Positions 1-64,000 of a stretch of 64,000 bases of DNA are shown in pieces; positions within the stretch are counted from its first letter, which is position 1, and the number at the start of each line of letters is the position of its first letter. Location of the stretch: positions 620,001 to 684,000 of the forward strand of contig NZ_PYXZ01000001.1 in NCBI RefSeq assembly GCF_003057875.1. Direction: 5' to 3'. The position numbers were made by a program, and so were the translations under genes. The notes beneath the pieces were generated by a model. The model did no database searches and was not told the DNA's origin. It saw only the letters and a list, made by a program, of their open reading frames with translations. The stretch comes from Nocardioides currus (GTDB lineage Bacteria; Actinomycetota; Actinomycetes; Propionibacteriales; Nocardioidaceae).

Positions 1-212
1 CCGAGCTCACCAACGAGGTGCTCCTCGAGGCGCTCACCGAGCTGCCGCAGGAGCAGCGGGAGTGCCTGATCATGCGCTTCCTCCAGGGCATGAGCATCGC
101 CGAGACCGCGGCCGCGCTCGACCGGTCCGACGGGGCGGTCAAGCAGCTCCAGCTGCGCGGGGTGCGCAACCTCGCCAAGCTGTTGCCGGACGGGCTGCGT
201 GACCCGTCGTGA
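1..212 (+). CDS. RNA polymerase sigma factor, sigma-70 family (C-terminal part)
   Basis: This is the 3' end of a gene that begins before the window; the frame is open from the first bases to a TGA at 210-212. The visible 70 residues are sigma region 4, the part that contacts the -35 element. It shows the run LTELPQEQRECLIMRF followed by a helix-turn-helix (MSIAETAAALDRSDGAVKQ), as in ECF-type and short group 3 sigma factors. The DUF5667 membrane protein follows 85 bp downstream, a common partner arrangement in actinobacteria, so this is probably a sigma/modulator pair. The subfamily cannot be assigned without the missing N-terminal part. Confidence 0.85.
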   Translation, partial: ELTNEVLLEALTELPQEQRECLIMRFLQGMSIAETAAALDRSDGAVKQLQLRGVRNLAKLLPDGLRDPS

Positions 213-297
213 AGCCGACCATTCCGTGCGTAACTTCCGTCCCCACCGCGTCGTTTGGCTCGGTGGAGGGGCAGGACCTAGCGGCAGGACACCAGCG

Positions 298-1515
298 ATG
301 ACAGGGCCTTTCTCGGCGCGACGACGCGCGGAGGAGTTCGACGCGGCACTGTCGCGACCCCTCACCGAGCAGGACGCGACACAGTTCGCCGACCTCCTCG
401 CCGTGGTCCGCGACCTGCGCGCCGTCCCCGAACCCACCGCGCGCCCCGAGTTCGTCGGCGACCTGCGCGAGCGACTGATGGCCGAGGCCGACACGGCCCT
501 CCTCCCCCAGTCCGCCCGGCCGTTGACGGCCGTGGAGCAACGCCTGGTGCTCCCGGTGCGTACGACGCCGCGCGACCGCCGCCTCGCCACGGTGCTCGGC
601 GCCGCCGCACTGATCGGTGCGACGACCTCGGTCGCCGTGGCCGCCCAGACCGCCCTCCCCGGCGAGTCGCTCTACACGGTCAAGCGCGCGATCGAGGACG
701 CGCGGACCGGCATCGCCCGTGACGACGCGGCGAAGGGTCGAGCCATGCTCGCCAACGCCCGGGACCGGCTCGGCGAGGTGCGTGCGCTCGCCGACCGCGG
801 CGACCCGGCCAGCCTCGGGGTGCTCGGGTCGACCCTCGACGCGTTCACCGAGCAGGCCGCGGACGCGTCCGACGTGCTGCTGGCGTCGTACGCCGAGACC
901 GGCGACGAGGCGGTCGTGAGCGAGCTGCGCACCTTCACCGCGACGAGCATGGACGAGCTGTCGGCGCTCGAGTCGACGCTGCCCGCGTCGGAGCGCGAGG
1001 ACCTCGTCACGGCCGGCCGCCGGCTGGCCGACATCGACCTGCAGACCAGCCAGGCCTGCCCTGCCTGCACGGGCGACGTCACCTCCATCCCGCACAACCT
1101 GCTGTCCGCGGAGAAGCTCACCGGTGGGGTGACGACGGTGATCGTGGCCGCCAGCCAGGACCCCGGGCTGCTGAAGCCCGTCAAGGTCGTCAAGCCCGAC
1201 CCGGTCACCCCCGACCCGGTCTCCGGGCAGGACACCGACGGCGTCGAGGTCCCCGACCTCGAGGTGCCCGACCCCACCACGGCCGCCCCCACGCCCACGC
1301 CCACGCCGACCGGCAAGCCGACCTCGCCGGTGAAGGTCGACGTGAAGAAGCCGGTCAACGACGCCACCAAGCTGCTGACGGGCGACCTGACGACCGTCGT
1401 CGACGGCGTGCCCGTCGTCGACGACGTCCTGACCGGCGTCGGCACCACCCTCGACGGGACGGTCGACGGGGTGCAGGGCACCCTCGACGGCGTGACCGGC
1501 TCGCTGCTCCCCTGA
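298..1515 (+). CDS. DUF5667 domain membrane protein, likely sigma-associated
   Basis: A 405-residue protein. An N-terminal cytoplasmic segment (about 1-92) is followed by one hydrophobic segment (about 96-117), then an extracellular helical region beginning LPGESLYTVKRAIEDAR, the signature of DUF5667. The C-terminal third is low-complexity, with Asp/Pro/Thr repeats (PTPTPTPT near residue 330) and then VDGV-type repeats. An open frame extends upstream to 199, but ATG 298 fits better: the family starts with a short RRAEEFDAAL-type segment and the earlier stretch is Arg-rich noise overlapping the sigma stop. By position it probably modulates the sigma factor just upstream; no biochemical role is established for the domain. 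Confidence 0.8.
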   Translation: MTGPFSARRRAEEFDAALSRPLTEQDATQFADLLAVVRDLRAVPEPTARPEFVGDLRERLMAEADTALLPQSARPLTAVEQRLVLPVRTTPRDRRLATVLGAAALIGATTSVAVAAQTALPGESLYTVKRAIEDARTGIARDDAAKGRAMLANARDRLGEVRALADRGDPASLGVLGSTLDAFTEQAADASDVLLASYAETGDEAVVSELRTFTATSMDELSALESTLPASEREDLVTAGRRLADIDLQTSQACPACTGDVTSIPHNLLSAEKLTGGVTTVIVAASQDPGLLKPVKVVKPDPVTPDPVSGQDTDGVEVPDLEVPDPTTAAPTPTPTPTGKPTSPVKVDVKKPVNDATKLLTGDLTTVVDGVPVVDDVLTGVGTTLDGTVDGVQGTLDGVTGSLLP

Positions 1516-1537
1516 GCAGCACCTGACCGCGGCCTGA

Positions 1538-2740
1538 CTAGCGGAAGACGCCCTGCCGCTGGCGCAGCAGGCTGAACAGCGTCTGCTGGATCGTCTCGCG
1601 CACCTGGTCGGTGACGTTGAAGACCAGCATCGGGTCGTCGGCCTCGGCCGCGCTGTAGGCGTCGGTGCGGATCGGCTCGCCGAACTCGAGCAGCCACTTC
1701 GACGGCAGCGGCACCAGGCCGAGCGGTCCGAGCAGCGGGAAGAACGGCGTGATCGGGAGGTAGGGCACCCCGAAGAGCCGCGCCAGGGAGGGGATGTTGC
1801 CGACGAGCGGGTAGATCTCCTCGGCCCCGACGACCGACAGCGGCACGATCGGCACACCGGTGCGCAGGGCCGCCGAGACGAAGCCGCCCCGGCCGAAGCG
1901 CTGGAGGCGGTAACGCTCGCTGAACGGCTTGCCGATCCCCTTGAAGCCCTCCGGCCACACGCCGACCAGCTCGCCGCCCGACAGCATCCGCTCGGCGTCC
2001 TCGGTGCACGCGAGCGTCGCTCCGCCCTTGCGGGCCAGGGTGCTGACGACCGGCATCCGGAACACCAGGTCGGCGCCCAGCGGACGAAGGAAGCGCCCGG
2101 TCTCGTCGTGGACCGACAACATGGTCATCAGCCCGTCGACCGGCACCGTGCCGGAGTGGTTGGACACCACGAGGGCCCCGCCGGTGGTCGGGATGTTCTC
2201 GACCCCGCGCACCTCGACGCGGAACCACTTCTCGGCGATCGGTCGCAGCGCAGCCATGAAGAAGCGCTCGGTGACCTCGCTGTCGAAGCCGTACTCGTCG
2301 ACGACGTACTCCCCCGCCAGCCGGCGGCGCACGAACGCCATCATCTCGGCCAGCCGGCGCTCCCACTGCTCGCCGAAGACCTCGACGGCGGCCGTCTGGA
2401 ACGCCGAGAGCCAGTCGCCGACCGGCACGCCCGCGAGCGGGTGGCGTCCCTCGGTCGTGGCGGCCTCGCGGCCGGGCGTCGAGGGGGGTACGGCGCTGGG
2501 CTGCTCCTCCGGCGGCGCGGTGGCGGGCTCCACGGCGGCCGGCTTCGGGGCGACCGGCTTCGCCGCAGCGGGCTTCGGGGCGGTCTTCTGGGCGGTCGGC
2601 TTCGACCGGGCCTTCGGCTTCGAGGTGGCGGCCAGACCGCGGGCCGCGGACGAGGGCCGGTCGCGGCCCGTCCCGCGTCCCGGGCGGCCGCTGGTGCCGA
2701 TCGGGATCACCTGGGCGTCGTTGCGCTCGGCATCAGGCAC
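1538..2740 (-). CDS. Lysophospholipid acyltransferase family protein (PlsC-like)
   Basis: A 400-residue protein of the 1-acylglycerol-3-phosphate O-acyltransferase fold. The first 130 residues or so are a low-complexity Ala/Pro/Lys tail (KPAAAKPVAPKPAAVEP). The catalytic HX4D motif is visible as NHSGTVPVD near residue 194, and the substrate-binding block as WPEGFKGIGKP near 260. Such enzymes transfer an acyl group to a lysophospholipid at the inner membrane face, or to other acceptors in actinobacterial homologues. Its start overlaps the last codons of the SDR gene by 8 bp, so the two are co-transcribed. This acyltransferase-SDR-bS22-BldC order is typical of actinobacteria. The exact acceptor is unknown. 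Confidence 0.88.
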   Translation of the reverse strand: MPDAERNDAQVIPIGTSGRPGRGTGRDRPSSAARGLAATSKPKARSKPTAQKTAPKPAAAKPVAPKPAAVEPATAPPEEQPSAVPPSTPGREAATTEGRHPLAGVPVGDWLSAFQTAAVEVFGEQWERRLAEMMAFVRRRLAGEYVVDEYGFDSEVTERFFMAALRPIAEKWFRVEVRGVENIPTTGGALVVSNHSGTVPVDGLMTMLSVHDETGRFLRPLGADLVFRMPVVSTLARKGGATLACTEDAERMLSGGELVGVWPEGFKGIGKPFSERYRLQRFGRGGFVSAALRTGVPIVPLSVVGAEEIYPLVGNIPSLARLFGVPYLPITPFFPLLGPLGLVPLPSKWLLEFGEPIRTDAYSAAEADDPMLVFNVTDQVRETIQQTLFSLLRQRQGVFR

Positions 2741-3707
2741 GGGCCACCTCCCGGGGGGCCACGCCGAGGGAGACGCCGAAGTCGGCGAACGCCCCCTCGG
2801 TGGTGAAGCGCGGCTCGAACCCGAGCGTCTCGCGCATGCGGGTGGTGTCGACGCCGCGGCCGAAGGTGAGGAAGCTGCGCTGCTCGGGCGAGAAGTCGGC
2901 CACTCGGGCCTGACGCAGCGCGGAGCCGAGGCGGCCGACGGCGAAGCCGGGCAGCGAGACGGTCGGTTTGCCGAGTCGGCGGATCGCCTGCGACAGCATC
3001 AGCATGCCGTCACCGGCCACGTTGAAGGTGCCGTCGACGTCGGTGGCCATGGCGTGTCGGAGGACGTCGAGGAGGTCGTCCTCGTGGAGGAACTGCAGGC
3101 GCGGGTCGAAGCCGAGGACCTTCGGGATGACCGGCAGCCGGAAGTAGCTGGTGATCGGGCTGACGACGTGCGGGCCGATGACGTTGGCGGCGCGGATCGT
3201 GGTGACCTTGACGTCCGGGCGCCGGCGGGCGAAGCCGCGCACGTAGCCCTCGACCTCGAAGACGTCCTTGGCGTAGCCCGCGCTCGGCAGCCGCTTGGGC
3301 CCCATGTCCTCGGTGAACATCGCGGGGTCGCGCGAGCTGGCGCCGTACATCGTGGTCGTCGACTTCACGACCAGGCGTTGCACCGTGGGCGACTTCTGGC
3401 ACGCAGCGAGGAGCTGCATGGTGCCCATGACGTTGAGCTCCTTCATCGTGTTGCGACCGCCGGCCGAGCCGGGGGTCGCGATGACGCTCATGTGGACGAC
3501 GGTGTCGACGTCCTCCTTGGCGAGCACCTTCGCGATGACGGGGCTGCGGATGTCGGCGCGCACGAAGGAGACGCCGCCGATGTCACCGCGGGGCGGGACG
3601 ACATCGACGCCGATGACGCGATCATTGGACGGGTCGGCGGCAGCCGCACGCGCGAAACGGCGCGCGATGTCCCGGGAGATCCCGGTGACCAGCACGACCC
3701 GTCCCAT
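2733..3707 (-). CDS. NAD-dependent epimerase/dehydratase family protein (SDR)
   Basis: A 324-residue extended-SDR protein. The N-terminus reads GRVVLVTGISRDIARRFARA, a Rossmann nucleotide-binding loop, and the strand-end Asp of VIGVDVV suggests NAD preference. A region of about 110-150 carries the STTTMYG and YAKDVFEVE blocks that supply the Tyr-Lys catalytic pair. It lies in an operon with the acyltransferase downstream (8-bp overlap) and 11 bp after the bS22 gene. Substrate is not evident; relatives act on nucleotide sugars or hydroxysteroid-like compounds. Confidence 0.85.
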   Translation of the reverse strand: MGRVVLVTGISRDIARRFARAAAADPSNDRVIGVDVVPPRGDIGGVSFVRADIRSPVIAKVLAKEDVDTVVHMSVIATPGSAGGRNTMKELNVMGTMQLLAACQKSPTVQRLVVKSTTTMYGASSRDPAMFTEDMGPKRLPSAGYAKDVFEVEGYVRGFARRRPDVKVTTIRAANVIGPHVVSPITSYFRLPVIPKVLGFDPRLQFLHEDDLLDVLRHAMATDVDGTFNVAGDGMLMLSQAIRRLGKPTVSLPGFAVGRLGSALRQARVADFSPEQRSFLTFGRGVDTTRMRETLGFEPRFTTEGAFADFGVSLGVAPREVARA

Positions 3708-3718
3708 GGGCGCAGGTG

Positions 3719-3820
3719 TTACTTGCCGAGCTTGCGACGCTGGACGCGCGTCTTCTTCAGCAGCTTGCGGTGCTTCTTCTTGGCCATGCGCTTGCGCCGC
3801 TTCTTGATGACAGAACCCAC
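3719..3820 (-). CDS. Small ribosomal subunit protein bS22 (AURKAIP1/COX24 domain)
   Basis: A 33-codon gene. The product starts [18 protein letters not shown] and ends RRKLGK, almost entirely Lys and Arg, which matches the tiny actinobacterial small-subunit protein first seen in mycobacterial ribosome structures. The start is GTG at 3818-3820; the reverse-strand sequence GAAAGGTTTCCC just upstream supplies a purine-rich ribosome-binding stretch. It lies between bldC and the SDR gene, the conserved location of this gene in actinobacteria. Gene callers often miss it because of its length. Recognition rests on sequence and context. Confidence 0.9.
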
Positions 3821-3928
3821 GGGAAACCTTTCACGAACCTGTGCGGGCAGGTGCCCGCACGATCCGCACAGCCTACTGGCCCGTGCTGATCAGCGAGAAT
3901 CGGTGTCCGTCGAGCTCGCGCGGCGGCG

Positions 3929-4135
3929 TCAGCCGGCGTTGTAGAAGCTCTTGCGCAGGTACTCGTTGACGTCGTCCTCGGTCACCCGGAACGAGCGGCC
4001 GACGCGCACCGCCGGCAGCTCGGCGTTGTGGACGAGGCGGTAGACGGTCATCTTCGAGACACGCATCTTGGACGCCACTTCGGCGATCGTCAGGAAGACG
4101 ACGTCGGACATGTCTCCGGGGGTCTTGGAAGCCAT
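3929..4135 (-). CDS. bldC: BldC, MerR-like developmental/transcription regulator
   Basis: A 68-residue, single winged-helix DNA-binding protein. The core LTIAEVASKMRVSKMTVYRL followed by VRVGRSFRVTEDDVNEYL is the BldC signature. BldC proteins lack the dimerisation coiled coil of classical MerR and bind direct repeats cooperatively. In Streptomyces BldC holds back entry into development; in non-sporulating relatives its role is unclear. The start is placed at ATG 4133-4135 (MASKTPGDMSD), where family members begin, rather than the upstream ATG at 4186, which adds 17 unrelated residues. An AAAGG stretch lies upstream. Neighbours bS22 and the SDR are conserved. Confidence 0.92.
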   Translation of the reverse strand: MASKTPGDMSDVVFLTIAEVASKMRVSKMTVYRLVHNAELPAVRVGRSFRVTEDDVNEYLRKSFYNAG

Positions 4136-4286
4136 CGGTGCACCAAACCTTTCGCGCAACGGCACCGGCTTCCCCACCGGTGTCACAAGTTCGTTGGCGC
4201 TCTATCGGGACAATAGGGCCAATGTGACCCGTGGGGAAGGGTGTTACTAGAGAAACTTGTGGGACGTCCGGCGTGTCGGTTTGCTT

Positions 4287-5468
4287 TCACGGGTACGGGT
4301 CGAGGCCGTGCAGCGGGAAGATCTCCGTGCGCGTGGCCATGATGGCCCGGTCGAGCCAGGTCTCGGGGTCGTAGCCGTCGGCCCAGTCTCGGTAGCCCGC
4401 GCTGCGTCCGTCGGTGAGCCGGTGCGGCGGCGTACGCCCCAGCGCCTCCTCGACGTAGGCCCGCCACGCGGGGGGCGTCTCGGTGGCCGGGTCGAGCGGT
4501 GCGCCGGCCACGATCGCCAGCAGGTGCGTCCAGGCGCGGGGCACGACCTCGACGAGTGCGTAGCCCCCACCGCCGGTCACCACCCATTTGCCGTCGCAGA
4601 CCTCGTGCGCCAGCTCGTGCAGGGCGAGGTAGGCCGCGCGCTGGCCGTCGACGCTCAGCATGAGGTGGGCGAGCGGGTCCTCCATGTGCGAGTCGCAGCC
4701 GTGCTGGGTGACCAGCACCTGCGGCTCGAAGGCGCGCACCAGCGGCGGCACGACCGCGTGGAACGCCCGCAGCCACCCGCCGTCGGCCGTGCCGGGCGGG
4801 AGCGCGACGTTGACCGCGGTCCCCTCCGCGCCGGCGCCGCCGTGGTCCTGCGGGAAGCCGGTGCCGGGGAAGAGCATCTGCCCGGTCTCGTGCAGGGAGA
4901 TCGTGAGGACCCGTGGGTCGTCGTAGAAGATCTTCTCCACGCCGTCCCCGTGGTGGACGTCCACGTCGACGTAGGCGATGCGCTCGACCCCGTTGTCGAG
5001 CAGGTGCTGGATCCCGACCGCGATGTCGTTGTAGATGCAGAAACCGCTCGACCGGTCGGCCATCGCGTGGTGCAGGCCGCCGACGATGCTGGCGCTGTGC
5101 AGCGAGTCGCCGCTGAGCACCTGGCGGCAGGCCTCGACGGTCGCCCCGACGACGTGGGCGGCCGCCGCGTGCATGTCGCGGAAGACCGGGTTGTCGTCGC
5201 TGCCGAGCCCGTGCTCGGGGTCCTCGCCACCCTCCTGGCCCATGCGGGTGACGGCCGCGATCAGCCCGTCGGTGTGGACACTGGCGATCAGCTCGTTGGC
5301 GGCGACCGGGGCGGGCACGACCTCGAGCCCGTCGAGCACGCCGAGCTCGCGCGCCAGGCGCATCGTGAGGTCCACGCGGATCGGCGACATCGGGTGCGCG
5401 GGCCCGAAGTTGTACTCCGTGAGCGATGAGTCGAAGACGACCGACGCCGGCCCGGAGCAGTCCACCAT
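4287..5468 (-). CDS. acuC: AcuC-type histone deacetylase family protein
   Basis: A 393-residue class I-like zinc deacetylase. The paired catalytic histidines are in GGLHHAMADR, the zinc/charge-relay block is DVDVHHGDGVEKIF, and the C-terminal Tyr is in GGGYALVEV. In Bacillus, AcuC removes acetyl groups from acetyl-CoA synthetase, adjusting acetate use; the actinobacterial orthologues may have similar targets, which is inferred. The length agrees with the family. The start ATG is preceded on the minus strand by TAGGTT (5475-5480) with a 6-nt gap, so the mRNA is probably leaderless. It diverges from the small membrane-protein operon at 5561. Confidence 0.9.
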   Translation of the reverse strand: MVDCSGPASVVFDSSLTEYNFGPAHPMSPIRVDLTMRLARELGVLDGLEVVPAPVAANELIASVHTDGLIAAVTRMGQEGGEDPEHGLGSDDNPVFRDMHAAAAHVVGATVEACRQVLSGDSLHSASIVGGLHHAMADRSSGFCIYNDIAVGIQHLLDNGVERIAYVDVDVHHGDGVEKIFYDDPRVLTISLHETGQMLFPGTGFPQDHGGAGAEGTAVNVALPPGTADGGWLRAFHAVVPPLVRAFEPQVLVTQHGCDSHMEDPLAHLMLSVDGQRAAYLALHELAHEVCDGKWVVTGGGGYALVEVVPRAWTHLLAIVAGAPLDPATETPPAWRAYVEEALGRTPPHRLTDGRSAGYRDWADGYDPETWLDRAIMATRTEIFPLHGLDPYP

Positions 5469-5526
5469 GCCCCGAACCTATCGCCCGGCGCGTGGCGGCC
5501 CTCACACCGTTCGACGCACACCCGGG

Positions 5527-5542
5527 TTTGAACACGTTCAAA
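5527..5542. promoter_or_regulatory. Inverted-repeat operator upstream of 5561 gene
   Basis: TTTGAACACGTTCAAA is a perfect 7-bp inverted repeat around a 2-bp centre. It overlaps the expected -35 position of the promoter whose -10 is TATAGT at 5549-5554. The TTGAAC-2-GTTCAA form is typical of TetR-family operators; the TetR gene at 6813 is the obvious candidate binder. Binding is inferred. Confidence 0.7.
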
Positions 5543-5548
5543 ATGCGC

Positions 5549-5554
5549 TATAGT
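5549..5554 (+). promoter_or_regulatory. -10 element of leaderless promoter
   Basis: TATAGT lies 6 nt before ATG 5561, so transcription should begin at or next to the A of the start codon. It stands out in this GC-rich DNA and sits between the two TTGAAC palindromes. Confidence 0.65.
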
Positions 5555-5560
5555 GCTGAC

Positions 5561-5992
5561 ATGGCTGGAATTGAACGCGTTCAACACGCGGCGTGGACCG
5601 CGCCGTGCCGTCCGCAACCGCTGTGGGTTCCGGTCGGGGCCCTGACGGGTGTCGGCACCGGGGCCGTCGCGGGCGCAGTGCTGCTCGCGGTGTGGTGGCG
5701 CAGCGATCCGACGCACGCGGCAGAGATCGGCCTCTGGTACGGCGGGATCGTCGGCGGGGTCATCGGACTCGTGGCCGGGGTGGTGCTGACGTTCGCCGCC
5801 GGCAGCCACCTCGCCCGTCCGGTGGCACGCGATCGCGCCTTCGCCGTCGCGACCCTCGTCACCGCCCTGCCCGCGGTCCTCCTGTCGCTGCCGTTCATGG
5901 TCCATCCCTTCCCCTTCTTCTCGCTCGTGCTCGCGACCCTGGTCAGCGTCCTCGCTGGAGGGATCGCACGCGGGCTCGCTCGCGCCCTCTGA
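5561..5992 (+). CDS. Small integral membrane protein, unknown function
   Basis: A 143-residue protein with about four hydrophobic segments (roughly 24-47, 57-82, 94-113 and 117-138) separated by short basic loops. I do not recognise the family. The frame is open upstream to 5426, but ATG 5561 is chosen because a TATAGT box ends 6 nt before it and the upstream part is Arg/Pro-rich noise. Codons 4-8 contain the second TTGAAC palindrome, so a repressor bound there would sit on the gene itself. It heads a run of four genes ending with a TetR regulator and is probably under that regulator. Confidence 0.7.
   Translation: MAGIERVQHAAWTAPCRPQPLWVPVGALTGVGTGAVAGAVLLAVWWRSDPTHAAEIGLWYGGIVGGVIGLVAGVVLTFAAGSHLARPVARDRAFAVATLVTALPAVLLSLPFMVHPFPFFSLVLATLVSVLAGGIARGLARAL
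5571..5584. promoter_or_regulatory. Second inverted-repeat operator, inside the coding start
   Basis: TTGAACGCGTTCAA is a perfect 14-bp palindrome in codons 4-8 of the membrane-protein gene. It shares the TTGAAC/GTTCAA arms with 5527-5542; the two centres are 43 bp apart, about four helical turns. Two sites on either side of one start suggest cooperative repression. Confidence 0.68.
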
Positions 5993-6028
5993 CCGTTCCG
6001 CCCACCCACCACCACAACAGGAGTTCCC

Positions 6029-6445
6029 ATGGACTGGACCGCCGCTTCCTACCTCACCTACCTCGCCGTGACCGTGCCGCTGACGATCTGGGTCGCCAGC
6101 ACCCTCTCCAGCAACGGCCGGGTGTTCCTCGAGGACGTCTTCGACGACAACGCCGCGCTCGCCGACGCGATCAACAAGCTGCTCGTCGTCGGCTTCTACC
6201 TGCTCAACGTCGGCTTCGTGCTGCTCTACCTGCGCACCGGCGAGCTCGTCGTCGACCTGCCGAGCCTGATGGAGGTCGTCAGCCTCAAGGTCGGCGTCGT
6301 GATGGTGGTCCTCGGACTGATCCACTTCACCAACGTCTACGTCTTCAACTCGATCCGCCGTCGGGTGCGGATGGAGAGCCTGCGCACCCCGCCGCTGCCG
6401 CCGCAGCAGTTCGTCGGACCGGCGCAGCCCGCCTACCCGCGGTGA
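6029..6445 (+). CDS. Membrane protein, unknown function
   Basis: A 138-residue protein with three predicted membrane spans: about 6-26 (LTYLAVTVPLTIWVA), 50-67 (LLVVGFYLLNVGFVLLYL) and 84-107 (LKVGVVMVVLGLIHFTNVYV). The tail is basic and Pro-rich. A good ribosome-binding site (ACAGGAG) lies just before ATG 6029. It follows the first small membrane protein by 36 bp and precedes the DCC gene by 6 bp, so all are likely co-transcribed. Homologues are known in other actinobacteria only as hypothetical membrane proteins; I cannot assign a function. Confidence 0.75.
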   Translation: MDWTAASYLTYLAVTVPLTIWVASTLSSNGRVFLEDVFDDNAALADAINKLLVVGFYLLNVGFVLLYLRTGELVVDLPSLMEVVSLKVGVVMVVLGLIHFTNVYVFNSIRRRVRMESLRTPPLPPQQFVGPAQPAYPR

Positions 6446-6451
6446 CCTCCG

Positions 6452-6901
6452 GTGCGACTGACGGTGCTGTACGACGACGGGTGCCCGATGTGCCGGACCT
6501 TCAGCTCCTGGCTGGCGCGCCAGCCGACGCTGGTGGGCCTCAGCCTGATGGCCGCCGGATCGCCGTACGCCCGTGCCCGGTTCCCGACGCTCGACCACGA
6601 GAGGACGCTCGAGGAGATCACCGTCGTCGGCGACGACGGTGCGGTGTGGACGGGATCGCACGCGTGGGTGATGTGCCTGTGGGCGACCGCCGCCCACCGA
6701 CCGCTGGCCGAGAGCCTGGCCCGGCCGTCGCGACTGCCGCTGGCGCGAGGCGCCGCGCACCTCGCCGCCGGCATCCGCCACGTCACCACGAGTCGGACCG
6801 CGCGGTCGGGGGGTGACTACCCTGACCACTGTGCCGGAACCTGCGCCCCGCCCGACCACGCCCCCAGCCAGGGTCTCCTCGAAGGCCTCGTCGAAGGCTG
6901 A
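6452..6901 (+). CDS. DCC family thiol-disulfide oxidoreductase-like protein (DUF393)
   Basis: A 149-residue protein beginning RLTVLYDDGCPMCRTF, the DxxCxxC motif that names the DUF393/DCC family. The fold is thioredoxin-like and redox activity is presumed rather than shown. The start is GTG 6452, 6 nt after the preceding stop. The last 30 codons overlap the start of the TetR gene by 89 bp in another frame; the C-terminal part (after about residue 115) is compositionally odd and may be tolerated read-through of regulator DNA. Its co-location with two membrane proteins suggests a membrane redox or transport role, which is inference. Confidence 0.8.
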   Translation: MRLTVLYDDGCPMCRTFSSWLARQPTLVGLSLMAAGSPYARARFPTLDHERTLEEITVVGDDGAVWTGSHAWVMCLWATAAHRPLAESLARPSRLPLARGAAHLAAGIRHVTTSRTARSGGDYPDHCAGTCAPPDHAPSQGLLEGLVEG

Positions 6902-7541
6902 GCAGACCCGCGCCACCATTGTCTCCTCGGCGCTGGACCTGTTCCGCACGAAGGGTTTCGAGGGCACCACGATGCGCGGCATCGCCGACGCGGCCGGGGT
7001 CTCGCTCGGCAGCGCGTACTACTACTTCGCCGGGAAGGAACACCTGATCCAGGCGTTCTACGGCCAGATGCAGGGCGAGCACCTGACCGCCGCCCGGTCG
7101 GTGCTGGACCGCGAGACCGACTTCTCGGCCCGCCTGAGGGGCGTGCTCGAGGCGTGGGTCGAGACGGCCGAGCCCTACCACGAGTTCGCCGGCACCTTCT
7201 TCAAGAACGCCGCCGAGCCGACCAGCCCGCTCTCCCCCTTCTCCCCCGAGTCGACCGACGCCCGCGACGCGAGCATCGCGATCTACGCCGAGGTCGTGAC
7301 GGGGTCCGACATCAAGGTCGCGTCCGCCCTGCGACCGCGGCTGCCGGAGCTGCTCTGGCTGCTGCAGATGGGGATCGTGCTGTTCTGGGTGCACGACCGC
7401 AGTGACGACCAGGCCCGCACCCGTGCCCTGATCGGCGGCGTGGTGCCGCTGGTCGACAAGCTGGCCCGCCTCTCACGGGTCCCGGTCGTGCGCGGGGTGA
7501 CCGCCGACCTCGTCGCGCTGCTCGACTCGCTGCGCTCCTGA
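6813..7541 (+). CDS. TetR/AcrR family transcriptional regulator
   Basis: A 242-residue regulator. After a Pro/Ser-rich leader of about 28 residues comes a standard TetR DNA-binding domain: TRATIVSSALDLFRTKGFEG, then IADAAGVSLGSAYYYFAGKE. The remaining 170 residues form a ligand domain with no recognisable ligand. GTG 6813 is preceded by a GGGGG stretch; a later GTG at 6831 is possible. It closes the four-gene run from 5561 and most likely represses it through the TTGAAC palindromes at 5527-5584, a typical autoregulated arrangement. The ligand and exact targets are unknown. Confidence 0.88.
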   Translation: MTTLTTVPEPAPRPTTPPARVSSKASSKAEQTRATIVSSALDLFRTKGFEGTTMRGIADAAGVSLGSAYYYFAGKEHLIQAFYGQMQGEHLTAARSVLDRETDFSARLRGVLEAWVETAEPYHEFAGTFFKNAAEPTSPLSPFSPESTDARDASIAIYAEVVTGSDIKVASALRPRLPELLWLLQMGIVLFWVHDRSDDQARTRALIGGVVPLVDKLARLSRVPVVRGVTADLVALLDSLRS

Positions 7542-7680
7542 GGTCCGGGCGCCGCACCGGCGGCGCGTCGGACGGGTCGAAGTCGCCGTACGCAGGCGCG
7601 CTCACGCTGACCGCGTCGCGCCTGCCGGACTTCGTCACGTCCGACACGCCGGTGCGCTCCATCCGTCGGACGTCCGGACG

Positions 7681-7825
7681 TCGCCGTACGGCGGCGGGTG
7701 AGCCACCTTCGTCGGCGGCGGAATGTGGGTGACTCACCGCCCCGCTGGGCGGACGCGTGTCGTCGTACGGCGGCGGCGCGTGAGCCACGTCGGCGAGCCG
7801 CACAAGGTGGGTGGCTCACCGCCCC
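7681..7825. repeat. Hairpin repeat array 1 (two copies) between converging genes
   Basis: This spacer (7542-7835) holds no gene. It carries two diverged copies of a hairpin unit: arms GGTGAGCCACC (7697-7707) with GGTGACTCACC (7728-7738), and GTGAGCCAC (7780-7788) with GTGGCTCACC (7811-7820), each preceded by a CGCCGTACGG-like or CGTCGTACGG-like link. The same family recurs at 24.4 and 46.0 kb. The TetR gene ends on one side and the sigma-partner gene on the other. No clear structure was seen at 7542-7680. Confidence 0.75.
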
Positions 7826-7835
7826 CGGGCGAGGC

Positions 7836-8405
7836 TCAGGACATGACGCCGGTCGTCGCGATCGAGGTCATCTGCTCGACCGTGAGCGTCGGGGAGGCGA
7901 GCCCGGTGAGTCGGCCCTCCCAGCGCGCCGGGGAGTCGACGAACATGCTCACGCTGCCGTTCGCCGGGTCCTGGCCGACCCAGACCTTCGCGGCCGCGCC
8001 GGACTCGAGCTCGACCGGCGCGGCCCAGGCCGGCAGCCGGCCCGGGTCGTAGACGCGCAGGAACTGGTCGTCGATCGACTCGTCGCCCGCGCCGCGCTCG
8101 TAGGTGAAGGTCATGCCCGCGAGCGTGATCTCCTCGGTCACGACCGCACCTCGCGTCGGCGTGGAGAGCGTCGACGGCGCAGCGCTGCTCGCCGACGGAC
8201 GCTCCGGGGGCGTCGGGTCGCCGGGCGACCCGAGGACCACGACGGCGGCGGCCACGGCGCCGACGGCCGGCAGGGCCACGACGCCGGGACGGGCCCAGAG
8301 GGGTCGGGTGCGCACCCGGGGCGCAGCGCGGTCGTAGGCCAGGTCGGCCGTGTCGTCGGTGAACGCGGCTCGCAGCTGTCGGGTCAGGTCGTCATCGGTC
8401 AGCAC
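7836..8405 (-). CDS. Membrane-anchored partner of SigE-type sigma factor, unknown
   Basis: A 189-residue protein. Start is GTG 8403-8405, overlapping the sigma gene's stop by 7 bp; the first residues read MLTDDDLTRQLRAAF. One hydrophobic segment (about 41-58, VVALPAVGAVAAAVVVLG) separates a short cytoplasmic N-terminus from an extracytoplasmic Ser/Thr/Pro linker and a 110-residue domain with no recognised family. The arrangement resembles that of many actinobacterial SigE-family operons, where the downstream membrane protein may act as an anti-sigma or sensor; no zinc-binding anti-sigma motif is visible, so that role is only suggested by position. Confidence 0.7.
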   Translation of the reverse strand: MLTDDDLTRQLRAAFTDDTADLAYDRAAPRVRTRPLWARPGVVALPAVGAVAAAVVVLGSPGDPTPPERPSASSAAPSTLSTPTRGAVVTEEITLAGMTFTYERGAGDESIDDQFLRVYDPGRLPAWAAPVELESGAAAKVWVGQDPANGSVSMFVDSPARWEGRLTGLASPTLTVEQMTSIATTGVMS

Positions 8406-8902
8406 TGGCTCTTCTCCCTCTCGGTGGTGAGCGCGGCCCGGAGCTTGTCCAGGGCGCGCGATGTCTGTGACTTGACCGTCCCGGTGGAGCAACCGAGCGC
8501 CGCTGCGGTCTCGGCGACGCTGAGGTCGTCGAAGTAGCGCAGCACCAGCACCGCCCGTTGGCCGGCCGGCAGCTGCCGGGCGGCCGCGAGGAGCTGCTCG
8601 CGGTCGGCGACCCCGTCGTCGTCGACCGGGATCGCCACGTCGATCTCGAGGGGCGCCTCGCCGAGGCGCCGGCCGCGCAGGCGCCACCGGTCCTTGGCCA
8701 GGTTGACCACGACGCGCCTGGCGTAGGCGTCGGGCTCCCTCCGCGCCGTCGACCACCGTCTGGCCGTCCGCATCAGCGCCGTCTGGACCATGTCCTCCGC
8801 GTGGCCGTGGTCCCCACTGAGGAGGAAGGCCGTGCGGAGCAGCCGGTCCGACGACCTGACCACGAACGCCTCGAAGGCGGCCTGGTCGCGGTCGGCGATC
8901 AC
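8399..8902 (-). CDS. SigE family RNA polymerase sigma factor (ECF)
   Basis: A 167-residue ECF sigma factor. Region 2 includes FEAFVVRSSDRLLRTAFLL and DMVQTALMRTARRW; region 4 carries the helix-turn-helix LSVAETAAALGCSTGTVKSQ. Both domains are complete and the length is normal for ECF proteins of the actinobacterial SigE-like group. The gene is followed directly by its membrane-anchored partner with a 7-bp overlap, so the two are translated together. A close architectural relative lies at 19877-20377 in the same window, again upstream of a membrane protein. Target promoters cannot be read from the sequence. Confidence 0.9.
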   Translation of the reverse strand: MIADRDQAAFEAFVVRSSDRLLRTAFLLSGDHGHAEDMVQTALMRTARRWSTARREPDAYARRVVVNLAKDRWRLRGRRLGEAPLEIDVAIPVDDDGVADREQLLAAARQLPAGQRAVLVLRYFDDLSVAETAAALGCSTGTVKSQTSRALDKLRAALTTEREKSQC

Positions 8903-8967
8903 TGTCGTCCTCGTCTCGTCACACCCACCACAACTCCGGCGGGCACGCGCGGGTTGTCAGGAGAGCG

Positions 8968-9783
8968 TCAGGATCCTTCGGCGAGCTGGCGCGAGCGGTC
9001 GCGCGCGGCCTCCATGGCCGCCAGGAAAGCGGCACGGACCTTGTGGCTCTCGAGCTCGCGCAGGGCCGAGGCGGTGGTGCCGCCCGGCGAGGTGACCTGC
9101 TCGCGGAGCACGACCGGGTGGGTGCCGGTCTCACGGAGCATCGTGGCCGAGCCGTAGAGCGTCTGGATGACCAGCTCGGTGGCGGTGGCGCGCGGCAGGC
9201 CGAGGTGGACGCCGGCCTCGATCATCGACTCGACGACGAAGAAGATGTAGGCCGGACCCGAGCCGCTGATCGCGGTCACGGCGTCCTGCTGCTTCTCGGG
9301 CACGCGCACGACTCGGCCGGTCGAGGACAGCAGCGACTCCGCCTCGGCGAGGTGCACGTCGTCGCAGTGGGAGCCGGGCGAGATGGCAGCCATCCCCTCG
9401 TCGACGAGCGCCGGGGTGTTGGGCATGACCCGGACGACGGCGACGCCCTCGGGCACGCGCGACTCGATGAACGCGGTGGTGATGCCGGCGGCGAGGCTGA
9501 CGACGAGCTGGCCGGGTCGCAGCACGTGCGCGATCTCGTCGAGCACGGCGGCCATGTCCTGGGGCTTGACCACCAGCGCGACGGTGTCGGCCTTGGTGGC
9601 CGCCTCGACGTTGGAGACCGCAGCGACGCCGTACCTCTCCTCGAGCTCGCGAGCGCGCTCGGGTCGCTTCTCGCCGACCAGCAGCCGGTCGACGCGACGG
9701 CCGGCGCGGACGAGGCCGGAGAGCAGGGTCTCCCCCATCACGCCGGCACCGATGATGGCGGTCTGACCTCCGCTGGACGACAT
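8968..9783 (-). CDS. proC: Pyrroline-5-carboxylate reductase
   Basis: A 271-residue enzyme that reduces pyrroline-5-carboxylate to proline with NAD(P)H, the last step of proline synthesis. The N-terminal Rossmann motif is IIGAGVMGETLL; the C-terminal half holds the conserved block TAISGSGPAYIFFVVESM and SPGGTTASALRELE. Length is usual. It begins 6 bp after the proline dehydrogenase stop, so proline-making and proline-degrading enzymes are encoded together. The two enzymes act on the same intermediate in opposite directions, which could allow redox cycling; this is inference from linkage. Confidence 0.95.
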   Translation of the reverse strand: MSSSGGQTAIIGAGVMGETLLSGLVRAGRRVDRLLVGEKRPERARELEERYGVAAVSNVEAATKADTVALVVKPQDMAAVLDEIAHVLRPGQLVVSLAAGITTAFIESRVPEGVAVVRVMPNTPALVDEGMAAISPGSHCDDVHLAEAESLLSSTGRVVRVPEKQQDAVTAISGSGPAYIFFVVESMIEAGVHLGLPRATATELVIQTLYGSATMLRETGTHPVVLREQVTSPGGTTASALRELESHKVRAAFLAAMEAARDRSRQLAEGS

Positions 9784-9789
9784 GGCTGC

Positions 9790-10725
9790 CTACTTCTTGG
9801 AGACGAGTGAGCGCACGAAGAATGACAGGTTCTGCGGGCGTTCGGCGAGACGTCTCATGAGGTAGCCGTACCACTCCTGTCCGTAGGGGATGTAGACCCG
9901 CACGGTCTCGCCGGCCGCCGCCAGGCGCTTCTGCTCCTCGGGGCGGATGCCGTAGAGCATCTGGAACTCGTAGGTGCCGGCGCGGCGGCCGTAGCGGCTG
10001 GCCAGCGACGCCGCGATCTGGATCATCCGGGGGTCGTGGCTGGCGACCATCGGGTAGCCCTGGCCGCCCAGCAGCACCTTGAGGCAGCGGACGTAGGACT
10101 TGTCGATGTCGAGCTTGTCCTGGAAGGCGACGGACTCGGGCTCGTGGTAGGCGCCCTTGCACAGCCGCACGCGCGAGCCCTCGTAGGCGAGCGTGCGGGC
10201 GTCGGCCTCGGTGCGGTGGAGCATGGCCTGGAGGACGGCGCCGGTCTCGGGGAAGTCCTTGCGGAGCTCGCGCAGGATCGACAGCGTCGAGTCGGTGGTG
10301 GTGTGGTCCTCCATGTCGAGGGTGACCGTGGTGCCGGCGTTGCGCGCGGCCCGGCAGATGTCGCGCGCGTTCTCCAGCGCGATCTTCTCGCCGTTGTCGG
10401 GGAGGGCCTGCCCGACGGCCGACAGCTTGACGCTGACCTCGGCCCGGCCGGCCAGCCCGCGCCGCGCGAGCTCGGCGAGCACCTCCTTGTAGGCCGCCAC
10501 CGTGGCGTCCGCCTGCGCGGCGTCGAGGGTGTCCTCACCGAGGAAGTCGAGGGTGACGTGGAGACCGTCGTCGACCAGCCCCGCGGTCGCCGTGACCGCA
10601 GACTCGGTGGTCTCCCCGGGGACGTAGCTGGTCACGATCCCGGACGAGACGGGCATGGTGCTGACGAGCTTCTTGACGGCCTCGCTCTTGGCGAGCAGGA
10701 GGATCGGTTGGCGCAGCAAGGACAT
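9790..10725 (-). CDS. Proline dehydrogenase
   Basis: A 311-residue monofunctional FAD-dependent proline dehydrogenase with a TIM-barrel fold, oxidising proline to pyrroline-5-carboxylate at the membrane. Visible motifs include VTLDMEDHTTTDSTL, LCKGAYHEP and the C-terminal substrate block YIPYGQEWYGYLMRRLAERP, which carries the two arginines that bind the carboxylate. No P5C dehydrogenase domain is fused. The start ATG lies 6 nt after TAGCCT (10732-10737, minus strand), whose TAG is also the permease stop, so the gene probably has its own leaderless promoter in addition to read-through from the ABC genes. Confidence 0.93.
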   Translation of the reverse strand: MSLLRQPILLLAKSEAVKKLVSTMPVSSGIVTSYVPGETTESAVTATAGLVDDGLHVTLDFLGEDTLDAAQADATVAAYKEVLAELARRGLAGRAEVSVKLSAVGQALPDNGEKIALENARDICRAARNAGTTVTLDMEDHTTTDSTLSILRELRKDFPETGAVLQAMLHRTEADARTLAYEGSRVRLCKGAYHEPESVAFQDKLDIDKSYVRCLKVLLGGQGYPMVASHDPRMIQIAASLASRYGRRAGTYEFQMLYGIRPEEQKRLAAAGETVRVYIPYGQEWYGYLMRRLAERPQNLSFFVRSLVSKK

Positions 10726-10734
10726 GCCGACAGG

Positions 10735-11472
10735 CTACGCCGTACGTCGCCGCAGGGTCGCGGCTCCCAGCGCCAGCCCGGCGACGGCGAACCCGAGCAC
10801 CACGGACACGTCACCCCACACCGCCGACTGGTCGGCGGCGCCCACGAGCTCCTGCATCGCGTCGACGGCGTAGGACAGCGGGAGCGCGTTGCTGATGACC
10901 TCGAGCACCGGCGGGAGGGCGTCGCGCGCGACGAACAGGCCGCAGAGCAGGATCTGCGGGACGACGACCAGCGGCATGAACTGGACGGCCTGGAACTCGG
11001 TCGCGGCGAAGGCGCTGACGAAGAGCCCGAGCGCGGTGCCGAGGACGGCGTCGACCACGGCCACGACCCCGAGCAGCCAGACGGGTCCGTTGACGTCGAG
11101 GCCGAGCAGGCCGACGCTGACCGCCACGGCGAGCGCCGACTGGAGGGCGGCGATGATCCCGAACGCCACGGCGTAGCCGAGCAGGAAGTCGAGCCTGCCG
11201 AGCGGCATCGCGAGCAGCCGCTCGAGGGTGCCGCTGCTGCGCTCGCGCAGGGTAGTGACGCTGGTGACGAGGAACATCACGATGAACGGGAAGATCGCCA
11301 GCAGCCCCGGCCCCAGGCGGTCGAAGGCGTTCCCCGGCAGGTCCGCGAACATCCACCACAGCAGGGTGATGAGCGCGCAGGGCAGCACCAGCAGCATGAC
11401 GAGGGTACGGCGGTCGCGGCGGACCTGGGTCAGCACCCGGCCGGCGACGGCGAGGGTCCTCGTGGGGCTCAT
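10735..11472 (-). CDS. ABC-2 type transporter permease
   Basis: A 245-residue membrane subunit with six hydrophobic segments, including LVMLLVLPCALITLLWWMF near residue 25 and FIVMFLVTSVTTLRERSSG near 70. The TLRERSSGTLERLLAMP block is characteristic of ABC-2 exporter permeases (drug or lipid exporters such as the DrrB group). It pairs with the ATPase encoded upstream at 11537. Its ATG (11470-11472) overlaps the TGA of a 23-codon mini-ORF, so translation is presumably coupled through that element rather than directly to the ATPase. The exported substrate is unknown. Confidence 0.88.
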   Translation of the reverse strand: MSPTRTLAVAGRVLTQVRRDRRTLVMLLVLPCALITLLWWMFADLPGNAFDRLGPGLLAIFPFIVMFLVTSVTTLRERSSGTLERLLAMPLGRLDFLLGYAVAFGIIAALQSALAVAVSVGLLGLDVNGPVWLLGVVAVVDAVLGTALGLFVSAFAATEFQAVQFMPLVVVPQILLCGLFVARDALPPVLEVISNALPLSYAVDAMQELVGAADQSAVWGDVSVVLGFAVAGLALGAATLRRRTA

Positions 11473-11536
11473 GCGGGGCCCCCGCGGCGTTGTTCGGGGC
11501 AGCGCAGCCGAGGAGAAGAAGGTCGTCGGGTGGATC

Positions 11537-11540
<4 letters not shown>
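11469..11540 (-). repeat. MIRU-like element B1 with 23-residue mini-ORF
   Basis: A 68-bp element bounded at both ends by GCATGAG. Read on the minus strand, the ATPase stop TGA overlaps the ATG of a mini-ORF (start 11538-11540) that encodes MRSTRRPSSPRLRCPEQRR plus four residues, and its own TGA (11469-11471) overlaps the permease ATG. The last part, GCGGGGGCCCCGC, is a hairpin directly before the permease start. A copy with 65 of 75 matching bases and no gaps lies at 55863-55934. Confidence 0.8.
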
Positions 11541-12253
<713 letters not shown>

Positions 12254-12295
12254 GCGTTGAATTGTGCGCCTGGGACACGGCGCGGGTCAAGGAGG

Positions 12296-12359
12296 GATGT
12301 CCATGGGAGGTCGCGGACCGGAATAGGGGGGATCCCAGCCGCTCGCTCCCATGGACATC
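12296..12359. repeat. 14-bp perfect inverted repeat with 36-bp loop
   Basis: GATGTCCATGGGAG (12296-12309) and CTCCCATGGACATC (12346-12359) are exact reverse complements. They lie in the 139-bp spacer between the peroxidase stop and the ABC ATPase start, both on the minus strand. It could be an operator for the ABC genes or part of the peroxidase 3' end; no protein partner is evident. Confidence 0.6.
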
Positions 12360-12369
12360 ACCTCTCCTC

Positions 12370-12398
12370 GACTGACGACCGGGGGGAGGTCGTCAGTC
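12370..12398 (-). terminator. Hairpin overlapping the peroxidase stop codon
   Basis: GACTGACGACC (12370-12380) and GGTCGTCAGTC (12388-12398) form an 11-bp stem with a 7-nt loop. The peroxidase TGA is inside the stem. No U-tract follows, as is usual for actinobacterial terminators. Confidence 0.6.
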
Positions 12399-14009
12399 TC
12401 CAAGCGGAGCCAGGAGGTTCTCCTTTCCCTCGAAGGAGAACAGCAACAGGTCGGCCATCCGGAAGCGGCCGGCGACGGCGCCCAGGTCGGGGCGGAACTC
12501 CGGGCTCCTCACAATGGAGTGGACGCTCGCCTCGATCGCCCGGTGGAACGTCTCGACCACGATCCGCGCGCCGACGCCGGTGAGCCGGCCACCGTTGAGC
12601 TCGGCCTCGCGCAGGCAGTAGAACCACAGCGGGGTGTCGGCCAGGAACGCGTCCAGCTGGGCGGTGGTGAGGCCCGACAGGTCGGCCCCGCCGGACCCGT
12701 CGCGCAGCTGCGCCTTCGTCAGCGTCGTCACCGGCACGCCCTTGCTGCGCAGCAGCGCGGCCATCTGCTGACCGCTGGCCAGCCGGACCATGCCGGCTCG
12801 GACCAGGTTGCGGAAGGCGAGGTTGGCGCGGATGGTGAACGCGTCGCCCTGCACCCCGCCGAAGGAGCCGATCGGGAGCACCGACAGCGGGTCCACCAGC
12901 CGGGTGTCGAGGCGGCGGGCGACGTTGAACTCACCACGCGGCGGCTTGAGGTCGGGGCGGCCGATCTGCGCGAAGCGGTAGAGCCGTCGCCAGTCCGCGA
13001 TCCAGTTGCTCGGCAGGGTCGGGTCGCCGCCGAGGTCGCCGCTGGTGCCGGAGAACGTGAAGAGCAGCTCGAGTGCGCCGGCACCGCTCGGGAAGACCGC
13101 GTTCCATGCGTAGGACTCGCGCACCATCGAGTGCCCGAGCCGGAAGGCGCCGATCGAGAACTCGACCGGCATCCGCGGCATCGAGAAGGGGTCGGCGCCC
13201 GGCTCCACGACCTTGCGGCCCGCGGTGAAGACGTCGGTCACCACTGACCCCTCGCAGACCCTCGGCAGGTAGTCGGTCTTGAGCATCCACTGGTAGTGGA
13301 GGACCACGCGCCGACGCGCCCGCTCGAACTTCTCGGCCGCCGGCACACCGGCCCCGAGGGTGGCGACCACACGGTTGTGGAAGCGGATCATCGCGGCGTG
13401 GTGCTGGGCCACCGCGAGGTTCTCGTCGTTGCGGAGGTCGGGGATCTTCGCCGTGCGCTTCGCGGCGGCGTTGCCCGTGCCGACGCGGGGCACGTCGAAG
13501 CCGACGCGGGCGATGTCGCTGCCGATCTTCGTGGTCTTGCCGACCTTGAGCCGCGCCTTGTCCGCCTCGTAGAACTCGCTCGAGACGGGATCGAGCGGGC
13601 CCGCGCCGTACAGGCTGTCGAGGTCGAGCGTCGGCGAGCGGCCCTGCGCGAGGTCGGCCGGCGAGACTTGATCGCCGAACGCGACGAGGGTCTTGTCGAA
13701 GGTGAGGTCGTGGTCGACGAACTGCCCGAGGTAGGTGAAGCCGGCCGGGATGTTGTCGTCGCGGTTGGCGCCGCGCGTCATCGCCTCGGCGACCCCGCGC
13801 AGGAGCGGGTCGGGGAGCTTCTTGCCCTTGGGGCCGATCCGGGAGAACCGGAAGGTGGGCGCGGCCCGGAGCGCGACCCCGCTGCGGGCCGTGACGCCGG
13901 CCCGGGGCGTCAGGCCGTCGCCCGCGTCGGCCGGCTGGCCGACGACCCCCTCGCCCTCGATGAAGAACGACTCGCGGCCGTGCCGCGTCGGTCGATCCTG
14001 CGGCCCCAT
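12393..14009 (-). CDS. Animal-type heme peroxidase family protein
   Basis: A 538-residue protein of the peroxidase-cyclooxygenase superfamily. The distal histidine block is FTYLGQFVDHDLTFD near residue 112, the Ca-binding/helix region NDENLAVAQHHAAMIRFHNR near 208, and the proximal region with FRLGHSMVRESY near 300. Members oxidise halides or organic substrates with peroxide. ATG 14007-14009 is used, with GGGAGGT upstream; the earlier ATG adds residues that do not look like this family. No signal peptide is visible, so the protein appears cytoplasmic or exported by an unrecognised route. It stands alone, with a TetR gene upstream on the same strand. Substrate unknown. Confidence 0.87.
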   Translation of the reverse strand: MGPQDRPTRHGRESFFIEGEGVVGQPADAGDGLTPRAGVTARSGVALRAAPTFRFSRIGPKGKKLPDPLLRGVAEAMTRGANRDDNIPAGFTYLGQFVDHDLTFDKTLVAFGDQVSPADLAQGRSPTLDLDSLYGAGPLDPVSSEFYEADKARLKVGKTTKIGSDIARVGFDVPRVGTGNAAAKRTAKIPDLRNDENLAVAQHHAAMIRFHNRVVATLGAGVPAAEKFERARRRVVLHYQWMLKTDYLPRVCEGSVVTDVFTAGRKVVEPGADPFSMPRMPVEFSIGAFRLGHSMVRESYAWNAVFPSGAGALELLFTFSGTSGDLGGDPTLPSNWIADWRRLYRFAQIGRPDLKPPRGEFNVARRLDTRLVDPLSVLPIGSFGGVQGDAFTIRANLAFRNLVRAGMVRLASGQQMAALLRSKGVPVTTLTKAQLRDGSGGADLSGLTTAQLDAFLADTPLWFYCLREAELNGGRLTGVGARIVVETFHRAIEASVHSIVRSPEFRPDLGAVAGRFRMADLLLFSFEGKENLLAPLGD

Positions 14010-14115
14010 GTGGCTACCTCCCGAGTGGAACGGACACCTCGAACTGTCCTCTCGCGCGGGGGGCCGCCGCATCATCCGATTCGTGGATGTTCGTGCACGG
14101 AAACCGGACGAGGGG

Positions 14116-14706
14116 TCAGGGCAGCTCGCCGGTGAGGTAGCGCTGGAGCGTCGGGGCGTACGTCGCGACCACGTCCTCGCTCGACAGCGACGCGAGCGGC
14201 TCGACGCGCAGGACGTAGCGCATCAGGATCAGCCCCATCACCTGGCTGGCGACCAGCGTCATCCGGTGCTCGGAGCGGTCGAGTCCGAGTCGCGCCCCGA
14301 TCGGCTGGATGACCACCGGCAAGAACCCCTCGGACATCAGCCGGTCGTTGCCGGGCTCGACCATGCTGCGGGCGACGGTGAGCAGCGCCGGCCGGATCTC
14401 GGGGTCGTCCCACACGCCGAGGAACGCGGTGAGGAACCGGGCGGCGACCTCGTCGAGCGGCCCCTCGGTCACGTGCGCGACGACCGCACGTGGGTCGACG
14501 GGCAGCTGCATCGCGGCGAGGAACAGGTCGTCCTTGCTGCCGAAGTAGTGGTGCACCAGCGCCGGGTCGACGCCGGCCCGCGACGCGACGGCGCGGATCG
14601 TCGTACCCCGGAAGCCGTGCTCGGCGAAGGACGCGCGGGCCGCGTCCAGCACGGAGGCGCGGGTGTCGGGCGCGCCGGGTCGGCGCCCGCGGGCGGTGCC
14701 TGCCAT
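14116..14706 (-). CDS. TetR/AcrR family transcriptional regulator
   Basis: A 196-residue regulator with the helix-turn-helix IRAVASRAGVDPALVHHYFGSKDDLFLAA at about residues 38-66, preceded by TRASVLDAARASFAEHGFRG. The C-terminal region matches the TetR_C_33-like ligand domain found in many actinobacterial regulators (FLTAFLGVWDDPEIRPALL). It begins 10 bp after the sugar isomerase stop and is likely the last gene of a ppx-isomerase-tetR operon. The peroxidase gene begins 107 bp beyond its stop and may be one of its targets, but no clear palindrome was seen there. Confidence 0.88.
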   Translation of the reverse strand: MAGTARGRRPGAPDTRASVLDAARASFAEHGFRGTTIRAVASRAGVDPALVHHYFGSKDDLFLAAMQLPVDPRAVVAHVTEGPLDEVAARFLTAFLGVWDDPEIRPALLTVARSMVEPGNDRLMSEGFLPVVIQPIGARLGLDRSEHRMTLVASQVMGLILMRYVLRVEPLASLSSEDVVATYAPTLQRYLTGELP

Positions 14707-14716
14707 CAGCCGGACC

Positions 14717-15505
14717 TCAGCTCGCGCGTACGGCGAAGTGCTGGCGCGCGAAGGCGAGCGACTCGGCCAGGTCGGCGATCCGCTCCTGGCGGTCGGAGCA
14801 CTTGCGGGTGTTGATCTCGAGCACGATGTGGCCCCCGAAGCCCTGCTCGGCGATGTGGGCGAGGAACGCGGCCGCGCCCATCGCACCGCGACCGGGGACG
14901 AGGTGCTCGTCCTTCGCGGAGCCGCTGCCGTCGGTGAGGTGGACGTGACGCAGCCGGTCACCGAGACGGTCGGCCATCGCGACCACGTCCGCCTGCGCGA
15001 TCGCAGCGTGCGACAGGTCGATGGTGGTGTTGGCGTAGTCGTGGTCGGCGGGGTCCCAGCTCGGGAGGTACATCTCCATGCCGCGGCGCGAGGAGGCGCG
15101 CCACGGGTACATGTTCTCGACGGCGAACGCGATCCCGGTCGACGACTCGAGCGCGGCGATGCCCTCGACGAAGCCGGCCGCATAGTCCTTCTGCCAGCGG
15201 AACGGCGGGTGGACCACGACCACGTCGGCGCCGACCTCGGACGCGAGCTCGGCCGAGCGCTCGAGCTTGCCCCACGGTTCGGTGCCCCAGACCCGCTGCG
15301 TCCAGAGCAGGCACGGTGAGTGGATCGCGCAGACCGGCATCTCGTGGTGCTCGATCAGCTGCTTGATGGCGGAGGTCTGCTGCGACAGCGCGTCGATGCC
15401 GACCATCACCTCGACGGCGTCGTAGCCCACCTGGGCGGCGTAGCCGAACGCGTGGGCGGTCGACTCCGGGTAGGTCGACGCGGTCGAGAGGGCGATCAGG
15501 GTCAC
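14717..15505 (-). CDS. Sugar phosphate isomerase/epimerase family protein
   Basis: A 262-residue xylose-isomerase-like TIM-barrel protein. Metal-ligand-type residues are visible in [29 protein letters not shown] and [10 protein letters not shown], spaced as in the family. The protein likely isomerises or epimerises a sugar or sugar phosphate, or acts as an endonuclease IV-fold relative; the substrate is not evident. Its ATG overlaps the ppx stop (ATGA), so the two proteins are made together. The pairing of this family with Ppx/GppA is recurrent in actinobacteria. Confidence 0.87.
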
Positions 15506-16443
15506 GGGAGGCTCAGCACCGAGATCTGGTCGAGGCGCTCGAGGATGACGCCCTCACGCAACGCCCACGGGCAGATCTCCAGGGCCGGCAGGTCGAAGAT
15601 GTCCATGCACGCCTCCGCGACGAGGGCGCCCGGCACGATCTGGTGGGTGCGGCTGGGCGAGACGCCGGGCAGTGAGGCGAGGTCGTCGGGACCGAGCGCG
15701 ATCAGCTTCGGGATCCAGCCCGCGAGGGTCTCGCGCTCGAGCGTCCGCGGGACCAGTGCGCCGTCGCCGCTCGGGGCGGCGCCGCAGATGCGGGCCAGCG
15801 AGCGGAAGGTCTTGGAGGTCGCGGCCGCCCGGTCGGGCACGCCGGGGCGCAGCAGGTGTCCGGCGTCCGAGGCGATGTCGGCGCGGATCTGGCGGCGGAG
15901 CTGGCGCACGGCCTCGTCGTCGGGCTTGTCGCCGCCGAACCACGCCCGCGCGAGCCGGGCCGCGCCGAGCGGCAGCGACCAGGCCACGTCCGGGGCCTCG
16001 TCCGAGCCGCCCGCGATCTCCAGCGAGCCGCCGCCGATGTCGAAGACCGCCAGCCGGCCGGCGGACCAGCCGAACCAGCGGCGTACGGCGAGGAAGGTCA
16101 GCCGGGCCTCGTCCTCCCCCGACAGCACGGCCAGGTCGACGCCCGCGACCCGCTTGACGTGCTCGAGGACGTCGTCGGAGTTGACGGAGTCGCGCACCGC
16201 GGACGTCGCGAAGCCGAGCATGTCGGCGCAGCCCATGTCCTCGGCGACCTGCACGGCCGACGCGCAGAACTGGGTGAGCGCGTCGATGCCGGCCTGGGTG
16301 ACCGCGCCGTGCTCGTCGAGGTGCTCGGCCAGGCGCAGCGGCTGCTTGTGGGAGAAGGCCGGGAGCGGGGCCGCGCCACCGTGCGCATCGACCACGAGGA
16401 GGTGGCCGGTGTTGGAGCCGATGTCGAGGACGCCCAGGCGCAT
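15502..16443 (-). CDS. Ppx/GppA family phosphatase (exopolyphosphatase-like)
   Basis: A 313-residue protein of the actin-like ASKHA fold. Phosphate-binding loops appear as [18 protein letters not shown] near the start and [15 protein letters not shown] near 140. Family members hydrolyse terminal phosphate from polyphosphate or pppGpp. The protein is the short two-domain type without the C-terminal HD-like extension, as in the mycobacterial paralogues. ATG 16443 is preceded by TAGATT (16451-16456, minus strand) with a 7-nt gap, suggesting a leaderless start, divergent from the gene at 16478. Confidence 0.9.
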
Positions 16444-16450
16444 GTGTCCG

Positions 16451-16471
16451 AATCTACTAGGGACCTAGGAT
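16451..16471. promoter_or_regulatory. Divergent leaderless promoter pair (ppx / 16478 gene)
   Basis: TAGATT on the minus strand (16456 to 16451) ends 7 nt before the ppx ATG; TAGGAT on the plus strand (16466-16471) ends 6 nt before GTG 16478. The whole intergenic region is 34 bp. Confidence 0.55.
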
Positions 16472-16477
16472 CGTGCG

Positions 16478-17239
16478 GTGCCTGAAGTGGATCTCGTCTT
16501 CCCCCGTGCCTTCGTCGAGTTCGCCGACCCGGGCGACGTGAGCCAGGTCTTCCGCTGCGACCTGACGTGGCTGACCTCGAGCTACATGTGCATCTTCGGC
16601 CAGGGTTGCCAGGGCATCTACGCCGACGCCCCCGACACCGGGTGCTGCACGCTGGGGGCCCACTTCGCCGACAAGGACGACGAGTCGCGCGTCGCGGCGT
16701 ACGTCGCGGAGCTGACGCCCGAGCAGTGGCAGTTCCACCCCGGCCGCGCACCGAGGAAGGGCGACTGGGTCGAGAAGGACGACGACGGCGAGCGCAAGAC
16801 CCGCACCCGCGAGCACCAGGGCCAGAGCGCCTGCATCTTCCACAACCGCGCGGACTTCAGCACCGGCGCGGGGTGCGCGCTGCACGGGCTCGCGCTCGAG
16901 CAGGGCCGCAACCCGCTGGAGACCAAGCCCGACGTCTGCTGGCAGCTGCCGATCCGGCGCACGTTCCGCGAGGTCGAGCGGCAGGACGGCACGTCCTACA
17001 CCGAGGTGGCGATCGGCGAGTACGACCGCCGTGGCTGGGGTCCGGGCGGTCACGACCTCGACTGGTACTGCTCGGGCAACACCGAGGCGCACGTCGCGCT
17101 CGAGCCGGTGTTCGTCACCCACGAGGCCGAGCTGACCGAGCTGATGGGGCCGGCGGGCTACGCCGAGCTCGTCACCCACTGCGAGGCGCACGTGCGCTCG
17201 CGCTCGGCGCTGGCCCTGCACCCGGCCGATCCCCGCTGA
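16478..17239 (+). CDS. Cysteine-rich protein, YkgJ/DUF3109-like, unknown function
   Basis: A 253-residue soluble protein. Two Cys clusters stand out: [20 protein letters not shown] with a further Cys directly after (residues about 32-53), and [20 protein letters not shown] (about 123-142) followed by DVCWQLPIR near 160. The pattern of CxxxxxC...CC, then C...GCALH...KPDxCxxxPI, resembles the YkgJ and DUF3109 families, thought to bind zinc or an Fe-S cluster; the assignment is by eye. The start GTG 16478 follows a TAGGAT box by 6 nt. No operon partner is evident; a VOC protein gene follows 66 bp later. Confidence 0.72.
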
Positions 17240-17305
17240 AGTCTCGACGTCAAGAGAACCCGACCCCGTGTGCGAGCCAGGGGATACCCGAGTGAGAATG
17301 CCTGC

Positions 17306-17944
17306 ATGCGCCTGGACCACCTCTCTTTCGCAGCCGGACCTGACGGCCTCGCCAGCACTGCCCGGCGCATCGGGGAGCTGCTCGGCAAGGACTTCGCAGA
17401 CGGCGGGATCCACCCCCGCTTCGGCACCCGCAACATGATTCTGCCGCTCGCGGGCGGCACCTACCTCGAGATCGTCGAGGTCCTCGACCACCCCGCCAGC
17501 GACAAGGCGCCCTTCGGCCAGGCCGTGCGCGCCCGCTCCACCGCCGGTGGCGGCTGGCTCGGCTGGGTCGTGGCGATCGACGACATCGCCGAGGTCGAGA
17601 CCCGCCTCGGCCGCGAGGCCGTCAAGGGCAACCGGCACCTGCCGACCGGCGAGGAGCTGCTGTGGCAGCAGATCGGCGTCAACGCGCTGATGGCCGACCC
17701 GCAGCTGCCGTTCTTCATCCAGTGGGAGTCCCCCGTCGAGATGCACCCCAGCCGGGGCGGCACCGACGACTTCGCGCTCGCCACGCTGGAGATCGCCGGC
17801 GACCCGCAGCGCGTGAGCGAGTGGCTCGGCGAGACCGTCGAGGCGCCGCTCGAGGACGTCAAGGTCGAGTGGGTCGCTCCCAACGGCACCCCCGGCATCC
17901 TCGCCGCGCAGTTCCAGACCCCCTCGGGCCTCGTCCGCATTTGA
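17306..17944 (+). CDS. VOC family protein (glyoxalase-like)
   Basis: A 212-residue protein with the glyoxalase/bleomycin-resistance fold. The start MRLDHLSFAAGPDGLASTAR and the segment GGTYLEIVEVLD are typical of the actinobacterial glyoxalase-like group with a second half-domain (PFFIQWESPVEMHPS). ATG 17306 is chosen because family members begin with this RLDH strand; the frame extends to 17270 without similarity. Enzyme activity and metal are not evident. Its stop is embedded in the TTGA junction with the methyltransferase gene, suggesting coupled translation. Confidence 0.82.
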   Translation: MRLDHLSFAAGPDGLASTARRIGELLGKDFADGGIHPRFGTRNMILPLAGGTYLEIVEVLDHPASDKAPFGQAVRARSTAGGGWLGWVVAIDDIAEVETRLGREAVKGNRHLPTGEELLWQQIGVNALMADPQLPFFIQWESPVEMHPSRGGTDDFALATLEIAGDPQRVSEWLGETVEAPLEDVKVEWVAPNGTPGILAAQFQTPSGLVRI

Positions 17945-18645
17945 CGCGGCCCCCGCGTCGGGTGGGCGCGACGCCCTCGCCGAACATCTGGCACCACCCC
18001 TCGACCTACGAGGTCGAGAACCGCGCCGCCGACCCGCACGGCCGGATCGAGCAGGCGATGGAGTCCGTCGCCTCGTGGTCCGGAGCGCGCATGCTCGACA
18101 TCGGCTGCGGCACGGGCTTCCACCTCCCGCGCTGGGCGGCGAGCGCCGCCTCCGTGATCGGCGTCGAACCGCACCCCGACCTCGCGGCGCTGGCGCGGCG
18201 GCGCACGCGATCCTCGTCGAACGTGACCGTCGCGGTGGGTACGGCGCAGGCGCTCCCCGTCCCGGACGCGAGCGTCGACGTGGCGCACGCGAGGTGGGCC
18301 TACTTCTTAGGTCCGGGCTGCGACCCCGGGCTGGTCGAGCTCGACCGGGTGATGGCCCGCGGCGGGACGGCGTTCGTGATCGACAACGACGGGTCGCGCT
18401 CGACCTTCGGGGCGTGGTTCCGCCGTGGCTACCCGGAGGTCCGGGCCGACGAGGTCGAGCGCTTCTGGTCGGTGCGCGGCTGGAGCCGGATCCCGGTCGA
18501 CATGGGGTGGTCGTTCGAGACGCGCGACGACCTCGAGGCCGTGGTGCGGATCGAGTTCGCGCCCGAGGTGGCGGACGAGATCATCGCGTCCCACTCCGGC
18601 ACCGAGGTCGACTACGCCGTCAACGTGTGGTGGCGCCGCTACTGA
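17941..18645 (+). CDS. Class I SAM-dependent methyltransferase
   Basis: A 234-residue protein. The SAM-binding motif I is ARMLDIGCGTGFHLP, followed by an acidic ribose-binding residue in VIGVEPHPDL and motif IV in VDVAHARWAYFLGPG. The start is uncertain: TTG 17941 overlaps the VOC stop (TTGA) and gives the residues before NIWHHPSTYEVENRAA; GTG 17962 is an alternative. The methyl acceptor is unknown. The gene ends in a 7-bp tail-to-tail overlap with the converging gene at 18639. Confidence 0.85.
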   Translation: MTRPPRRVGATPSPNIWHHPSTYEVENRAADPHGRIEQAMESVASWSGARMLDIGCGTGFHLPRWAASAASVIGVEPHPDLAALARRRTRSSSNVTVAVGTAQALPVPDASVDVAHARWAYFLGPGCDPGLVELDRVMARGGTAFVIDNDGSRSTFGAWFRRGYPEVRADEVERFWSVRGWSRIPVDMGWSFETRDDLEAVVRIEFAPEVADEIIASHSGTEVDYAVNVWWRRY

Positions 18646-19880
18646 GCGAACCGGACGCCGGTGGTGCTCATCCCGTCCGTCCTCACGACGACGTGCTGCT
18701 CGTCGCCGGCCCGCTCGCAGGCCCCGGTCGACAGCGTGCAGCGCACGACCTGCACGCTCTGGTCGAACGCGTCGGTGGCGCCCTCACCGTCCGGGTCGGA
18801 CACCGGGAGCAGGACGCTGTCGTCGTCCTCCCAGACGAGGCTGCCCATCCAGCCGTCGCCCCATCCCTCGACGACCTCGCGAGGCAGGTCGACGCGCGCG
18901 AAGCGACCCTCCCGGAGGTCCCAGACCTCGGGCAGGTCGTCGGTGACCAGCCAGCGGGCGTCGTCGGAGACCGCGAGCGCCTCCCCGAGGTAGCCCCCCA
19001 GGCACCCGCTCCCCTGCCCGGTCCACACCGACCCGACGAGGCGGAAGGTGGTGACGCAGGTGTCCGTGTCGTCGTCGGCGTAGTCGAAGCGCAGGGCGAG
19101 GTCGGCCGGTCCGCCGTCGCGCACGTGGCTGCCCCCCGGCGGCTCGACCCGCACGGTCGACCCGTCGTCCCGCAGGAGCCACGTGGTCCCGATCCCCTGG
19201 TGGAACGGGGCGGCCTCGTAGACCAGCCCCTCGGCGGTGAAGCCGACCATCCGCACCTGCGTGTAATAGCCCTTCTGCACGTCCGACCCGGGCACGTGCG
19301 GCACCGGGGTGGCCGCCATCGTGGCCAGGTCGACCATCCACCGGCCGAGGGCGACCCGCCCTCCGTCCGGCGCGACGACCGCGCGCACGTCGCCCAGTCC
19401 CCCGGCCCAGGTCTCCTCGGGCAGCGGCTCGAGTGCGCCGTCCGCGGCCAGCACCGCCCAGGCCAGCTCGTCCTCGCGCTGGCCCACGACGACCAGCCAG
19501 CCGTCGCGGACCGTGCGGGGCGGGACGGTCCGGTTGACCGAGGCGGGCAGGGGGACGAGCGCCTCGCCCGCGTGGAGCCCGTCGTCGCCGAAGAACGGCA
19601 GCCCGGGCACCGGACCGGCCGGCAGCGAGCGCGCCCACGCCAGCCGCGCGGACGCGTCGTCGTACGTCGAGGCCGGCTCGCCGTCGCGGGCGAGCGGGCC
19701 GCCAGCGGGGACGACGGTCGCGGCGGCGACGATCGCCGCCGCCGCGACGAGTGCGCCCGCGGCGTACCGGCGACGTCTCCTGGCCCGACCGCGCGTCAGC
19801 ACGACGTGGGCGAAGGCAGGAGGTGCGGTCGTGTCGTCGACGGCCCCGCGCAGGCGGTCACGGATCTGGGTGTCGGTCAT
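18639..19880 (-). CDS. Membrane-anchored sigma-partner protein with beta-propeller-like domain, unknown
   Basis: A 413-residue protein. Cytoplasmic N-terminus (1-38, TDTQIRDRLRGAVDD), one membrane span (about 39-58, YAAGALVAAAAIVAAATVV), then a 350-residue exported region with repeated Trp/Asp-rich strands such as TWAGGLGDVRAVVAPDGGRV and LGEALAVSDDARWLVTDDLP, reminiscent of TolB/WD-type beta-propellers. Its ATG overlaps the sigma factor stop (ATGA). The layout parallels 7836-8405 next to the other SigE-type factor, with a much larger external domain. An envelope-sensing role is inferred. Confidence 0.72.
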   Translation of the reverse strand: MTDTQIRDRLRGAVDDTTAPPAFAHVVLTRGRARRRRRYAAGALVAAAAIVAAATVVPAGGPLARDGEPASTYDDASARLAWARSLPAGPVPGLPFFGDDGLHAGEALVPLPASVNRTVPPRTVRDGWLVVVGQREDELAWAVLAADGALEPLPEETWAGGLGDVRAVVAPDGGRVALGRWMVDLATMAATPVPHVPGSDVQKGYYTQVRMVGFTAEGLVYEAAPFHQGIGTTWLLRDDGSTVRVEPPGGSHVRDGGPADLALRFDYADDDTDTCVTTFRLVGSVWTGQGSGCLGGYLGEALAVSDDARWLVTDDLPEVWDLREGRFARVDLPREVVEGWGDGWMGSLVWEDDDSVLLPVSDPDGEGATDAFDQSVQVVRCTLSTGACERAGDEQHVVVRTDGMSTTGVRFAQ

Positions 19881-20377
19881 CGGATCGGTCCTGTCGAGGA
19901 GGCGAGCAGCTCGCGCATGAGGGCGACCCCGCGGGAGGCGTGGGCCTTGACGGTGCCGGCGCTGCAGCCGAGGGCCTCGGCGATCTGCGCCTCCGACTGG
20001 TCCTCGTAGTAGCGCAGCACGAGCACGGCGCGCTGGCGTGGGGAGAGCGAGGCGAGCAGGGCCCACACCTCGTCGCGCTCCTCGGGTCCGGCGTGGACGA
20101 CGGGCGTCTCGGGCACGTCGTCGGTGACCACCTCGCCCCGACGCTGGCGGCGACGTGTCCGGTCGATCGCCGACCGGGTCATGATCGAGCGGACGTAGGC
20201 CTCCTGGGCCTCGCGACGCTTGATGCGGGGCCACGCGACGTACGCCTTCTCCAGCGCCGTCTGCACCAGGTCCTCGGCCGCGTGCAGGTCGCCCGCGCAG
20301 AGCAGGCGGGCGGTGCGGAGCAGGGCGACGGATCGCGCGTCGACGAAGGCGACGAAGTCGTCGTCACGTCTGGCCAC
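19877..20377 (-). CDS. SigE family RNA polymerase sigma factor (ECF)
   Basis: A 166-residue ECF sigma factor. Region 2 contains FVAFVDARSVALLRTARLL and DLVQTALEKAYVAWPRI; region 4 contains SEAQIAEALGCSAGTVKAHA. Similar in layout to the factor at 8399-8902, with the same gene order, so the two pairs probably arose by duplication. The stop overlaps the start of the membrane partner. The closest conserved actinobacterial group is the SigE-like family, whose promoter specificity cannot be told from this window. Confidence 0.9.
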   Translation of the reverse strand: MARRDDDFVAFVDARSVALLRTARLLCAGDLHAAEDLVQTALEKAYVAWPRIKRREAQEAYVRSIMTRSAIDRTRRRQRRGEVVTDDVPETPVVHAGPEERDEVWALLASLSPRQRAVLVLRYYEDQSEAQIAEALGCSAGTVKAHASRGVALMRELLASSTGPIR

Positions 20378-20446
20378 AGGGTCTCCTCGGTTCGGGGATC
20401 TCTGTGAGTGGGGACGCTGCGGCGTCGCCGTCGGTTGACGTCGGGG

Positions 20447-21490
20447 TCAGCTCGATTCGCGTACGGCGAGGGTGGGCGTCAGCAGGACGCCGGGATTGGG
20501 CTCGTGCACGTGGCCGAGGAGCGACTCGAGCGCGCGCACGATGGCGACGGCGACGTCCTCGAGCGGCTGGCGCACCGAGGTGAGGCCGACCGGGAAGACC
20601 TGGGCGACCTGGGAGTCGTCGAAGCCGACCACCGCGATGTCGCGGCCGGGCGCGAGCTGGCGGATCCACAGCGTGTGCAGCACCCCCATCGCGAGGGTGT
20701 CGGAGGCGCAGACGAACGCGGTCGGCGCGGACTCGTCGAGCAGCACGGCCGCGGCCTCGGCGCCGCTCTGGACGGTGTCCTCGACGCGGGACGCGAGGCC
20801 GGTGGTGGGGTGGCCGGCGTCGTGCATCGCGCCGAGCCAGCCCGCGCGACGGTCCTCGCCGATGGGCGAGTCCTTGCGCCAGCCGATCCACGCGATGCGG
20901 GTGTGGCCCTTCTCGATGAGGTGCTCGGTGGCCAGGCGGGTGCCGGCGGCGCCGTCCACGTCGACCCACGGGTGGGTGGCCTGCGGCTGGTCCCAGGGTC
21001 GGCCGAACGCGACGAAGGGCGCACGCTGCTCGGTGAGCCAGGCGGCCTGCGGGTTGCCGAGGTAGGTGTCGGTGACGACGAAGGCGTCGACGGCGGTGGC
21101 CCGCAGCAGGTGGTCGTAGCCGCCGACGGGGTCGTCGTTGTCGCCGGCGAAGAGGAGCACGTGGTAGCCCGCCTCGGCCGAGGTGTCGACGAGGGTGTGC
21201 ACGAAGCGGTCCATCATCGCGTTGGCGGTGCCCTCCTGCGCGGGCAGCACGCGCAGGCCGATCAGCTGCGAGCTGCGGGTGCGCAGGTTGCGCGCCGCGC
21301 GGTTGGGCGAGTAGCCCATCTCCTCGATCGCCTCGCGCACCCGCTCCAGGGTGCCGGGGCGCAGCAGATCGGGGTTGTTGACCGCGTTGGAGACCGTCTG
21401 CCGGGAGACCCCGGCGCGCTCGGCGACGTCGGCGAGCGTCGGCGGTGAGACCGGGATGAATCCCGTCCCCCGTGACTCCGTGCGCGACAT
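20447..21490 (-). CDS. LacI family transcriptional regulator
   Basis: A 347-residue regulator. The N-terminal DNA-binding domain reads TLADVAERAGVSRQTVSNAV followed by the hinge helix SPNRAARNLRTR. The C-terminal periplasmic-binding-like domain, starting LIGLRVLP and containing FVCASDTLAMGVL and VVGFDDSQVAQVF, senses a sugar or sugar-related ligand. No sugar catabolic or transport gene is adjacent, so its regulon lies elsewhere or it controls itself. ATG 21488-21490 is chosen with AAGGAG upstream; the upstream frame runs into repeat DNA. Confidence 0.92.
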   Translation of the reverse strand: MSRTESRGTGFIPVSPPTLADVAERAGVSRQTVSNAVNNPDLLRPGTLERVREAIEEMGYSPNRAARNLRTRSSQLIGLRVLPAQEGTANAMMDRFVHTLVDTSAEAGYHVLLFAGDNDDPVGGYDHLLRATAVDAFVVTDTYLGNPQAAWLTEQRAPFVAFGRPWDQPQATHPWVDVDGAAGTRLATEHLIEKGHTRIAWIGWRKDSPIGEDRRAGWLGAMHDAGHPTTGLASRVEDTVQSGAEAAAVLLDESAPTAFVCASDTLAMGVLHTLWIRQLAPGRDIAVVGFDDSQVAQVFPVGLTSVRQPLEDVAVAIVRALESLLGHVHEPNPGVLLTPTLAVRESS

Positions 21491-21589
21491 GGCTGGCTCC
21501 TTGATCGTTCCAATCCACCGGCAGCATAACCGCCGGGTCCGGGCGGGGGTCGGCACCGTGGCGTACGTCGCGTTGTCGGTGCCGTCGCC

Positions 21590-21595
21590 TACCTT
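21590..21595 (+). promoter_or_regulatory. -10 element for leaderless mini-ORF chain before radA
   Basis: TACCTT lies 7 nt before ATG 21603, which opens a five-codon ORF (MEPRA) whose TGA overlaps the ATG of the first 80-bp element. Confidence 0.55.
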
Positions 21596-21610
21596 TCTGC
21601 GCATGGAGCC

Positions 21611-21786
21611 CCGCGCATGAGCAAGCGAAGCGAGCGAGTCAGACGACACAGCGCACGACGAGCCTCGTGCGCGCACGGAGCGAAGCGAGTAGGCGCGTGA
21701 GCGAGCGAAGCGAGCGAGTCAGACGACACAGCGCACGACGAGCCTCGTGCGCGCACGGAGCGAAGCGAGTACGCGCATGAGCAAGC
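21611..21786 (+). repeat. MIRU-like tandem element A (two 80-bp copies) in front of radA
   Basis: Two copies of an 80-bp unit (21611-21690 and 21691-21770, 76 of 80 bases equal). A 14-bp direct repeat GCGCATGAGCAAGC flanks the insert (21613-21626 and 21773-21786), the second being the start of radA. Each unit encodes a 27-residue Arg-rich ORF (21617-21700, MSKRSERVRRHSARRA and 11 more; 21697-21780, MSERSERVRRHSARRA and 11 more). Stop and next start overlap as GTGA then ATGA, so ribosomes could pass from one ORF to the next into radA. Each unit also holds an 8-bp stem GCGCACGA/TCGTGCGC. Confidence 0.85.
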
Positions 21787-23159
21787 CAGCCAAGGTGAAG
21801 TCCGCCTTCCGCTGCACCGAGTGCGGCTGGGAGACGACCAAGTGGGTCGGCCGGTGCGGCGAGTGCCAGGCCTGGGGCTCGGTCGCCGAGGCCGCTGCCC
21901 CGACCCTGCGTGCCGCCGCGTCGCCGGTGACGACGCCGGCCGTGCCGATCGGCCAGGTCTCGGTGGAGGACTCGACCTTCCGCACCAGCGGTGTCCCCGA
22001 GCTCGACCGGGTGCTGGGCGGCGGCCTGGTCCCGGGCGCGGCGATCCTGCTGGCCGGCGAGCCCGGCGTCGGCAAGAGCACGCTGCTGCTCGAGGTCGCC
22101 GCCCAGACGGCACGCGTGCGCACCCGCACGCTCTACGTCACCGGCGAGGAGTCGGCCTCGCAGGTGCGGCTCCGCGCCGACCGCACCGGCGGCGTGCACG
22201 ACGAGCTCTTCCTCGCGGCCGAGACCGACCTCGGCGCCGTGCTGACGCACATCGAGCAGGTGCGCCCGACGCTGCTGGTCATCGACTCGGTCCAGACGAT
22301 CGGGGCCAGCGGGATCGAGGGCGTGCCCGGGGGCGTCACCCAGGTCAAGGAGGTCGCAGCCGCGCTGGTCCGGGTGGCCAAGACCCGCAACATCACCACG
22401 GTGATCGTCGGCCACGTGACCAAGGACGGCTCCATCGCCGGCCCGCGGGTGCTCGAGCACCTCGTCGACGTGGTGCTGCACTTCGAGGGCGACCGCAACT
22501 CGCGCTTCCGAATGGTGCGGGCGATGAAGAACCGCTTCGGGCCGATCGACGAGGTCGGCTGCTTCGACCTGTCCTCCGAGGGCATCCGCGCGGTCACCGA
22601 CCCGACCGGGCTGTTCGTCGAGCACCACTCGTCCCAGGTGCCCGGCACCTGCGTCGCGGTGACGATGGAGGGTCGGCGCCCGATGCTCGCGGAGGTGCAG
22701 GCGCTCGTGACGCCGTCCCTGCTCGAGCGTCCGCGCCGCACCACGTCGGGCATCGACGGCTCGCGGGTGGCGATGATCCTCGCGGTGCTCCAGCAGCACG
22801 CCGGCATCCGGCTCCACCAGCACGACGTCTTCGCCTCCACCGTCGGGGGCGCCCGCATCACCGAGCCGGCCGCCGACCTGGCCATCGCCGTCGCCATCGC
22901 CAGCTCGACCAGCGGGGCCGCGCCTCCCAAGGGGATCGTCGCGATGGGCGAGATCGGCCTGGCGGGCGAGCTCCGGCGGGTGCGCGACCTGCCCCAGCGG
23001 CTCGCCGAGGCGGCACGGCTCGGCTTCCGGATGGCGATCGTGCCGAGCGAGCCCGGGGCGCCCGAATCGCCCCGGGGCCGCAACGTCGACGGGATGCACG
23101 TCCTCGACGTCAGCACGGTCTTCTCCGCACTGCAGGCCGTGCAGGTCCTGAAGCGGTGA
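21777..23159 (+). CDS. radA: DNA repair protein RadA
   Basis: A 460-residue DnaB-like branch-migration ATPase. Order of parts: C4 zinc finger (CTECGWETTKWVGRCGEC, residues 13-30), Walker A (GEPGVGKST, near 95), the RadA-specific KNRFG motif (near 255), and a C-terminal Lon-protease-like domain lacking the protease serine-lysine dyad. It helps process recombination intermediates. ATG 21777 overlaps the stop of the preceding mini-ORF, and no strong ribosome-binding site is close, so initiation likely depends on termination-reinitiation. DisA follows, as in many Gram-positive genomes. Confidence 0.95.
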   Translation: MSKPAKVKSAFRCTECGWETTKWVGRCGECQAWGSVAEAAAPTLRAAASPVTTPAVPIGQVSVEDSTFRTSGVPELDRVLGGGLVPGAAILLAGEPGVGKSTLLLEVAAQTARVRTRTLYVTGEESASQVRLRADRTGGVHDELFLAAETDLGAVLTHIEQVRPTLLVIDSVQTIGASGIEGVPGGVTQVKEVAAALVRVAKTRNITTVIVGHVTKDGSIAGPRVLEHLVDVVLHFEGDRNSRFRMVRAMKNRFGPIDEVGCFDLSSEGIRAVTDPTGLFVEHHSSQVPGTCVAVTMEGRRPMLAEVQALVTPSLLERPRRTTSGIDGSRVAMILAVLQQHAGIRLHQHDVFASTVGGARITEPAADLAIAVAIASSTSGAAPPKGIVAMGEIGLAGELRRVRDLPQRLAEAARLGFRMAIVPSEPGAPESPRGRNVDGMHVLDVSTVFSALQAVQVLKR

Positions 23160-23179
23160 TGGGCGCGGTGCCGGTCCCC

Positions 23180-23185
23180 TAGACT
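23180..23185 (+). promoter_or_regulatory. -10 element of disA
   Basis: TAGACT follows the radA stop by 20 bp; the start GTG is about 40 bp further, preceded by GGAGG, so this is a leadered promoter. Confidence 0.5.
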
Positions 23186-23225
23186 GGCGCGCGCGCAACC
23201 GGCGCACGACATGGGAGGACCACGG

Positions 23226-24308
23226 GTGGCAGAGCGAATGGGCGACGCCCTGCGTCTGCGCGCCACGCTGGCCGAGATCGCCCCAGGCACCGCCCTGCGC
23301 GACGGCCTCGAGCGGATCCTCCGCGGTCGCACCGGCGCGTTGATCGTGCTCGGCATGGACAAGACGGTCGAGTCGATCGCGACGGGCGGCTTCACCCTCG
23401 ACGTCCCCTTCACCGCCACCGGCCTGCGCGAGCTCGCCAAGATGGACGGCGCGATCATCCTCGACAAGGACGTCTCACGGATCCACCGCGCCGCGGTCCA
23501 CCTGATGCCCGACCACACGATCCCCTCCGAGGAGACCGGCACCCGGCACCGCACCGCCGACCGGGTGGCCCGCCAGACCGGGTTCCCGGTGATCTCGGTG
23601 TCGCAGTCGATGCAGATCATCGCGGCGTACGTCGGCGACATCCGCCACGTCCTCGAGGACTCCGGCAAGATCCTGGCCCGGGCCAACCAGGCGCTCGCCA
23701 CGCTGGAGCGCTACAAGCTGCGCCTCGACGAGGTCTCCGCGACGTTGTCGGCCCTCGAGATCGAGGACCTCGTCACCGTCCGCGACGTCGCAGTGGTGGC
23801 GCAGCGGCTGGAGATGGTCGCCCGGATCGCCAGCGAGATCGACGACTACGTCCTCGAGCTGGGCACCGACGGCCGGCTCCTGACGCTCCAGCTCGAGGAG
23901 CTGATCACCGGCGTCGACGCCGAGCGAGAGCTGGTCGTGCGCGACTACCTCCCGACCGGCAAGCGCCGCAAGACCAGCACGGAGACGCTGCTGGCCGACC
24001 TCGCCAACCTCTCCCCCACCGAGCTCGTCGACCCGGGCGCCGTCGCCGGCGTGCTCGGGCTCGGCACCGGCGAGCTCCTCGACGGGGCCGTCGCCCCCCG
24101 CGGCTACCGCCTCCTCGCCAAGGTCCCCCGCCTCCCCGCCCCCGTGGTCGACCGGCTGGTCGAGCACTTCGGCGGGCTCCAGCAGCTGCTGTCCGCCGGC
24201 ATCGACGACCTCCAGGCCGTCGACGGCGTCGGCGAGCTCCGCGCCCGCAGCGTGCGCGAGGGTCTCTCCCGGCTCGCGGAGTCGAGCATCACCGAGCGCT
24301 ACATCTGA
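23226..24308 (+). CDS. disA: DNA integrity scanning diadenylate cyclase DisA
   Basis: A 360-residue enzyme that makes cyclic di-AMP from two ATP and stalls on branched DNA. The N-terminal DAC domain shows the catalytic DGAIILD and [13 protein letters not shown] motifs (near 75 and 108). A helical linker and a C-terminal helix-hairpin-helix DNA-binding domain ([19 protein letters not shown]) follow. GTG 23226 is chosen because GGAGG is 7 nt upstream; an ATG 15 bp earlier is unlikely. Being next to radA is functionally meaningful: RadA is known to interact with DisA and inhibit it in Bacillus. Confidence 0.95.
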
Positions 24309-24339
24309 GCCGCGCGGCGACGAGCTCGGCGCGGGCGTG

Positions 24340-24665
24340 TCGTAGGCGCGTCGCCGTACGAGCGGTGCGTGAGCCACCTTTTCTCGCTCGAGACTGTAGG
24401 TGGCTCACCGCTGCCGGTACGGCGCGGGCGTGTCGCCGTCCGAGCGGTGCGTGAGCCACCTTTTCTCGGTCGAGACTGTAGGTGAGTCACCGCTGCCGGT
24501 ACGGCGCGGGCGTGTCGCCGTGCGAGCGGTGCGTGAGCCACCTTTTCTCGGTCGAAACTGTCGGTGACTCACCGCTGCCGGTACGGCGCCGGGCGTGTCG
24601 CCGCACGAGCGGTGACACAGCGACCTTCCGCGACGCAGGAACGTGGCTCACGCACCGCCCCCGGC
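24340..24665. repeat. Hairpin repeat array 2 (four units of about 82 bp) between disA and 24687
   Basis: The 378-bp spacer holds no gene. Units begin GGTGCGTGAGCCACC at 24364, 24446 and 24528 (exact 82-bp period), with a degenerate fourth at 24611. In the first, GTGAGCCACC pairs with GGTGGCTCAC across a 20-nt loop; the right arm varies in the others. Links carry GCCGGTACGGCGC and GTGTCGCCG. disA ends before it and the 24687 gene ends after it, so it separates converging transcripts. Confidence 0.85.
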
Positions 24666-24686
24666 GCGGCGCGCCGGACCGGCCGG

Positions 24687-25481
24687 TCAGCCCTCGGAGT
24701 TGCCGGTCCCCTGCTCGCCGGGCGTGTGCTCGGTGTCGGGCTGCTTGTTCTTGCCGCCCTTGCCCTTCCCGGTGGGCGTCGGCTTCGGCGTGATCGTCTT
24801 GGTGATGACCGCACTCGCGGGGCGGACCAGCTCGAACTGGATGTCGGTCGGCTCGCCACCGAGGGCGGCCGCCTCCACGTGGTAGAAGCCGAGGCGCGCC
24901 CACTCGGTGTAGTCGGAGCAGTCCTCGTCGGAGCGCTTGGCGTTCCAGGTCAGCACGATGGGGGCGTCGACGGCCTGCCGGACGACCACGTCCTGCGCCG
25001 GGATGGCCGCGGGGCACTCGCGCGTCGACCAGATCGCGTCCTCGCCCGAGGTGATCGACACGGTCAGCGTCTCCGGCGACACGGTCCACGTGCAGGCGGG
25101 GGTCTGCGCCGTACGCAGGTTGAGCGTGACGGGGACGTCCACCCCGCCCTGCGCCTCGGCGACCACCGGCGTCACCACGATGTCGCTGCTCACGCATGCG
25201 CCGGTCGGCTCGGCCAGGGGTGGCTCGGTCGGCGTCTGCTTCTTCTTCTTGCGCTTGGGCTTCACCGGATCGGTGGTCGCCGCGTCGGTCGGCGTCGTCG
25301 TGGTCGTCTGCCCGGCGGTGATCGCCTTGTCGCCCGCGGGGTCGGCGCCGTCGCTCGACCCGCCCAGCACCCGCGCCAGTCCGAACACCAGCACCAGCGC
25401 CAGTCCCAGCAGGACCAGGCGGCGCGTCCAGTAGACGCGCGCCGGCAGCGGGCCGCGCGGTTGCAGGGGTGAGGACGGCAT
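24687..25481 (-). CDS. Membrane-anchored protein of unknown function
   Basis: A 264-residue protein. A short basic N-terminus and one hydrophobic segment (about 21-41, RLVLLGLALVLVFGLARVL) anchor it; a Thr/Pro/Lys-rich linker (about 58-90) is followed by a beta-rich exported domain of 150 residues with two likely disulfide pairs (CVSSD, CTWTV, CPAAI, CSDYTEW). The C-terminus is Lys/Gly-rich and disordered. I do not recognise the domain. The ATG at 25481 follows TACGGT by 7 nt, so it may be leaderless; it diverges from mutY. Conserved only as a hypothetical neighbour of mutY in related actinobacteria, as far as I can recall. Confidence 0.65.
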   Translation of the reverse strand: MPSSPLQPRGPLPARVYWTRRLVLLGLALVLVFGLARVLGGSSDGADPAGDKAITAGQTTTTTPTDAATTDPVKPKRKKKKQTPTEPPLAEPTGACVSSDIVVTPVVAEAQGGVDVPVTLNLRTAQTPACTWTVSPETLTVSITSGEDAIWSTRECPAAIPAQDVVVRQAVDAPIVLTWNAKRSDEDCSDYTEWARLGFYHVEAAALGGEPTDIQFELVRPASAVITKTITPKPTPTGKGKGGKNKQPDTEHTPGEQGTGNSEG

Positions 25482-25488
25482 GGCCCCA

Positions 25489-25542
25489 ACCGTAGGAGGC
25501 GCGCCGCCGCCGTCCCGGCTGCCACACCGTGGCCCCTAGGAT
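25489..25542. promoter_or_regulatory. Divergent leaderless promoter pair (24687 gene / mutY)
   Basis: TACGGT on the minus strand (25494 to 25489) ends 7 nt before ATG 25481; TAGGAT on the plus strand (25537-25542) ends 8 nt before ATG 25551. Confidence 0.55.
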
Positions 25543-25550
25543 CTGAGCCG

Positions 25551-26420
25551 ATGAGCGACCTCCACGACCCCGTGCTCGGGTGGTACGACGAGCACGCGCG
25601 TGACCTGCCGTGGCGATCGGCGACGGCGTCGGCCTGGTCGGTGATGGTCTCGGAGTTCATGCTCCAGCAGACGCCGGTCGCTCGCGTGCTGCCGGTGCAC
25701 GCCGCGTGGATGGAGCGCTGGCCGACGCCGGCCGACCTGGCCGCGGAGTCCACCGGCGAGGCGGTGCGCATGTGGGGGCGGCTCGGCTACCCGCGGCGCG
25801 CGCTGCGCCTGCACGCGGCCGCCACGGCGATCGTCGAGCAGCACGGGGGCGAGGTGCCGGCGGCGTACGGCGACCTGCTGGCGCTGCCCGGGATCGGCGA
25901 CTACACCGCGGCCGCGATCGCCAGCTTCGCGTTCGGCCGGCGGCACGTCGTGCTCGACACCAACGTGCGGCGGGTGTTCGCCCGGGCGGTCGTCGGGACG
26001 GAGTTCCCTCCGGCGTCGGTGACCCGAGCGGAGCGCGACATCGCCACCGACCTGCTGCCGAGCGACGACGCGATCGCCGCGACCTGGGCGGTCGCCGTGA
26101 TGGAGCTCGGCGCCCTGGTCTGCACGGCCCGTGACCCGCGGTGCGACGCCTGCCCGATCGCGGAACGGTGCGCGTGGCTGGCCGCCGGCCGCCCGGCCCA
26201 CGACGGTCCGCCGCGGCGGGGGCAGGCGTGGGACGGCACCGACCGCCAGTGCCGCGGCCGGATCATGGCCGTGCTCCGCGACGCCGACGGCGCGGTCCAC
26301 CGCTCGAGCATCGAGGCGGTGTGGCCCGACGCCGAGCAGCGCGAGCGCTGCCTGGCCGCCCTCGTCGCCGATCGGCTGGTGGTGGCCGCCGGCCCGTCGG
26401 CGTACGCCCTGCCCTCCTGA
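25551..26420 (+). CDS. mutY: A/G-specific adenine glycosylase MutY
   Basis: A 289-residue base-excision repair enzyme that removes adenine opposite 8-oxoguanine. Catalytic Glu is in VSEFMLQQTPV (near residue 38), the helix-hairpin-helix is LPGIGDYTAAAIASF and the catalytic Asp is in VVLDTNVRR. The [4Fe-4S] ligands are present as C-x6-C-x2-C-x5-C in CTARDPRCDACPIAERC. The C-terminal NUDIX-like 8-oxoG recognition domain of long MutY proteins is replaced by a short winged-helix-like tail, as in actinobacterial orthologues. Probably leaderless. Confidence 0.93.
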   Translation: MSDLHDPVLGWYDEHARDLPWRSATASAWSVMVSEFMLQQTPVARVLPVHAAWMERWPTPADLAAESTGEAVRMWGRLGYPRRALRLHAAATAIVEQHGGEVPAAYGDLLALPGIGDYTAAAIASFAFGRRHVVLDTNVRRVFARAVVGTEFPPASVTRAERDIATDLLPSDDAIAATWAVAVMELGALVCTARDPRCDACPIAERCAWLAAGRPAHDGPPRRGQAWDGTDRQCRGRIMAVLRDADGAVHRSSIEAVWPDAEQRERCLAALVADRLVVAAGPSAYALPS

Positions 26421-26437
26421 ACCCCGTCGTCGCGTCG

Positions 26438-26501
26438 GGGTAGTTAAGTGAGGGTTTGTCGTTCTCGGGCTGATATCCGACGAACTCTCACTTAACTACC
26501 C
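26438..26501. terminator. 15-bp perfect inverted repeat with stops in all frames
   Basis: GGGTAGTTAAGTGAG (26438-26452) and CTCACTTAACTACCC (26487-26501) are exact reverse complements. The arm contains TAG, TAA and TGA each in a different frame; the same holds on the other strand. It lies between converging mutY and clpC and probably acts in both directions. Confidence 0.75.
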
Positions 26502-26521
26502 AGACCCCCACCAGAAATGCA

Positions 26522-26556
26522 CCGGAGCCCCCGGCCGTGACGGCCGGGGGCTCCGG
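26522..26556. terminator. Strong GC hairpin downstream of clpC
   Basis: A 16-bp perfect stem (26522-26537 with 26541-26556) and a 3-nt loop, 16 bp beyond the clpC stop. No T-run follows on the clpC side, as is common in actinobacteria. Confidence 0.75.
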
Positions 26557-26572
26557 GGGTGGTGCGTGCGGA

Positions 26573-29155
26573 TCAGTCGGTGGACTTCTCCACGTCGATC
26601 GGGCCGGCGGAGTCGTCGGGGCCCTCGATCGGCGCCTCGGACTCACCCATCACGTCGGCGGTCTCGAACGGCGGCAGGTCGGGCAGCGCCGAGACCTTCT
26701 GGCCCTTGAAGGTGAAGGTCGCCTCGGCGCCCTCGCCCTCGACGTCGACCAGCACGATCTGGCCGGGGCCGATCTCGCCGAAGAGCATCTTCTCGGCCAT
26801 CGTGTCCTCGATCTCGCGCTGGATCGTGCGACGCAGCGGACGCGCACCCAGCACCGGGTCGAAGCCCCGCTCGGCCAGGAGGTTCTTGGCCGACTGGGTC
26901 AGCTCGAGCTGCATGTCGCGGTCCTTGAGCCTCAGCTCGACGCCCGCGATCATGTTGTCGACCATCGCGACGATCTGCTCCTGCGACAGCGGCGGGAAGA
27001 CGATGATCTCGTCGACACGGTTGAGGAACTCGGGGCGGAAGTGCTGCTTGAGCTCCTCGCCGACCTTGGTCTTCATCCGCTCGTAGGACCCGGCCGTGTC
27101 GCCCATCTGCTGGAAGCCGAGGTTCTGGCCCTTCGCGATGTCCTTGGTGCCGAGGTTGGTGGTCATGATGATGACGGTGTTCTTGAAGTCGACCACCCGG
27201 CCCTGCGAGTCGGTCAGGCGACCTTCCTCGAGGATCTGCAACAGGCTGTTGAAGATGTCGGGGTGGGCCTTCTCGACCTCGTCGAAGAGCACCACGGAGA
27301 ACGGCTTGCGGCGCACCTTCTCGGTGAGCTGGCCGCCCTCCTCGTAGCCGACGTAGCCGGGGGGCGAGCCGAAGAGCCGCGAGACCGTGTGCTTCTCGCT
27401 GAACTCGCTCATGTCGAGCTGGATCAGCGAGTCCTCGTCACCGAACAGGAAGTCCGCGAGGGTCTTGGACAGCCACGTCTTTCCCACACCGGACGGGCCG
27501 GCGAAGATGAACGAGCCGCCGGGACGCTTGGGGTCCTTGAGGCCGGCACGGGTACGGCGGATGGCGCGCGAGAGGGCCTTGACGGCCTCCTCCTGGCCGA
27601 TGACGCGCTTGTGCAGCTCGTCCTCCATCTTGAGCAGTCGACCCGACTCCTCCTCGGAGAGCTTCACGATCGGGATGCCGGTCGCGACGGCGAGCACCTC
27701 GGCGATGATCTCCTCGTCGACCTCGGCGACCTCGTCCATGTCGCCCGAGCGCCACTGGGTCTCGCGCTCGGCCTTGCGGGCGATGAGCTGCTTCTCCTCG
27801 TCGCGCAGTCGCGCGGCGGCCTCGAAGTCCTGACCGTCGATCGCGCCCTCCTTGCGCTGGCGCACGTCGGCGATCTTGTCGTCGTACTCCCGCAGGTCGG
27901 CCGGGGCCGTCATCCGGCGGATGCGCAGGCGCGAGCCGGCCTCGTCGATGAGGTCGATCGCCTTGTCCGGCAGGAACCGGTCGGAGATGTAGCGGTCGGC
28001 CAGCGTCGCCGCGGAGACCAGCGCCTCGTCGGTGATGGTCACGCGGTGGTGCGCCTCGTAGCGGTCGCGCAGGCCCTTGAGCATCTCGATCGTGTGGGCG
28101 ATCGACGGCTCGGCGACCTGGATCGGCTGGAAGCGGCGCTCGAGCGCGGCGTCCTTCTCGAGGTACTTGCGGTATTCGTCGAGGGTGGTCGCACCGATCG
28201 TCTGGAGCTCGCCGCGGGCGAGCATCGGCTTGAGGATCGAGGCCGCGTCGATCGCGCCCTCGGCCGCGCCGGCGCCGACGAGGGTGTGGATCTCGTCGAT
28301 GAACAGCACGATGTCGCCGCGGGTGCGGATCTCCTTGAGCACCTTCTTCAGGCGCTCCTCGAAGTCACCGCGGTAGCGCGAGCCGGCGACGAGCGCACCC
28401 AGGTCGAGGGTGTAGATGTGCTTGTCCTTGAGCGTCTCGGGCACGTTGCCCTTGACGATGTCCTGGGCCAGGCCCTCGACGATGGTCGTCTTGCCGACGC
28501 CGGGCTCACCGATGAGGACGGGGTTGTTCTTCGTGCGCCGCGAGAGGATCTGCATGACCCGCTCGATCTCCTGCTCGCGCCCGATGACCGGGTCGAGCTT
28601 GCCCTCGCGGGCGGCCTGGGTGAGGTTGCGGCCGAACTGGTCGAGGACCAGCGAGCTCGACGGCGCCTCGGCACCGGCACCGCTCGCGGCCGCGCCGGAC
28701 GCGGCCGACTCCTTGCCCTGGAAGCCCGAGAGCAGCTGGATGACCTGCTGGCGCACCCGGTTGAGGTCGGCGCCGAGCTTCTGCAGCACCTGGGCGGCGA
28801 CGCCCTCGCCCTCGCGGATCAGGCCGAGCAGGATGTGCTCGGTCCCGATGTAGGAGTGGCCGAGCTGCAGCGCCTCGCGCAGGGACAGCTCGAGCACCTT
28901 CTTGGCGCGCGGCGTGAACGGGATGTGGCCGGAGGGCGCCTGCTGGCCCTGGCCGATGATCTCCTCGACCTGGGCGCGCACGGCCTCCAGGGAGATGTCG
29001 AGGGACTCGAGGGCCTTGGCGGCGACGCCCTCGCCCTCGTGGATGAGGCCGAGCAGGATGTGCTCGGTCCCGATGTAGTTGTGGGAGAGCATGCGGGCCT
29101 CTTCTTGGGCCAGCACGACAACTCGCCGGGCTCGGTCGGTGAACCGCTCGAACAT
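26573..29155 (-). CDS. clpC: ATP-dependent Clp protease ATP-binding subunit ClpC
   Basis: An 860-residue HSP100/Clp unfoldase that feeds the ClpP protease. Order: double Clp_N repeat (1-145), first AAA module with GEPGVGKTT and [14 protein letters not shown], a middle domain with the UVR-like coil [20 protein letters not shown] (near 430), second AAA module with GPSGVGKTW, and an acidic C-terminal tail. ATG 29153-29155 gives the canonical start [20 protein letters not shown], preceded by GAGGAG. It is essential in many actinobacteria. No CIRCE or HAIR site was identified in its leader. The neighbouring lsr2 gene is separately transcribed. Confidence 0.97.
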
Positions 29156-29346
29156 GTGCGCTCCTCTACGTCTGTGCGTCCACGAACCAGCTGCGGACAC
29201 CGGGCTCAACGCCCGGGTCCACCCTACGTGTTCCCAGGGTCACTTCGAGGGCGTCCGCTGACAGCGAACAGCGCGACCTCCGGTCCGACGCGCGTACGCC
29301 GACGCGCCCTGTGACAGGGCACGGCGGCGTACGCACGGAACGGGCG

Positions 29347-29682
29347 TCAGTGGGCGGCGTCGTAGGCCTGCTGGACGTCGGCGGAGATGCGACCCCGCTC
29401 GGAGACCTCCATGCCTTGGCTCTTGGCCCACTCGCGCACGTCCTTGGTGTTGGAGCCACCGGCGGAAGCGGAGCCGGCGGACTTGCGCGTGGCCCGGCGG
29501 CCACCACCGGTGACCTTGCGGGCGTGCCCGACGTAGCCACTCAGCGCGTCGCGCAGGGCGGCGGCGTTGGCGTCGGTGAGATCGATCTCGTACGTCGTGC
29601 CGTCGAGACCGAACGTGACGGTCTCGTCGGCCTCGGTCCCGTCGAGGTCGTCGACGAGGACGATGTTGACCTTTTGTGCCAT
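29347..29682 (-). CDS. lsr2: Lsr2 family nucleoid-associated protein
   Basis: A 111-residue xenogeneic silencer. The N-terminal dimerisation domain (AQKVNIVLVDDLDGTEADET) and the C-terminal DNA-binding domain with the RGRIS hook (VREWAKSQGMEVSERGRISA) flank a flexible Gly/Ser/Arg linker. Lsr2 binds AT-rich DNA in the minor groove and silences acquired genes. The promoter DNA directly upstream (29683-29745) is the most AT-rich stretch noticed in the window, which fits autoregulation. GAGGAAA precedes the ATG. Confidence 0.96.
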   Translation of the reverse strand: MAQKVNIVLVDDLDGTEADETVTFGLDGTTYEIDLTDANAAALRDALSGYVGHARKVTGGGRRATRKSAGSASAGGSNTKDVREWAKSQGMEVSERGRISADVQQAYDAAH

Positions 29683-29745
29683 GGGTATTTCCTCAATTGA
29701 ATTCGCGGGGTTTTATGCAATTGCGGATCAAGTAAATACCCCATG
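29680..29745. promoter_or_regulatory. AT-rich lsr2 promoter with inverted repeat and twin CAATTG
   Basis: CATGGGTATTT (29680-29690) is mirrored by AAATACCCCATG (29734-29745), and CAATTG occurs at 29694-29699 and 29718-29723. The AT content contrasts sharply with its surroundings, as expected of an Lsr2 self-regulation site. Binding is inferred. Confidence 0.55.
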
Positions 29746-29776
29746 CGTTCTCCGGGGCAAGACGACGCGAGCGGGA

Positions 29777-30550
29777 TCAGGAATTGCGTTCGAAGACCAG
29801 GCGCAGGCCGTGGAGGGCGAGCCACGGGGAATGGGCGGTGAATGACGCGCATTCGTCTCGCACCAGCGGTGCGAGATGGCCCGTGGAAATGACATTCACC
29901 GTCGACTTCTCGGCATCGAGCTCGGAGATCATCCGCGCGACCATTCCGTCGACCTGGGCGGCGACGCCGAAGAGCAGCCCGCTCTGCAGCGCCTCGACGG
30001 TGTTCTTCGCGATCGCCGCGCGGGGTCGCTGGAGCTCGACCTTGCGCAGCTGGGCGCCGCGACGCCCGAGCGCCTCGAGGGAGATCTCGATGCCGGGGGC
30101 GATCGCACCGCCGATGTAGTGGCCGGCCGCGTTGATGACGTCGAACGTCGTGGCGGTGCCACCGAAATCGACGACGATGGCCGGACCGCCGAATTCGCGG
30201 GCGGCGGCGAGTGCATTGATGATGCGATCCGTTCCGACCTCGCGCGGATTGTCCATCAGCACCGAGATCCCGGTGCGCACGCCTGGCTCGACGACGACGC
30301 TGCGAATGTCGCCGAAATGGCGCGCGAGCATGTCACGCCATTCCTGGAGGACCGCGGGAACGGTCGAGCACACCGCCATGGCATCGACCTCTCGACCCGC
30401 CTCGACGAGCAGTCCGCGCACGAGCACCGCCCACTCGTCCGCCGTACGCCGCTCGTCGGTGGAGACGCGCCAGTGGGCCACGACCTCCGGGCCGTCCAGC
30501 AGTCCCAGGACCGTGTCGGAGTTGCTGATGTCGGCGGCGAGGAGGGTCAT
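29777..30550 (-). CDS. coaX: Type III pantothenate kinase
   Basis: A 257-residue ASKHA-fold kinase that phosphorylates pantothenate, the first step from vitamin to CoA. Motifs: LLAADISNSDTVLGLL (phosphate loop), NPREVGTDRIINALAA, and VVDFGGTATTFDVI. It lacks feedback control by CoA, a known trait of type III enzymes. Its ATG overlaps the nadC stop (ATGA), placing it at the end of a nadB-nadC-coaX operon next to panC-panD, so the region supplies both NAD and CoA precursors. Confidence 0.95.
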   Translation of the reverse strand: MTLLAADISNSDTVLGLLDGPEVVAHWRVSTDERRTADEWAVLVRGLLVEAGREVDAMAVCSTVPAVLQEWRDMLARHFGDIRSVVVEPGVRTGISVLMDNPREVGTDRIINALAAAREFGGPAIVVDFGGTATTFDVINAAGHYIGGAIAPGIEISLEALGRRGAQLRKVELQRPRAAIAKNTVEALQSGLLFGVAAQVDGMVARMISELDAEKSTVNVISTGHLAPLVRDECASFTAHSPWLALHGLRLVFERNS

Positions 30551-31452
30551 TCGTCCACCAGGTCCATCCCGATGTCGAACACCTTCACCGAGTGGGTCAG
30601 CGCGCCGACCGAGATGAAGTCGACGCCGGTCGCGCCCACCTCGCGGGCGCGTTCGAGCGTGAGACCACCGGATGCCTCGAGGACGGCACGGCCGGCGGTG
30701 ATCCCGACCGCCTGGGCCATCAGGGCGGTCGACATGTTGTCGAGCAGGATCCGATCGCAGCCGGCGTCGAGCAGCTCGCGGAGCTGGTCGAGGTCGGTGA
30801 CCTCGACCTCGATCGGGAGGTCGGGGTAGGCCGCGCGCACCGCCTCGAACGCCGGCACGACTCCCCCGGCCGCGATGACGTGGTTGTCCTTGACCATCGC
30901 CATGTCGGAGAGGCTGAAGCGGTGGTTGACGCCGCCACCGCAGCGGACGGCGTACTTCTGCAGCGCCCGCCAGCCCGGCAGCGTCTTGCGGGTGTCGAGC
31001 ACGCGGGCGTTCGTGCCCTCGAGCGCCGCCACCCAGTGCGAGGTCGCCGTCGCGACGCCGGAGAGGTGGCTGGCGACGTTGAGGGCGGTGCGCTCGGCGG
31101 TGAGCAGGCCGCGGGTCGGGCCGGCGACGCGCAGGACCACGTCGCCGGCCGCGACGGATGTGCCGTCGGGCAGCCGGTCGCTCACCTGGACGTCGTTGCC
31201 CATGACGTATCGGAACACCATCTCGGCGACCCCGAGCCCGGCCACGACGCCCGGCTCCCGTGCCGCGAAGTCGGCCCGGCCGCGTGCCTCGAGGGGGATC
31301 GTGGCCGCACTGGTCGTGTCGACGCTGCCGCCCGGGAGGTCCTCCCCGAGGGCACGAGCGATGTCGGCGTAAATGGCCTCCGGGTCGAGCCCGGCCCCGG
31401 CGATCTCGTCGACGAGGTCGGTCGGCAGTGCGGCGTACGGCGTGAAGGTCAC
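30547..31452 (-). CDS. nadC: Nicotinate-nucleotide pyrophosphorylase (carboxylating)
   Basis: A 301-residue quinolinate phosphoribosyltransferase, converting quinolinate and PRPP to nicotinate mononucleotide. Motifs include LDTRKTLPGWRALQKYAVRC, GGGVNHRFSLSDMAMVKDNH and ILLDNMS. Start is GTG 31450-31452, overlapping the nadB stop (GTGA). The frame is open much further upstream as a shadow of nadB. NadA is not in this window, so the quinolinate pathway is completed elsewhere. Confidence 0.96.
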   Translation of the reverse strand: MTFTPYAALPTDLVDEIAGAGLDPEAIYADIARALGEDLPGGSVDTTSAATIPLEARGRADFAAREPGVVAGLGVAEMVFRYVMGNDVQVSDRLPDGTSVAAGDVVLRVAGPTRGLLTAERTALNVASHLSGVATATSHWVAALEGTNARVLDTRKTLPGWRALQKYAVRCGGGVNHRFSLSDMAMVKDNHVIAAGGVVPAFEAVRAAYPDLPIEVEVTDLDQLRELLDAGCDRILLDNMSTALMAQAVGITAGRAVLEASGGLTLERAREVGATGVDFISVGALTHSVKVFDIGMDLVDE

Positions 31453-33125
31453 GACAAGGCTCCCGTGGACGGGTCGGTGGAGGGTGCGGGGTGGAACTCC
31501 TGCTCGAGGCGCCCGTCGACGAGGCGGGTGTCGATGTGGCCGGCCTGCGTGCGGTCGTCGCGCTCGGGGAAGTCCTCGCGCCAATGGGACCCGCGCGTCT
31601 CCTCGCGACGCAGCGCCGCGGCGGCGAGGGCGGTGCTGATGACGTGCAGGTTGGTCGTCTCCCAGCCGTCGACCCCGGGGACCGTGGGGTCGTCGGTGGG
31701 GTTGTCGGTGGGCTGCGCGCCGAGCCAGGCGAGCGCCTCCCCGATGCCCTCGGCGGACCGGAGCACGCCGACGCGGGTGGTCATGGTCGCCTGGAGGTCG
31801 GGTCGCGCCGACCAGTCGACGAGGCCCGCCGGGCGCCGGTCGTCCACCGGCTCGGCCCAGGGCCGCAGCTCGCCGGGGAGCACCTGCGCGATCCGCCGCG
31901 AGAAGACCAGTCCCTCGAGCAGCGAGTTGGAGGCGAGCCGGTTGGCGCCGTGCACGCCGCTGCAGGCGACCTCGCCGGTGGCGTAGAGCCCGGGCACGCC
32001 GGAGCGGCCGTCGAGGTCGGTGGCGACGCCACCCGAGGCGTAGTGCTGGGCGGGGGCGACGGGGATCAGCTCGGTGACCGGGTCGACGCCGTGCTCGCGG
32101 CAGACGGCGAGGATCGTCGGGAAGCGTCGCCCCCAGAACTCCGCGCCCAGGTGTCGGGCGTCGAGCCACATGTGCGCGCGGCCCGTCTCCAGCATCCGGC
32201 GGGTGATCGCCTTGGCGACGACGTCGCGCGGCGCGAGGTCGGCGAGCTCGTGCTGGCCCTGCATGAACCGGTTGCCCTCGAAGTCGACGAGGAAGGCGCC
32301 CTCGCCGCGGACGGCCTCGGAGATGAGGGGCTGCTGGCCCTGGGAGTCGGGTCCGAGGTACATCACCGTCGGGTGGAACTGCACGAACTCGAGGTCGCGC
32401 AGGGTGGCCCCGGCGCGCAGCGCGACCGCCATCCCGTCGCCGGTCGAGACGCTGGGGTTGGTGGACTGGGAGAACACCTGCCCGAGGCCGCCGCTGGCCA
32501 GCACGATCGCTCGGCAGTGGGCCGCGCCGACGCCGTCGCGCTGCCCCTCGCCGAGCACGTGCAGGGTCACACCGGCGACACCGCCGTCCGCCGCCGGCAG
32601 CAGGTCGACGGCGAGGGCGTGCTGGATGACCTCGATCTCGGGCGCCCGCTCGACGGCGGCGATGAGGGACCGCTGGATCTCGGCTCCGGTCGCGTCCCCG
32701 CCGGCGTGGGCGATGCGGTCGCGGTGGTGGCCGCCCTCGCGGGTCAGCGACAGCTCGCCGTCGTGGTGGTCGAACTCGGTCCCGAGCGCGATCAGCTCGC
32801 GCACGGCGTCGGGCCCCTCGGTCACCAGCACCCGCACCGCGTCCACGTCGCACGCGCCGGCGCCGGCCACCAGGGTGTCGGTGAGGTGCTGCTCGGGGGT
32901 GTCGCCCGGCCCGAGCGCGGCCGCGATCCCGCCCTGCGCCCACTGCGTCGAGCCCGCGTTGAGCACGTCCTTGGTGACCACGAGCAGCTTCAGGCTGCGG
33001 TCGGCCGCGTGGATCCGGAGCGCCGCGGTCAGCCCGGCGATGCCGGAGCCGATCACGACGACGTCCGCGCGGGTGGTCCAGCCTGGCTCCGGTGCGGTCA
33101 GCCGGCCCGGGAGGCGTGCGCTCAT
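31449..33125 (-). CDS. nadB: L-aspartate oxidase
   Basis: A 558-residue flavoprotein oxidising L-aspartate to iminoaspartate for NAD synthesis. The FAD-binding motif is VVIGSGIAGLTAALRIHAAD near the start; the succinate dehydrogenase-like substrate block includes TREGGHHRDRIAHAGGDATG and HYASGGVATDLDGRSGVPGL. ATG 33125 follows TAGCCT (33132-33137, minus strand) by 6 nt, suggesting a leaderless start separate from panD. NadC follows with a 4-bp overlap. Confidence 0.95.
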   Translation of the reverse strand: MSARLPGRLTAPEPGWTTRADVVVIGSGIAGLTAALRIHAADRSLKLLVVTKDVLNAGSTQWAQGGIAAALGPGDTPEQHLTDTLVAGAGACDVDAVRVLVTEGPDAVRELIALGTEFDHHDGELSLTREGGHHRDRIAHAGGDATGAEIQRSLIAAVERAPEIEVIQHALAVDLLPAADGGVAGVTLHVLGEGQRDGVGAAHCRAIVLASGGLGQVFSQSTNPSVSTGDGMAVALRAGATLRDLEFVQFHPTVMYLGPDSQGQQPLISEAVRGEGAFLVDFEGNRFMQGQHELADLAPRDVVAKAITRRMLETGRAHMWLDARHLGAEFWGRRFPTILAVCREHGVDPVTELIPVAPAQHYASGGVATDLDGRSGVPGLYATGEVACSGVHGANRLASNSLLEGLVFSRRIAQVLPGELRPWAEPVDDRRPAGLVDWSARPDLQATMTTRVGVLRSAEGIGEALAWLGAQPTDNPTDDPTVPGVDGWETTNLHVISTALAAAALRREETRGSHWREDFPERDDRTQAGHIDTRLVDGRLEQEFHPAPSTDPSTGALS

Positions 33126-33166
33126 CCGGGCAGGCTATCCATACGCCCGCGGAGGCCGTCGGCCGC

Positions 33167-33583
33167 TCATCGGGTGAGGGCGTCGCCCCGGGCCAGCGAC
33201 GGGTCGCCGAAGGTCTCGGCGGGGTCGAACCCGGTCGCCAGCACCTTGTTGTCCCCGTCGACGAAGACGACGGCCGGCTTGAGCTCCTTCGCCTCGGCCG
33301 TCTCCATCTGGGCGTAGGCGATCAGGATGACGGTGTCGCCCGGGTGCACGAGACGAGCCGCGGCGCCGTTGATGCCGATGACGCCAGAGCCGCGCTCGCC
33401 GGCGATCGTGTAGGTCTCCAGCCGCGCCCCGTTGGTGACGTCGACGATGTGCACGAGCTCGCCCGCGAGCAGGTCGGCGGCGTCGAGGAGGTCCTCGTCC
33501 ACGGTCACCGAGCCCACGTAGTGCAGGTCTGCCTGCGTGACGGTGGCCCGGTGGATCTTGGACTTCATCATCGTGCGCAGCAT
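33167..33583 (-). CDS. panD: Aspartate 1-decarboxylase
   Basis: A 138-residue proenzyme that cleaves itself to form a pyruvoyl group and makes beta-alanine from aspartate. The cleavage site Gly24-Ser25 is visible in [14 protein letters not shown]. The ATG overlaps the panC stop (ATGA), so PanC and PanD, which supply the two halves of pantothenate assembly, are made together. Start [15 protein letters not shown] is standard. Confidence 0.97.
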
Positions 33584-34470
33584 CAGGCGCTCCGTTCTGC
33601 CGGGGTCGTGAAGAGGATGGGCATGTTGTCGATCAGGCGGGTGCTGCCGAGCCGGGCGGCGACGAGGATGCGCCCCTCGCCGTTCTCGGGCGCCTCGCCG
33701 AGGTCGGTGCCGGTCAGCGCGAGGTAGTCGAGCTCGACGAGCGGCTCCGACTTCAGGACGCTCATCGCCGCCCAGCGGGCCGCCGGCACGCCGTACGTCG
33801 CTCGCTCCCGCGCCGCCCGCAGGGCCCGACTGAGGACGGTCGCGGCCCGACGCTGCTCGGGGTCGAGGTAGCGGTTGCGGCTGGACAGGGCGAGGCCGTC
33901 GGGCTCGCGCACCGTCTCCGCGCCGACGACCTCGACGGGCAGGCACAGGTCGCGCACCATGGCGCGGATCAGCGCGAGCTGCTGGTAGTCCTTCTGGCCG
34001 AAGACCGCGACGTCCGGCTGGACGAGGCCGAAGAGCTTGGCGACGACGGTGAGGACGCCGTCGAAGTGGCCGGGGCGGGACTCGCCGTCGAGGATCGTCG
34101 CGAGCCGGCCCGGGTGCACCGTGACCCCGTCGCGGACCTTGTCGTGGCTGAACCCGCCGGCGTACATCTCCTCGACCGCGGGTGCGAAGACGACCGCGAC
34201 GCCGTTGGCCGCGCACACCTCGAGGTCCTCGGGCAGCGTGCGCGGATAGCGGTCGAGGTCCTCGGTCGGGGCGAACTGCATGGGGTTGACGAAGATGCTC
34301 ACCACCACGACGTCCGCGTGCCGCGCCGCCTCGCGCATCAGGCTGGCGTGGCCCTCGTGCAGGGCGCCCATCGTGGGCACGAAGCCGATGCGCCGCCCCT
34401 CGCGGCGGGCGGTCGCGAGCAGGCCGGAGAGCTCCTCGCGGGTGTTCGCGAGGGTGGGGGTCGAGGTCAC
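33583..34470 (-). CDS. panC: Pantoate-beta-alanine ligase (pantothenate synthetase)
   Basis: A 295-residue enzyme that joins pantoate and beta-alanine using ATP. The class I-tRNA-synthetase-like motif is [19 protein letters not shown], followed by [18 protein letters not shown] and the KMSKS-equivalent [11 protein letters not shown]. Start is GTG 34468-34470, overlapping the DUF2520 gene stop (GTGA). Operon: DUF2520 protein, panC, panD. Confidence 0.96.
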
Positions 34471-35390
34471 GCCCAGGGGCTTCGGCGGCGCGGGGCGGCG
34501 GTGGTGGCGGTCTCGGTGGCCGCCTCGGCGGCGTCGAGGACCTGGCGCATCTTCGCGGCGCGGATCGGGATCAGCCGGCCGTCGGTGACGACGCGGTCGA
34601 GGGTGGCGCGGGCCATCGCGAGGTAGGACGCGACGGTCTCGGGCGCGTTGGCGGTGATCTCGACGAGGTGCGCGCGCACCGTCTCGACGTCGCCACGCAC
34701 GATCGGCCCCGTGAGCGCGGAGTCGCCGTGGGCGAGCGCGTTGTCGAGGGCGGCGTTGAGGAGCGGGCGCAGGGTGTCGGCGGGGTTGTCGCCCCCGGCG
34801 GCCGCGAGCATCTCCATCGCCTGCGTCACGAGCGTGACGAGGTGGTTGGCGCCGTGCGCGAGACCGGCGTGGTAGAGCGTGCGCTTGTCCTCGGGCACCC
34901 ACATCGGGCGGCCGCCGAGGTCGGCGACCAGCTGCTCGGTGACGACCCGCTCGGCGTCACCGGCCGTGACACCGAAGATCGCGTCGCGCAGTCGCGGCAG
35001 GTCGAGCTCGGTGCCGGTGAAGGTCATGGCGGGGTGCAGCGCGATCGTCCGCGCGCCGACGGCGGCGGCCGGGGCGAGCACGGCCAGGCCGTGGGCGCCG
35101 CTCGTGTGCACGACGAGCTGGTCGCGGTGGATCGCGCCGCTCGCGCTGAGCACGGTGACGACGTTGGCGAGCATGTCGTCCGGGACGGTCAGGAGCAGCA
35201 AGTCGGACGCACGCGCGGCATCGCTGGGCTTGACCACCGGGGTGCCGGGGAGCAGCGCGTCGATGCGGCGGCGGGAGGCGTCGGACTCGCCGGCGGCGGC
35301 CACGATCTCGTGGCCCGCGGCACGGAGCGCGGCGGCCATGACGGCACCGACGCGACCAGCGCCGACCACGCCCACACGGAAGTGAGTCAC
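34467..35390 (-). CDS. Rossmann-like and DUF2520 domain protein
   Basis: A 307-residue protein. An N-terminal NAD(P)-type Rossmann domain ([20 protein letters not shown]) is followed by a helical DUF2520 domain ([20 protein letters not shown]). The fold resembles 6-phosphogluconate/ketopantoate reductase-type enzymes. In actinobacteria this gene regularly precedes panC, which suggests a role in pantothenate synthesis, perhaps as an alternative ketopantoate reductase; I infer this from context only. GTG 35388-35390 is chosen, with GAAAGGG upstream; an earlier ATG adds 11 residues. Confidence 0.85.
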
Positions 35391-35616
35391 TACGAACCCT
35401 TTCGTTCCAGTCCCGCCGACCACCCCTGGTGGGGCCGGTGTGGGTACCAGACTCGGTGCTCGATCTGTTCAACAACGAGCGTACGCCGCCCGATTCCGCC
35501 GTGTGAACAGGTGGTGAACGTGACGAATCCGACACCGCCGGTGCTGGCGCACGGCGTTGTCCACAGGCTCCGGGCGACGGGTCGACCCGGTGGCGCGTGC
35601 CGCCTAGCGTCGCCCC

Positions 35617-36207
35617 ATGACTCACGCACTCCCCCTCGGATGGAGCGGCTCCTTCGACGAGGAGGCCGCGGTGCTGCACCTGGCCACGGCCGACACCACC
35701 CGGGCCGCGAGCGTCACGTTCGCCCCGGCTCCTGCGGGGCGGGACGGGGACCTGCTCGACCGGGCGACCGGGTTCCTGGAGGCCGAGACCCACCGGATGG
35801 CGCGCCGGACCTGGGAGCGCAGCGGCGGACGACTGCCGGTCGGCGCCCGCGCCGAGGTCGGGACCCGAGCGGCCGGCGACGGCGTGATCGTGAACGGCTC
35901 GGCGACCGGCCTGCTGCGTCGGCGCCGCACGGGCGAGATCGTGCTCGGCGGCCGGACCTACGTGGTGCGGCACCGGTCGCGGTGGCGAGCGGTGGTGGAG
36001 GCCGACGGCCAGCGCATCGCCGTACTCTCCCGGCGGCTGCTGTCACGACGCTCGCGACCGCTCGAGCACACCCGCCAGCCGGGCGTGCAGACCGCCGCCG
36101 TCACCGAGGCCGACCAGCTCGCGGTCGTGCTGGCCGCCTCGGTGCTGGGACCGCCCGGCCGCCCCGGCTTCTGGGGCGAGCTGACGCGCGGGCTGCCGTT
36201 CCCGTGA
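35617..36207 (+). CDS. Hypothetical protein
   Basis: A 196-residue basic protein with no recognised domain, signal peptide or membrane span. It is rich in Arg and Ala and shows alternating strands such as GEIVLGGRTYVVRHRSRWRAVVEAD, suggesting a small beta-rich fold. ATG 35617 follows TAGCGT (35605-35610) by 6 nt, a good leaderless start. It faces divergent DUF2520/panC across 226 bp in which I see no gene, and converges on metI with 4 bp between stops. Confidence 0.65.
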   Translation: MTHALPLGWSGSFDEEAAVLHLATADTTRAASVTFAPAPAGRDGDLLDRATGFLEAETHRMARRTWERSGGRLPVGARAEVGTRAAGDGVIVNGSATGLLRRRRTGEIVLGGRTYVVRHRSRWRAVVEADGQRIAVLSRRLLSRRSRPLEHTRQPGVQTAAVTEADQLAVVLAASVLGPPGRPGFWGELTRGLPFP

Positions 36208-36211
36208 CGAG

Positions 36212-36880
36212 CTAGCGGCGCATGATCCGCCGCGCGGCGACGTTGCCCGCGAGCTGCACCACCTGGACGAGCGCCACGATGATGACCACCGCGGTCCACG
36301 TCACGACGGCGTCGAACTGCCGGTAGCCGTACTGCAGGGCGAAGTTGCCGAGGCCACCGCCGCCGATGACGCCGGCGATCGCGGACATGTCGACCAGGGC
36401 CACGAAGATGAACGTGTAGCCGAGGACGAGCGGACCGAGCGCCTCGGGCAGCACCACCGTCCGGATGATGTGCAGCCGGCTCGCACCCACGGAGCGCGCC
36501 GCCTCGATCACGCCCGGGTCGACGGTGACCAGGCTCTGCTCCACGATCCGGCTGATGCCGAACGCCGCAGCGAGGGTCAGCGCGAAGATGATCGCCGGGT
36601 TGCCGATGCCCGTCCCGACCACGACCCGCGCCAGCGGCTGGACGGCCGCGATGAAGATGACGAACGGGATCGGCCGGAAGAAGTTCACGACGACGTTGAG
36701 CACGAGGTTGGTGGCCCGGCTGGCGTAGAGCCCGCCGCGCCGGGTGACGTAGAGAGCCAGGCCGAGGAGCAGCCCGAGGATCCCGCCGAGGGTGAGGGTG
36801 ATGGCGACGATGTAGAGCGTCTCGTAGGCGCCCTGCCACACGAGGGGCCACAGCTCGCCGATGTTGGTGTCGAGGTTCAT
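36212..36880 (-). CDS. metI: Methionine ABC transporter permease
   Basis: A 222-residue permease with five hydrophobic segments. The BPD motif is visible in VIEAARSVGASRLHIIRTVV LPEALGPL (near 120), the contact site for the ATPase. It belongs to the MetI family. It completes a metQ-metN-metI cluster in the order substrate-binding protein, ATPase, permease, with 4-bp overlaps between genes. The import substrate is predicted to be methionine or its derivatives. Confidence 0.92.
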   Translation of the reverse strand: MNLDTNIGELWPLVWQGAYETLYIVAITLTLGGILGLLLGLALYVTRRGGLYASRATNLVLNVVVNFFRPIPFVIFIAAVQPLARVVVGTGIGNPAIIFALTLAAAFGISRIVEQSLVTVDPGVIEAARSVGASRLHIIRTVVLPEALGPLVLGYTFIFVALVDMSAIAGVIGGGGLGNFALQYGYRQFDAVVTWTAVVIIVALVQVVQLAGNVAARRIMRR

Positions 36881-37938
36881 CGCGACAGCTCCGTGGTGGG
36901 GACGAGGTCCGCGACGGCCGCCACGGCCGCGGTCACCGCGGCCGGGTCGCCGTCGAGGGCCAGGGTCAGGTTGCCGAAGGTCTCGCCCTGCACCTCCTCG
37001 ATGCCGCCGTAGACGAGCTCGAAGCGGACGTCGCGGCTCAGCAGCTCGGCGAAGACGTCGCTCTGGCGGACCTCGTCACCGCGGAACGCGAGCTTGACGA
37101 AGTGCCCCGGGTGCCGGGCGTGCAACGCGGCGAGGGCCTCGGCGTCGGGCTCGTCGTCGACGATCGTGGAGACGAAGCGCCGGGTGACGGGCTGCTGCGG
37201 GTCGGAGAGCACCTGCACCACCGGTCCCTGCTCGACGATCCGGCCGGCCTCCATCACCACCACGCGGTGGGCGAGGCTGCGCACGACGTCCATCTCGTGG
37301 GTGATGACCACGATCGTGATGCCGAGCTCGCGGTTGACCCGGCGCAGCAGGGACAGCACCTCCTGCGTCGTCTCGGGATCGAGGGCGCTGGTGGACTCGT
37401 CGGCGAGCAACAGGCTGGGCTCGGTGGCGAGCGCCCGGGCGATCCCGACGCGCTGCTTCTGCCCGCCGGACAGCTCGTCGACGTGGCTGTGCGCCTTGTC
37501 GGCGAGGCCGACGAAGTGCAGCAGGTCGGAGATGCGCTGGTTCTGCTCGGCCCTGGCGACCCCTGCGACCTCGAGCGGGTAGGCGATGTTGCCCCAGACC
37601 GTGCGCGAGCGGAACAGGTTGAACTGCTGGAAGATCATCCCGATCCCCAGCCGCACCTCGCGCAGGTCACGCTCCTTGAGGTCGGCGATCTCCCGCCCGC
37701 CGATGCGCACGCTCCCCGAGGTGGTCGACTCGAGGGCGTTGATGAGCCGGACGAGGGTGGACTTGCCGGCACCGGAGTAGCCGACGATGCCCACGATCTC
37801 GCCCGCCTCCACGCTGAGGTCGACGCCGCGGATGGCCTCGACCGGCGTGCCGCCGCGCGCCGCCGGGAAGGTCTTGTGGACGTCCCGGAGCTCGACCAGC
37901 GGGACGGACGTGGCTGCGGGGCCGGCTGCAGTGGTCAC
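36877..37938 (-). CDS. metN: Methionine ABC transporter ATP-binding protein
   Basis: A 353-residue ATPase. Walker A is GYSGAGKSTLVRLINALE, signature LSGGQKQRVGIARALA, Walker B LLLADESTSALDPETT. After about residue 265 comes a C-terminal NIL (ACT-like) domain (KLAFRGDEVRQSDVFAELLS), which in E. coli MetN binds methionine and inhibits transport when the cell is replete. Both ends overlap neighbours by 4 bp. Confidence 0.94.
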   Translation of the reverse strand: MTTAAGPAATSVPLVELRDVHKTFPAARGGTPVEAIRGVDLSVEAGEIVGIVGYSGAGKSTLVRLINALESTTSGSVRIGGREIADLKERDLREVRLGIGMIFQQFNLFRSRTVWGNIAYPLEVAGVARAEQNQRISDLLHFVGLADKAHSHVDELSGGQKQRVGIARALATEPSLLLADESTSALDPETTQEVLSLLRRVNRELGITIVVITHEMDVVRSLAHRVVVMEAGRIVEQGPVVQVLSDPQQPVTRRFVSTIVDDEPDAEALAALHARHPGHFVKLAFRGDEVRQSDVFAELLSRDVRFELVYGGIEEVQGETFGNLTLALDGDPAAVTAAVAAVADLVPTTELSR

Positions 37939-38876
37939 TGCTGGGCCGCGGTGTCGGCCTCGACCTTGTCCAGGGCGGCCTGGAGCTCGGGCTGCGAGAT
38001 CTTCACGAGCTGGGCGGTGCCGCCGGAGACGTCCTGGACACCGTCGGTCACGGCCTGCGTGTCCTGGTAGATCGCGACGAGCTTCTGCAGCGTCGCGTCG
38101 TCCTTGTCCTCGGCGCGGACGGCGAAGACGTTGACGTACGGCAGGGAGTTGGGGTCCTCCGGGTCGTCGGTCGCGATGGCGTCCGCGAACTCGAGGCCGG
38201 CCTTCTCCACGAAGTCGTTGTTGATGATCGCCGCGGCGACGTCGGGCAGCGAGGTCGGCGTGAGGTCGGCCTTGATCGCCTTCACCTCGACGCGCGAGGC
38301 CTCCTCGTCGATGTCGGCGAGGGAGGAGTAGATCGTGCCGCCGTCCTTCAGCTCGATCAGGCCGGCCGACTGGAGGATCAGCAGGCCGCGCGCCTGGTTG
38401 CTGTCGTCGTCGGGCACGACGACCGTGTCGCCGTCCTGGATGTCCTCGACCGAGTCGACCTTGGTGGAGTAGAGCGCCAGCGGGTAGATCGCCGTCGAGC
38501 CGAGCGGCACGAGGTCGGGGTCGTTGGCCGCGTTGTACTCCGCGAGGTAGACGAGGTGCTGGAACTGGTTGACGTCCAGCTCGCCCTCGCTGAGCGCGGG
38601 GTTGGGCTGCGGGTAGTCGGCGAAGTCCTTGACCTCGAGGTCGATGCCCTGCTCGGCCGCCTCGTCGGTGAGCACCTGCCAGTAGGGGTCGCTCGCCCCG
38701 ACGGTGCCCAGCACGACCTTGGCCGGCTCGGCGCCCCCGGCGGCGGCGGAGTCGTCACCGCTGCGTGCCCACACGATGCCGCCGACGACGGCGATCACGG
38801 CCACGACGGCGACGACGGCGAGGAGCGGCTTCTTGCGCGAGGTCGGCGGGGCGATCTGCGGGTGGGTCTCGGACAT
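37935..38876 (-). CDS. metQ: MetQ/NlpA family substrate-binding protein, membrane-anchored
   Basis: A 313-residue solute receptor. The mature part begins KVVLGTVGASDPYWQVLTDE and continues with the NLPA-type block FADYPQPNPALSEGELDVNQ. In place of a lipoprotein signal with a Cys, the N-terminus has one uninterrupted hydrophobic segment (about 17-36, PLLAVVAVVAVIAVVGGIVW) and the mature region lacks a lipobox; it is therefore likely held by a signal anchor. ATG 38874-38876 gives the shorter start. The 206-bp leader (38877-39082) contains no recognised riboswitch. Confidence 0.88.
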   Translation of the reverse strand: MSETHPQIAPPTSRKKPLLAVVAVVAVIAVVGGIVWARSGDDSAAAGGAEPAKVVLGTVGASDPYWQVLTDEAAEQGIDLEVKDFADYPQPNPALSEGELDVNQFQHLVYLAEYNAANDPDLVPLGSTAIYPLALYSTKVDSVEDIQDGDTVVVPDDDSNQARGLLILQSAGLIELKDGGTIYSSLADIDEEASRVEVKAIKADLTPTSLPDVAAAIINNDFVEKAGLEFADAIATDDPEDPNSLPYVNVFAVRAEDKDDATLQKLVAIYQDTQAVTDGVQDVSGGTAQLVKISQPELQAALDKVEADTAAQQ

Positions 38877-39082
38877 GGTGGTGCCTTTCGTGCGCAGGGG
38901 GTCGGCCGCAGGGTGGGCGGGCCGGATCGGGGCGGACCGGATCGGTCCACGAGCGACGGTCACGCTAAAGCCGACCAAGTTGATCGACTAACTGGTTTGC
39001 CGTCGTCCCGACAGTAGCCTCGGGAGAACCCCGCACGCCAAACCGAGATGCCCCGCAGGCGTGTGTTCTCGGTCACCGGCCC

Positions 39083-40042
39083 TCAGGCGCGCAGGTGCAG
39101 CTTCGCGTGGTCGGGGTCGTCGACCACGAACGGCCGTGGCGCACGCGGCAGCCAGGTGTGCGTCACGTGGTCGACGACGTGCTCACCCTCGGGCGCGACG
39201 ATCTCGGTGACGCCCTCGGGGACCGTGCCCTCGTTGAGCGCGTTGAAGACCAGCCACTCACGCCGCTTGCGGCGGTTGCGGACGCTGGTGGCGAACGACT
39301 CCGGATTGGTCCAGTGGGCGAACTCGTCGCCGTCGAGGTACTTCAGCTCGACGACCAGCCCCTGCGGCAGCGCGAACTGACGGATCTGGTCGGGCGTCGT
39401 GCGGATCTCCCACTCGGGCGCCTTGGAGTAGACGAAGTCCGGCGTCATCGGGAAGCCCCACTCCTCGATGTTGCGCAGCCCGAGGTCGAGGAACGCCCGC
39501 CGGTCCGACTCGATGTAGAGCCCGTGGCGCGGGAAACGGATCACCGCGTCGGCCTGCCCCACCTGCCAGGACAGGTCGGCCATCGAGACCTCGCCCTCGG
39601 TGGTGAGGACCATGTCGCCGTCCCACTTCCACGAGTAGCGGGTGCGGACGTGGGAGAAGCACCAGTTGTAGAAGTAGGCCAGCGAGTGGACGCTCGTCTC
39701 GGGTACGGCGAGGTGTTCCGCCCCGGCGCGAGCGACGTCGAACGGATAGGCCTTCAGGGTGAACTTCTCCCGCAGGCCGTGCTCGGCGGCGACGGCCAGC
39801 GCCGCCTCGCCGGTGCCGTCGGTGGAGTTGTTGTCGACCAGGAGCACGTGGTCGCAGGCCCGCAGCAGCGGCGGGAGCACGAACCGCATGGAGTCGGCCT
39901 CGTTCTTGACGCGCAGCACCGCGGTCGCGCCGCGTCGCTGCGGCCCCCAGTCGTCGGTGCGGTTCCAGGGCCACACGATGTCGAAGTCGGTGTGGCCCTC
40001 GAGGTTCCTCAGCCCGCGGCCGGCGCCGACGGGGACGCTCAC
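39083..40042 (-). CDS. Glycosyltransferase family 2 protein
   Basis: A 319-residue GT-A type transferase. The nucleotide-binding strand is ATAVLRVKNEADSMRFVLPP, the acceptor-side block HVLLVDNNSTDGTGEAAL, and a DxD-like metal site YSWKWDGDMVLT lies near 145. The start GTG 40040-40042 overlaps the sulfotransferase stop (GTGA). Together with the neighbouring sulfotransferase and the divergent glycosyltransferase at 41183, it suggests surface-glycan or glycolipid modification. Donor and acceptor are unknown. Confidence 0.84.
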   Translation of the reverse strand: MSVPVGAGRGLRNLEGHTDFDIVWPWNRTDDWGPQRRGATAVLRVKNEADSMRFVLPPLLRACDHVLLVDNNSTDGTGEAALAVAAEHGLREKFTLKAYPFDVARAGAEHLAVPETSVHSLAYFYNWCFSHVRTRYSWKWDGDMVLTTEGEVSMADLSWQVGQADAVIRFPRHGLYIESDRRAFLDLGLRNIEEWGFPMTPDFVYSKAPEWEIRTTPDQIRQFALPQGLVVELKYLDGDEFAHWTNPESFATSVRNRRKRREWLVFNALNEGTVPEGVTEIVAPEGEHVVDHVTHTWLPRAPRPFVVDDPDHAKLHLRA

Positions 40043-41148
40043 TGCTCCCCTTGCGAGTGCTCCGTGGCCCGCTGGCGTCCGAGGGCCTTGCGCACCCCGC
40101 GGCGTACGGACGGCGGGATCTTCGCCCGGACGTCGTGGGGGATCCGGTCGGCCAGCCCGCCGCCCTCCTCGGGCGGCGCGGTGTCGGCCGCGGCGCGGGC
40201 TCCGGCGATCCGGGCGGCCACGACCGAGGACTTGCTGATCGCCTCGGACTCCTCGTAGAGGTCGGTGTAGGCGTCGCGGAGCTCGTCGAGCGTGGTGTGC
40301 ACCGCGGCGACGTCGCCCGCGGGGTCGGCCAGCTTGTTGAGCTCCTCCCACGTCTGGGCGGTGAGCTCGTGCAGGCGCGGCGGGAGCGCGAGGTCCTCGA
40401 GCGAGGAGCTGACCCGTCGCAGCGTGGGGTCGATGAAGCGGTGGACCTCGCGGATCAGGTCGCTGCGGGTGTGGACGATCGACTGGAGGCCGAGGGTGTT
40501 GCCGACGTGCATGGTCGTCTTCACCCAGTCGGTGAGCAGGTCCTCGTAGCGCACGAACACCCGCGCGGAGCCGGCCTCGTCGCGGGTCGCCCGCTCGGTG
40601 TGGAGCAGCATGTTGAGCCAGCTGGCCGTGAGGTGGGCCGAGCCGAGCTTGTTGGCGTAGTACTTCTGCTTGCTCCCCACGACCTCGGCCGGCGGGCGCA
40701 GCATCGTCACGAAGACCGGCGCGGCCCCGGTCCTGATCGCGGCGACCCGCCACAGTCCGAGGAACCAGCTCAGGCGCGGGTCCTTCACGACCAGCTCCGG
40801 GTGCACGTCGAAGTGCGGCTCGAGCCACTCCGTGACCCGGATCCGGGCCGGCTCGCGGGTGGAGATGCGGCCGGTCTCGAACCATGCCGACGGCCGGGAG
40901 TCGCTGACCTGCACGCCGGCCTCCTTGAGCAGGCGGTCGTGGAGGTCGACGACCCACTGCGGCTCGGAGAATCCGCGCGGGTTGGAGGCGTCCGGCGGGA
41001 CCTCGGGCAGCGGCACGTGCATGCCGAGCTTGCTGGCGATGCCCGCCATGGTGGAGGTGCCGCTGCGGCCGGCACCCGCGACGAAGAGGACCTTCCGCGG
41101 GACGCCGTCGGGGTTCATCTCGTCGATCGCACGGGCCTGAGCAGTCAC
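40039..41148 (-). CDS. Sulfotransferase family protein
   Basis: A 369-residue protein. The PAPS phosphate-binding loop is FVAGAGRSGTSTMAGIASKL near the N-terminus and the 3'-phosphate-binding Arg/Ser region lies around FVTMLRPPAEVVGSKQKYY. A long C-terminal helical extension (about 240-369) follows. GTG 41146-41148 is chosen: a TAGGCT box (41156-41161, minus strand) lies 7 nt before it. An ATG at 41184 would overlap the start codon of the divergent gene. Substrate is likely a glycan or lipid. Confidence 0.82.
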   Translation of the reverse strand: MTAQARAIDEMNPDGVPRKVLFVAGAGRSGTSTMAGIASKLGMHVPLPEVPPDASNPRGFSEPQWVVDLHDRLLKEAGVQVSDSRPSAWFETGRISTREPARIRVTEWLEPHFDVHPELVVKDPRLSWFLGLWRVAAIRTGAAPVFVTMLRPPAEVVGSKQKYYANKLGSAHLTASWLNMLLHTERATRDEAGSARVFVRYEDLLTDWVKTTMHVGNTLGLQSIVHTRSDLIREVHRFIDPTLRRVSSSLEDLALPPRLHELTAQTWEELNKLADPAGDVAAVHTTLDELRDAYTDLYEESEAISKSSVVAARIAGARAAADTAPPEEGGGLADRIPHDVRAKIPPSVRRGVRKALGRQRATEHSQGEQ

Positions 41149-41155
41149 GGCGGGG

Positions 41156-41174
41156 AGCCTACCGCCGATAGGGT
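41156..41174. promoter_or_regulatory. Divergent leaderless promoter pair (40039 / 41183 genes)
   Basis: TAGGCT on the minus strand (41161 to 41156) ends 7 nt before GTG 41148; TAGGGT on the plus strand (41169-41174) ends 8 nt before ATG 41183. Both fit in 34 bp. Confidence 0.5.
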
Positions 41175-41182
41175 CGGGCGCC

Positions 41183-42310
41183 ATGAGGCTGCCCTGGCGA
41201 TCGGACCCGCTGCCTCCCGAGCCCCTCGTGTCGGTCGTGGTGCCGGCCTACGGCGTCGAGGACTACCTCCCGGCGTGCCTCGATTCGCTGCTCGCGCAGA
41301 CCTGGCAGAACTGGGAGGCGGTGGTCGTCGACGACGGCTCGCCCGACCGGTCCGGCGAGATCGCGTCGTCGTACGCCGCCCGCGACCCGCGCATCCGGGT
41401 GGTGACCGTGCCCAACGGCGGGCTCGGGTCGGCGCGCAACGTCGGTGCGGCGCACGCCACGGGCGAGTTCCTCGGCTTCCTCGACTCCGACGACGTGCTG
41501 CCCCCGCTCGCGCTGACCGTCCTGGTCCGCACCCTCGTCGAGTCGGGCTCCGACTTCGTCACCGGCTCGATCGTGCGGTGGGAGCCGACCGGCCTCGTCG
41601 AGCCGCCGTGGATGAGGCGCCTGCACCACCGGGCGATCGGGATCCGGATCGCAGAGCGGCCCGAGCTCCTCGGCGACGTGTTCGCGTGGAACAAGGTCTT
41701 CCGGCGCTCCTTCTGGGACGCGGCCGGCCTGCGCTGGCCCGAGGGGGTCCGCTACGAGGACCAGCCGACGACGACGCGTGCCTTCATGGCCGGCACCTTC
41801 GACGTGCTCCCCGACATCGTCTACCACTGGCGCATCCGCGACGACGGCTCCTCGATCACCCAGCAGCGCGGGTCGGTGCGCGACCTCGCCGACCGGTGGG
41901 AGACCAAGCGGATGGCGTACGCCGCCGTGCGGGCAGGCCACGACGCGGAGGTCGAGTCGGTGTTCGTCGACCGGGTGCTCGCCGGCGACCTGTGGCGCTA
42001 CTTCCTGGAGATCCCCGGCTCCTCCGACGAGTGGTGGACGCTGCTGCGCGACGGCGTGCGGGAGTTCTGGGGCGACCGGTCGCTGGTGCACTCCGGGCTG
42101 CCGCCCGTCCACCGCCTCGGCGGCTGGCTGGTCGAGCAGGACCGCCGCGCGGACGCCGCTGCGCTGATGACGTGGGTGGCGACGCTGCGCGGCCCGGCGC
42201 CCCAGACGGCGGACGGGCCGGGCCGACGCCTCGACGTACCGAGCGAGGTGCTCGACGTGTCGGGGGTCGACCCGGCCGCGCTGGCGCTCCGGGACTTCGA
42301 GGTGCGCTAG
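41183..42310 (+). CDS. Glycosyltransferase family 2 protein
   Basis: A 375-residue transferase with a complete GT-A core: LVSVVVPAYGVEDYLPACLD, VVVDDGSPDRSGEIA, GLGSARNVGAAHATGEFLGF and the metal-binding FLDSDDVLPP. After about 220 an extension resembling the CDP-glycerol glycerophosphotransferase-associated region is seen (YHWRIRDDGSSITQQRGSVR), common in enzymes building wall polymers. It is divergent from the sulfotransferase and the other glycosyltransferase, forming a small glycan-modification locus. The stop is 1 bp from the converging gene at 42312. Confidence 0.9.
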   Translation: MRLPWRSDPLPPEPLVSVVVPAYGVEDYLPACLDSLLAQTWQNWEAVVVDDGSPDRSGEIASSYAARDPRIRVVTVPNGGLGSARNVGAAHATGEFLGFLDSDDVLPPLALTVLVRTLVESGSDFVTGSIVRWEPTGLVEPPWMRRLHHRAIGIRIAERPELLGDVFAWNKVFRRSFWDAAGLRWPEGVRYEDQPTTTRAFMAGTFDVLPDIVYHWRIRDDGSSITQQRGSVRDLADRWETKRMAYAAVRAGHDAEVESVFVDRVLAGDLWRYFLEIPGSSDEWWTLLRDGVREFWGDRSLVHSGLPPVHRLGGWLVEQDRRADAAALMTWVATLRGPAPQTADGPGRRLDVPSEVLDVSGVDPAALALRDFEVR

Positions 42311-42311
42311 C

Positions 42312-43256
42312 TCAGAGCAGGCCCTCGTCCTCGAGGAAGGACGTGGCGACGTCCTCGGGCTTCTCCCGGTCGACCGCGATCCGGCCGTTGAGCTCGGTGA
42401 GCCCCTCGGTGGTCAGCGCCGCCATCAGCGGGTTGAGGATGTCGGCGACGTCCGGGTTGGCGTCGAGGAACTCGGTGGAGATCGCCGGCACGAGGTTCTG
42501 CGCGGGCTGGATCTGCTTGTCGTCCTCGAGCACGACGAGGCCCTGCGACTCCAGGGTGCCGTCCGTGGTGGAGGTCTCGCCGAGCTGGGACTCGCCGTCG
42601 ATGACCGACTGGTAGGTCTGGTCACTGGCGTAGCCGAGGCCGAGCACCTTGGTCACGTCGATGCCGTACTGGTCCGACAGCCCGCCCTCGCAGTCGAGGC
42701 GGCCCTCGCAGTCGGGGGCGGCGGCCAGCACGACGGACTTGCCCTCGAGGTCGGACAGCGTGGTCACGCCTTCGGACTCGGAGTAGTCCTGCGTCACGAA
42801 GAAGGCGTTGGTGTCGGTCGCGGGCGACACGTCGAGCAGCGTGATGCCGGCGTCGGTGAGCAGGGACTCCCCGTCGGAGGCCAGCTGCTCGCCGTCGCCG
42901 GCCTCGAACGGCTCGGCCTTCGCACCATTGGCCTGCGTGTTGAGGAAGTTGACGATGCCGCCGACGTACTCCGGCACGATGTCGACGCTGTCGGGGAAGG
43001 TCGGCATGTAGGCGTCGCGGGAGTCGACCAGCTTCACGTCGACGGAGTAACCCTCCTTCTCCAGGAGCTGCTGGTACATCGAGGCGACGAGCGTCGCCTC
43101 CGGGAAGTTCTGCCCGGCGATGGTGAGCGAACCCTTGTCGGCCGAGGCCGAGGAGTCGTCGCCGGCGGAGTCGTTGTCAAGATCGTCGCCGGCACAGCCG
43201 GCGAGGGCGAGGGCGCCGGCGGCGATGACCGCGGCGAGCGAGCGGCGTACGAGCAT
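42312..43256 (-). CDS. Glycine betaine/choline-type ABC transporter substrate-binding lipoprotein
   Basis: A 314-residue lipoprotein. Signal peptide with lipobox LALAGC at residues 17-22, then an acidic Ser/Asp linker and an OpuAC-type domain (SLTIAGQNFPEATLVASMYQ, DIVPEYVGGIVNFL). ATG 43254-43256 has AAGGAAA upstream. It follows two permeases in the same operon; their ATPase is divergent. Homologous systems take up glycine betaine, choline or related quaternary amines for osmoprotection; which one is not determined by sequence. Confidence 0.9.
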   Translation of the reverse strand: MLVRRSLAAVIAAGALALAGCAGDDLDNDSAGDDSSASADKGSLTIAGQNFPEATLVASMYQQLLEKEGYSVDVKLVDSRDAYMPTFPDSVDIVPEYVGGIVNFLNTQANGAKAEPFEAGDGEQLASDGESLLTDAGITLLDVSPATDTNAFFVTQDYSESEGVTTLSDLEGKSVVLAAAPDCEGRLDCEGGLSDQYGIDVTKVLGLGYASDQTYQSVIDGESQLGETSTTDGTLESQGLVVLEDDKQIQPAQNLVPAISTEFLDANPDVADILNPLMAALTTEGLTELNGRIAVDREKPEDVATSFLEDEGLL

Positions 43257-43311
43257 CTCGATTTCCTTCTGTGTCCCGTGGCTCGGGGCCACGCGTGTCC
43301 GGAGGTGGACG

Positions 43312-44073
43312 TCAGCCGACGGCGTCGGCGTTGGCGTCCACGGTATCCGCAGCCGGGGACAACGGATCCGCCTGGCGAGACGGTCCACCCTTGGGGGTGG
43401 GGTCGGAGGCCCGCTGGGCGAGGGCGGCGAGGAGCTCCAGCGCGAGGGCGACCACGGCCACCACCAGCGCTCCGGCCAGGCCCTTGCCGTAGTTGGAGCG
43501 GAAGAAGCCGTCCGTGATGATGGTGCCGAGCCCGGGGCCCTCCACCAGCGCGGCGATCGTCGCCGTCGCCCACACCTGCACGAGCGCGAGGCGCACGCCC
43601 GACATCACGAGGGGCAGGCCGAGCGGGAGCTCGACGCGGAAGAAGCGTTGCGGACCCGTCATGCCCATCCCGCGGGCGGCCTCGCGGACTTCCGCCGGCA
43701 CCTCGCGCATCGCGACGTACGCGTTGGTGATGATCGGCGGGAGGGCGAACAGCGTCAGCGCGAGCAGCGTCGCCAGGCCGGCGCGGCCGTAGGGGCCGAG
43801 CGAGTCCGTGCCCGGCCAGTCGGCCTTCACGAACAGTGCCAGCAGCGCGAACGTCGGGATGGCGCGTCCGATGTTGGAGATGTTGATGGCGAGGAAGCCG
43901 CCCCGGCCGAGGTGTCCGAGCCAGAGCGCGAGCGGCAGGCCCGCGACCACGGCCATCGCCAGGGCGGTCACCGTGAGCAGGAGCTGCTGGACGAGCAGCG
44001 CCCAGATGCCACCGTCGCCCGACCAGTTGGCGCCCGTGGTCAGGAAGTCCCACATGTCGGTGAAGACGGTCAT
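43312..44073 (-). CDS. OpuC-type ABC transporter permease
   Basis: A 253-residue permease with five to six spans. The ATPase contact motif is EVREAARGMGMTGPQRFFRV (near 145). It belongs to the ProW/OpuCB group. ATG 44071-44073 overlaps the stop of the paired permease (ATGA), so both permeases form the membrane channel together. The C-terminal tail (about 225-253) is disordered and Pro/Ala/Asp-rich. Confidence 0.9.
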   Translation of the reverse strand: MTVFTDMWDFLTTGANWSGDGGIWALLVQQLLLTVTALAMAVVAGLPLALWLGHLGRGGFLAINISNIGRAIPTFALLALFVKADWPGTDSLGPYGRAGLATLLALTLFALPPIITNAYVAMREVPAEVREAARGMGMTGPQRFFRVELPLGLPLVMSGVRLALVQVWATATIAALVEGPGLGTIITDGFFRSNYGKGLAGALVVAVVALALELLAALAQRASDPTPKGGPSRQADPLSPAADTVDANADAVG

Positions 44074-44768
44074 GCCCTGACCCCCCTCGTCCAGGGCGTG
44101 AGGAGCCGTTGGGCCACCACCAGCAGCACGTCGAGCAGGATCGCCAGCACGACGCAGATGACGGAGGCCGTGAACAGCTCGGCGCGGAAGTTGGTGGAGA
44201 CGCCGTCCTTGATCAGGTTGCCGAGACCGCCGTACGCCACCAGCGACCCGACCGTCGTCAGGGCGACCGTCGAGACGGTGGCCACGCGCAGGCCGGCCAT
44301 CAGGACCGGCAGCGCGAGGGGCAGCTCGACGCGGAACAGCAGCCGCGTGGCACCCATGCCCATCCCGGTGGCGGACTCGCGCACCTCGTCGGGGACGGCG
44401 CGCAGTCCCTCGAGCAGGCTGCGGACCAGGATCGTCAGGGCGTACAGCGCCAGCCCGATCACGACGGTGGTGGGAGTGAGGCCGGTGAAGGGCACGAGCA
44501 GCGGGAACAGCGCCAGCGACGGGATCGTGTAGATGCCGGTGGTGACGGCCAGGATCGTGGACTCCAGCCGGATGAACCGTCGCGCGGCGAGCGCGAGCGG
44601 GAACGCGATGACGAGGCCCACGAGCACCGAGACCGCCGTGATCGCGATGTGCTGCACGGTCGCGTCGACGATCTCCGAGCGGCGGTCGGCGAGGTAGTCC
44701 GAGCAGATCCACTCGTTGACCTGGCGTGTGTAGCAGCTCGGCCCGTCGGCCCCGGCCAGTAAGGTCAC
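44070..44768 (-). CDS. OpuC-type ABC transporter permease
   Basis: A 232-residue permease, partner of the one downstream. Contact motif EVRESATGMGMGATRLLFRV near 135. GTG 44766-44768 is taken as the start; its N-terminal extension CYTRQVNEWICSDYLADRRS resembles that of related permeases, and TAGCGT (44776-44781, minus strand) lies 7 nt upstream. A later GTG at 44720 is possible and would leave a normal intergenic gap. Confidence 0.87.
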   Translation of the reverse strand: MTLLAGADGPSCYTRQVNEWICSDYLADRRSEIVDATVQHIAITAVSVLVGLVIAFPLALAARRFIRLESTILAVTTGIYTIPSLALFPLLVPFTGLTPTTVVIGLALYALTILVRSLLEGLRAVPDEVRESATGMGMGATRLLFRVELPLALPVLMAGLRVATVSTVALTTVGSLVAYGGLGNLIKDGVSTNFRAELFTASVICVVLAILLDVLLVVAQRLLTPWTRGVRA

Positions 44769-44781
44769 CGCATGGACGCTA
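44760..44781. promoter_or_regulatory. Interlocked divergent leaderless promoters
   Basis: TAAGGT on the plus strand (44760-44765) ends 6 nt before ATG 44772; TAGCGT on the minus strand (44781 to 44776) ends 7 nt before GTG 44768. Each -10 lies inside the other gene's first codons; the starts are 3 bp apart. Confidence 0.45.
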
Positions 44782-45788
44782 CCGCCTCGAGCGACGGATC
44801 CACCTCACCCTCCGGTGCGGACGAGCCGATGATCCTGCTCCAGGGCGTCGGCAAGACCTACGACGACGGCACGGTCGCGGTGCACGAGCTCGACCTCGAC
44901 GTGCGGCGCGGTGAGATGGTCTGCCTCGTCGGTCCGTCGGGGTGCGGCAAGTCCACGACGCTGAAGATGATCAACCGGCTGATCGAGCCGACGACCGGCC
45001 GCATCATCCTCGACGGCACCGACGTCACCGAGTCCGACCCGGTCGAGCTGCGCCGAGGCATCGGCTACGTCATCCAGCAGATCGGGCTGTTCCCGCACCA
45101 GAAGATCATCACCAACGTGATGACCGTGCCGCTGCTGTACGGCGAGTCGAAGTCCACCGCCCGCACGCGCGCCATGGAGCTCCTCGAGACCGTGGGCCTC
45201 GACCCCGCGAAGTACGCCGACCGCTACCCCCACCAGCTCTCCGGCGGCCAGCGCCAACGTGTCGGCGTCGCCCGCGCGCTCGCCGCCAACCCGCCCGTGC
45301 TGCTGATGGACGAGCCCTTCGGCGCGGTCGACCCGGTCGTGCGGCACAAGCTCCAGGACGAGTTCCTGCGCCTCCAGCGCGACCTCGGCAAGACGGTCGT
45401 GCTGGTCACCCACGACATCGACGAGGCGGTCCGGATGGGCGACCGCGTGGCGGTCTTCGCCGTCGGCGGCCGGCTCGCCCAGTTCGCCACGCCGATGGAG
45501 CTGCTCGCCCGGCCGGCCGACGACTTCGTGGCCGACTTCGTGGGCTCGACGCGTGGTCTGCGACGGCTGACCGTGACGCCGCTGCGCGAGGAGCACCTCG
45601 AGCCCATGGACGGCGTCAACGGCGGCCAGCTCGGCGCCGCGATCGACCTCGACTCCTCGCTGGAGGAGGCGCTCGCGGCCCTGCTCCGCGACGACAAGGC
45701 GATGATCGGGGTCAAGCGCGGCTCCCAGTTCGTCGGGGTGCTCACGCCCAACGGGGTGCACCAGGCGCTGCGCGAGTCGCTGCGCTGA
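44772..45788 (+). CDS. OpuC/ProV-type ABC transporter ATP-binding protein
   Basis: A 338-residue ATPase for the betaine/choline-type importer encoded divergently. Walker A is LVGPSGCGKSTTLKMINRL, signature LSGGQRQRVGVARALA, Walker B VLLMDEPFGAVDPVVR. The C-terminal 90 residues contain a single CBS-like region (LREEHLEPMDGV and IGVKRGSQFVGVLTPNG), shorter than the tandem CBS domains of OpuCA, so ionic-strength sensing may differ. ATG 44772 is taken with the leaderless box; a second ATG at 44829 would remove 19 residues outside the ABC fold. Confidence 0.9.
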   Translation: MDATASSDGSTSPSGADEPMILLQGVGKTYDDGTVAVHELDLDVRRGEMVCLVGPSGCGKSTTLKMINRLIEPTTGRIILDGTDVTESDPVELRRGIGYVIQQIGLFPHQKIITNVMTVPLLYGESKSTARTRAMELLETVGLDPAKYADRYPHQLSGGQRQRVGVARALAANPPVLLMDEPFGAVDPVVRHKLQDEFLRLQRDLGKTVVLVTHDIDEAVRMGDRVAVFAVGGRLAQFATPMELLARPADDFVADFVGSTRGLRRLTVTPLREEHLEPMDGVNGGQLGAAIDLDSSLEEALAALLRDDKAMIGVKRGSQFVGVLTPNGVHQALRESLR

Positions 45789-45864
45789 GGTCTGAGCGGC
45801 GTCACTCCGCCCGCGCTACCGGACAGTCGGGTCGACCGGTGCGGTCGCAGACCGCCGTACGGTC

Positions 45865-46212
45865 CGGTAGCGCCGGCGCAGCGGTGCGTGACCGACCTTC
45901 TGCGCGCCGGGAATGTGGGTCACCCACCGCCGGCGGGCGCGTCGCCTGAAACCCGCCGACCAGGCGGTGCGTGAGCCACCGTCCGACCGCGCCGAACGTG
46001 GGTCACTCACCGCCGACGGGAGCGTCGCGGCGGCGTACGGCGCACTCCACGCCACCGGTGCGTGAGCCACGTTCCGGCGATCGCGAACGTGGGTGGGCCA
46101 CCGCTCCCGGGCGGGTCGCGGCAGACTCGCCGCCCCGGCGGTGCGTCAGCCACCGTCCGGCCGCGCCGAACGTGGGTCACCCACCGCCGGCGGGCGCGTC
46201 GCGGCGGCGTAC
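45865..46212. repeat. Hairpin repeat array 3 (four units) between converging genes
   Basis: This 447-bp spacer (45789-46235) holds no gene. Units start GGTGCGT at 45883, 45966, 46057 and 46140 (spacing 83, 91, 83). Left arms are GTGACCGACC, GTGAGCCACC, GTGAGCCACG and GTCAGCCACC; right arms GTGGGTCACCC, GTGGGTCACTC, GTGGGTGGGCC and GTGGGTCACCC. It is the same family as at 7.7 and 24.4 kb. The transporter ATPase ends on the left and the GNAT gene on the right. Confidence 0.82.
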
Positions 46213-46235
46213 GGCGACGGGCGACACCGCCCGGC

Positions 46236-47300
46236 CTAGCTGACCGGCACCTCCCGGTGCCACGACTCGGTGACGTACTTCGTCCCCCAGCCCATCGCGG
46301 TGTAGAGCCCGTCGGCGCCGGTGGGCGAGTCGGCGTCGACCTCGAGCCCGACGCGGTCGCGCCCGCGGGCGGCGGCGTCGGCGATGATCGTGTGCAGCAG
46401 GCCCTTCGCGACGCCGCGGCCGCGGGCGGTGTCGAGGACGCCGAGGTAGGAGACGTAGGAGCCGTCGGGCCCCTGGCTCGACTCGCTGACGGTGCCGACC
46501 AGGGCACCGGCCGGCTCCCCGTCCACGAGCGCCAGCCACCAGTGGTCCCAGCGGTGGCCGGGGTCCTCACGCAGCCGGTGGATGAACTCCTGGAAGGTCT
46601 CCTCGGCGGAGTTGAAGTGGTCGGTGAAGGCGCCCTCGAGCACCTCGTGGACCGCCCGCAGGTCGGCCTCGTCGGGCAGGCCGCCGGCCTCGCGGCGTAC
46701 GAGCCGGAACTCGACGCCGTCCCTGCTCCACGCCTCGGGGTAGGCCACCAGCTCGACCTCCTCCGGCTCGACCGAGCGGCTCATCTGCCACCAGGTGCGC
46801 ACGCAGGTGAAGCCCGCGCGCTCGAGCCACGCGTGCTGGCGCTCGTCGTCGGCGAAGGCGCCGGTGTCGATCTGCTGGACCTCGAGCCCCCGCTCGGCGC
46901 CGACCTGGCGAGCCTGGGCCTCGGCCCAGGCGAAGAGGACGTCGGAGCACCGCGTCGCCACGTCGTCGGCGAGCGTGCGGTCGACGATGTGGACGTAGAG
47001 CATCCGGCCCTCGGCGCGGTCGTGGACACTGCCCCACGCACGGATGGTGCCGGTGTCGTCGCGCACGACGACGTTCTCGCGGGTCTCGAGGCCGTGCACC
47101 TCGACGAGCACGTCCTCCTCCGAGCCGCTCGCCCAGCCCCGGGCGGCGCGCTCGTGGGCCCGGAGCAGCTCGGTGAGGCGCTCGACCTCGGCCGGGGCGT
47201 CACCGTCGACGGAGTCCGCCTGCCAACCGGCCGGGAGGCCAGGATCCTCGGGCAGTGCCTCGGCGGGATCGCTCTCGAACCGGTTGTCCTCAGGAATCAC
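46236..47300 (-). CDS. GNAT family N-acetyltransferase (tandem domains)
   Basis: A 354-residue protein with two GNAT modules. The C-terminal one is active-looking: YVSYLGVLDTARGRGVAKGLL carries the acetyl-CoA-binding R/Q-x-x-G-x-G/A pattern. The N-terminal one, ending near residue 165, has lost the signature (VHIVDRTLADDVATRCSDVL). Tandem degenerate/active pairs are typical of MshD-like enzymes, but no mycothiol context is present, so the acceptor is unknown. Start GTG 47298-47300. It closes the folate operon direction. Confidence 0.83.
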   Translation of the reverse strand: MIPEDNRFESDPAEALPEDPGLPAGWQADSVDGDAPAEVERLTELLRAHERAARGWASGSEEDVLVEVHGLETRENVVVRDDTGTIRAWGSVHDRAEGRMLYVHIVDRTLADDVATRCSDVLFAWAEAQARQVGAERGLEVQQIDTGAFADDERQHAWLERAGFTCVRTWWQMSRSVEPEEVELVAYPEAWSRDGVEFRLVRREAGGLPDEADLRAVHEVLEGAFTDHFNSAEETFQEFIHRLREDPGHRWDHWWLALVDGEPAGALVGTVSESSQGPDGSYVSYLGVLDTARGRGVAKGLLHTIIADAAARGRDRVGLEVDADSPTGADGLYTAMGWGTKYVTESWHREVPVS

Positions 47301-47344
47301 GTCGCACGATTCTGCCCTAGCGGGGGCAGCCCCGGACGGGTGGC

Positions 47345-47983
47345 TCAGGCGGAGCTGGCGCGCTTGCGCGTCGCGGCGGCCTGCCAGGAGGCCAGCTCGG
47401 CCTTCAGCACGTCGAGCTCGGCCTCGAGCTCGGAGACGAGCACGATCGCCTCGGCGGCGCGGTCCTCCGACGAGCTCAGCGAGCGCTCGAGCCCGGCCAC
47501 CGCGTCGGCCTGCTCGCGGCCCTCGCGCTCGGCCAGCTCGGCCCGGCGGGCCTCGGCGTTGACCTTGCGGGTCTGCTCGGCGACCTGGCGCTGCGCGTCG
47601 GCCAGCGCCACCTCGAGGCTGGAGATGACCTCCTCGCGGGCGTTGATCTTGCGGCGCATGTCGAGCGCGAAGGCCATGTTCTCGGCCGTACGGCGATCGG
47701 TCAGCGTCGCGTAGGCCTGGGCCTGGGCCGCGCGGTCGCGGGCGGCCTCGACGCGCGCGTCGGCCAGCTCGGAGTGCGTGATCTTCGTGGCCGCGGCACC
47801 CAGCACCACGCCGAGCACGGCGGCGACGGTGATCAGCAGCGTCGACCCGGAGGCCACGGCACCCACCACCAGCACGGCGGAGAGCACCAGCAGGGCGACC
47901 GCGACACTCAGGCGGGTGCTGCGCTGGCGACGACGCGCAGTCGTGCGGGACGACTGTGACTGCTGGGGCTGGTGGGAAGACAT
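47345..47983 (-). CDS. Membrane-anchored coiled-coil protein, unknown function
   Basis: A 212-residue protein. A Gln/Ser/Arg-rich N-terminus is followed by two hydrophobic segments (about 25-44 and 47-64) and then a long heptad-rich coiled coil to the end (NAEARRAELAEREGREQADA). No known domain. ATG 47981-47983 follows TAGCCT by 6 nt, so it may have its own leaderless promoter downstream of the folate genes. In some relatives a similar protein follows DUF3180. Confidence 0.68.
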   Translation of the reverse strand: MSSHQPQQSQSSRTTARRRQRSTRLSVAVALLVLSAVLVVGAVASGSTLLITVAAVLGVVLGAAATKITHSELADARVEAARDRAAQAQAYATLTDRRTAENMAFALDMRRKINAREEVISSLEVALADAQRQVAEQTRKVNAEARRAELAEREGREQADAVAGLERSLSSSEDRAAEAIVLVSELEAELDVLKAELASWQAAATRKRASSA

Positions 47984-47992
47984 GGGGTCAGG

Positions 47993-48475
47993 CTAGGGCG
48001 CCTGGTCGTCGGAAGGGACGCGACACGCGCGCTCGAGGGCGAGTGAGGCGAGCATCATCAGCAGCGCCCCGACCGCGGCGACCCCGCAGCGGACCAGGCG
48101 TTCGTCGGCGAGCTCGGAGGCGTCGCCCAGCCAGGTCACGGCGTAGCCCGCATAGCCACCGGCCGCCAGCGCACCGACGAGGGCGCACGCGCGGGCGAGC
48201 ACCAGCCGGTTGACGGCCCGGTCGCCCTCCAGCCTGCGTCGGTGCACGTGGATGGTCTGCCAGGTGTGCCACGCGACGTACGCCAGGACGGCGGCCACGA
48301 AGACCAGCGCCAGCGCCTGGATCCACGTGACGTACGGCGCCGTGCCGCCCAGCCGCACGGAGACGGGCCGCAGCAGCCACCCGCCGACCAGCCCGACCAC
48401 CGCCGCGAGGGCCAGCGACGCGCCCGTGGTGGGCCGCAGGTGACCTTCCGGTGGCGGGACCGGGTCCTGCGTCAC
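47993..48475 (-). CDS. DUF3180 family membrane protein
   Basis: A 160-residue protein with four membrane spans, containing the conserved start of the family after TTGASLALAAVVGLVGGWLL. DUF3180 proteins are found almost only in actinobacteria directly after folK, where they are of unknown function. Its ATG overlaps the folK stop (ATGA), confirming the usual folate operon link. Confidence 0.88.
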   Translation of the reverse strand: MTQDPVPPPEGHLRPTTGASLALAAVVGLVGGWLLRPVSVRLGGTAPYVTWIQALALVFVAAVLAYVAWHTWQTIHVHRRRLEGDRAVNRLVLARACALVGALAAGGYAGYAVTWLGDASELADERLVRCGVAAVGALLMMLASLALERACRVPSDDQAP

Positions 48476-49044
48476 TGGACCTCGAGCACCAGATCGTCGC
48501 GCTTGGTGATGCCGGAGCCGTCGATCTCGGCGAGCAGGTCGGCGATCGCACCCCGGTCGGGGAACGTGGCGTCGGGCTCCAGGTCGTGCCAGGGCTGCAG
48601 CACGAAGGCGCGCTCGTGGGCACGCGGGTGGGGCAGCCGCAGGAAGTCGTCGTCGGCCCGGCGGTCGCCGACGACGATCAGGTCGACGTCGAGGGTGCGG
48701 GGCGCGTTGCGCACCTCGCTGCGCTCGCGGTCGAAGGCGTCCTCGACGGCCAGGGCGCGCTCCATCAGGCGAGCGGCGGGCAGCGTGGTGTCGGCCAGCA
48801 CGACGGCGTTGAGGAACTTCGGGGCGTCCTCGACCGGGGAGTCGACCGGCTCGGTCTCGTAGACCGGTGAGACGCCGGTGACGAAGAAGTCGGGAGTGTC
48901 GGCCAGGGCGTCGACGGCTCCTTGCAGTGCAGCGAAACGCTCTCCGAGATTGGAACCGAGAGCGACCACCACCCGGCGGATCGGGTGCATCTCCCCGGTG
49001 AGGGAGTCGGCATCCACGATGTTGGGGTTGGGGGTCTCAGTCAT
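48472..49044 (-). CDS. folK: 2-amino-4-hydroxy-6-hydroxymethyldihydropteridine diphosphokinase
   Basis: A 190-residue pyrophosphokinase of folate synthesis, activating hydroxymethyldihydropterin with ATP. Motifs: VVVALGSNLGERFAALQGAV, SPVYETEPVD, FLNAVVLADT, and the ATP/Mg site APRTLDVDLIVVGDRR followed by LPHPRAHERAFVLQPW. Starts about 15 residues before the core. Part of folE-P-B-K. Confidence 0.95.
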   Translation of the reverse strand: MTETPNPNIVDADSLTGEMHPIRRVVVALGSNLGERFAALQGAVDALADTPDFFVTGVSPVYETEPVDSPVEDAPKFLNAVVLADTTLPAARLMERALAVEDAFDRERSEVRNAPRTLDVDLIVVGDRRADDDFLRLPHPRAHERAFVLQPWHDLEPDATFPDRGAIADLLAEIDGSGITKRDDLVLEVQ

Positions 49045-49071
49045 GTGTGGCCCTCGTCTAGTGATGGGTGT

Positions 49072-49434
49072 CTAGGGGTTGTTCCTGGTGATCGTCAGCG
49101 TGACGTCCGCGAACGTCGCCTCGATCGGTGCGTCCGGTTTGTGGATCGTCACGCGGGCCCATTCAACACGACCGTCCGCAAGGCACACGTCCGAGATGCG
49201 CTGGGCCACCGTCTCGATCAGATCGACGGGATCGGACTCGACGGCGGCTTTGACCCGCGCCACGAGGCTTCCGTAGTCGACCGTGTCCTGCAAGTCGTCG
49301 GAGGCCGCCGCGGGGGCGGTGTCGAGCCCCAGCGTGAGGTCGATGACGAAGGTCTGGCCCTCGCGTCGCTCGAACTCGAAGACGCCGTGGTGGGCGAAGC
49401 ACTCGACCCCGGTGATGGTCAGCTCGTCGGTCAC
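49072..49434 (-). CDS. folB: Dihydroneopterin aldolase
   Basis: A 120-residue aldolase producing hydroxymethyldihydropterin. The signature is ITGVECFAHHGVFEFERREGQ; the catalytic Lys is in TIHKPDAPIEATFADV. Start GTG 49432-49434 overlaps the folP stop (GTGA). Length is typical. Confidence 0.95.
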   Translation of the reverse strand: MTDELTITGVECFAHHGVFEFERREGQTFVIDLTLGLDTAPAAASDDLQDTVDYGSLVARVKAAVESDPVDLIETVAQRISDVCLADGRVEWARVTIHKPDAPIEATFADVTLTITRNNP

Positions 49435-50276
49435 GGGAGCACACCTTGCCGTACGCCGCCGAGCGCCTCGACGACGGCCAGCGCGTCGCACGTCGCGCGC
49501 ACGTCGTGCACGCGCAGGCACTCCACCCCGCGGCTGGCCAGCAGGGCCACCAGGGCCGCGTGGGCGAACTCCCGCTCCCCCACGTCGCGCGGTGCGCCGT
49601 CGGCTGCGAGGAGCGAGCCGAGGAACGACTTGCGGCTCGCGCCGACGAGCAGCGGCTGCCCGAGCGACTCCAGCGCGTCCAGGCCGCGGAGCAGCTGCCA
49701 GTTGTGGGCGGCCGTCTTGGCGAAGCCCAGGCCCGGGTCGAGGAGGACTCGCTCCGCCTCGATCCCCGCGGCGAGCACCGCCTCCAGGCGCTCGCCGAGC
49801 TCGCGGCGTACGCCCTCGACGACGCCGTCGGGGCCGTAGTCGGTGAAGGCCTGCATGGTGGTGGAGTGGGCGCGCCAGTGCATCGCGACGTACGTCGCCG
49901 TGCTGGCGGCCACGACGTCGAGGATCTCCGGGTCGGCCAGCCCACCGGACACGTCGTTGACGACCTGCGCCCCCGCGGCCAGCGCCGCGGCGGCCACCTC
50001 GGCGCGCATCGTGTCGACCGAGACGACGGCGCCGCCCTGCGCCAGCTCGGTGATGACGGGGACGACGCGGTCGAGCTCCTCGCCGACCTCGGGGCGGATC
50101 GCGCCCGGGCGGGTGGACTCGCCGCCGATGTCGAGCAGGTCGGCCCCGTCGGCGAGCAGCTCACGGGCGTGCGCGACGGCGTGGTCGGTGTCGGCCCAGC
50201 GTCCTCCGTCGGAGAAGGAGTCGGGCGTGACGTTGACGATCCCCATCACCCGCGGGCGGGAGGGGAGGGTGCTCAT
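49431..50276 (-). CDS. folP: Dihydropteroate synthase
   Basis: A 281-residue TIM-barrel enzyme joining hydroxymethyldihydropterin pyrophosphate with p-aminobenzoate; it is the sulfonamide target. Motifs: [48 protein letters not shown] and [15 protein letters not shown] 50274-50276 overlaps the folE stop (ATGA). Confidence 0.96.
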
Positions 50277-50877
50277 CGTCGTGAGTTGATCAGGGCCATC
50301 GCCTCGGCGCGGGTGGCCTGCTTGGTCAGCATGGTGCCGCGCACGGCGCTGGTGATGGTGCGCGCGCCGGCCTTGCGGACCCCGCGCATGGTCATGCAGA
50401 GGTGCTCGGCCTCGATCACCACGATGACGCCGCGGGCGTCGAGGATGTCCATGAGCGCGTCGGCGACCTGGGTGGTCAGCCGCTCCTGGACCTGGGGACG
50501 CTTGGCGTAGACGTCGACGAGCCGGGCCAGCTTGGACAGGCCGGTGATCTTGCCCGTGGCGGCCGGGATGTAGCCGACGTGCGCGACCCCCGTGAACGGC
50601 ACCAGGTGGTGCTCGCACATCGACCACAGCTCGATGTCGCGGACCAGGACCATCTCGTCGTGGCCGAGGTCGAAGGTCGTGGTGAGCACGTCCTCCGGGC
50701 GCTGGCGCAGGCCCTGCGTCAGCTCGGCGTAGGCCCGCGCCACCCGCGCGGGGGTGTCGCGGAGCCCCTCGCGGTCGGGGTCCTCGCCGATGGCCGCGAG
50801 GAGCTCACGGACCGCGGCCTCGGCCCGGTCGTGGTCGAAGTCGGGGACGTCGCGCTCCTCGAGGCTGATCGGGTCGG

Positions 50878-50881
<4 letters not shown>
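50273..50881 (-). CDS. folE: GTP cyclohydrolase I
   Basis: A 202-residue zinc enzyme that starts folate synthesis from GTP. Visible zinc ligands: [11 protein letters not shown] (Cys, His) and [13 protein letters not shown] (Cys). Substrate-binding block is [20 protein letters not shown]. Its start overlaps the ftsH stop (ATGA), so the protease gene and folate genes form one operon, as in mycobacteria. Confidence 0.97.
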
Positions 50882-52932
<2,051 letters not shown>

Positions 52933-53052
52933 CTTTCGCCGGAGTTGATCGGGAGTGACGCGACGCTACATGGTCGAGCCAGCTCCCTGTCTTGGTCACA
53001 CGAGTGCATTGTTTCAGGCGGGGTGAAGCGGGGCCCGCACCGACGGCGTCGG

Positions 53053-53604
53053 TCAGGAGTAGACGTGCGGCGCCAGCGTCCCGATGTCGCGCAGGTTGCG
53101 GTAGGTCTCGCGGTAGTCCAGGCCGTACCCCACGACGAACTCGTTGGGGATGTCCCACCCGACGTACTTCGGCTCCACCGGCATGCTCAGCGCCTCCGGC
53201 TTGCGGAGCAGGGTCGCGATCTCGACGCTCGCCGGACCGCGGCTGCCGAGGCTGTTGACCAGCCAGCTCAGCGTCAGGCCGGTGTCGATGATCTCGTCGA
53301 CGATGAGCACGTGGCGCCCGGTGATGTCGGTGTCGAGGTCCTTGAGGATCCGCACGACGCCGCTGGACTTGGTGCCCGAGCCGTAGGAGCTGATCGCCAT
53401 CCAGTCCATCTCGACGTGGCGCGGCAGGGCCCGCGACAGGTCGGCCATCACCATCACCGCGCCGCGCAGGACCCCGACCATGAGCAGGTCCTGGCCCTCG
53501 TAGTCCGCGGCGATCTGGACGGCCATCTCGCCCAGCCGCTCCTGGATCTGCGCTTCGGTGAACAGCACGTTGACGAGGTCGTTCTCCACGTGGGCTGAGT
53601 CCAT
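53053..53604 (-). CDS. hpt: Hypoxanthine phosphoribosyltransferase
   Basis: A 183-residue purine salvage enzyme. The PRPP-binding motif is HVLIVDEIIDTGLTLSWLV; the purine-contact region includes EPKYVGWDIPNEFVVGYGLD. ATG 53602-53604 follows TACGCT (53611-53616, minus strand) by 6 nt, a leaderless start. The tilS-hpt-ftsH order is widely conserved in bacteria. Confidence 0.96.
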   Translation of the reverse strand: MDSAHVENDLVNVLFTEAQIQERLGEMAVQIAADYEGQDLLMVGVLRGAVMVMADLSRALPRHVEMDWMAISSYGSGTKSSGVVRILKDLDTDITGRHVLIVDEIIDTGLTLSWLVNSLGSRGPASVEIATLLRKPEALSMPVEPKYVGWDIPNEFVVGYGLDYRETYRNLRDIGTLAPHVYS

Positions 53605-53650
53605 GGCGTCAGCGTAGGGGCTGGCGCGGGTCGACTCACCCGTGGGCAGC

Positions 53651-53711
53651 ACACGTGTAGGACTTGTGTCCCTGACAGGCGCGGCTGAGGGGCCAGAAGT
53701 CCTACACGTGT
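53651..53711. terminator. 15-bp perfect inverted repeat at the tilS stop
   Basis: ACACGTGTAGGACTT (53651-53665) and AAGTCCTACACGTGT (53697-53711) are exact reverse complements with a 31-nt loop. The tilS stop TAG (53702-53704) lies in the right arm. It ends about 35 bp before the hpt promoter. Confidence 0.7.
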
Positions 53712-54685
53712 GTCGGTGCGGGCTCGACGACGAGCAGGTCACCGCGGCGTACGGCGCGGAGGTGCCCGGGCAGGTCGATCCACTTCTGCCCACGCCAGTG
53801 CGTGAGGAGCGCGTCGACCGCCAGCACGTGCTCGTGGAAGAGCTCGGCGGGCGGGGCGCCGGCCGCGAGCGCGGCGGCCCGGACCACCCGCCGCCGGAGC
53901 GCGGGCGGCTGGTCGGCCAGTCGCGGCACCGACAGCCCGTCGGGGCCGGCCACCTCCGCGAGCAGGGCGTCGGCCAGGTCGTCGAGCAGTGCCGTGTCGT
54001 CGCGGAGCTGGTCGGCGGTGCGGGCGAGCGCGCGGGCCACGCCGGGACCGAGCTCCTCCTCGAGCAGCGGCAGGACCGTGCGACGCACGCGCACCCGCGT
54101 GAAGGAGGGGTCCGCGTTGTGCGGGTCCTCCCACACCTCCAGTCCCTCGACCCGGCAGGCGGTGAGCGTGTCGTCACGGCGTACGTCGAGGAGCGGGCGT
54201 GCGAAGACGTCGAACCCGCGCCGCATGCCGGCCAGCGAGCGGCCGCCCGAGCCACGGGCCAGGCCGAGCAGCACCGTCTCGGCCTGGTCGTCGAGGGTGT
54301 GCCCGAGCAGCACGAGGGCCGCAGGCAGCCGCTGGGCGACCTCCTCCAGGACGGCGTACCGGGCCTGCCGGGCGGCCGCCTCCGGGCCGACGCCGGCCGC
54401 GTCCACGACCACCGTCGCGGTCATCGTCTCGTCGGCCCCGATCGACGCCATCTGCGCCACGACGTCGCCCGCGTGCTCGGCCGAGCCGGGCTGGAGGCCG
54501 TGGTCGACGGTCACGCCGACCACGCGCAGGGCCCTCGACCGGGCCTCGAACACCGTGGCGGACAGCAGGGCGAGCGAGTCGGCTCCCCCGCTGCAGGCCA
54601 CCACGACCGTCGCACCGGGGTCGAGCGGCTCGAGGACCGCGCGCACGCCGCGGCGTACGAGCGCGATCGAGGGGTGCAGGGTCAA
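53702..54685 (-). CDS. tilS: tRNA(Ile)-lysidine synthase
   Basis: A 327-residue enzyme that modifies the wobble cytidine of tRNA-Ile (CAU anticodon) to lysidine. The PP-loop is VVVACSGGADSLALLSATVF. The N-terminal catalytic part is complete, followed by a helical tRNA-binding domain; the long C-terminal domain of E. coli TilS is absent, as in other actinobacteria. The start is TTG 54683-54685 with AAGGAGG upstream. A 52-codon open frame fills the spacer before it and ends with TTGA at this start. Confidence 0.94.
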   Translation of the reverse strand: MTLHPSIALVRRGVRAVLEPLDPGATVVVACSGGADSLALLSATVFEARSRALRVVGVTVDHGLQPGSAEHAGDVVAQMASIGADETMTATVVVDAAGVGPEAAARQARYAVLEEVAQRLPAALVLLGHTLDDQAETVLLGLARGSGGRSLAGMRRGFDVFARPLLDVRRDDTLTACRVEGLEVWEDPHNADPSFTRVRVRRTVLPLLEEELGPGVARALARTADQLRDDTALLDDLADALLAEVAGPDGLSVPRLADQPPALRRRVVRAAALAAGAPPAELFHEHVLAVDALLTHWRGQKWIDLPGHLRAVRRGDLLVVEPAPTHV

Positions 54686-54840
54686 GGCATGCCTCCTTGT
54701 CCTCGGCCGTCGCGAGCGTCGTCCGGGGCGTGCGATGGCAAGGCGGAGGAGGGAGACATGACGGAGTCATGGCGACTGACGACAACGCAGCCAGCGTGCG
54801 TGCCGGGCGGCGCGCAGCAGGCCACGGGACGAGGAGTCAT
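54682..54840 (-). other. Open reading spacer (52 codons) between metalloprotease and tilS
   Basis: The 158-bp spacer is entirely covered by one frame: ATG 54838-54840, TGA 54682-54684, overlapping the tilS TTG as TTGA. The product would start MTPRPVACCAPPGTHAGC. It shares with the MIRU-like elements the overlap logic, but not their sequence. CATGACTCC occurs twice in it (54840 and 54770). Whether it is translated is unknown. Confidence 0.4.
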
Positions 54841-54843
54841 GCC

Positions 54844-55866
54844 TTAAAGCACCCGGGTGATCCAGGCGGCCGGGTCCTCGATCTCCGCCTTGGAGGGGAG
54901 GTTGGCCGGCGACGCCCAGACCGCGTTGAACTGCTCCATGCCGACCTTGTCGACGACCTGGTTCACGAAGGAGGCGCCGTCGCGGTACTGCGCCATCTTG
55001 GCGTCGAGGCCGAGCAGCCGGCGCAGGACGCGGTCGAGGGTGCCGATGCCCTTGCGGCGCTCGTTGAAGGAGCGGCGGATCTTGTCGACCGACGGGATCA
55101 CGCTCGGCCCGACGCCGTCCATCACCACGTCGGCGTGGCCCTCGAGCAGCGACATCACCCCGGTGATGCGGTCGAGGATCTCGCGCTGCTCCGGCGTGCT
55201 CATCACGTCCATCAGGCTGCCGCCGCCACGCACGGCCTCGGAGATGCGGCGGACGGCGTCCTCGGCGAGCCGGGTGGGCTCGATGCTCTGGGTCAGCGCG
55301 GTCATCTCGGAGAAGAGGTGGTCACGCATCCACGGCACGGCCGTGAACTGCACCCGGTGGGTCTCCTCGTGCAGGCAGACCCAGAGGCGGAAGTCGGTGG
55401 GGTCGGCGCCGATCTCGCGCTCGACGTGCACGATGTTGGGCGCGACGAGCAGCAGCCGCCCCGACGGGTCGTGGAAGGGGTCGAACTGGCCCAGCACCTT
55501 GGTGCCGAGGAAGCCGAGCAGCAGGCCGACCTCGGCACCGGTGACCCGCGAGCCGATGGCGACCGAGAGCCCTGAGGGCGAGGCGCCCTTCTTCTCGTTC
55601 ACGCGGGCGATCATCGGCTCGATGATCGTGGCGAAACCGTCGGCGTTGGCCTGCACCCAGCCACGGCGGTCGACGACGAGCACCGGCGCGGTGTGCTCGG
55701 CGGCGACGAGACCGGTGAACTCCCGCACCAGCCCGGTCGAGCGGTCGGCACCGGCCCGCAGCTCGGCGACGGTGGCGGCGGCGACGTCGGCCTGCACCGC
55801 GGGGCCGTCCCCGGCCACCCTGGCGCCGAGGTTCACCGCGAAGTCCCAGTCGACGAGTCCACTCAT
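54844..55866 (-). CDS. Zinc-dependent metalloprotease, F420-biosynthesis-associated family (DUF2342-like)
   Basis: A 340-residue protein with a zincin motif HEETHRVQF near residue 167 and a third-ligand-type region further on (LLEGHADVVMDGVG). It matches the family noted as co-occurring with coenzyme F420 biosynthesis. ATG 55864-55866 overlaps the stop of the mini-ORF in element B2. It lies in the conserved dacB-metalloprotease-tilS-hpt order of actinobacteria. Its substrate is unknown. Confidence 0.87.
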   Translation of the reverse strand: MSGLVDWDFAVNLGARVAGDGPAVQADVAAATVAELRAGADRSTGLVREFTGLVAAEHTAPVLVVDRRGWVQANADGFATIIEPMIARVNEKKGASPSGLSVAIGSRVTGAEVGLLLGFLGTKVLGQFDPFHDPSGRLLLVAPNIVHVEREIGADPTDFRLWVCLHEETHRVQFTAVPWMRDHLFSEMTALTQSIEPTRLAEDAVRRISEAVRGGGSLMDVMSTPEQREILDRITGVMSLLEGHADVVMDGVGPSVIPSVDKIRRSFNERRKGIGTLDRVLRRLLGLDAKMAQYRDGASFVNQVVDKVGMEQFNAVWASPANLPSKAEIEDPAAWITRVL

Positions 55867-55934
55867 GCGGGGTCCCCGCGGTGTTGTCCGGGGGAGCGCA
55901 GCGGAGGAGGAGAACATCGTGGGGTGGACCTCAT
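55863..55934 (-). repeat. MIRU-like element B2 with 23-residue mini-ORF
   Basis: A second copy of the 68-bp element of 11469-11540. The mini-ORF starts at ATG 55932-55934 and encodes MRSTPRCSPPPLRSPGQHRG plus three residues; its TGA (55863-55865) overlaps the metalloprotease ATG. GCGGGGACCCCGC is a hairpin just before that ATG. TAGGTT (55942-55947, minus strand) lies 7 nt before the mini-ORF start, and its TAG is the dacB stop, so this copy may open a leaderless message. Confidence 0.8.
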
Positions 55935-55944
55935 GCCGAAGAAC

Positions 55945-57402
55945 CTAGCCCGCGCCGCAACGGCACCCGGCGAGGTCGGCGGCGAGGGAGTCGAGCGCGG
56001 CCTCGACCTCGACCTCGGGCGCTCCCCGGGTCTGGTCGGCCGCGATCACGAACACCATCTGCGTGCCGTCGCGGCCGGTGACGATGCCCGCGAGCGAGCT
56101 GACCCCGCTCAGGGTGCCCGTCTTGGCGCGTACGTCGCCGAGCGCGACCGCGTCCGCGGAGGCGAACCGGCCGGCGAGCGAGCCGGTGAAGCCGGCCACC
56201 GGGAGCCCCGTGACGAGCGGACGCAGCTCGGGGTGGTCGTCGCGGGCGGCGACCTGGAGGACCTGGAGCATCGTCGTGGGCGAGATCCGGTTGAAGCGGG
56301 AGAGTCCCGAGCCGTCGTGCACGACGTCGTCGCCGGTCTCGACCCCCAGCGACCGGAGCGTGCCGAGCACGCCGGCGGCGCCGCCGGCGAACGAGCCGTC
56401 CCCGCTGACGGCGAGCCCGACCTGGTGGGCGAGCACCTCCGCGGTCTCGTTGTCGCTGACGTCGAGGAGGCGCTCGACGATGTGGGCGACCGGCGCACTC
56501 TCGGCGCTGGCGAGGTCGGCCGCACCCTCGGGCGCGCGGCCGGGCGTGGGTTCGCCGACGACCGTGATGCCGGCCTCGCGCAGGCCGGCGGCGAAGGCCT
56601 TCGCGGCGTCGAGGGACGGGTCGTCGCTGCGGCCGTAGCCGGTCGGCGAGGCGCCGCGGTCGACCCAGAGGGCGGTGATCGGCGAGACGATGTCGTCGGG
56701 GACGTAGTCGGCGCGCCACTTCGGGTTGTTCGTCGGGCCGGTGAAGAGCGAGTCGTCGTACACCACCCTGACCCGCTTGCGGCCGGCCAGCGCCACGGCG
56801 GTGTCGCGGGCGAGGGTGACGACGTCGGCGCGCTCGGGGTAGGTGGTGGCCTGCTCGGCCACGGTCAGCGGCTTGCTGGAGAGATAGGGGTCGCCGCCCC
56901 CGACGAGCACGACCTCCCGGGGCGAGCGGCCGGCCACGACACGGGTGGTGAAGCGGGCGTCCGGCCCGAGGGCGGCCAGGGCGGCGGTGCTGGTCAGCAG
57001 CTTGGTCGTCGAGGCGGGCAGGAACCGGTCGTCGTCGTGGACCCAGACCGGGCCGTCGCCGCCGAGGTCGCCGACCGCGGCCACCACGTGCCGACCGAGG
57101 GTCTTGTCACGCAGGCCGGTCGCGAGCGCGGACTCGACCGCCGCGGCGTCCACCGACGAGGACGACGGGAGGGGTGCGGCGACCAGGGCCGGGGGCGACC
57201 ACGCCGGCAGCTCCAGGCCGACCGGCGGCGCGATCGCGGCCGGATCGTCGGTCGGCTCGTCGCCGTACCAACCGAGATAGCGGGGACCCCAGTCGAGGCG
57301 GTACGCCGCGAACGCAGCCCCCACCAGGACGAGCACGAGCAGCGTGGGGAGCCAGTGCGCCAGGCGGCCCGGGCCGGTCGGGTGGCGTGTGTCACGTCCC
57401 AC
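55945..57402 (-). CDS. dacB: D-alanyl-D-alanine carboxypeptidase/endopeptidase (PBP4 type)
   Basis: A 485-residue low-molecular-mass penicillin-binding protein that trims or opens peptidoglycan cross-links. One N-terminal membrane segment (about 15-35) then the active-site motifs SxxK in STTKLLTSTAAL, SxN in SDNETAEVL and KTG in KTGTLSGVSS, all present. Family S13 inserts occupy the space between SxxK and SxN. Start is GTG 57400-57402. It diverges from ppa. Confidence 0.94.
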   Translation of the reverse strand: MGRDTRHPTGPGRLAHWLPTLLVLVLVGAAFAAYRLDWGPRYLGWYGDEPTDDPAAIAPPVGLELPAWSPPALVAAPLPSSSSVDAAAVESALATGLRDKTLGRHVVAAVGDLGGDGPVWVHDDDRFLPASTTKLLTSTAALAALGPDARFTTRVVAGRSPREVVLVGGGDPYLSSKPLTVAEQATTYPERADVVTLARDTAVALAGRKRVRVVYDDSLFTGPTNNPKWRADYVPDDIVSPITALWVDRGASPTGYGRSDDPSLDAAKAFAAGLREAGITVVGEPTPGRAPEGAADLASAESAPVAHIVERLLDVSDNETAEVLAHQVGLAVSGDGSFAGGAAGVLGTLRSLGVETGDDVVHDGSGLSRFNRISPTTMLQVLQVAARDDHPELRPLVTGLPVAGFTGSLAGRFASADAVALGDVRAKTGTLSGVSSLAGIVTGRDGTQMVFVIAADQTRGAPEVEVEAALDSLAADLAGCRCGAG

Positions 57403-57488
57403 TCGATTTCACCCCGCTCGCTTGACCCTTTGCGGCCATTGTGCGCGACACTGACGACCGAACCACCCACAGGCCCCAGGAGAAGACA

Positions 57489-58052
57489 GTGCCCGACGAG
57501 CAGGTAGCAGACGACGTCCGCGACGAGATCACCGAAGAAGACGCTCGTCCGACCGAGAACTCGATGCTCTTCGACGTCTTCATCGAGATCCCCAAGGGCT
57601 CGCGCAACAAGTACGAGGTGGACCACGAGAGCGGTCGCCTGCGCCTCGACCGGATGCTCTTCACCTCGACGGCCTACCCCGAGGACTACGGCTTCATCGA
57701 GGACACCCTCGGCCAGGACGGCGACCCGCTCGACGCGCTGGTGCTGCTGCAGGCCCCGACCTTCCCCGGCTGCCTGATCGAGTGCCGCGCCATCGGCATG
57801 TTCCGCATGACCGACGAGGCCGGCGGCGACGACAAGGTGCTGTGCGTGCCGTCGCACGACCCGCGCCTGCAGTACCTCCAGGACATCGACGACGTCTCGA
57901 AGTTCGACCGCCTCGAGATCCAGCACTTCTTCGAGGTCTACAAGGACCTCGAGCCCGGCAAGTCGGTCGAGGGCGCCAACTGGGTGGGCCGCGACGAGGC
58001 CGAGGCCGAGATCCGCGCCTCCTTCGAGAGGTTCAAGAAGACGTCTCACTGA
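57489..58052 (+). CDS. ppa: Inorganic pyrophosphatase (class I)
   Basis: A 187-residue soluble pyrophosphatase. Visible: [13 protein letters not shown], the signature [11 protein letters not shown] with its metal-binding aspartates, and KDLEPGKSV. The start is GTG 57489 with AGGAGAAG just upstream; the frame extends to 57441. It has a short acidic N-terminal extension of about 25 residues before the family core, not present in the E. coli enzyme. It removes pyrophosphate from biosynthesis. Confidence 0.95.
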
Positions 58053-58079
58053 GCCCTGGGCCGGCTGAGCGCCTGTTTC

Positions 58080-58105
58080 GGTTTCCCCGGCTAGCCGGGG
58101 AAACC
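58080..58105. terminator. 26-bp perfect palindrome between ppa and sigJ
   Basis: A gapless palindrome with half-site GGTTTCCCCGGCT. It lies between converging ppa and the ECF41 gene, 27 bp past the ppa stop. As a hairpin in RNA it needs a small loop, so the stem would be about 11 bp on both strands. Confidence 0.7.
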
Positions 58106-58163
58106 CCGACTTCACGTAGCAAGCATGCCCCCCGAAGTTCACGACTCGCCCACGAAGTCGGGG
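58104..58163. repeat. Second inverted repeat at the sigJ stop
   Basis: CCCCGACTTC (58104-58113) and GAAGTCGGGG (58154-58163) are exact reverse complements with a 40-nt loop, adjoining the 26-bp palindrome and ending at the sigma gene's stop codon (58164-58166). Confidence 0.6.
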
Positions 58164-59027
58164 TCAGCGAGTGAGCACCCGCTCGTCGAGCACCCCGCCG
58201 AGCTTGTGCGGGTTGCGCACGATGTAGGCCCCGGTGACGACGTCGCCGGTGAAGGAGAAGGTCGCGACCGCCTCCAGCTCGCCGTCGAGCTCGATCCGCA
58301 GCCCGGGCGCGCCGTTGACCGACACCAGCTCGACGCCGGTCGAGAGCTGGTAGATGCCGGTCAGGAACCGCACCACCTTGTCCGCCCCGAGGATCGGGCG
58401 CAGCGCGGCCTGCTTGAAGCCGCCGCCGTCGGTGATGAGCACGATGTCGGGCGCGATCACGTCCATCAGCTGCTGGAAGTCGCCGGTCGCCGCCGCGGCC
58501 AGGAACCGCTCCAGCGCCGCGTGGTGCAGGTCGGGCGTCACACGGTCGCGCGGGCGTCGCGCCTCGACGTGCGAGCGCGCGCGGTGCGCGACCTGCCGCA
58601 CCGCCGGCTCGGACTTGTCGACGGCGGCCGCGATCTCGGCGTACGGCACGTCGAACACCTCCCGCAGCACGAAGACCGCGCGCTCGACCGGCGGCAGGGT
58701 CTCGAGCACCAGCAGCATCGCGGTCGAGACGCTGTCGGCGAGCTCGACGTCGTCGGCGACGTCGGGCGCGGTCAGGAGCGGCTCGGGCAGCCACGGGCCG
58801 ACGTAGTCCTCGCGCCGACGGGCGTTGCCGCGCAGCTTGTTGAGGGAGAGCCGGGTGGTGATCCGCACCAGGTAGGCCCGGTCGTCCAGCACCTCGTCGG
58901 TCACCTCGACCCACCGCAGCCAGACCTCCTGCAGCACGTCCTCGGCGTCGGCGGCCGAGCCGAGCATCTCGTAGGAGACGGTGAAGAGGAGGTTGCGGTG
59001 GGCCACGAAGGCGTCGGTGCGTGTCAC
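58164..59027 (-). CDS. sigJ: ECF41-type RNA polymerase sigma factor (SigJ-like)
   Basis: A 287-residue sigma factor. After sigma region 2 (AHRNLLFTVSYEMLGSAADA) and region 4 (VPYAEIAAAVDKSEPAVRQV) comes a C-terminal SnoaL-like domain (about 170-287), with the GGGFKQAALRPILGADKV and VNGAPGLRIELDGE blocks. This is the ECF41 design, in which the SnoaL-like domain tunes the activity of the factor without a separate anti-sigma. GTG 59025-59027 overlaps the stop of the CMD gene (GTGA). A matching promoter (59637-59663) precedes that gene, so the factor likely drives its own operon. Confidence 0.92.
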   Translation of the reverse strand: MTRTDAFVAHRNLLFTVSYEMLGSAADAEDVLQEVWLRWVEVTDEVLDDRAYLVRITTRLSLNKLRGNARRREDYVGPWLPEPLLTAPDVADDVELADSVSTAMLLVLETLPPVERAVFVLREVFDVPYAEIAAAVDKSEPAVRQVAHRARSHVEARRPRDRVTPDLHHAALERFLAAAATGDFQQLMDVIAPDIVLITDGGGFKQAALRPILGADKVVRFLTGIYQLSTGVELVSVNGAPGLRIELDGELEAVATFSFTGDVVTGAYIVRNPHKLGGVLDERVLTR

Positions 59028-59605
59028 GTGGCGATCGTCCCAGCCTGCGCGAGGGGCAGCTCGCAGACGTCGCTGAAGCCCTGGCTCGCCAGGCCCATGG
59101 CCGAGTTGAACCGCGACCGCTCGTTCTCGATCGCCACCATCATCGTCAGCTCGACCACCGCCGCGTGCCCGAGCCGCTCGTCGAGGCCGGCGACCATCTC
59201 GTCGGTGACCGTCGGCGGCGTCACGGTCATCGCCTCGGCGTAGGCCATCACGTCGCGCTCCAGGTCGCTGAACACCTCCGACTCGCGCCACCGCGGCACC
59301 TCGCGCACCTTGGCCAGGTCGAGGCCGTCCTCGCGCGCCATGAAGTAGCCGAAGTCCAGGCACCACGAGCAGCCGATCGCGCCGGCGCTCGCCATCACGG
59401 CGTAGGTCTTGAGATGGGCGTCGAGGCCGTCCCACTTCGCGACCTTGCGCTCGAAGCCGAAGACGGCGTTCATCACCGGCTTGTTGTGCCACAGGACGTA
59501 GGCGTTGTCGGGCACCCGGCCCCACATGCGCTGGGCGACGCGGCGCATCACCGCGCCGTACGCACCGTCGAGGGTGGCCTTCGGGATCCGGAAGCTGCTG
59601 GGCAT
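59024..59605 (-). CDS. Carboxymuconolactone decarboxylase family protein (ECF41 partner)
   Basis: A 193-residue AhpD-like protein. The redox CxxC is GAIGCSWCLDFGYF near residue 80 with the nearby acidic and His-like residues of the family. ECF41 factors are regularly paired with a carboxymuconolactone decarboxylase, oxidoreductase or epimerase, and this pair fits. ATG 59603-59605 has AAGGAGAG upstream. Function beyond the family fold, for example peroxidase partner activity, is unknown. Confidence 0.92.
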   Translation of the reverse strand: MPSSFRIPKATLDGAYGAVMRRVAQRMWGRVPDNAYVLWHNKPVMNAVFGFERKVAKWDGLDAHLKTYAVMASAGAIGCSWCLDFGYFMAREDGLDLAKVREVPRWRESEVFSDLERDVMAYAEAMTVTPPTVTDEMVAGLDERLGHAAVVELTMMVAIENERSRFNSAMGLASQGFSDVCELPLAQAGTIAT

Positions 59606-59636
59606 GTCATCTCTCCTTGGTCGGTGTCGACATCAA

Positions 59637-59663
59637 GACACCGGCCGCGGCGGATCTGTGACA
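59637..59663 (-). promoter_or_regulatory. ECF41-type promoter
   Basis: On the minus strand TGTCACA (59663 to 59657), a 16-bp spacer, then TGTC (59640 to 59637). The published ECF41 consensus is TGTCACA with CGTC about 16 bp later; this is one mismatch away. It lies directly upstream of the CMD-sigma operon, so autoregulation is expected. Confidence 0.7.
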
Positions 59664-59664
59664 G

Positions 59665-60339
59665 CTAGCGCTTGGTCGCGTGGAAGTAGCCGACGGCGCC
59701 ACTCATCTCGAGGCGTACGTCGCTCGCGCCGGCCTCCGCCAGCCACGCCCGCGCCTCGGCGGCGGTGCACATCGGGCCGAGCACCTGCGCGCGCCGTCCC
59801 GCGCGGTGGACCAGCTCGAAGCGGCGGTCGAGCCCACGGAAGTGCTCGAGGAACAGGGCGCTGCCGGTGATCGCGGCGCTGGGGCGCAGGACGCGGACCA
59901 TCTCGCGGATCGCCTGGTGGGGGTCGGGGAAGACGTGCAACCCGGTGAAGGAGACGACGAGGTCGAAGGTGTCGTCGTCGAAGGGCAGGTCGCCGACGTC
60001 GGCGACCGTGGTGCTCACCTGGGCGAGCACCCCGCGCCTGCGGGCCGCGTCGAGGGCCCGCTCGAGCATGGTCGGCGAGATGTCGGCGGCCATGTACTCC
60101 AGCCGGCCGCCGGGCCGCAGGCCGCGCAGGGCGACGCCGCCGCCGACCGGGACGTCGAGCACGCGGGAGCCGTCGGGCAGGTCGGAGATCTCCCGCGTGG
60201 CGGCGTACAACCGGGTCAGGTCGCTGCCCATGCCGATCCGCCACAGGGGGACGCCGACGAGGGGGTGCTCGACCATCAGCGGGTAGAACCGCGCCCAGAG
60301 CGGGTCCTCGTCCCAGCTCCCGACGAGCGGCACCCTCAT
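59665..60339 (-). CDS. Class I SAM-dependent methyltransferase
   Basis: A 224-residue protein. Motif I is GSRVLDVPVGGGVALRGLRP, unusual in having V-P-V-G-G-G in place of the common G-x-G-x-G. Motif IV is FDLVVSFTGLHVFPDP. It is close to the ubiquinone/menaquinone-type methyltransferase fold; the acceptor is unknown. ATG 60337-60339 overlaps the hydrolase stop (ATGA), and the start MRVPLVGSWDEDPLWAR looks complete. Confidence 0.85.
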   Translation of the reverse strand: MRVPLVGSWDEDPLWARFYPLMVEHPLVGVPLWRIGMGSDLTRLYAATREISDLPDGSRVLDVPVGGGVALRGLRPGGRLEYMAADISPTMLERALDAARRRGVLAQVSTTVADVGDLPFDDDTFDLVVSFTGLHVFPDPHQAIREMVRVLRPSAAITGSALFLEHFRGLDRRFELVHRAGRRAQVLGPMCTAAEARAWLAEAGASDVRLEMSGAVGYFHATKR

Positions 60340-60932
60340 CGGTCGCGGTCCAGGGACCGGACGAAGGCGTCGGTCGCGCGGGCGACCTCGACCAGGATCT
60401 CGGCCGTGCGGACGGCGTCCGAGGTCGCCATGCCGTGGTCGGCGTCGGCCACCTCGAGGACGTCGCAGCCGGTTTCGGCGAGCTCGGCGGCGACCCGGGC
60501 GTCCCACAGCTCGTCGGCCAGTCCGCCCACCAGCAGCTGCCGGCCCTCGTTGGCGGCGATCGCCCCGGCCTGCTCCGGCACGACCAGCAAGGGGGTGAGC
60601 CAGATGCTGTCGATGCCGCGCTCGGCGGCGTACGACGCGGCGTGCGTGCCGAGCGACTTCGCGACCAGCAGCACCGGGTCGGACGACTCCGACGCGAGGG
60701 CGGACTCGACCTGCCGGCGCACCCACGGCTCGGGCTCGGCCAGCTCGGCGTCGGTGCGCGCCGCCGCGTCCCACCACACCTGCTGGACCGTGAAGCCGTG
60801 CTGCAGCAGCACCTGGCGAGCGAGCTCGAGCAGCGGCGCCGAGGGCGAGTAGGCACGACCGGGCAGCACGAGCGCGAGGCCGCGCGACGGCCCGTCGGGC
60901 TCCCAGCGCGTCGGCAGTCCGCCGAACGTCAT
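60336..60932 (-). CDS. Alpha/beta hydrolase-like protein
   Basis: A 198-residue small serine-hydrolase-fold protein. The nucleophile elbow is LLVAKSLGTHAASYAA (SxG with Ser near residue 81); the catalytic His may be in VADADHGMATSD near 174. Similar to dienelactone-hydrolase-like proteins of actinobacteria without known substrate. It starts 7 bp after the acyl-CoA dehydrogenase stop and is in an operon with it and with the methyltransferase. Confidence 0.8.
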   Translation of the reverse strand: MTFGGLPTRWEPDGPSRGLALVLPGRAYSPSAPLLELARQVLLQHGFTVQQVWWDAAARTDAELAEPEPWVRRQVESALASESSDPVLLVAKSLGTHAASYAAERGIDSIWLTPLLVVPEQAGAIAANEGRQLLVGGLADELWDARVAAELAETGCDVLEVADADHGMATSDAVRTAEILVEVARATDAFVRSLDRDR

Positions 60933-60939
60933 CGCGCCC

Positions 60940-62934
60940 TCACCGCAGGATCTCCTCCGAGCGCAGCATCGACTCCGGCACCCCGAACGCGTCGACGAGG
61001 TCGATCGCGAGCGGGCGGATCTTGCGGCACAGGCCGTTGACCTCGCGGCTGATCGACTTCGAGCGCGCGACGGTGAGCCGCCCGTGCTCCATGAACCAGG
61101 CACGGTCGGCCTCGATCGTGGTGAGCGCGTGCAGGTCGCACAACAGGTTGAGCGCGACCTTCTGGTCCCCGTCGGGCAGCTCGCGGGTCTTGAGGACGAA
61201 GGAGTCGAGGACCATCCGCTCGACGTGCGCCCGGGCCGCAGCGATCACGTGGTCCTGGACCTGGGAGAACACCTCGCCGGGGTTCACGCCGCTGTCGATG
61301 CCGCGCTTGAGCCGACGCGCCACGCCGCCCAGCATGTGCTCCTCGCGGAAGCGCAGCATGGCGCGCTGGTAGTTGGGGTCGAGGAGACCGGCCTCCTGGT
61401 CCCACTGGTCGCCTCCGGGCAGCGCGTCCTTGATGCGCGTGAAGAGCTTGTGGGCGCTGGTCCGCTCGATCACGGTCTCGACGGCGAGGCCGGCGACGAA
61501 GCGGACCATCCCGAACTGGTCCATGTCCTCGAACTCGCTGGCGTAGTCGGTGAGCAGGCCCTTGGCGACGAGCTGCAGCAGGACGTGGTTGTCGCCCTCG
61601 AAGGTGGTGAAGACGTCGGTGTCGGCCTTGAGCGCGGCGAACCGGTTCTCACTGAGGTAGCCGGCACCGCCGCACGCCTCGCGGCACTCCTGGATGGCGC
61701 GGGTCGCGTGCCAGGTGCCGAGCGCCTTGAGGCCGGCCGCCCGCGACTCGAGCTTGCGCCGGGCCGTCTCGTCGGTGCCATCCTCCGTCGGTCCAGGGCC
61801 CATGAAGACGTCGTGCAGCGCGCCGGCGACGTACTCCTGGGCGAAGTGCAGCGCGTAGGTGCGCGCGATCAGCGGGAACAGCCGGCGCTGGTGCATGCCG
61901 TAGTCGAGAAGCAGCTGCTCGCGGTCGGGGTCGGTCGCCTCGAACTGCCGGCGCACGCCGGCGTAGCGGGTGGCGACGGTGAGCGCGACCTTGGCCGCGT
62001 TGATGCCGGCGCCGCCGACGCAGACCCGCCCCTGGACCAGGGTGCCGAGCATCGTGAAGAAGCGCTTGTTGGGGTTCTCGATCGCGCTCTCGTAGACGCC
62101 GGCCCCGGTGACGTCGGCGAACTGGTTGAGCAGGTTGGTGCGCGGGATCCGCACACCGTCGAACCACAGGCGCCCGTTGTCGACCCCGTTGAGCCCCATC
62201 TTCGGTCCGCAGTCCTCGATCCGCACGCCGGGAAGCACGGCACCGTTGCTGCGGATCGGCACCACGAACGCGTGCACGCCCTCGCTGGCGCCGTCGATCT
62301 CGAGCTGGGCGAAGACGACCGCGACCTCCCCGTGGGCGGCGGCGTTGCCGATGTAGTCCTTGCGGCTCGCGTCGTCGGGGGTGGTGACGACGAACTCGTC
62401 GGTCTCCGGGTCGTACGTCGCGGTGGTGCCGAGTGCCTGGACGTTGGACCCGTGACCGCTCTCGGTCATCGCGAAGCAGCCCATCAGCCGGCCGCTGACG
62501 AGGTCGGCGAGGTAGGCGTCGTGGTGCGGCTCCGTGCCGAGCTGGAGGATGGCCCCACCGAACAGGCCGAACTGCACGCCGACCTTGACCAGCACGCTCA
62601 GGTCGCCGAAGGCCAGCGTCTCGAACGCGGCCACCGAGGCCCCGATGTCGCCGCCACCGCCGTACGCCTCGGGGAAGCCCATGCCCGTCTGGCCGGTCGC
62701 GGCGATCTCCACGACCACGTCGCGCACCCGCTCGCGGAAGTCGGCGCTGGTCATCGACTCGGCGTCGAGCAGGACCTGACGGTGCTCGGCCAGGTTGTCG
62801 CGCACGAGCTGGCGCACCTCGGCGTACCTCCCGTCGAGCAGCGTGGTCATGGCCGCGACGTCGACGACGGGCTGGACGTAGCCACCCTCCACGGCCCGAT
62901 CGGTCACGTCCTCGACAGCCTCGCTGGTGGTCAT
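60940..62934 (-). CDS. Acyl-CoA dehydrogenase family protein (acyl-CoA oxidase-like)
   Basis: A 664-residue flavoprotein. FAD-contact region GCFAMTESGHGSNVQALGT near 155; the acyl-CoA oxidase-type block ECREACGGAGYLSENRFAAL near 420 and the catalytic Glu in VFTTFEGDNHVLLQLVAKGL. Size and the C-terminal two helical domains match the long acyl-CoA oxidase-like group rather than the 380-residue dehydrogenases. ATG 62932-62934 is chosen because TACCTT lies 6 nt upstream. It likely oxidises long-chain acyl-CoA esters. Confidence 0.92.
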   Translation of the reverse strand: MTTSEAVEDVTDRAVEGGYVQPVVDVAAMTTLLDGRYAEVRQLVRDNLAEHRQVLLDAESMTSADFRERVRDVVVEIAATGQTGMGFPEAYGGGGDIGASVAAFETLAFGDLSVLVKVGVQFGLFGGAILQLGTEPHHDAYLADLVSGRLMGCFAMTESGHGSNVQALGTTATYDPETDEFVVTTPDDASRKDYIGNAAAHGEVAVVFAQLEIDGASEGVHAFVVPIRSNGAVLPGVRIEDCGPKMGLNGVDNGRLWFDGVRIPRTNLLNQFADVTGAGVYESAIENPNKRFFTMLGTLVQGRVCVGGAGINAAKVALTVATRYAGVRRQFEATDPDREQLLLDYGMHQRRLFPLIARTYALHFAQEYVAGALHDVFMGPGPTEDGTDETARRKLESRAAGLKALGTWHATRAIQECREACGGAGYLSENRFAALKADTDVFTTFEGDNHVLLQLVAKGLLTDYASEFEDMDQFGMVRFVAGLAVETVIERTSAHKLFTRIKDALPGGDQWDQEAGLLDPNYQRAMLRFREEHMLGGVARRLKRGIDSGVNPGEVFSQVQDHVIAAARAHVERMVLDSFVLKTRELPDGDQKVALNLLCDLHALTTIEADRAWFMEHGRLTVARSKSISREVNGLCRKIRPLAIDLVDAFGVPESMLRSEEILR

Positions 62935-62940
62935 GGGCAA

Positions 62941-62950
62941 AAGGTAGCGT
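62941..62950. promoter_or_regulatory. Shared-TA divergent promoter (acyl-CoA dehydrogenase / sulfotransferase)
   Basis: On the minus strand TACCTT (62946 to 62941) and on the plus strand TAGCGT (62945-62950) use the same central TA. Gaps to the start codons are 6 nt (ATG 62934) and 7 nt (GTG 62958), so both messages would be leaderless. Confidence 0.6.
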
Positions 62951-62957
62951 TCTGCGC

Positions 62958-63833
62958 GTGACCCGTCCCGAGCCCGACGCCGACCTCGGACGCATGCGCT
63001 ACAACTTCTCGATCGTCGGCGTCCAGAAGAGCGGCACCTCGACCCTCTCGGGCACGATCAGCCAGCACCGCCTCGTGTGCCGCCCGCCCCGCAAGGAGGC
63101 GCACTTCTTCAACAACGAGGACTACGACTGGGCCCACCCCGACTACGAGCGTGACTACACCGCTCCGCGCCGGGCCAAGGTCCACACGATGGTCGGCGAC
63201 TCGACGCCGGTCTACCTGTTCTGGCCGAACGCCCTCGAGCGGATGCGCGCCTACGACCCGGACCTGCCGCTGATCGCCGTCTTCCGCGACCCGATCGAGC
63301 GGCTCTTCTCGCACTGGACGATGCTGCGCACGCGCCACCCAGACTGGCCGGACTGGCCGGGGTTCCTCACCGAGTTCCGCCCGACGTCGCTGCCCACCTC
63401 GGTGCCGACCGACGTGAAGCCGATGCGCTACAAGCACATGTCGGGCATCGCGCGCGGCTACTACGGCGCCCAGCTGGAGCACGGGTTCTCCGTCTTCCCC
63501 CGCGAGCAGTGGCTGCTGCTCGAGTTCCGGCAGATGCTCGCCGACTTCGACCCGTCGGTCGACCGCGCGACCGACCACCTCGGGCTCCCCCGCTTCCGCG
63601 AGCACCCGCCGCTGCGCAACCGGTACGCCGGCGCCGAGCTCGTCACCGGCACGGCTCCGACCGGCGAGGACCTCGCGTCGCTCGCCTCGTTGTACGCCGC
63701 CGACCTGGCCGTCTTCGACCGGCTCTCGGGCCTCGACACCTCCCAGTGGCCGACCACCCGGATCCTGGCCGGCAGCCTCGACCCCGAGGAGCTGGCGCGG
63801 AAGCTCGCGACGAAGGTCGCCCCGCTCAGCTGA
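62958..63833 (+). CDS. Sulfotransferase family protein
   Basis: A 291-residue PAPS-dependent sulfotransferase. The phosphosulfate loop is FSIVGVQKSGTSTLSGTISQ near residue 16, and the 3'-phosphate region IAVFRDPIERLFSHWTML carries the conserved Arg and Ser. Similar to heparan-sulfate N-sulfotransferase-like bacterial enzymes; the substrate is likely a polysaccharide or glycolipid. GTG 62958 follows TAGCGT by 7 nt. It ends tail-to-tail with the next gene, overlapping 8 bp. Confidence 0.88.
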   Translation: MTRPEPDADLGRMRYNFSIVGVQKSGTSTLSGTISQHRLVCRPPRKEAHFFNNEDYDWAHPDYERDYTAPRRAKVHTMVGDSTPVYLFWPNALERMRAYDPDLPLIAVFRDPIERLFSHWTMLRTRHPDWPDWPGFLTEFRPTSLPTSVPTDVKPMRYKHMSGIARGYYGAQLEHGFSVFPREQWLLLEFRQMLADFDPSVDRATDHLGLPRFREHPPLRNRYAGAELVTGTAPTGEDLASLASLYAADLAVFDRLSGLDTSQWPTTRILAGSLDPEELARKLATKVAPLS

Positions 63834-64000
63834 CGTCGAACTCCAGCTCGCCGACGGGGTTGGCGAACTCGCTGACGCGCAACGAGACCTGCATCCGCCA
63901 CGTGCCCGCGGACGGGAGCACGACCTCCGCCGTGTAGAGCCCCGCCGACACGGGCTGCAGGGGGACGTTGCCCAGCACCACCCGGTCGGAGGCGAGCCGG
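63826..64000 (-). CDS. C-terminal fragment of a CopC/CopD-like copper resistance protein
   Basis: The minus strand is open from the window edge to a TGA at 63826-63828. The visible 57 residues end NPVGELEFDVS and include AGLYTAEVVLPSAGTWRMQV, the beta-sandwich end typical of the extracellular domain attached to actinobacterial CopC/CopD proteins. The bulk of the gene lies beyond the window, so the assignment is tentative. Confidence 0.5.
   Translation of the reverse strand, partial: RLASDRVVLGNVPLQPVSAGLYTAEVVLPSAGTWRMQVSLRVSEFANPVGELEFDVS

Follow-up and report, generated by a model that had tools for sequence, protein, structure and literature searches.

Tandem MIRU-like units at the radA start codon of Nocardioides currus and a proposed route to RadA through translated mini-ORFs

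Mycobacterial interspersed repetitive units (MIRUs) were reportedly described in 1997 by Supply and coworkers. Another group of short dispersed repeats, the REP/BIME elements, form hairpins, carry no genes of their own and are associated with RAYT (Y1) transposases. In the excerpts on which we draw, MIRUs are characterized as dispersed repeats of 40–100 bp (PMC2734929) with published unit lengths of 77 and 53 bp (PMC4213456), and MIRU typing is in wide use for tuberculosis isolates (PMC4128351). They appear to be mobile, insert at start codons and contain an inner ORF that is coupled through a 4-nt overlap (excerpt of PMC12548453). One gene that is leaderless in M. marinum is preceded in M. 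bovis by a 77-nt leader that is one MIRU (excerpt of PMC4128351), and repeat length has been linked to the level of fpg1 mRNA in M. tuberculosis (excerpt of PMC2734929).

The locus analyzed here lies within a 64,000-nt stretch of contig NZ_PYXZ01000001.1 from N. currus (the window), where two repeat units precede the gene radA. As far as the cited excerpts go, MIRUs and these repeats are both short dispersed units that are found at start codons, occur in tandem and have an inner ORF with a 4-nt overlap. The M. bovis leader, whose single 77-nt unit precedes a gene without a leader in a sister species, resembles the radA case, and the MIRU lengths of 77 and 53 bp leave a remainder of 2 on division by 3, as do the main lengths found here (80, 77 and 65 bp). 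There are also differences. The host is not a mycobacterium but Nocardioides, together with other genera of the class. A covarying hairpin lies over the start codon here, whereas the MIRU passages that we cite do not mention one, and the likeness drawn here is one of description. Translationally coupled leader ORFs (uORFs) likewise deliver ribosomes to a start codon embedded in structure (excerpt of PMC12548453), but the leader ORF here is a repeated, dispersed unit located at unrelated genes. In contrast to REP/BIME elements, the copies lie at start codons and keep the frame, in a genome where no Y1 transposase was detected. Judging from the MIRU excerpts, start-codon insertion with a coupled ORF is already published, and the element described here is a wider variant. 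We found no report of MIRU-like elements in Nocardioides in the open PMC literature. Within that literature, the following appear to be new: a family of such elements in Nocardioides with kin across the class, a covarying hairpin at the start codon, the assignment of the right-end ATGA to the element and the radA case.

A block of 174 bp separates the predicted radA promoter from radA and is composed of a 14-bp piece followed by two 80-bp units (Table 1). Tandem Repeats Finder delimits the repeat at 21612–21786 with a period of 80, 2.2 copies and a score of 329. The units are identical at 77 of 80 positions and differ at three; a first-pass annotation had correctly recognized both copies and their 27-residue peptides, although its count of 76 identical positions was one too low. 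It had also noted a 14-bp repeat on the flanks of the block, and the 14-mer GCGCATGAGCAAGC is indeed present in identical form at 21613 and 21773. The 14-bp lead ATGGAGCCCCGCGC is perhaps a shrunken repeat unit. The chain of frames proposed in the same annotation was confirmed: It runs from the five-codon ORF MEPRA through two 27-codon mini-ORFs into radA, and each stop shares 4 nt with the next start (ATGA, GTGA and ATGA in turn).

Table 1. Positions of the features at the N. currus radA locus, numbered from the first letter of the window.
Feature	Position	Strand	Description
Predicted radA promoter	21573..21595	+	TTGTCGGTGCCGTCGCCTACCTT; −10-like TACCTT at 21590–21595; sole site of its pattern in the 64-kb window
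Leading five-codon ORF (MEPRA)	21603..21620	+	ATG 7 nt behind TACCTT, the place of the radA ATG in relatives
Repeat unit 1	21613..21692	+	80 bp
Mini-ORF of unit 1	21617..21700	+	27 aa; overlaps next start as GTGA
Hairpin of unit 1	21664..21701	+	CTCGTGCGC...GCGCGTGAG; −14.5 kcal/mol alone
Repeat unit 2	21693..21772	+	80 bp, in tandem with unit 1
Mini-ORF of unit 2	21697..21780	+	27 aa; GTG start; overlaps radA as ATGA
Hairpin of unit 2	21744..21781	+	Contains radA start codon; −19.6 kcal/mol alone; covariation
radA	21777..23159	+	DNA repair protein RadA, 460 aa; TIGR00416, 515 bits (cut-off 403)

The window also contains two tandem arrays of a different repeat family, with units of 82–83 bp and GTGAGCCACC/GGTGACTCACCG-like arms. 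The array at 24345–24614, just behind disA, has 3.3 copies with 93% matches, and the array at 45881–46202 has 3.8 copies with 69% matches.

The genome-wide search suggested by the first-pass annotation revealed 11 other full-length places, so the block at radA is beyond chance. Full-length units are thus present at 12 places in this genome, radA included, along with a 24-bp fragment, and the genes behind the other copies differ from one another. At the DNA level, the unit was matched in 15 of 38 other sampled genomes. A covariance model (R1) gave matches in 79 of 215 congeneric genomes, with the own genome counted, and in 35 of 393 sampled genomes of the class, representing 15 of 137 genera (E ≤ 0.001 in both searches; some matches are weak). 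Both searches used strict filters, with at most 21 and 11 candidates, respectively, scored per genome, and the copy numbers are lower bounds.

Several individual genomes are of interest in this respect. One genome of family f7 (G609, genus g151; loci L346 and L367) has at least 15 strong copies of the Nocardioides type and most of its family has none, a distribution that points to recent spread or transfer. Six genomes of genus g42 have one or more units, some of them in a row, before one and the same gene (MSTLHKFKAYFGMVPLE...; loci L354, L356, L359, L361, L362 and L372), which we take to be SepF-like. At locus L083 of genome G005, a gene is preceded by tandem 21-bp units (ATGAGCGAAGCGAGTACGCGC and a near copy) that look like derivatives of the element's 3′ end.

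The radA gene is flanked upstream by a divergent LacI-type regulator and downstream by disA, and the nearest named RadA loci belong to Nocardioides. Among 213 genomes with a RadA match, we examined the radA leaders of 51 congeneric loci, mostly the nearest. The element was absent from the ∼300 nt upstream of radA in all 51. In the four nearest relatives, radA lacks the insert and starts with ATGAGC behind the same promoter block. A TGTC...TANNNT block ends 6–7 nt before the radA start in 49 of the 51 loci, and in the remaining two (L026 and L174) a TANNNT is likewise seen by eye 7 nt ahead of the ATG. In the relatives, radA looks like a leaderless gene from its sequence, and the units thus stand at a leaderless-looking start codon. 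Together with the dispersed copies and the stop/start rule described below, these empty leaders support part of the earlier interpretation, namely that a dispersed MIRU-like element is placed exactly at the radA start codon and is present in tandem. That annotation did not mention the covarying hairpin over the next start codon, the leaderless look of radA in relatives or the wide distribution of the family within the class.

The promoter block appears to fit the RecA-NDp (PafBC) motif, TTGTCRGTG-N8-TANNNT. In that case, radA would be inducible by DNA damage, and its ribosomes would meet the units on their way. Both the RecA-NDp motif and its activator PafBC are named in excerpts of PMC6789036 and PMC8223512.

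For the other 11 sites of the genome, we looked in six relatives for the two flanks joined together. At 10 of the 11 sites, at least one relative matched across the junction and had far fewer than 80 additional bases; the site of L005 gave no such match. The junction was read in 26 relative loci, which cover six of the 11 sites, and the element was present in none of them. At two sites (L006 and L008), the relatives have GTGA; the copy keeps the G on its left and has ATG on its right. This arrangement suggests that the ATGA at the right end is the element's own, and a simple duplication of a whole ATGAG target is not favored. Two further observations concern relative G185. It has ∼80 extra bases at the site of L004, which may be occupied, and at the site of L006 (locus L339) it has ∼67 bp of unrelated sequence with GTGA on both sides, perhaps another start-codon element.

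The element is ∼80 bp long. It starts at a DTGA start codon that mostly is also the stop of the previous gene and ends in ATGA, where the 27-codon frame stops and the displaced gene starts. To describe this rule, we started from 149 matches in 147 loci, almost all of which had been retrieved for their similarity to the element. Dropping ten matches (3′ end absent or beginning beyond model position 12) and removing seven duplicates left 132 copies, mostly from Nocardioides. Six of the ten dropped matches are variants that match only from position 13 on, for example units that are 9 nt shorter and keep the frame. Tandem pairs occur in five loci of this set, drawn from a collection with one genome per species.

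In 130 of the 132 copies, the stop of the mini-ORF coincides precisely with the terminal DTGA, and the two exceptions (L063 and L278) are units of 79 and 81 bp. At least 60 codons are open from the terminal start codon in 125 copies; the other seven are five first units of tandem pairs, L278, and L286 with 41 codons. The frame from this start codon has the highest GC3 in 118 copies. Both start-codon tests are positive for 118 of the 132 copies, compared with 58 of 150 ATGAG sites elsewhere in these loci; the copies share ancestry and do not represent independent events. By a rough classification of what lies upstream, 79 copies begin on the stop codon of a preceding frame, 18 follow a Shine–Dalgarno-like sequence, 15 follow TANNNT as leaderless genes do, and 20 belong to none of these classes.

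A similar pattern is found beyond Nocardioides, in 92 loci (all of them R1 matches) with 96 left ends assigned by pattern. The mini-ORF frame reaches a TGA that overlaps the start of a long ORF in 83 of the 96 copies, and the other two frames do so in 8 and 12. Of the rest, four reach a DTGA with a short next ORF, seven stop elsewhere and two remain open. The distance to the DTGA is 77 bp in 32 copies, 80 bp in 39 and varied in the others, including five values of 161 bp or more that reflect long frames and not unit ends. Two loci (L348 and L371, positions 1501–1578 of each) break the rule: Their 69-bp units are a multiple of 3, the inner stop is lost and the units are fused in frame to the gene, so that its product gains a repetitive N-terminal extension and there is no coupled ORF.

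Two other lines of evidence for coding proved to be weak. The absence of inner stops is expected in any case, since 93% of column-shuffled units are free of stops, as is frame +2 in 104 of 126 cases. Selection on the peptide is likewise not evident from codon positions, which have mean entropies of 0.60, 0.50 and 0.70 bits (positions 1, 2 and 3, respectively; codons 2–16).

Alignment of 44 copies reveals a stem of 12 pairs in which CTCAT is paired with the ATGAG of the next start codon. Base-pairing is possible in 97.7% of the cells, a percentage that is favored by the fact that the structure was taken from folds of these same units. Five pairs exhibit two-sided changes, with 27 such cells compared to a mean of 4.6 in shuffled alignments, and slid versions of the stem score far lower. 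For two other measures, 14 and 17 of 500 shuffles did as well as the real alignment. In family f16, represented by ten copies from two genomes, two-sided changes occur in nine of 14 pairs. At two stem pairs, the changes are mainly to G·U on the mRNA strand. As shown by covariation in these alignments, the 3′ half of the element forms a hairpin whose 3′ arm contains the next start codon. MIRUs are not known to have dyad symmetry; the units examined here have a 12-pair covarying hairpin.

When the whole radA leader was folded, only the hairpin at radA formed as modeled; the arm of unit 1 paired with the ATGAG at 21617, and the radA ATG was paired with a probability of 0.59–0.74. From this fold, the block of the radA start would be partial, or the two units would compete. 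Variations on the 3′ end are seen elsewhere. Copies of family f20 have a GGAGG-like run within the 3′ arm or just before the start (by eye). In L309–L311 and L313, the units are shortened (∼68–76 bp matched) and have a terminal GAAGGAGG-like run ahead of the start codon, as though a Shine–Dalgarno sequence had taken the place of the hairpin.

The explanation that we favor, with an estimated probability of about 0.68, is that RadA is made mainly by ribosomes that are passed down the mini-ORFs of two MIRU-like copies at a leaderless-looking radA start. We infer that the element is mobile, that it entered the radA start as one unit and that it was duplicated afterwards. The old promoter would still drive transcription, which would begin at 21603 with the ATG of MEPRA. 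If this model is true, then a ribosome would load on this leaderless ATG and read MEPRA followed by the two 27-residue peptides. In passing, it would open each hairpin, and it would end and restart at each 4-nt overlap, while the hairpin would make it harder for ribosomes to load independently on the buried radA start codon. In this way, the element could sit on a start codon without burdening the host much, and each unit added would mean one more restart step.

The repeat might instead be an inert passenger whose mini-ORFs are unused, with RadA translated independently from ATG 21777 or from the in-frame GTG 21747, which would lengthen the protein by 10 aa. The frame from GTG 21747 does run open into radA, the radA start codon is incompletely paired in the leader fold and a stop-free mini-ORF is a weak sign of use. 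We consider this explanation unlikely. Outside the genus, the spacing from DTGA to DTGA keeps the frame far more often than the two control frames do, the start codon lies within a covarying stem and no Shine–Dalgarno-like run is present 5–10 nt before 21777 (by eye).

It is improbable that the units carry a promoter of their own from which radA is transcribed. The stretch before radA, TACGCGCATG, has no TANNNT 6–7 nt before the start as judged by eye, and the ancestral promoter block at 21573 is intact. These observations stand against precedents from MIRUs, which in an excerpt of PMC4213456 are reported to drive regX3 expression when located between senX3 and regX3, and from M. tuberculosis, where an excerpt of PMC2734929 associates a longer repeat region with higher fpg1 mRNA.

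A REP-like DNA element with an incidental open frame, moved by a Y1 (IS200/REP) transposase, would also be a short dispersed repeat that folds into a hairpin and encodes no proteins of its own, and it would be expected to insert behind a fixed TGA, as seen here. However, Y1_Tnp was found 0 times in this genome and in one of 215 congeneric genomes, in a search whose control matched five of 14 known genomes. A Y1 transposase is therefore refuted as the mobilizer in this genome, and it does not account for movement of the element in the genus either. The frame rule, the position at start codons and the G·U pairs on the mRNA strand also argue against such an element, and we judge this alternative to be very improbable. 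Least credible of all is a fixed regulatory RNA of radA (an attenuator or riboswitch-like leader), which the covarying hairpin over the start codon and the damage-type promoter block might have suggested, but a radA-specific leader is refuted by the dispersed copies, by the different genes behind them and by its absence from all 51 leaders of relatives, and a search of 21400–21900 against Rfam gave no match up to E 1.

Relatives of the Nocardioides element occur more widely. A second model (R2) identified related units, mostly of 65 bp, in 58 of 396 genomes of genus g15, whereas R1 had no g15 match among 301 genomes of the family. Of 20 g15 loci read, 16 have a frame whose stop lies in the terminal DTGA of the unit itself, 65 bp farther along. 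An RNAalifold structure for R2 with four pairs near the 5′ end was set aside. Because two g15 genomes are rich in PE domains (at least 45 matches, in a search whose control also matched E. coli), we take g15 as probably Mycobacterium. An evenly balanced proposition is that MIRUs belong, as one branch, to a class-wide superfamily of elements that seize start codons. Its members would be mobile cassettes of ∼65–90 bp that insert at a start codon and bring a hairpin-locked one of their own at the far end, so that expression of each invaded gene would depend on the mini-ORF being translated. Leaderless and Shine–Dalgarno genes alike would become coupled genes, and copy number would serve as a dial.

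The movement of MIRU-like units and their effect on the gene behind them have been little tested so far. The Nocardioides family, in soil bacteria that are harmless, offers empty sites, many copies and a covarying hairpin over the start codon, which make the coupling model directly testable. The findings suggest that the class harbors repeats that are specialized in occupying start codons, including those of leaderless genes. They also suggest that translation downstream of a damage-type promoter can be rerouted while the promoter itself is retained.
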